Of a stretch of 20,933 nt of DNA, positions 1 through 20,933 are shown piece after piece. Under the pieces are notes generated by a model. That model saw nothing but the letters and a program-made list of their open reading frames with translations, was not told the DNA's origin and searched no databases. The translations under genes and the position numbers were made by a program. Each line of letters opens with the position of its first letter. The first letter of the stretch is position 1. This DNA comes from a virus, in the IMG/VR virus record IMGVR_UViG_3300033816_000078, positions 1 through 20,933 of that record; one strand, given 5' to 3'.

Positions 1-1
1 C

Positions 2-418
2 CAAGGGGACTGCCTGCTCGTGCAGGAACTACTGTACTCCACGGGCCTGACCAACCAAGACATCGCAGACAAGTTGCGGTCGCTGGGCATCACAAGGGCT
101 TGGGAGATCGTTGCGGACTCTGCCGAACCCAAGAGCATCGAGGAAATCTACCGCTTGGGGTTCAACATCAAGCCAGCGGAGAAAGGCCCCGACTCGGTCA
201 GGAACGGGATAGACATCTTGAAACGCTTTAAATTGCAGGTTACCAAGGACTCGACCAACCTCATCAAGGAACTGCGGTCCTACACTTGGGCGACCGATAA
301 GGAGGGCAAGAACACGGGTGTCCCCATTGATTCCTTCAACCACGCCTGCGATGCGATGCGGTATGTGGCACTTAACAAGTTAAGGGTCAGTAACTCGGGG
401 AAGTATGTTGTTGTGTAA
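2..418 (+). CDS. terL: Terminase large subunit, C-terminal nuclease part (5' truncated)
   Basis: This is the end of the large terminase, the motor that pumps phage DNA into proheads and cuts it. The reading frame is open from the window edge (QGDCLLV precedes the internal GTG at 20), so the gene starts outside and GTG 20 is not its start. The visible part is the RNase H-like nuclease domain. It shows the family pattern ELLYSTGLTNQDI, then VADSAEPKSIEEI with the Asp codon at 116-118, and DSFNHACDAMRY with the Asp codon at 350-352; these Asp residues match metal-binding positions of the family. The ATPase domain is not in the window. Its position at the front of the structural block fits. The family call is strong; catalytic roles are inferred from motif position only. 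Confidence 0.9.
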   Translation, partial: QGDCLLVQELLYSTGLTNQDIADKLRSLGITRAWEIVADSAEPKSIEEIYRLGFNIKPAEKGPDSVRNGIDILKRFKLQVTKDSTNLIKELRSYTWATDKEGKNTGVPIDSFNHACDAMRYVALNKLRVSNSGKYVVV

Positions 419-424
419 CTTTGC
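416..424 (+). promoter_or_regulatory. Candidate Bacteroidota-type -7 element (TAACTTTGC)
   Basis: TAACTTTG exactly fits the TAnnTTTG consensus of the -7 element used by the primary sigma factor of Bacteroidota. It begins on the terminase stop codon and lies 19 bases before the ATG at 444, so a transcript would have a short leader. I see no TTTG at the expected -33 distance (about 391-397), so this is only a candidate. Confidence 0.35.
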
Positions 425-443
425 AGTACTAAACCTCTAAACC

Positions 444-626
444 ATGAACCTAAAGCACATCAAAGACACAATCCTCGTAAATTTAGGCGATATTCCTCGA
501 ATCGTGGAGTTCCTCTTTATGCTTACACTTGTGCTAACCAGTGCGACTGTCATTACGGCTATTGCCTGCATTATTGGCTACAAGGTGGCTCTTTTCCTTT
601 GTGGGTTACTTGGTATCGCAATATGA
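444..626 (+). CDS. Small membrane protein, 60 aa
   Basis: I do not recognise a family. The protein has an amphipathic N-terminus (residues 1-20, several Lys/Asp) followed by a long hydrophobic stretch from about residue 21 to 60 that could hold one or two membrane helices. The ATG is preceded by CTCTAAACC, with no Shine-Dalgarno sequence. Its stop overlaps the start of the next tiny gene (ATGA at 623-626), so the two are probably translationally coupled. Possible roles are a holin-like protein, a membrane anchor for the glycosyltransferases that follow, or superinfection exclusion; the sequence does not decide among them. Confidence 0.55.
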   Translation: MNLKHIKDTILVNLGDIPRIVEFLFMLTLVLTSATVITAIACIIGYKVALFLCGLLGIAI

Positions 627-724
627 ACACCGAACGCATCATTGACCTGCTAATTGAAATCGGCAAGACGCTTGCAGCCGTTTTCTTTATCCTCACCCTT
701 CTAACCCTCCTTTGGACCTTATGA
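623..724 (+). CDS. Very small membrane protein, 33 aa
   Basis: This short frame encodes a charged N-terminus (MNTERIIDLLIEIGK) and one clear hydrophobic helix (residues about 16-33, LAAVFFILTLLTLLWTL). It has ATGA overlaps at both ends: its start overlaps the stop of the 444 gene and its stop overlaps the ATG at 721. That tight packing is the main reason to accept so short a gene. Layout is like the preceding 60 aa protein (polar start, then a membrane segment), which may mean a shared function. No family recognised. Confidence 0.5.
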   Translation: MNTERIIDLLIEIGKTLAAVFFILTLLTLLWTL

Positions 725-1374
725 AAGTCGTCCACTACTACCACATCTACTGCGGAGGGAATTGGCAGTTAATCCTGAATCAGCACATGATGGCCGTGTG
801 CAATTACGGCCTCATCAATGTCTTGGACGAAATCCGTGTCGGCATCGTCGGTCCACCCGAACAACGCAAAGCGGTCAAGGAGGTGTTGGAGAACTCGATG
901 GTGGCCGATAAGGTCAAGGTCGTAGTAACCCGAACCAACGCTTGGGAGCAGGCGACGCTAACCGAAATGTACCGGGCAAGTCAGGAAGAGGAAGCCGTGT
1001 ACCTGTACGCCCACACGAAGGGGGCAAGCGATCCGTCCCTCATCAACCAACTTTGGAATCGCAGCATGACCTTCTTCAACGTGGTTGCTTGGGAACGCTG
1101 CCTGCAACTGCTCGAAGGGGTGGATGCGGTGGGATGTCATTGGATTACAAAAGAACAATTCCCTCACATGGCCGATGCCAACAACCCCGAAGGCTACCCA
1201 TACTTCGGTGGAACCTATTGGTGGGCCAAGTCATCCCACATCAAGGAACTGGGCGAACCTGTACGGGACCACCGCTGGCAAGCCGAACATTGGATTGGCA
1301 AGAAGCCCGACACCAAGGTCCACGACACCAACCCCGGATGGCCGGGTCCCGAAAAATTTGTAATCACATTTTAA
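721..1374 (+). CDS. Glycosyltransferase-like protein, 217 aa
   Basis: Probably transfers or handles sugars. The layout recalls GT-A type proteins related to the rhamnan-synthesis F group: an N-terminal strand (MKVVHYYHIY), the motif YLYAHTKG at residues 94-101, and YFGGTYWWAK at 161-170, which resembles the acceptor-side segment of that group. A basic/aromatic patch (RDHRWQAEHW) follows near 182-191. I chose ATG 721 rather than an in-frame TTG at 712, because ATG overlaps the previous stop as ATGA. It is followed after CC by the methyltransferase gene. Together with the next two genes it forms a small sugar-modification cassette between the terminase and the tail genes. The enzyme class is probable; donor and acceptor are unknown. 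Confidence 0.65.
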   Translation: MKVVHYYHIYCGGNWQLILNQHMMAVCNYGLINVLDEIRVGIVGPPEQRKAVKEVLENSMVADKVKVVVTRTNAWEQATLTEMYRASQEEEAVYLYAHTKGASDPSLINQLWNRSMTFFNVVAWERCLQLLEGVDAVGCHWITKEQFPHMADANNPEGYPYFGGTYWWAKSSHIKELGEPVRDHRWQAEHWIGKKPDTKVHDTNPGWPGPEKFVITF

Positions 1375-1376
1375 CC

Positions 1377-1961
1377 ATGAAAGACAAAGAACTGATTGCC
1401 ATCCTCGACGAGTTAGACCTCAATGGTGCTGACTATGACGGAGGAACCGACAAAGCCAACGGCCACAACTACACAAGCACCTATGCTAAGTACTTGGCTG
1501 AAATGCGAGCCGACTCCATCAACTTCGTGGAGATAGGCGTGTGGCACGGAGGGTCCATGGCTATGTGGTGCAAATATCTTCCAAAGGCCAAGTTTCTGTT
1601 TTACGACATTGCCAACCAAGTCAAGCCAAAGGCTGACAAGCACATTGACTGGACTCGTTCAAGGCTTCACATCGCATCGGCCTACACCCCCGAATCCGTG
1701 CAAGTCGCAAGGGACTATTTTAAGAACGGCATCGACTTCCTGCTTGACGATGGCCCGCACACCTTAGACTCTATGTTGCAGGTCGTCAGCCTGTATGCAC
1801 CATTGATGAACCAAGGAGGTGTCTTAATGATTGAGGATGTGCAGAGCAAGGATTGGTTCGTGAACCTGTCAGCCGTAGCACCGAGCAATTCAATCTTTGA
1901 GGCCATAGACCTTAGCGAATCGGGCCGATACGATGACCTTATTGCCGTTTACAAGTTCTAA
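1377..1961 (+). CDS. Class I SAM-dependent methyltransferase, 194 aa
   Basis: Predicted to methylate a small molecule or sugar using S-adenosylmethionine. The N-terminal GTDKANGHNYTSTYAKYL (about 23-40) matches the DK...H.Y...Y pattern of methyltransferases in polysaccharide and macrolide clusters. Motif I is FVEIGVWHGGS at 50-60, FLLDDGPHT is at 121-129 and GGVLMIEDVQ at 147-156, as in the Methyltransf_24-type Rossmann fold. The frame is open far upstream (to about 942), but that part is a shadow of the 721 gene; ATG 1377 follows that gene's stop by two bases in the context TTTTAACCATG. Its place between two glycosyltransferase-like genes suggests O-methylation of a glycan. A protein substrate cannot be excluded. 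Confidence 0.8.
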   Translation: MKDKELIAILDELDLNGADYDGGTDKANGHNYTSTYAKYLAEMRADSINFVEIGVWHGGSMAMWCKYLPKAKFLFYDIANQVKPKADKHIDWTRSRLHIASAYTPESVQVARDYFKNGIDFLLDDGPHTLDSMLQVVSLYAPLMNQGGVLMIEDVQSKDWFVNLSAVAPSNSIFEAIDLSESGRYDDLIAVYKF

Positions 1962-1963
1962 CC

Positions 1964-2614
1964 ATGGGCATCCCCGTCATCATCAACAACCGCAACCTGC
2001 TGACATGGCCCAAGGCGATGGTCAGGGACTTGACCAAGTGGGAGGGGATTGGGGACATCTACATCGTTGACAACGGTTCAACCTACGAGCCATTGCTGGA
2101 GTGGTACGCCACCAACCCATGCAAGGTCGTAATGCTTGGCGAAAACTTGGGCCATCAAGCCCCATGGACTTCGGGATTGGTACAACAACTGGGAGAGCCG
2201 TTCTATGCGGTTACAGACCCGGACCTTGACCTTTACAAGACCAGCAAGCGGACGATTCCCATGTGCTTGGAGTGGTTGCAACAATTCCCCCAAGCAGGCA
2301 AGGTCGGCCTGTCGCTCCGATGGGATGACGTGCCTCCAAGGTCGTCGTACTACACTCACGTTAACAATTACGAAGCGACTCGTCAGCGGAACTCACGGGT
2401 CATCATGGCAGCAAGGGTTGATGTGCCTATCGATACGACTTTTGCCGTTTACAATCGGCAGGAGTACTTTATCGGTGGGGTTTCGTTGCTTGAGTCAGCG
2501 AGGCACATTCCTTGGTATTACTCCGAGAAAGAACGCAAGGCTGATAAGGAGTTCAGCCAGTACCTTGCATCGGCATCGTCGGCATCGTCCTACAAAACCT
2601 TCTTGAAACTATGA
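1964..2614 (+). CDS. Family 2-like glycosyltransferase, 216 aa
   Basis: A GT-A fold glycosyltransferase. The nucleotide-binding part is visible as IYIVDNGST (residues 32-40), then GENLGH at 59-64, and a DXD-type metal-binding motif in TDPDLDL at 84-90. A C-terminal segment with IDTTFAVY (156-163) and HIPWYYSE (181-188) resembles acceptor-side motifs of GT2-like proteins. The C-terminus carries a low-complexity ASASSASS stretch encoded by repeated GCATCG units. The start ATG follows the methyltransferase stop by two bases (TCTAACCATG). Its stop overlaps the next gene (ATGA at 2611). It may decorate the virion or a host glycan. Confidence 0.8.
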   Translation: MGIPVIINNRNLLTWPKAMVRDLTKWEGIGDIYIVDNGSTYEPLLEWYATNPCKVVMLGENLGHQAPWTSGLVQQLGEPFYAVTDPDLDLYKTSKRTIPMCLEWLQQFPQAGKVGLSLRWDDVPPRSSYYTHVNNYEATRQRNSRVIMAARVDVPIDTTFAVYNRQEYFIGGVSLLESARHIPWYYSEKERKADKEFSQYLASASSASSYKTFLKL

Positions 2615-3180
2615 AACTCCAAGACCTAACGATTGACCAGTTCCAACGCATTGGAGCCATTGAGTTCAGCAGCGTTCTCGGGGACTACGACAAGCGTGCA
2701 GGGGTCGTTGCAATCGTTGAGGGGGTCGATATATCATTCGTGAGAGAGATGCCCGCCAAGAGCGTCCTAAAGCGTTACAAGGCCATTATCAGCGAGTGGA
2801 ACGCATTACCTGCCTTGGGTTACAAGCGGAAGTTCAAAGCCGGGGGCAAGTGGTGGATTCCGACGGTGTTCACGGATGAGTTGACGGCTGGGCAGTTGAT
2901 AGAGTTAATGGACGCAAACACCACGGACGAAAAACAACTGCTCCAAAACCTCCACCGAATCATGGCGACCTTGTGCAGGGAAGGAGGTCTATTCGGATTC
3001 TTTCCGAAGAAGTACGACGGGGCTGCCCATGCCGAGCGAGCCGAACTGATGAAGAAACACGCCAAGGTGGGCGACGTTTGGGGCGTTGTCAGTTTTTTTT
3101 TGCTAAGTTCAGAAAGTTACTTGAAAGTTTTGAGCGACTATTCCAAGCACCTGATGAAGACGGCCGAGGGGCTGACGTAG
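2611..3180 (+). CDS. Tail assembly chaperone, short (zero-frame) form, 189 aa
   Basis: Likely the Bacteroidota-phage counterpart of lambda gpG, which coats the tape measure protein during tail assembly. Supporting features are the segment KWWIPTVFTDELTAGQLIEL (residues 84-103), which recalls the short strand plus LTAGQ motif of such proteins, then LHRIMATLCREGG (115-127), a Y-D-A-A-R region, and a C-terminal VSFFLLSS at 160-167. The FF pair is encoded by a run of nine T at 3093-3101 in the correct phase for a -1 slip, with a long open -1 frame downstream. The gene overlaps the preceding glycosyltransferase by ATGA and lies before the tail genes. The assignment rests on pattern memory and frameshift architecture, so it is probable, not certain. 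Confidence 0.65.
   Translation: MKLQDLTIDQFQRIGAIEFSSVLGDYDKRAGVVAIVEGVDISFVREMPAKSVLKRYKAIISEWNALPALGYKRKFKAGGKWWIPTVFTDELTAGQLIELMDANTTDEKQLLQNLHRIMATLCREGGLFGFFPKKYDGAAHAERAELMKKHAKVGDVWGVVSFFLLSSESYLKVLSDYSKHLMKTAEGLT
3093..3101 (+). other. T9 slippery site for -1 programmed frameshift
   Basis: Zero-frame codons are AGT TTT TTT TTG. The heptamer T TTT TTT at 3093-3099 is therefore in the canonical X XXY YYZ phase. A -1 slip would continue as TTT GCT AAG and remain open to the stop at 3354-3356. This would join residues 1-163 of the 2611 gene to 85 more residues, giving a 248 aa fusion. I did not identify a definite stimulatory structure downstream. Confidence 0.6.
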
Positions 3181-3356
3181 GTCCTCTTGCCGGGTACGGA
3201 TGGCTGATGGTCGTTTGGAGGATGGCAAACAAAGACGTTCTCAAGTTTGATGCCATCTTTGCGATGAAGGCGGTGGAGTTCTTGAACTACGCCCTCCTGA
3301 TTCACGACATTTTGGAAGCGGAACGGATGGAAGCGGAAAGAGCAAGACGCAGATAG
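3099..3356 (+). CDS. -1 frame extension of the tail assembly chaperone (T-like domain)
   Basis: This frame overlaps the end of the zero-frame chaperone and continues 176 bases past its stop with protein-like sequence. It begins FAKFRKLLESFERLF after the slip, then has AGYGWLMVVWRMANKDVLKFD and an alpha-helical tail ending in an E/R-rich stretch (MEAERARRR). A GYGW...ANGD/NKD..KF pattern is what I recall from the second half of chaperone fusions in Bacteroidota phages. There is no good independent start near the overlap; the first in-frame ATG is at 3207. Expression as a frameshift fusion, like lambda gpGT, explains it best. A stand-alone short protein from ATG 3207 is the alternative. Confidence 0.55.
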   Translation, partial: FAKFRKLLESFERLFQAPDEDGRGADVGPLAGYGWLMVVWRMANKDVLKFDAIFAMKAVEFLNYALLIHDILEAERMEAERARRR

Positions 3357-3387
3357 ACACATTCCAGCAGGTGGGACATTTACCCAC
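3354..3387 (+). promoter_or_regulatory. Candidate module promoter, ACATTTAC copy 1 (tail module)
   Basis: ACATTTAC lies at 3376-3383, four bases before the ATG at 3388. This gap follows the stop of the chaperone extension. The upstream piece at 3354-3364 matches 7 of 11 positions of the TTGTGAAATTC box found at the same distance before copies 3 and 4. No TTTG is present at a -33 position. Confidence 0.45.
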
Positions 3388-3987
3388 ATGGAGTTCAATG
3401 TCTTTGTAGGAGGTTCAGGAAAGAAACTGACCGACATCCAAAGGGAGGCCCTTGCCGACTTTGGTGTGGCTCTTGAAGATGGGGCCATTGAAAACAAGTC
3501 CCATGCATTGGTTGTCAAGTGGCTTGAAGGAGTGGTCCGCCTTGCGAAGGAGAACCTTGCCAAGTCGAACGCCATCGCAAGCAATGCCCTCTCGCAGTCC
3601 ATCACCGTTACCCCGATATCCCTAAACGACCAGTCCTTCGTTGTCGCTATTGAGGCAGCGGATTACTGGAAGTTCGTGGACCTCGGTGTCAAGGGCGCAA
3701 ACTCAACCAAACGTGCGCCTAACTCTCCCTTCCAATATAGGGACAAGCGTCCACCTATCCGCCCGATTCAGGAGTGGATTGCGTTCAAGGGCATTCCTCT
3801 GGAAGGCAGGGACAAGAAGGCAGCAAACAGATCCTTTGCCATCAACATCGCCAACAAGATTCGGAGGGAAGGTCTGCGAGCGACCAACTTTATGAGCAAC
3901 GCAGTATCCCCCGAAATGATAGAGGTCTTGACCGAGAATATCGCAGAGGTCCTCGGCAAATCCATAAGCGTAGCAACAACAAGATAA
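3388..3987 (+). CDS. Tail completion / HK97 gp10-like virion protein, 199 aa
   Basis: Probably a small neck or tail-completion protein. The recognisable part is the centre: AADYWKFVDLGVKG (about residues 90-103), SPFQYRDKRPPIRPIQEWI (112-130) and FAINIANKIRREGLRATNFM (about 150-169). This order, with an aromatic strand, a loop and a terminal helix, recalls the gp10-like tail-completion fold. The N-terminal region (10-60) is predicted helical. It is the first gene after the ACATTTAC element and is followed, after one base, by the 3989 gene. Structural placement is supported by context; the specific role is an inference. Confidence 0.55.
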   Translation: MEFNVFVGGSGKKLTDIQREALADFGVALEDGAIENKSHALVVKWLEGVVRLAKENLAKSNAIASNALSQSITVTPISLNDQSFVVAIEAADYWKFVDLGVKGANSTKRAPNSPFQYRDKRPPIRPIQEWIAFKGIPLEGRDKKAANRSFAINIANKIRREGLRATNFMSNAVSPEMIEVLTENIAEVLGKSISVATTR

Positions 3988-3988
3988 A

Positions 3989-5182
3989 ATGGCAACAACC
4001 GTCCTATCAGGGTCGCCCCAAGTGGCAACCCCCGTTTACAACAAGATGCTCTTTAAGGTCAGCGGTTCGCTGATTGCTCAACCCAATTACAGGTACGTCT
4101 GCGATGTCAAGAACCCAGCAGGGACCACCCTTGCCCGGCTCAAGTGCGACAAACTGCCCAGCACCAACTTCGGATTCTTTGACGTTGCCAAGGTGGTAGA
4201 AACGCTGATTGCACCGACTAAGCCATCGCTGACCCAAACGGGCTTCGTGGACCATGCCGGCTATTATTCGGGGTACAGGCTCGACTTCATGGAGGAATAC
4301 GGCAACACCCCAGTCGTGCAGACAGGAACGGTTACCACCGTGTCGGGGAATGTTGCCTTTGCAGGAAACTTGGAGCAGTTGGAACTTGCGACTTGGAGTG
4401 GAGGTCTGTACTTTCCAAGTGGTGCAATTGTCAACGACACGAATCGGATGCTAACAACCCCGACGACTCGCACGGTCTATGCCGACAGCTACGGATGGCT
4501 TTGCATCGGGCAGTTCAACTACGCGGTCGAAAAGGCTTACATCCAGTATTGGAGTGCAACAGGAGCGACCTTTGCAAGGCAGTTCGACGTGTTAGCGTCG
4601 AGTGTATCGGGTTCAAATGTCATCCGCTTCGGGGTCGGGCCAATGAACCTCAAAGCCCTCACGTCGGGGCAATGCTTGGACGGGAACCCCGGAGATTACC
4701 TGTTCCAAGGCAATGCTGGGGACTTCTACGACGTTTACTTCTCAAGGGGGGCAAACATCACGATTCGTCAACGCTACGTCATCGGGCAATGCCAGCGGTT
4801 CAATTCCATCCCGGTACACTTTCAAAACAAATACGGAGGCATTGACTCCTACACCTTCACGCTGAAGAACCGCAAGCGGGCCAACATCAGCAGGCAGACC
4901 TTCGGCTACAACTCGGACGTTTACGCGACTACCACCTACGACAAAGTTTGGGCAGGTGAGTTCGACTACGTTTACGCCCTCAACTCGGACTGGCTGACGG
5001 ATGCAGAATCCGCTTGGCTGATTGAGATGGTCAGGTCCGGGCAGGTATGGCTTGAACTGGATGGGCAGTTGGTCGAGGCTATCGTCAACGCTAATACTTA
5101 CCAATTCACGACCCGCAGAAACGACCGCCTGACTCAGTTGCAGGTCGAGGTTGCAGTCGCTTACAAGAACAACATCCTATGA
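3989..5182 (+). CDS. Tail-associated structural protein, 397 aa
   Basis: A beta-rich virion protein of a type I associate with the tail module of Bacteroidota phages. The C-terminal half has the typical layout: HFQNKYGGIDSYTFTLKNR, followed by YVYALNSDWLTDAESAWLIEM and a final section about a side-chain position on the tail (GQVWLELDGQLV, then RRNDRLTQLQVEV). The N-terminal half is rich in Gly, Thr and Ser with no motif I can name. It starts one base after the preceding stop and overlaps the 808 aa gene by ATGA (5179-5182), so the two are probably made together and may contact each other at the tail tip. Likely distal tail or baseplate-like; exact role unknown. Confidence 0.55.
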   Translation: MATTVLSGSPQVATPVYNKMLFKVSGSLIAQPNYRYVCDVKNPAGTTLARLKCDKLPSTNFGFFDVAKVVETLIAPTKPSLTQTGFVDHAGYYSGYRLDFMEEYGNTPVVQTGTVTTVSGNVAFAGNLEQLELATWSGGLYFPSGAIVNDTNRMLTTPTTRTVYADSYGWLCIGQFNYAVEKAYIQYWSATGATFARQFDVLASSVSGSNVIRFGVGPMNLKALTSGQCLDGNPGDYLFQGNAGDFYDVYFSRGANITIRQRYVIGQCQRFNSIPVHFQNKYGGIDSYTFTLKNRKRANISRQTFGYNSDVYATTTYDKVWAGEFDYVYALNSDWLTDAESAWLIEMVRSGQVWLELDGQLVEAIVNANTYQFTTRRNDRLTQLQVEVAVAYKNNIL

Positions 5183-7605
5183 GCGTTACGCTAATTGCCT
5201 ACCCTCTCAACGATTCCAACGCAGAGGTTCCATACGTCCTTGACACCATGGGCGAAATTGACATCGCCCTGACCTTTTCGGTTGAGGACATTGCCGACAT
5301 CACCAAGCGGAGGGGGTCGTTCAGTAAGACGATAACCCTGCCAAATACGCCTACCAACAGGGCCTGCTTTGGCTATGCTTACAACATCCAGTCCTTCGTG
5401 GGTGGATTCCAACCGAACAAGAAGATTCGTGCTGCCATGTGGGAGGATGGGGTCCAAGTGTTCAGCGGGGTCCTGCAACTGATTTCCATGTCCAAAATCC
5501 GGGGCGAGGTAACCTACGAAGTCGGTTTGTTCTCGGACGATGTGAGCCTATTCAAGTCCATTGAGGGCAACCTCCTTGCGACAACCATTGGGGTCAGCGG
5601 GATGAACCACACGCTGACCTCGGCCCACGTTTCTGCGACTTGGACGGCATCGGGTGCGAGCGGTTACGTTTATGGCTTGGTTGATTCCTACGGCTACACG
5701 GACGTAGTTACGCAAGGGTGGTTTGCGGTTCCCTTTTACAAGATGACCCCAAGCATCTATGTCAAAAAGTTGGTGGACTTGATATTCGCACAGGCAGGGT
5801 ATCGCTACACCTCGGAGTTCTTTAACTCGGAGCGGTTCGGTAAGTTGGTCATCCCTTACGCTGCCGGGGAAGCAATCTTTAACCTTTCGGGGTCTGCGAT
5901 TTTTGTGGCAAGTACAGGAACGGTTAGTGGAACATTCGGTCAAAACCTAACGATGCGGTTTCAGGATGAAACGGGGACGTACTACGACCGACCCGGATAT
6001 TGGGTTCCTTCGTCAAGCGTCTTTGATGCCCCTGAAGTTCCAACCCGTTGGAACATAACCGTCAATTACGAATTACAGGCTCAATTCTCTACTGCCGCTT
6101 ATGGATTCGCAAATATGTCAATACGAAATCTCACAACTTCGGGCGACATTGCGGTCATTCAAAACATTGCAATAAACTACCAAAGCGGTCTTAGCGGTCC
6201 GCTATCAACAACTTTTGCCAACGTAACCATCCCTGCAAACACAATTGCAAACATTGGTTTTGTCTTTACAACGCCACAGGGAGGAACTATCCTCCAAGGT
6301 GCAACGGTGCTATGGGAATGTTTGGAGAATCCTCAAACATTGAACATGGTTGACATGAGGACCGCCCTGCCTGCTGACGTAAAGCAGAGCGACCTCCTGC
6401 AAGACCTGCAAAAGATGTTCAACCTCTACTTCATGGCGGACCCTGCCGACCCGAAGAACCTCATCGTGGAACCTTGGATGAACTTCTATTCATCGGGGGT
6501 CGTGGACTGGTCGCAGAAATCGGATGAGAATGCCGAGCAGAACATCACGAATGGGGACCCGAATCAATACAAGACCATCGTGTTCAAGTACAAGGATGCC
6601 GGGGATTATTTATCCAAGTTGGACAAGTCGAACTACCCATTGGCGAAGGAAGGCTACGGAGGGCGAATCTTCACAACCGACAACTTCTACGGCAAGGGCG
6701 AGAACATCGTCGAACTCGCTTGCAGCACCCTTATCCCTGCAAACTTCACGACTGACAAGGTAATCGGTAGGGTTTGGGACTTGGACGGCTCCGCTTTGTC
6801 GGGAACCATCAAGACCTTGCAGAGCGGTTACCGAATAGCCCAGTACAACCTCATCGAAGCACCGACGACGTGGGCCTACCAATACGGAGTCAGCGGTTCG
6901 TTTGCACTCGCAGAGTCGTTGCTGAATCTGCCCTTTGTCAGCCACCTTAACAACCCCTACGCAGCAGATTTCGACCTTGCCTTTGGAATCCCCAAACAGT
7001 TGTATTATGCGGTGAATGTCGCCGCAAATAGCGACCCTTACGCATACACGAACAACAACCTGTTCAACATCTATTGGTGGAATTTTATCCAAGAAACCGT
7101 CAGTCGTGAGGCGATGCAGTTGGAGTTGTCCATTATGCTCAATGCCGTGGACATCAGCCAACTTGACTTCCGCACTCCCATCTACTACGGAGGTGTCCGT
7201 TGGAGGCTGCTTGAGATTCGGGATTACGAGATAGGTCAGCAGAAGCCTTGCAGGGTAACCCTTCGCAGGATTCTCAACTTAACCGAGTTTGCCCCAAAGC
7301 AAATCTATTACTTCCCCTACGACGGCCCGGTTCCTGCAACGGACTCGGATTACCCGAACGAAGTCCCTCCGATTCCATTGGTCAAGGAACTGCCAGCGGT
7401 TGCGGGTCCTCCGGGTGAAACAGGTGCGACTGGAGCAACAGGAGCAACGGGTGCGGTCGGTCCAGCAGGTGAAGGTTATACCCCGGGCGATGCAGCAGGC
7501 GACATCAAGTATTGGGACGGCACCGATTGGGTCAACTTAGGAATCGGAACCGAAGGTCAGGTCTTAGAGGTTGCGTCGGGAATACCATCATGGCAGAATA
7601 AATAA
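5179..7605 (+). CDS. Tail hub/tip protein with collagen-like C-terminal segment, 808 aa
   Basis: Large tail protein. The N-terminal region contains TFSVEDIADITKRRGSFSKT (about residues 32-51) then LPNTPTNRACF, and later VFSGVLQLISM and VTYEVGLFSDD, a layout typical of Bacteroidota-phage tail hub proteins. The middle is long and beta-rich. At residues 743-766 there are eight Gly-X-Y triplets (GPP GET GAT GAT GAT GAV GPA GEG). They are followed by GDIKYWDGTDWVNLG and QVLEVASGIPSW, a motif common at the ends of trimeric tail proteins. This suggests a hub fused to a short collagen-like stalk, perhaps presenting a tip. Next gene: tape measure, 5 bases later. Hub function is inferred. Confidence 0.6.
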   Translation: MSVTLIAYPLNDSNAEVPYVLDTMGEIDIALTFSVEDIADITKRRGSFSKTITLPNTPTNRACFGYAYNIQSFVGGFQPNKKIRAAMWEDGVQVFSGVLQLISMSKIRGEVTYEVGLFSDDVSLFKSIEGNLLATTIGVSGMNHTLTSAHVSATWTASGASGYVYGLVDSYGYTDVVTQGWFAVPFYKMTPSIYVKKLVDLIFAQAGYRYTSEFFNSERFGKLVIPYAAGEAIFNLSGSAIFVASTGTVSGTFGQNLTMRFQDETGTYYDRPGYWVPSSSVFDAPEVPTRWNITVNYELQAQFSTAAYGFANMSIRNLTTSGDIAVIQNIAINYQSGLSGPLSTTFANVTIPANTIANIGFVFTTPQGGTILQGATVLWECLENPQTLNMVDMRTALPADVKQSDLLQDLQKMFNLYFMADPADPKNLIVEPWMNFYSSGVVDWSQKSDENAEQNITNGDPNQYKTIVFKYKDAGDYLSKLDKSNYPLAKEGYGGRIFTTDNFYGKGENIVELACSTLIPANFTTDKVIGRVWDLDGSALSGTIKTLQSGYRIAQYNLIEAPTTWAYQYGVSGSFALAESLLNLPFVSHLNNPYAADFDLAFGIPKQLYYAVNVAANSDPYAYTNNNLFNIYWWNFIQETVSREAMQLELSIMLNAVDISQLDFRTPIYYGGVRWRLLEIRDYEIGQQKPCRVTLRRILNLTEFAPKQIYYFPYDGPVPATDSDYPNEVPPIPLVKELPAVAGPPGETGATGATGATGAVGPAGEGYTPGDAAGDIKYWDGTDWVNLGIGTEGQVLEVASGIPSWQNK
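7405..7476 (+). repeat. Collagen-like Gly-X-Y triplet repeat
   Basis: Eight in-frame Gly-X-Y codon triplets occur here, four of them starting with Gly-Ala. Gly codons are mixed GGT and GGA, so the repeat is older than a simple recent slippage event. It sits near the C-terminus of the 808 aa tail protein, just before the GDIKYWDGTDW motif. Confidence 0.85.
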
Positions 7606-7610
7606 AAACT

Positions 7611-9170
7611 ATGGCAGTTACTAAAGAAATCGTCCTTGAAGTAGGGCTTAAAGACTCAACGGCACAAGGCACGACGAGTGCTAAACAACGGCTTAGGGAA
7701 CTCCAAAAAACCCTGACCGAGATGGCTTTGGCCGGGGAATCCGGGACCAAGGCTTTCAAGCAAATGGAGCAGGAGGCGGGTAAACTCAAAGACCAAATCG
7801 GGGACACAAGCCAGCGAATCAAAAACCTCGCATCGGACACACGCAACATCGATACCTTCGTCGCTGGAATCCAAGGAATCACCGCTGGCTTTCAAATCGC
7901 TCAAGGTGCAGCAGCGTTGTTCGGCTCCGAGAATGAGGACTTGCAGAAGGCGTTGTTGAAGGTCCAAGGGGCGATGGCTCTCGCTAACGGAGTGCAACAG
8001 GTAGCCAACCTGCTGAACAAGGACTCCATCCTAATCACCCAAGGCCAAGCAGCAGCACAGGCACTCTACGCAACCGCAGTCGGTGCAAGTACCGGGGCGA
8101 TGAAGGCGTTTAGAATCGCCCTCCTTGCAACGGGTATCGGTGCAGCCATTGCAGCCGTAGGGCTTTTGGTCGCCAAGTGGGATGAACTGACGGCAGCGGT
8201 CCGCAGGTTCCTGAACCTACCCGACCCAGCCATCGCAGCCAAGGCGAGGGAGGACGCAGCCCTTCGTGAAGAAGCGGCCCTGTCCAATTACAGGGATGCA
8301 TACGAAAAGCACACGGAGGCGCAGATTGAGGCCAATAAGAAGCGTGAGGCTGAAGATAAAAAGAACGCAGAGGCTCGCAGGTTAATGATGGAAGAGCAGG
8401 CTCGGTCAAGGGCTATCATGGACGAAACCGAAGTGATGCAAGCCAAGACAACCGCTGACGCTTTGGTGCAGATTACGGCTGACCAAAACTCCAAGCAGGA
8501 TGCGCTCAACATTCAGTCAATGCTGGCTGAAAGGGAGCGTCGCAAGAAGTTCAACGAGGATATGAAGGCCAACGAACTTGCCTTGGCCGAGTTCAAAAAG
8601 CAAGTAACGGTTGACTCATTGCAATCCGTTCAAAGCATCTTGCAGTCCTTCGGCAACGAAAGCAAGGGTCTTGCTCTTGCTGCCTTGGCCTTGGAGAAAG
8701 GCCTTGCTATTGCCAATGTCATCGTCAACCTGCAAAAAGAGATGGCAGCGAATGCGGTCATAGCAGCAGCAAACCCGGCCAATGCTATAACCGCAGGAGC
8801 AGCAGGGGTCGCACAACTCAAGGCCTACAACACGCTTTCAAAGATTCGTGCAGGATTACGCATCGCAGCGATTACCGCTGCTGGCATCCAAGGAGCCAAA
8901 GCCATTACGGGCGGAGGGGATAGCGGAGGCGTTCCAACAGGTGCAGCAGGTGGCGGTGGCGCACCGGGTGCAGCAGGTGGCGGTGGCGCACCGGGTGCAG
9001 CAGCAGCCCCGTCAATCTTCGCAAACCCGAATGTTACCGACCTGTCGGGATTCGGTCAAGGCCAAGGCCAAGGTTCATCACCGATGCGAGCCTATGTGGT
9101 CGAGAGGGACATCACTCAAAGCACTCGCAGGGTTCGGAGGTTGGAGGAATTTGCAACTTTGGGGGCTTAG
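7611..9170 (+). CDS. Tape measure protein, 519 aa
   Basis: Sets tail length and is carried inside the tail tube. Seen: a helical, Lys/Gln/Glu-rich N-terminus with coiled-coil character (residues 18-80), a membrane-like segment AFRIALLATGIGAAIAAVGLL at about 166-186, a long charged helix (205-330), then an Ala-rich helical region (350-430). It ends with a Gly-rich linker made of two 27-base repeats and a basic C-terminus (RRVRRLEE). This mix of coiled coil plus one hydrophobic segment is typical of tape measures. At the usual 0.15 nm per residue the tail would be roughly 78 nm, on the short side. It lies downstream of the chaperone, as expected for its partner. Confidence 0.8.
   Translation: MAVTKEIVLEVGLKDSTAQGTTSAKQRLRELQKTLTEMALAGESGTKAFKQMEQEAGKLKDQIGDTSQRIKNLASDTRNIDTFVAGIQGITAGFQIAQGAAALFGSENEDLQKALLKVQGAMALANGVQQVANLLNKDSILITQGQAAAQALYATAVGASTGAMKAFRIALLATGIGAAIAAVGLLVAKWDELTAAVRRFLNLPDPAIAAKAREDAALREEAALSNYRDAYEKHTEAQIEANKKREAEDKKNAEARRLMMEEQARSRAIMDETEVMQAKTTADALVQITADQNSKQDALNIQSMLAERERRKKFNEDMKANELALAEFKKQVTVDSLQSVQSILQSFGNESKGLALAALALEKGLAIANVIVNLQKEMAANAVIAAANPANAITAGAAGVAQLKAYNTLSKIRAGLRIAAITAAGIQGAKAITGGGDSGGVPTGAAGGGGAPGAAGGGGAPGAAAAPSIFANPNVTDLSGFGQGQGQGSSPMRAYVVERDITQSTRRVRRLEEFATLGA
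8940..8993 (+). repeat. Two tandem 27-base repeats in the tape measure gene
   Basis: The unit beginning GGTGCAGCAGGTGGCGGTGG is present at 8940-8966 and 8967-8993, followed by a partial third copy (GGTGCAGCAG). Both full copies look identical by eye. Each encodes GAAGGGGAP, making a flexible linker at about residues 444-461. Identity at the DNA level suggests recent duplication. Confidence 0.85.
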
Positions 9171-9183
9171 GACATTTACCTGC
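9150..9183 (+). promoter_or_regulatory. Candidate module promoter, ACATTTAC copy 2 (head module)
   Basis: ACATTTAC at 9172-9179 lies four bases before the ATG at 9184, just after the tape measure stop (TAG, 9168-9170). A TTTG at 9150-9153 is 17 bases before GACATTTA, close to the -33/-7 spacing of Bacteroidota promoters. Confidence 0.5.
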
Positions 9184-9777
9184 ATGGAACTGCCAATATA
9201 CCGAATGACGGTTGACGAGGTTGATGAAGGGGTCCAATTCGTGGCCCTCACCGATATGCCAGCGATTGAACGGCCATTCCAAGCCTTTGCAAAGACACCA
9301 CAAAAGTTCACCGAAACAGGCGAACGCAGGGTCCTGACTGGACCTCTCATGCTTGCCGATACTCCCATCTTTCGCAAGGACGAAACCTATGGCGAGTACT
9401 ACGTCGTGTTTGACAAAGCGACCATCCGCAAAATCGTGCAGAAGTACTTTAAGCAAGGCAACCAGCACAACGTCAACGCTTACCACAATGCCGAACTCGA
9501 TGGCGTGTTCATGTTCGAGAGTTACATCACCGACTCCGAGCGTGGCATCATGCCACCCAAAGGCTACGAGGACACACCCGATGGCTCTTGGTTCGGTTCC
9601 TTCAAAGTAGAGAACGATGAAGTGTGGGACAACCGCAACCTGTTCCGGGGTTTCTCCGTTGAGGGGCTTTTTGGAATGGACAAAACCGAGTCCGAACTGG
9701 AGGTCGCACTCGCTGGCCTTGCTGACGAATTAACCGCTTTTTTGCAACATATCCAACCCACCTACAAATCCCACTAA
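9184..9777 (+). CDS. XkdF-like prohead serine protease, 197 aa
   Basis: Maturation protease that cleaves scaffold and capsid proteins during head assembly. The sequence follows the XkdF/Peptidase_S78_2 pattern: RRVLTGPLMLADTPIFRKDE (48-67), EYYVVFDKATIRKIVQKYF (71-89), NAYH with His101, FMFESYI (109-115), DTPDGSWFGSFKV and FRGFSVEGLF with Ser158. By analogy with HK97-type proteases, His101 and Ser158 are the likely catalytic pair, and Glu112 could be the third residue; this is inferred from spacing. The frame extends upstream to about 8848, but that is a shadow of the tape measure linker, and ATG 9184 is preferred because of the ACATTTAC element 4 bases upstream and the usual family N-terminus. 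Scaffold and major capsid genes follow directly. Confidence 0.8.
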   Translation: MELPIYRMTVDEVDEGVQFVALTDMPAIERPFQAFAKTPQKFTETGERRVLTGPLMLADTPIFRKDETYGEYYVVFDKATIRKIVQKYFKQGNQHNVNAYHNAELDGVFMFESYITDSERGIMPPKGYEDTPDGSWFGSFKVENDEVWDNRNLFRGFSVEGLFGMDKTESELEVALAGLADELTAFLQHIQPTYKSH

Positions 9778-9779
9778 TT

Positions 9780-10412
9780 ATGAACCTGAAAAACGCAATC
9801 GAATCCCTGCGAAGTGAACTTCGCAAATTCAAAACTCAAAAGCAGTCCTTCGCTGACTACAAGTTGACCGATGGAACCGTTGTCCGTGTGGATGGCGACC
9901 TCGTTGCCGGGACTGCCGTTTACGTTGTAGCCGAAGACGGCACGTTACCTGCACCCGATGGCGAACACGTCGTTGAAGGTGTTGGCACGATCAAGACCGA
10001 AGGAGGCAAAATCGTTGAGGTCATCGCTGCCGAAGTAGCAACCCCCGAAATCGAAGCCTTGCCCGTTGCCGCTGAAATCACCCCCGAAGTTGCCGTTGAG
10101 GTTACCGAAGAAATCAAGGAAGCCTATCCCGCCATGACCCCCGAAGTCGTTGAGGCCATCGTCGCCAAGCACCTCGGAGCCATCATGGAAGAACTCAAGG
10201 CAGCCTATGCCGAGATGGGAAAGATGAAGGAGAAAATGTCCGCATTCGCATCGCAGGTTGAAACCATGGCCGATATCGTTGAGAAAGTTTCCGAACTCCC
10301 AGCCGAAGCCCCCAAGGCCAGCGGTTCCGCAATCGTTGAGCAGCGTAAGGCTCAGGCCTCGCAGAACTTCAACGCACTCGCACAAGCACTCCAATCACTC
10401 AAAAAAAACTAA
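9780..10412 (+). CDS. Scaffolding protein, 210 aa
   Basis: Likely the internal scaffold that guides capsid assembly and is digested by the protease. It begins with a charged helix (1-24), then a compact beta-type domain with DYKLTDGTVVRVDGDLVAG, which recalls the small domain in capsid scaffold proteins of Bacteroidota phages (about 26-81). This is followed by an acidic, Glu/Val/Pro-rich stretch and a long helical region (about 130-180) with coiled-coil character (EELKAAYAEMGKMKEKM), and a Gln/Lys-rich tail. It lies between the protease and the major capsid gene, the standard place, two bases after the protease stop. Confidence 0.7.
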   Translation: MNLKNAIESLRSELRKFKTQKQSFADYKLTDGTVVRVDGDLVAGTAVYVVAEDGTLPAPDGEHVVEGVGTIKTEGGKIVEVIAAEVATPEIEALPVAAEITPEVAVEVTEEIKEAYPAMTPEVVEAIVAKHLGAIMEELKAAYAEMGKMKEKMSAFASQVETMADIVEKVSELPAEAPKASGSAIVEQRKAQASQNFNALAQALQSLKKN

Positions 10413-10433
10413 ACCCCTAAACCCCCATTAACA

Positions 10434-11354
10434 ATGGCATATTCGTTCACAGGATTAACCTCCTACACCGACCAAGAGAGGCTTCCTCTCATCACCAAGG
10501 CCGTGTTCTCGGCCCGTTCAGCGTCTTTGTTCACCAAGCAGGTGGGCATCAAGTTCGCTGCTGCTCTCAACCTCATGGACACCGATGCTTTGATTCAAAG
10601 CGGTGATACCTGCGGTTACGAAACTTCCGGCACGACTGCCTTCACCCAGCGGAATATCACCGTTGGACGCATGAAGGTGCAGGAAACCCTTTGCCCACGT
10701 TCTTTGGAACAATACTGGATGCAGACCCAGTTGACCGCTGGTTCTACCTACGATGGCGTTCCTTTCGAGCAGGCATTCAGCGAGCAGAAGGCACTTCGTA
10801 TCGCAGAGGCTTTGGAGAACGCAATTTGGAAGGGTAACGCTTACTTCAGCGGTGTTAACCAACTCTTGAACGCTGCATCGGGTTCTACCATCAGCGGTAA
10901 CACTGGTGCGGTTTCTGCCTCCGTTGGTATCACCACGAGCAACGCAATCGCCATCTTCGACGGCATCTACAACCAAATTCCACAGGCCATCCTTACTCGG
11001 AACGACCTCGTTATCTTCTGCGGTTGGGACAACTTCCGTACCTTGCTTGGTGCTTTCAAGTCCGCTACAGCGGTTATGTACAACCAAGTTGACTTGGCTG
11101 GCCTTGCGGATGGCGACATCATGTATCCCGGCACAAACGTCCGTGTCATTGCAGTCCCCGGATTGACCGGAACGAACCGCATCGTTTCGTCTTACCTCGG
11201 CAACTTCTTCTACGGAACCGACTTGTTGAGTGATGAGGAGCAGTTCTCAATCTGGTTCTCCAAAGACAACGATCAGGTACGCTTCCAAGCAGCCTTCAAA
11301 GCAGGTGTCCAAATCGCTTACCCCGACTTGGTTGTTGACTTCCGCTTGACCTAA
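10434..11354 (+). CDS. Major capsid protein (HK97-like fold), 306 aa
   Basis: Main shell protein. Follows the scaffold after a 21-base gap (start context CCATTAACAATGG). Features consistent with an HK97-fold capsid protein of Bacteroidota phages: an N-terminal helical region (10-40), an extended central part with TFERNI-like TQRNITVGRMK, a helix with QAFSEQKALRIAEALENAIW (about 120-139), and a C-terminal domain with VRVIAVPGL (about 236-244), SYLGNFFYGTDLL (about 253-265) and the last strands VRFQAAFKAGVQIAYPDLVVDF. Its own strong terminator follows at 11362, as expected for a highly expressed gene. The call rests on neighbours (protease and scaffold) and pattern. Confidence 0.85.
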   Translation: MAYSFTGLTSYTDQERLPLITKAVFSARSASLFTKQVGIKFAAALNLMDTDALIQSGDTCGYETSGTTAFTQRNITVGRMKVQETLCPRSLEQYWMQTQLTAGSTYDGVPFEQAFSEQKALRIAEALENAIWKGNAYFSGVNQLLNAASGSTISGNTGAVSASVGITTSNAIAIFDGIYNQIPQAILTRNDLVIFCGWDNFRTLLGAFKSATAVMYNQVDLAGLADGDIMYPGTNVRVIAVPGLTGTNRIVSSYLGNFFYGTDLLSDEEQFSIWFSKDNDQVRFQAAFKAGVQIAYPDLVVDFRLT

Positions 11355-11361
11355 TGTGTAG

Positions 11362-11389
11362 GGGGGAGGGAAACCTCCCCCTGCTTTTT
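11362..11389 (+). terminator. Rho-independent terminator after the major capsid gene
   Basis: An 8-bp GC stem, GGGGGAGG (11362-11369) pairing with CCTCCCCC (11374-11381), closes a GAAA tetraloop. It is followed by TGC and a run of five T (11385-11389). It begins 7 bases after the capsid stop. Stem, loop and T-run all fit a strong terminator. Confidence 0.85.
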
Positions 11390-11421
11390 GTTCTCTTGAA
11401 ACTTAAAACCAAAACACACAT

Positions 11422-11952
11422 ATGTCCTGCTCCTTAACAACTGGCTACGCCCTTGGATGCCGAGATTCAGTCGGTGGCATCAAAACAATTTACGTCCAAT
11501 CCTTCATCCCAACGGGGTCCTGCAATGCCAACCTTTCAGGTGCGGTTACAGGGTTCACGGGTTACGCTTCGGGTGGGTTCTTCGAGTATGACTTGACCAA
11601 GGCTACGTCCTCTTTGACTGAAACCTTGAACGCAAGCATCGAGAACGGCTCGGTTTATTACACCCCCGAAGTAACGTTCACCATCAACAAACTGCAAGTC
11701 GCAGTCCGCAACGAACTCCGTCTACTGGTACGCAACCGTGTCATCGTCATCGTTCAAGACAACAACAACCGTTACTGGTTGTTAGGCTCTGCCAACGGCT
11801 TGGAAGCAACCGCTGGAACCGCTGGAACTGGTACTGCCTTCGGAGATAGAAGTGGCTACGAGTTGACCTTGACCGGAATGGAACCTGACCCGATGTTCCT
11901 GATTGCATCCACAGTCTTTGCACCATCGACTACGCAGATACTCGGCTCGTAG
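11422..11952 (+). CDS. Tail tube-like / abundant virion protein, 176 aa
   Basis: Beta-rich protein probably forming an abundant part of the virion. Seen: Cys-containing N-terminus (MSCSLTTGYALGCRD), a Thr/Ser/Gly-rich first half, then a strand-rich central part (VRNRVIVIVQDNNNRYWLLGSANGLEA) and TGTGTAFGDRSGYELTLTGMEPDPMFLI at the end. The last part recalls major tail tube proteins of Bacteroidota phages (DNNGRYWLLG...GTGxxxGDxxGYxLxLxGxE). It follows the capsid gene but is separated by a terminator, and it is followed by another terminator-like hairpin, so its level is probably set on its own. Alternatives: head decoration protein. No Shine-Dalgarno sequence before ATG 11422 (leader AAAACACACAT). 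Confidence 0.5.
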   Translation: MSCSLTTGYALGCRDSVGGIKTIYVQSFIPTGSCNANLSGAVTGFTGYASGGFFEYDLTKATSSLTETLNASIENGSVYYTPEVTFTINKLQVAVRNELRLLVRNRVIVIVQDNNNRYWLLGSANGLEATAGTAGTGTAFGDRSGYELTLTGMEPDPMFLIASTVFAPSTTQILGS

Positions 11953-11953
11953 T

Positions 11954-11961
11954 ATCTTTGA
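11954..11961 (+). promoter_or_regulatory. Candidate Bacteroidota-type -7 element (TATCTTTG)
   Basis: TATCTTTG fits TAnnTTTG and lies two bases after the preceding stop codon, upstream of the GT4-like gene. There is no TTTG at the expected -33 distance (nearest at 11917-11920, too far). A hairpin follows about 25 bases downstream, so the element may act with an attenuator, or may be chance. Confidence 0.3.
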
Positions 11962-11985
11962 CTTAGGTTTTCATCACTGAGGTTT

Positions 11986-12023
11986 GAGAGGGGCAGTCAG
12001 CAATGGCTGCCCTTCTTATTTTT
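11986..12023 (+). terminator. Terminator-like hairpin before the GT4-like gene
   Basis: GAGAGGGGCAG (11986-11996) pairs with CTGCCCTTCTT (12007-12017), including two G-U pairs, around a 10-base loop. A T-rich tract (TTATTTTT to 12023) follows. It would end transcription of the 11422 gene. The in-frame ATG at 12003 falls inside the loop. Confidence 0.7.
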
Positions 12024-12029
12024 ACGGCC

Positions 12030-13106
12030 ATGAAGATTTGCATCGTTTACAACGCCCATCCAACCGGGTGCAGTTTCTACCGCCTCGAAATGCCGAACGC
12101 ATATTTGGGCGACAACTACCCGGAGTTTGATTACGTCTGCGTTGAGAATATCACGACCATCAGCGACGAGGGGTTAAAGTCAATTGACCTGTTCCTGTTC
12201 AGCCGTTTGTGGTGTCAGGGGACGATGGAGCAAGTCGAAAATGTTTACAAAGCCCTGACCCAATACGGGGCCAAAGTCATCCTTGACTTGGACGACTACT
12301 GGGTGCTGGAATCGGGCCACATCATGTACCGCCACTATCACGAAACCAAACTCGCAGAGGTCATCCGCAAGCACATCAAATTAGCCGATTGGGTTACCTG
12401 TACCACCGAGCATCTTGCCTCTCGCATACGGCCTCTAAATGCGAATGTGAGCATTCTGCAGAACGAACCCTACGAAGCCTACCAGCAGTTCATCCCCAAC
12501 CCCGACGAAGAACCCGACAAGCATCTCGTGAAGTTCGGTTGGTTCGGTGGGGCGCAGCATGGCGAGGACATGGAACTGCTCCGTGAGGGGATGCAGAAGT
12601 TACGCTGGGACGCAATCTTAGATGGCAAGTACCGCCTCTACCTCGGAGGGTGGAACGACAACAACCCCGTGTACGAAGGCTACGAGAAAATAATCAGCGA
12701 CCAAGGCAACAACCCGAACTACGGACGCATTCAGGCAGCGGACATCTACTCGTATGTGGGGGGCTACAACTTCGTGAACGTAACGCTTGCACCGCTTCGG
12801 GACACCAAGTTTAACAAACTGAAATCCGAGTTGAAGGTGGTCGAGGCAGGGTGGATGAATAAGGCCATCATCGCATCCGAAACCATCCCCTACACCGATG
12901 TCATCAAGCACGGAGAGAACGGGTTTCTCGTGCCTTACAACAAACCCAAGGACTGGTACAAGTACATCAAGCAGTTGATCCTTGACCCCGACCTGCGTAA
13001 AGGATTGGCTGACAACCTAACCCGTGACATAAAATCACGGTTCAACGTGGCTGAAACCGCCAAAAAGCGAGCCGAACTATACAGACGAATTGGGCGCAAA
13101 TTGTGA
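12030..13106 (+). CDS. GT4-like glycosyltransferase, 358 aa
   Basis: A retaining-type sugar transferase of the GT-B fold (glycosyl transferases group 1). The N-terminal domain starts MKICIVYNAHPTGCSFYRLEMP, the C-terminal domain contains KFGWFGGAQHGEDMELLREG (about 168-187), and the donor-site motif is SELKVVEAGWMNKAIIASE (266-284), with Glu267 and Glu272 then PYTDVIKHGENGFLVP (287-302), as in GT4 enzymes. ATG 12030 is chosen over ATG 12003, since the latter lies inside the terminator hairpin loop and adds nine unconvincing residues. It stands alone between the tail-tube-like gene and the portal module. It may modify the virion or a host sugar; donor unknown. Confidence 0.8.
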   Translation: MKICIVYNAHPTGCSFYRLEMPNAYLGDNYPEFDYVCVENITTISDEGLKSIDLFLFSRLWCQGTMEQVENVYKALTQYGAKVILDLDDYWVLESGHIMYRHYHETKLAEVIRKHIKLADWVTCTTEHLASRIRPLNANVSILQNEPYEAYQQFIPNPDEEPDKHLVKFGWFGGAQHGEDMELLREGMQKLRWDAILDGKYRLYLGGWNDNNPVYEGYEKIISDQGNNPNYGRIQAADIYSYVGGYNFVNVTLAPLRDTKFNKLKSELKVVEAGWMNKAIIASETIPYTDVIKHGENGFLVPYNKPKDWYKYIKQLILDPDLRKGLADNLTRDIKSRFNVAETAKKRAELYRRIGRKL

Positions 13107-13136
13107 AATTCGGGGGCATCGCACATTTACAAGCAG
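13101..13136 (+). promoter_or_regulatory. Candidate module promoter, ACATTTAC copy 3 (portal module)
   Basis: The composite TTGTGAAATTC (13101-13111), 11 bases, then ACATTTACAA (13123-13132) lies six bases from ACATTTAC's end to the ATG at 13137. The upstream box overlaps the stop codon of the GT4-like gene. ATTG (13100-13103) is 18 bases before CACATTTA. Confidence 0.55.
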
Positions 13137-13535
13137 ATGCTTTACCTGAACCCTGACACGACCAACACCCTGACGGTTACTTGGACCGAGCGAGCCAGCA
13201 CGGGGGACCGCTACATCTTGCGACTCACAAGCATCGCAAAGAATACTACGACGGATTTCACCCTGCTGAAATCAGCCAACCTTTCTTCCTACACGAACCG
13301 CTATGACCAATTTTCGATTGCCGTGGGGTCGCTTGAAACAGGCTCGTATAAGTATGAAGTTTACGATACCAATAGCACGGTTTCAGCAGCCCTTGCGGTG
13401 GTTGAAACGGGCTTGGCTTTTCTACAAACCGCAACGATAGGATTCAATACCTACGCCAATTCAATTACTTACAACACCTTCCTCGCATCCAGCGTGAGGG
13501 TATTCGATTCAACCTTTGACCAATCCTTCGCATGA
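13137..13535 (+). CDS. Beta-rich virion protein, 132 aa
   Basis: Not assigned to a named family. The protein is almost all beta-type: LTVTWTERA (13-21), YILRLTSIAK, FTLL, then YDQFSIAVG (56-64) and SYKYEVYDT (70-78), a pattern I have seen in small beta-sandwich proteins of Bacteroidota phages. No signal peptide or membrane segment. It is first gene of the module after the ACATTTAC composite element and its stop overlaps the 13532 gene (ATGA). Placed next to the portal, so probably a head, neck or decoration component. Confidence 0.5.
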   Translation: MLYLNPDTTNTLTVTWTERASTGDRYILRLTSIAKNTTTDFTLLKSANLSSYTNRYDQFSIAVGSLETGSYKYEVYDTNSTVSAALAVVETGLAFLQTATIGFNTYANSITYNTFLASSVRVFDSTFDQSFA

Positions 13536-14098
13536 GCGTACAAACACGAAGCCAACTCCAAGCGAGTGCCTTAACCATTACCAACGAAACCGCTGCCGGG
13601 GCCAACACCGCATCCCGTGTGGGCGGATTGTTCGACGACCTTGCAGACACCGCAACGCTTGACATTGAGCGAGGCTATGCTTCGGTTGCTACGGCTGCCG
13701 ATAGGTCATTTGTAACGACCAATAATGCTTTTGACAAATTACTGATTCAAACAGGCAACAACATTCTATCAACCAACAACTTTTCGAGAGTTGCAACAAT
13801 TGCGGGGCCATCAATCACCTACACGGGGACGCTATCCGCTGCAATTAGGGTGAGTGCAAATCTAACTTTTTCGGGGGCAAATGGCGATGATTACGTTTGG
13901 GCTATTTACAAAAATGACGTACAAATCACCTCATCTGAAGCACTAGTTACTTTGAGCCATACCAACGGCCATCAAGTTGTTTTGGAAACCTTTTTGATAG
14001 CAAATACCAATGATGAATTTTCAATCTATGTAAAATCAATTGATGGTGTTAGGACGATTACCATCTCATCCATCAGTTTTAATGCTCACACGCTATGA
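13532..14098 (+). CDS. Virion protein with C-terminal beta-sandwich, 188 aa
   Basis: The N-terminal part (residues 4-45) contains TRSQLQASALTITN and a helical GLFDDLADTATL, a stalk-type start recalling phage fibre or decoration proteins. The C-terminal 80 or so residues form a strand-rich domain (ISAAIRV-like, SANLTFSGANGDDYVWAIYK, then DEFSIYVKSIDGVRTITISSI), which resembles C1q/TNF-like jelly-roll heads seen on trimeric phage proteins. Both ends overlap neighbours by ATGA (13532 and 14095). Codon use and AT-richness of the second half look more AT-rich than neighbouring genes, hinting at domain exchange. Role unknown; a decoration or fibre-like protein is likely. Confidence 0.5.
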   Translation: MSVQTRSQLQASALTITNETAAGANTASRVGGLFDDLADTATLDIERGYASVATAADRSFVTTNNAFDKLLIQTGNNILSTNNFSRVATIAGPSITYTGTLSAAIRVSANLTFSGANGDDYVWAIYKNDVQITSSEALVTLSHTNGHQVVLETFLIANTNDEFSIYVKSIDGVRTITISSISFNAHTL

Positions 14099-16356
14099 GT
14101 ACCAAATCTACTCAACACTTCACCCAATGGCTTGGGATAGAGCATAAGGTCCCCGTGATGCTGGAGAACCGCTCCGGCAAGTACATCACCTACGGCTTTG
14201 CGAACGAATACCCCTACTACCTGCTTGACAACTATCGCAGGTCATCCAAGCACAACGCCATCGTGAATGGGAAAGTGAATTATATCATGGGCGGAGGATG
14301 GCAGGCAGGGGATGACTTGACCGTGGAGCAGCAGGCCCGATTCATCAAGTTCTTCGACGGAATGTCAAGCACCGAGGACCTGAACGACATCACCGAGAAA
14401 CTGGTTCTTGACTTAGAGATTTTCAACGGCTTTGCGGTCGCAGTTACTTGGTCCAAACTTGGGACCATCGCCAAGATGGAGCACGTCCCGTTTGAGAAAA
14501 TCAGGGTGGACAAGGAAGAGAAGATGTTCCAAGTTGCTGACTGGTACAACGACGATATGATGCAGTTGTTCCCCAAGGTCGGGGACATCGAGAAAATCCC
14601 TGCATTCGACCCGGAGAACCGCCTCGGTAAGCAGTTGTTCTACTATCGGGTGTACGCAGCAGGCGTGAAGCACTATCCTCTACCCGAATACATCGGAGGG
14701 AATGCGTGGATTGAGGCAGACGTACAGGTCGCCAACTTCCACAACAACAACCTCCGCAACAACTTTTGGGGGGGTTACTTGATAAACTTCAACAACGGGA
14801 TTCCTACACCCGAAGAACAGGGCGACATTGAGAGGCAGATTAAACGTAAGTTTTCAGGAACCGACAACGCTGGTCGCTTCGTTGTAACCTTCAACGACGA
14901 TGCAGCCAAGGCTCCGACACTTGAACCGCTGACTCCGTCCGATATGGATAAGCAGTTCGAGATCTTGAACAAGGCCATTCAGCAAGAGATATTCATCGCC
15001 CATCGTGTAACCAACCCGATGCTTTTTGGGGTGAAGACCGAGGGCCAATTGGGTGGACGCAACGAATTGGTCGAGGCTTACGAACTATTCAAGGCCACCT
15101 ACGTCAACGACCGGGTGCAGAAGGTCGAAAGAATGATAAATTACTTGGGGTCTTTCAACGGCGTGGAAGGCATGGAGTTAATTCCTACCAATCCCATCAC
15201 GGAGCAGTTGAGCGAACAGGCTCTCCTTCAAGCCATGACCCCAGCAGAACTGCGTGAGAAGGCAGGCTTGCCACCGATTGAAATCAAGACCGAATCAAGC
15301 GTTCAAGACGTTATCACGGCTATCAATTCACTCTCTCCGTTGGTTGCCAACAAGGTCTTGGAATCCATGTCAGCCAACGAAATTAGGGCCTTGGTGTCCT
15401 TGCCTGCAAAGGCAGAGGGTTCGGGTCTTGCAGGAGCAACTGCAGCCGTAGAGGTCAGCCCTGAACCTACTGCACCGCAAGGCTTGGCATCAAACGACAA
15501 CATCAAAAAGTTGTCGGGCAGGGAGTATCAAAACCTGATGCGAATCGTGCGTCAGTATATGCAGGAGAAAATCACTCTTGAAATGGCTCGTACCATGTTG
15601 TCAGCCGGCTTCGGTCTATCAGCCCAAGAGATTGACACGATGCTCGGAGTGCAGGCCCAAGAGTTCAGCGAACCGACTTGGGGCCAAGATGACGACGAAG
15701 ACTACGGATGGGGCGAAGAAGAATTTAAGGTCTTGGAGGTCGTTGCAAGCAAGTTCGGATGCCATGCCGACGACTACCACGTCATGCACTCCAAGCCAAT
15801 GCGGTTCGATGCCAACATCGAAGAAAACATCCGTTTAGCCTTTGCCGAACTGGGCGAGGAAGAAAAGGAACTGGACAAGAAGATTGAGGCGTATCGCAAG
15901 AAGAACCGGGACGCAAGCGTTGAAGAAATGGCCAAGGAGTTCGGGGTCAGCAAGGCGAAGGTCGCCAAGCGTGTCGCCTACTTGATAACCAAGGACCGCT
16001 ACCCAATCAGCAGGGCGGTGGACAAGATTGCCGAGCAGAACCTACCCAAGAACGTGAAGGAAGTTGCCGAGCCAGTCTTGGAAGTCCGCTACAAGTACGC
16101 ATGGGCCACAGGATTCAGCAACAAGGACAAAGGCTCGAGCCGTGAGTTCTGCAAGGTGATGCTTGACTTAGCCGGGCAAGGCAAGGTTTACACGAGGGAG
16201 GACATCGACGGGATTTCTGCGATCATGGGATATTCCGTATGGAATCGCAGAGGCGGTTGGTATCACACACCGAGCGGAGTAAACAGGCCACAATGCAGGC
16301 ACGTATGGGAGCAGCAGTTGGTAATCCGCAAAGGCAATAAAATCACGAAGGCATGA
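14095..16356 (+). CDS. Portal protein with C-terminal HTH-like and MuF-like extension, 753 aa
   Basis: The N-terminal 390 or so residues fit a portal, the dodecameric ring through which DNA enters: NYRRSSKHNAIVNGKVNYIMGGG (46-68), LVLDLEIFNGFAVAV (103-117), an LITR-like SDMDKQFEILNKAIQQEIFIAHRVTNPMLFG (282-312), and GRNELVEAYELF (321-332). Portals are usually 400-550 residues. The extra part has an acidic stretch (DDDEDYGWGEEE, 532-543), an HTH-like segment SVEEMAKEFGVSKAKVAKRV (608-627) and a C-terminal domain with SREFCKVM (682-689), NRRGGWYH (717-724) and CRHVW (734-738). That last pattern resembles the C-terminus of Mu F-like/SPP1 gp7 head morphogenesis proteins. Overlaps both neighbours (ATGA). 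Confidence 0.8.
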   Translation: MSTKSTQHFTQWLGIEHKVPVMLENRSGKYITYGFANEYPYYLLDNYRRSSKHNAIVNGKVNYIMGGGWQAGDDLTVEQQARFIKFFDGMSSTEDLNDITEKLVLDLEIFNGFAVAVTWSKLGTIAKMEHVPFEKIRVDKEEKMFQVADWYNDDMMQLFPKVGDIEKIPAFDPENRLGKQLFYYRVYAAGVKHYPLPEYIGGNAWIEADVQVANFHNNNLRNNFWGGYLINFNNGIPTPEEQGDIERQIKRKFSGTDNAGRFVVTFNDDAAKAPTLEPLTPSDMDKQFEILNKAIQQEIFIAHRVTNPMLFGVKTEGQLGGRNELVEAYELFKATYVNDRVQKVERMINYLGSFNGVEGMELIPTNPITEQLSEQALLQAMTPAELREKAGLPPIEIKTESSVQDVITAINSLSPLVANKVLESMSANEIRALVSLPAKAEGSGLAGATAAVEVSPEPTAPQGLASNDNIKKLSGREYQNLMRIVRQYMQEKITLEMARTMLSAGFGLSAQEIDTMLGVQAQEFSEPTWGQDDDEDYGWGEEEFKVLEVVASKFGCHADDYHVMHSKPMRFDANIEENIRLAFAELGEEEKELDKKIEAYRKKNRDASVEEMAKEFGVSKAKVAKRVAYLITKDRYPISRAVDKIAEQNLPKNVKEVAEPVLEVRYKYAWATGFSNKDKGSSREFCKVMLDLAGQGKVYTREDIDGISAIMGYSVWNRRGGWYHTPSGVNRPQCRHVWEQQLVIRKGNKITKA

Positions 16357-16934
16357 AGGCACTATTCATAAGCGAAGAAACGCTACTGGACAATAGCATC
16401 ATCAACGAGAACGTCAGTTACACCCAGATACGTCCAACGGTTGTGAAGGTCCAAGAGATGCGGATTCAGCCGATTGTTGGCTCTGCACTCTACGGGGAAT
16501 TGGTTACGCAGGTCGTCAGCGGTTCAACGTCTGCCCTGAACCAAACGCTGCTGGAGGACTACATCCAGCCTGCTATGATTCAATGGCTCTACTACGAACT
16601 GCCCATGGTCCTTGCCTTCAAATACATGAACAAGGGTATGGTTCGTAGAACGAGCGAGGAATCCTCGCAAATGAGCATGGAAGAGATTACCCGGCTGACC
16701 GACAAAGTGAAGAACGATGCCGAGTGGTATTCCGAACGCATCACTCGATACCTCATGGAGAACCGCAATTCATACCCCTTGTGGAACTCGCCTCCGTCGG
16801 CTTTGGATACCATCTACCCGAACGCAACCAACTACCGCACAGGAATGGTCTTGGACCGCAACAGGCGAATGGGAGTCAGCAACTTGGATTACCCCTACCC
16901 TTACGGACAATTTGGGGCGTGTAACGACTGCTAA
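16353..16934 (+). CDS. DUF6712-like head-tail connector protein, 193 aa
   Basis: Helical protein next to the portal, resembling a head-tail adaptor family of Bacteroidota phages (DUF6712 as I recall it). Seen: an N-terminal FISEETLLDNSIINENV, then IRPTVVKVQEMRIQPIVGSALYGEL (about 26-50), a helical WLYYELPMVLAFKYMNKGM (77-95) and LTDKVKNDAEWYSERITRYLMENRNSYPLW (116-145). It ends with a Tyr/Pro/Cys-rich tail (YPYPYGQFGACNDC), unusual and probably exposed. ATGA overlap with the portal gene supports a connection with the portal ring. The adaptor role is inferred from place and shape. Confidence 0.65.
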   Translation: MKALFISEETLLDNSIINENVSYTQIRPTVVKVQEMRIQPIVGSALYGELVTQVVSGSTSALNQTLLEDYIQPAMIQWLYYELPMVLAFKYMNKGMVRRTSEESSQMSMEEITRLTDKVKNDAEWYSERITRYLMENRNSYPLWNSPPSALDTIYPNATNYRTGMVLDRNRRMGVSNLDYPYPYGQFGACNDC

Positions 16935-16976
16935 GCATGGGAGCGCATAAAAAAAACATACTGAAACTTCAGACTT

Positions 16977-17480
16977 ATGTCATGGATAAAAATCAAGCAG
17001 GCTCTCTTGGACCTTGCAAATGCTCATCCTCAGGTCAACTCCTTCGGGACGGGCGACCCGTTGGCGATAGGAACGGACAACACGATAAATCTACGAACCC
17101 CAAGCCGTGAGCGCATCGTCTATCCTTTGGTCTTTGCAGATGTGCAGTCGGCAACTACTGATGCTGGGACTTTGGACTTGGTGGTCGGTGTCTATTTTAG
17201 CGACCGGGTGGAGTCCATCAAGCCGATGGGCGGAGTGGTTTCGGGAAGCCCTACGCTGGGTTGGCAGGACAACGAGGACGAGGTCCTAAGCGACCAGTTA
17301 CAAATCGCACAGGACTTCATTTCAAGCCTTACAAACGACCCGAACGAGGACTGGACCCTTTCATCCAGCGTGAGCCTTACACGCTTTGTAGAGAGCCGGG
17401 ACGACCGCACCGCAGGGTGGCAGGCGACGATGACTTTTGAAATCCCTTACGGACACTCGGTTTGTGAAATTCCAGTCTAA
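16977..17480 (+). CDS. Neck / tail terminator-like protein, 167 aa
   Basis: Small protein after the connector gene. It begins MSWIKIKQALLDLANAHPQVNSFGTGDP, a helix then a loop, followed by strands (YPLVFADV, LDLVVGVYFSDRV) and DEVLSDQLQIAQDFISSL, ending with TAGWQATMTFEIPYGHSVC. This helix-strand-strand-helix-strand layout is like tail terminator and head closure proteins. The 42-base gap upstream has an A8 run and no clear promoter. It ends just before the fourth ACATTTAC element, whose upstream box overlaps its last codons. Specific role not proven. Confidence 0.5.
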   Translation: MSWIKIKQALLDLANAHPQVNSFGTGDPLAIGTDNTINLRTPSRERIVYPLVFADVQSATTDAGTLDLVVGVYFSDRVESIKPMGGVVSGSPTLGWQDNEDEVLSDQLQIAQDFISSLTNDPNEDWTLSSSVSLTRFVESRDDRTAGWQATMTFEIPYGHSVCEIPV

Positions 17481-17506
17481 TCTACATTTACAATTAAACG
17501 CTAAAA
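17461..17506 (+). promoter_or_regulatory. Candidate module promoter, ACATTTAC copy 4 (fibre/lysis module)
   Basis: TTGTGAAATTC (17462-17472), 11 bases, then ACATTTACAA (17484-17493): the same composite and the same spacing as at 13101. TTTG at 17461-17464 is 18 bases before TACATTTA, the copy nearest to the TAnnTTTG consensus. ATG 17507 lies 15 bases past ACATTTAC, in an AT-rich leader. The upstream box is inside the coding end of the previous gene, in a frame different from copy 3. Confidence 0.55.
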
Positions 17507-17782
17507 ATGCCTACACCTATATTGCAACAAATGCTCGGTCAGGGCGGTACGATGGAGTTCGTTGACGGAACCGTTACCGGCAAAAACTACGACTTCTTGA
17601 TAGTCAACACCGCAGCCACATTCACAACTTTAACAGGAACTGGAAGCGAGAACCTTCTAAGTGCTTACAACTTTAGTGGCAAGTCCCTTTCCGCTGGCAT
17701 CGTGATTTCAGGACGCAACGGTGGTAAGATTACGGCCGTTACTCCAAGCGTCGGTTCGGTTATCGGATTTACATTCCTGTAA
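17507..17782 (+). CDS. Small virion protein, 91 aa
   Basis: Unrecognised. The N-terminus (MPTPILQQMLGQGG) is helical and amphipathic. The rest is strand-rich with Thr/Gly/Ser: MEFVDGTVTGKNYDFLIV, TFTTLTGTGSENLL, then SAGIVISGRNGGKITAVTPSVGSVIGF. No membrane segment. It is the first gene after the fourth ACATTTAC element and precedes the duplicated 99 aa protein and the fibre. A head decoration or tail-tip protein is likely, given neighbours. Confidence 0.45.
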   Translation: MPTPILQQMLGQGGTMEFVDGTVTGKNYDFLIVNTAATFTTLTGTGSENLLSAYNFSGKSLSAGIVISGRNGGKITAVTPSVGSVIGFTFL

Positions 17783-17785
17783 GCA

Positions 17786-18085
17786 ATGCTGATAGGTTAC
17801 GGCTACGGCTATCCCACAAACCAACTTCTTGGTGGTGGCAATCCGTTTTGGCTTGCCTTCAACCAACGTGCAGACGCTGACGGGGCTTTGCCTGCGGAGG
17901 CTGCGGTCAATGGATGCCTCCAAACCCGATTCCTCAACTCCTTCCAATCCTACGCTTTCTTCGTCTTTTACTCTAACTCTTGGCTGCCGTTTATGCAACG
18001 GGCGAATACCGACTCGGCTAACGCTGCGGAGGTTCGCTTCATCAACTGCCTCGAAATCCGAATGTATAATCTTTTAAACGCATAG
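17786..18085 (+). CDS. Small protein with an internal duplication, 99 aa
   Basis: Two copies of a 30-residue unit are seen, at residues 22-51 and 66-95, aligned without gaps. They share 14 of 30 residues, including W-L-x-F-x-Q-R-A near the start, D..A..AE in the middle, and C-L..R..N at the end. The pattern R-x-x-A-D-G-x-x-x-E-x-x-x-C-L recalls a short motif in phage fibre and small structural proteins. N-terminal Gly/Tyr-rich start (MLIGYGYGYP). No membrane segment certain. It sits between the 91 aa protein and the fibre gene; probably part of the tail tip or fibre base. Function unknown. Confidence 0.5.
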   Translation: MLIGYGYGYPTNQLLGGGNPFWLAFNQRADADGALPAEAAVNGCLQTRFLNSFQSYAFFVFYSNSWLPFMQRANTDSANAAEVRFINCLEIRMYNLLNA

Positions 18086-18088
18086 CAG

Positions 18089-19393
18089 ATGCCTGCAAGT
18101 CCATCTTTACTCATCGTCCCTGCTCGCTTCAAGACGGGGAAACTCTACACACAAATCGCTACGACTTCGGCTGGGGTTGTCTTGGCAAGTTCGGGGGACT
18201 TCAACGTTACCCGTGCTACAACTGCGACCCGATTCAATTCGGCTGGCTTGATTGAGAGCGTTGCAAGCGGTGTGCCTCGCTTGGATTACTTTACCAGCGG
18301 TGGAACGGCTGGCTGCCCTGCGTTGTTGGTGGAGGCGAGTGGGTCGAACGGAATCCTTAACTCTCAGGATACTACAACAAGTTGGGTTTTGGGTGCAACC
18401 CTGTCAAGCGGTTATACTGACGTAATTGGTGTGAGCGGTAACAACTTGACCGTGGCGGTTAGTGGTTCGAGCATTGGCTCAGATGCTGGTGTTTTGCGCA
18501 GGACTCCCAATAACGTAGCCCTCGCAAGTGGCAGCACCTACACGCTTTCATTTTTGATGCGGCAAACAAGTGGACACACGATTGGCGGATATTATGCAGT
18601 TATAACTGGCGCAGGAGGAGGCAACCTTGGTGGGGGATTTGATGTCAGTGGTTCTTTTAGCAGCGGTCAAATTTATAATACTGCATTCACAACAAACCGA
18701 ATACGCAGGGTTGAACAATGGGGAACGGACGTTTATCGCTGCTCCGAAACCTTTACGATGACTGCAAGTGGAACGCTGACTCAATTAGGATTAGCGCCAA
18801 CTACTGCAGTAAACAATCCATTGCATCCAGCAGTCGGTCTTGGCATCGCCTTCGCTGCCCCGCAAATCGAACTCGGTGCAATACCGACATCGTTCATCCC
18901 CACAACCACCGCAAGCGCAACCCGCAACGCAGAGGTGATTAACCTATCAGGCGCAGTCAGCGGATGCATCGGGCAAACCGAGGGGACGATTTATTTGGAA
19001 ACAAATGCACTTGTTAGCGGGGCAAGTGATTTATTTTGCTTTGCAAGGGCTACAACGAATACTGTATCGATAAGCAAGAATTCCAGCAATATAATTCAAG
19101 CCATCGTATACACATCTGGCCCATCGCCAGCTTTTTTTATAGCAGCATCAGGCACCGTGTTAGGAAATCTGAAAATAGCCTTTGCATACAAGACTGGCGA
19201 AAGCGCTTTGTATATTAATGGGGTTCCAATTGGGACGAGTTCAACCGCATTCTCTTTTGCTGCTGCATTATCTGAGATTAACATAAACTCGACTGGATTT
19301 TTTGAGGGGAGAGGCAACCAAAGGATTAGTGCCTTATCCCTCTACACCAATCGCTTAACCAACGCAGAACTCACTGCTCTTACAACCCTCTAA
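18089..19393 (+). CDS. Lectin-like tail fibre / receptor-binding protein, 434 aa
   Basis: Probably recognises the host surface. Near the N-terminus the sequence has FNVTRATTATRFNSAG and VPRLDYFT (residues 38-69) then CPALLVEASGSNGILNSQD, the usual start of a lectin-type fibre family found in many phages. The central part (about 100-290) is Gly/Thr/Ser-rich beta with SFIPTTTASATRNAEVI at its end. The C-terminal 140 residues, from EGTIYLETNAL onward, look like a concanavalin A/LamG-type sandwich (ALYINGVPIG, ISALSLYTNRLTNAELTAL). It lies three bases after the 17786 gene. Sugar binding fits the glycan-centred theme of this phage but is inferred from fold alone. Confidence 0.7.
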   Translation: MPASPSLLIVPARFKTGKLYTQIATTSAGVVLASSGDFNVTRATTATRFNSAGLIESVASGVPRLDYFTSGGTAGCPALLVEASGSNGILNSQDTTTSWVLGATLSSGYTDVIGVSGNNLTVAVSGSSIGSDAGVLRRTPNNVALASGSTYTLSFLMRQTSGHTIGGYYAVITGAGGGNLGGGFDVSGSFSSGQIYNTAFTTNRIRRVEQWGTDVYRCSETFTMTASGTLTQLGLAPTTAVNNPLHPAVGLGIAFAAPQIELGAIPTSFIPTTTASATRNAEVINLSGAVSGCIGQTEGTIYLETNALVSGASDLFCFARATTNTVSISKNSSNIIQAIVYTSGPSPAFFIAASGTVLGNLKIAFAYKTGESALYINGVPIGTSSTAFSFAAALSEININSTGFFEGRGNQRISALSLYTNRLTNAELTALTTL

Positions 19394-19395
19394 CG

Positions 19396-19650
19396 ATGGC
19401 TACCTTCCGCAAGTATATCTTCCCCAAGCAGGCCGACGCTGACAAGGTGCTGGCTCTCTGCACAGGCACGACCGCTCCCGTTGACCTCGGAGTCTTAAAT
19501 GGATTCATCGCCTACGACATCCTTTGGGAGGACGACGCTCCCGAAGAGGCTACCCAGTACGAAACTTGGCCCGAACCCGTCGGAATCCACACCTTCGCAG
19601 GATGGGACAAGCAGTATGCAGCCGACTACGAACAACACAAATCACTATGA
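19396..19650 (+). CDS. Small protein of the fibre module, 84 aa
   Basis: Unrecognised by name. Two bases after the fibre stop. The sequence shows MATFRKYIFPKQADADKVLAL (1-21), an acidic core DILWEDDAPEEATQYETWPEPVGIHTFAGWDKQYAADYEQH, and no membrane helix. Comparable small proteins with a W-P-E-P-V-G-x-H-T-F-x-G pattern occur beside phage fibre genes as I recall; some may be fibre chaperones. Its stop overlaps the holin-like gene (ATGA at 19647). Confidence 0.5.
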   Translation: MATFRKYIFPKQADADKVLALCTGTTAPVDLGVLNGFIAYDILWEDDAPEEATQYETWPEPVGIHTFAGWDKQYAADYEQHKSL

Positions 19651-19865
19651 GAATCTTTCGCAAACGCAACCCCGAAACCCCTAAACTCCCAATAATGAAA
19701 TCAGCAGTCATTGCTTTACTTCGCCACCTGTTAACCTTCATCGGTGGAACCCTCGTCGCCAAAGGCTTGTTAGACACCGAAACTTTGCAAGAGATTATTG
19801 GTGCATTAATCACCTTGCTTTCGGTTGGTTGGATGGCCATTGATAAAGTAAAGGTCAAGAAGTGA
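19647..19865 (+). CDS. Putative holin, 72 aa (Pam3-gp28-like)
   Basis: Likely makes the membrane hole that times lysis. After a basic start (MRIFRKRNPETPK), the core reads MKSAVIALLRHLLTFIGGTLVAKGLLD (from residue 17) and TLQEIIGALITLLSVGWMAIDKVKVKK. That is two membrane helices joined by a GLLDTETL turn and a Lys-rich end, the pattern of the Pam3-gp28 type holins. ATG 19647 overlaps the previous stop (ATGA); an internal ATG at 19695 would give the 56-residue core and is an alternative start. It overlaps the next gene by GTGA. Confidence 0.65.
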   Translation: MRIFRKRNPETPKLPIMKSAVIALLRHLLTFIGGTLVAKGLLDTETLQEIIGALITLLSVGWMAIDKVKVKK

Positions 19866-20137
19866 ACCTAATAGAAACCACCATCGTCGGGAGCGTTGCA
19901 GCAATCGTCGGTGGAGCGGTCGCTTGGTTCACCAAGGGCCGTGTTGAATCGGACTCCCTGCAAGTCAGGCAAGCCCAAGCGGTCCTCGCTATGTGGCAGG
20001 CTACCAGCGAGTCCCAAAACAAGGAATTAACACAACTTCGTAACGAGGTGGTAAGTTTGCGTCAACGATTGGAAGACATGGAACAATTGGTTCATGAACT
20101 CCAAGCCGAGAATGCCAAACTTAAAAGCCTCTCATGA
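19862..20137 (+). CDS. Membrane-anchored coiled-coil protein, 91 aa (spanin-like)
   Basis: Starts with GTG overlapping the holin stop (GTGA). One N-terminal membrane helix (TTIVGSVAAIVGGAVAWF, residues 6-23) is followed by a Lys/Arg and then a Glu/Gln/Leu-rich coiled coil (about 30-88) ending AENAKLKSL. A short N-terminal anchor plus periplasmic coiled coil resembles the inner-membrane spanin of lysis cassettes. No outer-membrane lipobox partner is visible in the window. Coupled to the holin and to the next gene (ATGA at 20134). Alternatives are a small structural anchor. Confidence 0.55.
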   Translation: MNLIETTIVGSVAAIVGGAVAWFTKGRVESDSLQVRQAQAVLAMWQATSESQNKELTQLRNEVVSLRQRLEDMEQLVHELQAENAKLKSLS

Positions 20138-20933
20138 AAGTTACTAAGCATTCCAAAAACGTCCACGCCATTGAGTGCGGACGTACCCAAGAATTTCTTT
20201 TGCTCTCTGACTTGCATTGGGACAACCCTAAGTGCGACAGGGCCTTGTTAACCAACCACCTCGAAGAAGCAAGACGCAGGGGTGCGAAAGTCCTCGTAAA
20301 TGGGGACTTTTTTTGTTTGATGAATGGGCGTGGAGACCCTCGCAGGAGCAAGGACGACATCCGTCCCGAACACAACAACGGGCGATACCTTGACTCCATC
20401 GTTGACACGGCAGTCGAATGGTTCCGACCCTATGCGGACCTCCTGCTGGTCCTTGGTTACGGCAACCACGAAACCTCCATCATTCAGCACCAAGAAACGG
20501 ATATCCTTCTTCGCTTCGCAACCATCCTCAATCACACCTGCAAGACCGACATTCAAGTCGGGGGCTATGGCGGGGTGCTTGACTTCAAGATGATTTACGA
20601 CTCGGACCATCGCTGCAACTTCATTATGCACTACTATCACGGCTCCGGGGGCGGTGGACCCGTAACCAAGGGAGTCATCCAAGACCAGCGGATCCTTGCA
20701 AGCATTGAAGGCTACGACTGCACTTGGCAGGGCCACGTCCATGAACTATACTATCACCAAAACATCGTCAACCGCTATGTTCGTTCGACTCACCAAATCT
20801 TGCAGAAACCTGTTCACCAAGTCCGCACGGCAACGTACAAAGAAGAATGGGCCGACGGGTACATGGGCTTTCACGTTGAGCGTGGAAGAGGCCCGAAGCC
20901 TTTGGGCGGATATTGGATGACCCTCGAAGCAGG
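20134..20933 (+). CDS. Calcineurin-like metallophosphoesterase (3' truncated)
   Basis: Open from ATG 20134 to the window edge (266 codons, no stop), so the end lies outside. The five metal-site blocks of the metallophosphoesterase fold are in order: SDLHW (Asp26, His28), VNGDFF (Asp58), GYGNHE (Asn111, His112), HYYHGSGG (His166 or His169) and QGHVHE (His201, His203). This is a two-metal phosphatase, nuclease or phosphodiesterase scaffold; substrate cannot be read from the sequence. The stop of the spanin-like gene overlaps its ATG. Its place after the lysis genes fits an accessory nuclease/phosphatase, possibly acting on nucleotides or host signals. Confidence 0.85.
   Translation, partial: MKVTKHSKNVHAIECGRTQEFLLLSDLHWDNPKCDRALLTNHLEEARRRGAKVLVNGDFFCLMNGRGDPRRSKDDIRPEHNNGRYLDSIVDTAVEWFRPYADLLLVLGYGNHETSIIQHQETDILLRFATILNHTCKTDIQVGGYGGVLDFKMIYDSDHRCNFIMHYYHGSGGGGPVTKGVIQDQRILASIEGYDCTWQGHVHELYYHQNIVNRYVRSTHQILQKPVHQVRTATYKEEWADGYMGFHVERGRGPKPLGGYWMTLEA

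Follow-up and report, generated by a model that had tools for sequence, protein, structure and literature searches.

A run of nine T residues (T9) in an uncultured phage, whose relatives infect Bacteroidota, joins two overlapping reading frames into what sequence comparison indicates, with a probability of roughly 0.95, to be one gene with two programmed products, the longer of which depends on a slip at the run. Default expression would yield a 189-aa protein, and slippage on T9 would yield a 248-aa fusion. In the window, that is, the whole stretch of 20,933 nucleotides analysed here, the zero-frame ORF (189 aa) starts at the ATG at 2611 and ends with the stop codon at 3178-3180, T9 lies in the zero-frame phase AGT TTT TTT TTG, and the -1 frame stays open from the run through its stop codon at 3354-3356, giving the junction ...SFF-FAKFR... 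in the predicted fusion. A preliminary description of this DNA had reported T9 at 3093-3101 in the X XXY YYZ phase with a -1 frame, open for some 85 codons to 3356, which the sequence confirms; it had also predicted products of 189 and 248 aa from a programmed -1 fusion, and two coding frames that meet at T9 support it. The mechanically called -1 ORF starts at a GTG at 2973, upstream of T9. The coordinates of the gene and of its conserved neighbours are collected in the table.

Table. Features of the T9 gene and of its surroundings in the window (aa, amino acids)
Feature	Position	Strand	Evidence
Large terminase, C-terminal part; conserved upstream neighbour	20..418	+	tblastn synteny
Zero-frame ORF, G-like short product	2611..3180	+	164 synonymous versus 36 non-synonymous zero-frame changes before the run
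Putative T9 slippage run	3093..3101	+	exactly T9 in 312/315 distinct relatives, T10 in 3
In-phase heptamer T TTT TTT (ribosomal reading)	3093..3099	+	sequence
Second in-phase heptamer T TTT TTG, identical to the phage P2 site	3096-3102	+	sequence; P2 precedent (PMC3091744)
Dual-coded overlap, zero and -1 frames	3102..3180	+	
-1 frame extension, conserved T-like domain	3102..3356	+	C-only part with 69 synonymous and 9 non-synonymous changes; homologous to P12024-like -1 extensions
Third (+1) frame stop codon just 3' of the run	3104..3106	+	at most 3 codons from the run in 314/315 distinct relatives
HK97 gp10-like head-tail protein; conserved downstream neighbour	3388..3987	+	
Tape-measure-like protein, 519 aa	7611..9170	+	N-terminal part resembles Bacteroidota phage tape measures

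Relatives were sought in viral contigs, by protein-based scans and one scan for a DNA pattern, and in annotated phage records. Of the loci recovered in this way, 381 have a legible run, and 315 of these are distinct around the site. Among the latter, T9 occurs in 312 and T10 in three, and the run is never shorter, interrupted or swapped for another slippery heptamer; both frames are open, and the C-terminal domain never lies in the zero frame. Clade A, the window's own, groups sequences with at least 79% identity to the window over the shared N-terminal part and the same run phase AGT TTT TTT TTG. Clades B and C have about 15-26% identity to the window and the phase NTT TTT TTT followed by TAY, TGG or TTC, and the length of the run is constant although the flanking codons differ between clade A and clades B/C. 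No second run of nine or more T or A residues is present within the 20.9 kb window, and T9 is the sole T run of this size on the gene-encoding strand across 1.19 Mb of clade A relatives (53% GC), far beyond what chance would produce.

Clade B includes the cultured Nonlabens phages P12024S and P12024L, which carry the same T9 site and in which the halves of the T9 gene are annotated as separate genes, gp38 and gp39; the corresponding region of P12024S (23136-23830; locus L166:1237-1931) reads as one T9-frameshifted gene. Profile comparison of clade A with clade B by hhalign gives E values of 1e-7 for the N-terminal parts and 6e-8 for the -1 parts, and both domains are homologous between clades down to about 20% identity. 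The T-like domain of the window follows the motif FR..LL...F..LF ... GYGW ... AxxD...F ... L, and the clade B consensus of the C-terminal domain, FFLSFR.RL...Y..LF...F..WGWY.S.YA.AKGD...FE..TKL...CL..L..E.., has as its counterpart in the window FFFAKFRKLLESFERLF...GYGWLMVVWRMANKDVLKFDAIFAMKAVEFLNYALLI. Searches of GTDB genome contigs found no relatives, and those of cultured phage records found none for the window proteins, P12024S/L alone being reached, via neighbouring genes. Three candidates were set aside: Flavobacterium phage 6H, a weak fold match in which the frames at the site lack a clean T9 arrangement, and an A10 run in gp56 of Parabacteroides phage PDS1 and a T9 run in a Microcystis phage terminase gene, neither of which joins frames. 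Near the expected site of phage 6H (L233:10352-10927) the frames are shifted, which may reflect either another frameshift or an error in sequencing.

The substitution pattern in 63 unique clade A sequences follows the two frames in turn. Before T9, the zero frame shows 164 synonymous and 36 non-synonymous changes, and the -1 frame (11 and 189, respectively) does not evolve as coding; past the zero-frame stop, the -1 frame shows 69 and 9, and the frame signal disappears beyond the -1 stop. The extension, whose domain is conserved across all clades, is therefore protein-like, as had been proposed. Within one tight cluster, variable sites amount to 10% of the dual-coded stretch versus 25% of the N-terminal part. 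Beyond the run, the zero frame is open for 54-83 codons in 10 deeper-clade loci (P12024-like ones excluded), where these tails exceed the expectation from synonymous shuffling (P <=0.004 in nine, 0.02 in one), and the clade A tail is short (about 26 codons) and no longer than chance. At L199, L203, L231 and similar loci, neither the zero nor the -1 frame meets a stop for more than 80 codons past the run, an unusually long stretch of dual coding.

Selection acts on the nucleotides of the run itself. Phe codons elsewhere in the clade A gene are mostly TTC (912, against 91 TTT), and those in the run are always TTT. Silent changes were counted on a tree of 150 dereplicated clade B and C sequences, which carries the weight of the argument because clade A alone, through shared ancestry, has fewer changes everywhere: the two Phe codons of the run have 0 silent changes, and 11 other conserved two-fold sites have 6-33. 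In the same clades, the final base of the second run codon is invariant even though a change to C would leave both encoded residues as they are (Phe TTC, Leu CTR), and conservation of the protein therefore gives no explanation for it.

The preservation of T9 without substitution in more than 300 distinct relatives suggests a slip by RNA polymerase, and we lean towards the addition of one U on T9 during transcription as the event that gives rise to the fusion. Transcriptional slippage has been described at Tn with n above 8 (PMC3711429), and a conserved-length run of nine A or T among homologs is considered very likely to denote purposeful slippage (PMC1088944); the T9 gene holds such a conserved-length A/T homopolymer of about nine or more in all distinct relatives (312 T9 and three T10), and its invariant part includes a base that X XXY YY does not need. 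A third-frame stop lies within three codons of the run in 314 of the 315, which may perhaps be forced by the two coding frames. In Shigella mxiE, RNA polymerase adds an extra nucleotide at a U run and thereby joins two ORFs (PMC1088944). The T9 gene resembles it in having overlapping ORFs joined at a U run into a longer product, but mxiE is a cellular regulator, unrelated in protein sequence, in which slippage was measured, whereas polymerase slippage on T9 is proposed from sequence comparison.

Conventional -1 ribosomal frameshifting at U UUU UUU, or at U UUU UUG in the window's clade, as at E/E' of phage P2, is a serious contender, although the odds lie somewhat against it. P2 and its relatives slip at a U-rich site without downstream structure (PMC3091744), frameshifts in tail chaperone genes have been ascribed to the ribosome (PMC5009743, PMC10885494), and a strict ribosomal demand for U over C at the last base of the heptamer would explain part of the conservation. 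Every relative also has an in-phase heptamer, but this does not discriminate ribosome from polymerase because it is implied by any T9, and the start phase of the run was rejected as a discriminator for the same reason. Against a ribosomal slip, the heptamer's Z base never changes in clades B/C although a substitution there would be silent in either frame, and even very divergent relatives never use any other heptamer. Moreover, a search for conserved, pseudoknot-free RNA structure within 60 nt downstream found none (mean z about 0). As for P2 itself, its E/E+E' gene likewise makes a -1 fusion at a T-rich site (TTTTTTG) with no downstream hairpin, and the window has an in-phase T TTT TTG; in contrast, the P2 site has six T's, E is 91 aa long, and no sequence relation was found. 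Of the ribosomal slip advanced in the preliminary description, the in-phase heptamer thus stands, and the invariant full T9 with its doubly silent position fits the polymerase at least equally well. The fusion protein would be identical by either route.

Whichever machine slips, the programmed T9-dependent fusion probably acts as a pair of tail assembly chaperones, a role that is likely, and the best inference, from the arrangement and synteny of the gene. The arrangement is that of lambda G/GT, as had been noted: a short and a -1-extended product of one gene, nested with a shared N-terminal part and a unique C-terminal domain, in a tail gene block. It differs from lambda in the slippery site (GGGAAAG there, T9 here), and no sequence relation was detected. 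By analogy with lambda gpG and gpGT, whose roles have been described (PMC5009743), the short form would coat the tape measure protein, the long form would recruit the tail tube subunit via its extra domain, and the slip rate would set the ratio of short to long form. That a large and deeply divergent group of phages owes its tail-chaperone ratio to slippage of RNA polymerase on an unvarying T9, unlike lambda and P2, in which the ribosome shifts frame, is a more tentative proposal, whose chances we put a little short of even.

For both parts, AlphaFold predicts mostly helical folds (mean pLDDT 78.6 and 78.5). With these models, Foldseek retrieved 33 viral proteins at E <0.001, including P12024S gp38 and nearly all uncharacterised, and the hits to annotated tail chaperones, in BFVD, were weak (E values of 0.06 and 0.35). 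Nothing rose above noise in fold searches of PDB and VIA, which is no proof of a new fold. Pfam gave no match, and none of the PHROG families with a known function was matched significantly. Clade B relatives match PHROG_32199 (P12024S gp38) and PHROG_38404 (gp39), both without annotated function; these hold the two halves of the T9 gene as separate families, neither annotated as frameshifted or as a chaperone, and the window protein has diverged too far for a direct match to either. The two chaperone domains claimed previously are thus favoured by arrangement and synteny, but comparison with chaperones of solved structure or with annotation gave no significant match.

The conserved gene order is terminase, T9 gene, terminator-like and gp10-like genes, and tail genes, with a tail-terminator-like gene between the T9 gene and the gp10-like gene in clade B and a tape-measure-like gene after tail proteins in clade A. 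As is usual for frameshifted tail chaperone genes, that of lambda sits between the genes for the major tail protein and the tape measure, whereas the T9 gene does not adjoin the tape measure gene. It had been placed before the tape measure, and it is indeed upstream of the tape-like gene, but three genes lie between them and it directly follows the terminase module. A tail chaperone gene is not usually found next to the terminase and ahead of gp10-like and terminator-like genes, and this location, together with the lack of a significant family match to a tail chaperone, would suit a real T9 fusion that makes some other two-form assembly or virion protein. We consider this unlikely, given the nested two-form arrangement with a C-terminal extension, the mostly helical folds with their weak likeness to annotated tail chaperones, and the position of the gene in a head-tail and tail block.

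Several further features of the neighbourhood were recorded. Between the terminase and the T9 gene (712-2614), the window holds several ORFs resembling glycosyltransferase- or methyltransferase-type cargo; clade B relatives often have the terminase far nearer to the T9 gene. The portal-like protein (14095-16356) is long (753 aa), with a portal-family match limited to its N-terminal half; it aligns with P12024S in two pieces, which may mean that a second domain has been fused at the C-terminal end. At 10434-11952, a major capsid-like gene is immediately followed by a possible tail tube gene, as judged by reading the sequence, and the tape-like gene lies well away from this pair, which makes the order of modules unusual.

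It is very improbable that the -1 part is an independent gene translated from a start codon of its own, the view implied by the annotation of P12024S gp39, whose ATG overlaps the gp38 stop. No ATG, GTG or TTG occurs between the run and the [YW]GW core motif in 205 of 215 loci, as the preliminary description had anticipated in finding no good start for this part; the conservation of the -1 frame begins at the run itself (FF[LF].FR..L), and an independent gene would leave the selection on T9 unexplained. Comparison of the -1 frame among relatives, which had been suggested as a check, found it intact in all complete relatives and with no conserved start, in keeping with a fusion. Homopolymers are in general error-prone and mutable, but an assembly error, a pseudogene or phase variation by replication slippage is hardly credible for a run whose length is the same in 312 of 315 distinct sequences, drawn from many metagenomes, and in two cultured phages, with no in-frame fused (phase-on) relative seen and the -1 arrangement retained in the three T10 cases.

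One T9-frameshifted gene would thus unite two PHROG families of unknown function and assign a probable role to an unannotated gene that is present in hundreds of phage contigs. In the open-access literature, no report of transcriptional slippage for a tail chaperone was found, and this group of phages would offer a natural test of whether the ribosome or RNA polymerase sets the ratio of products in phage assembly.
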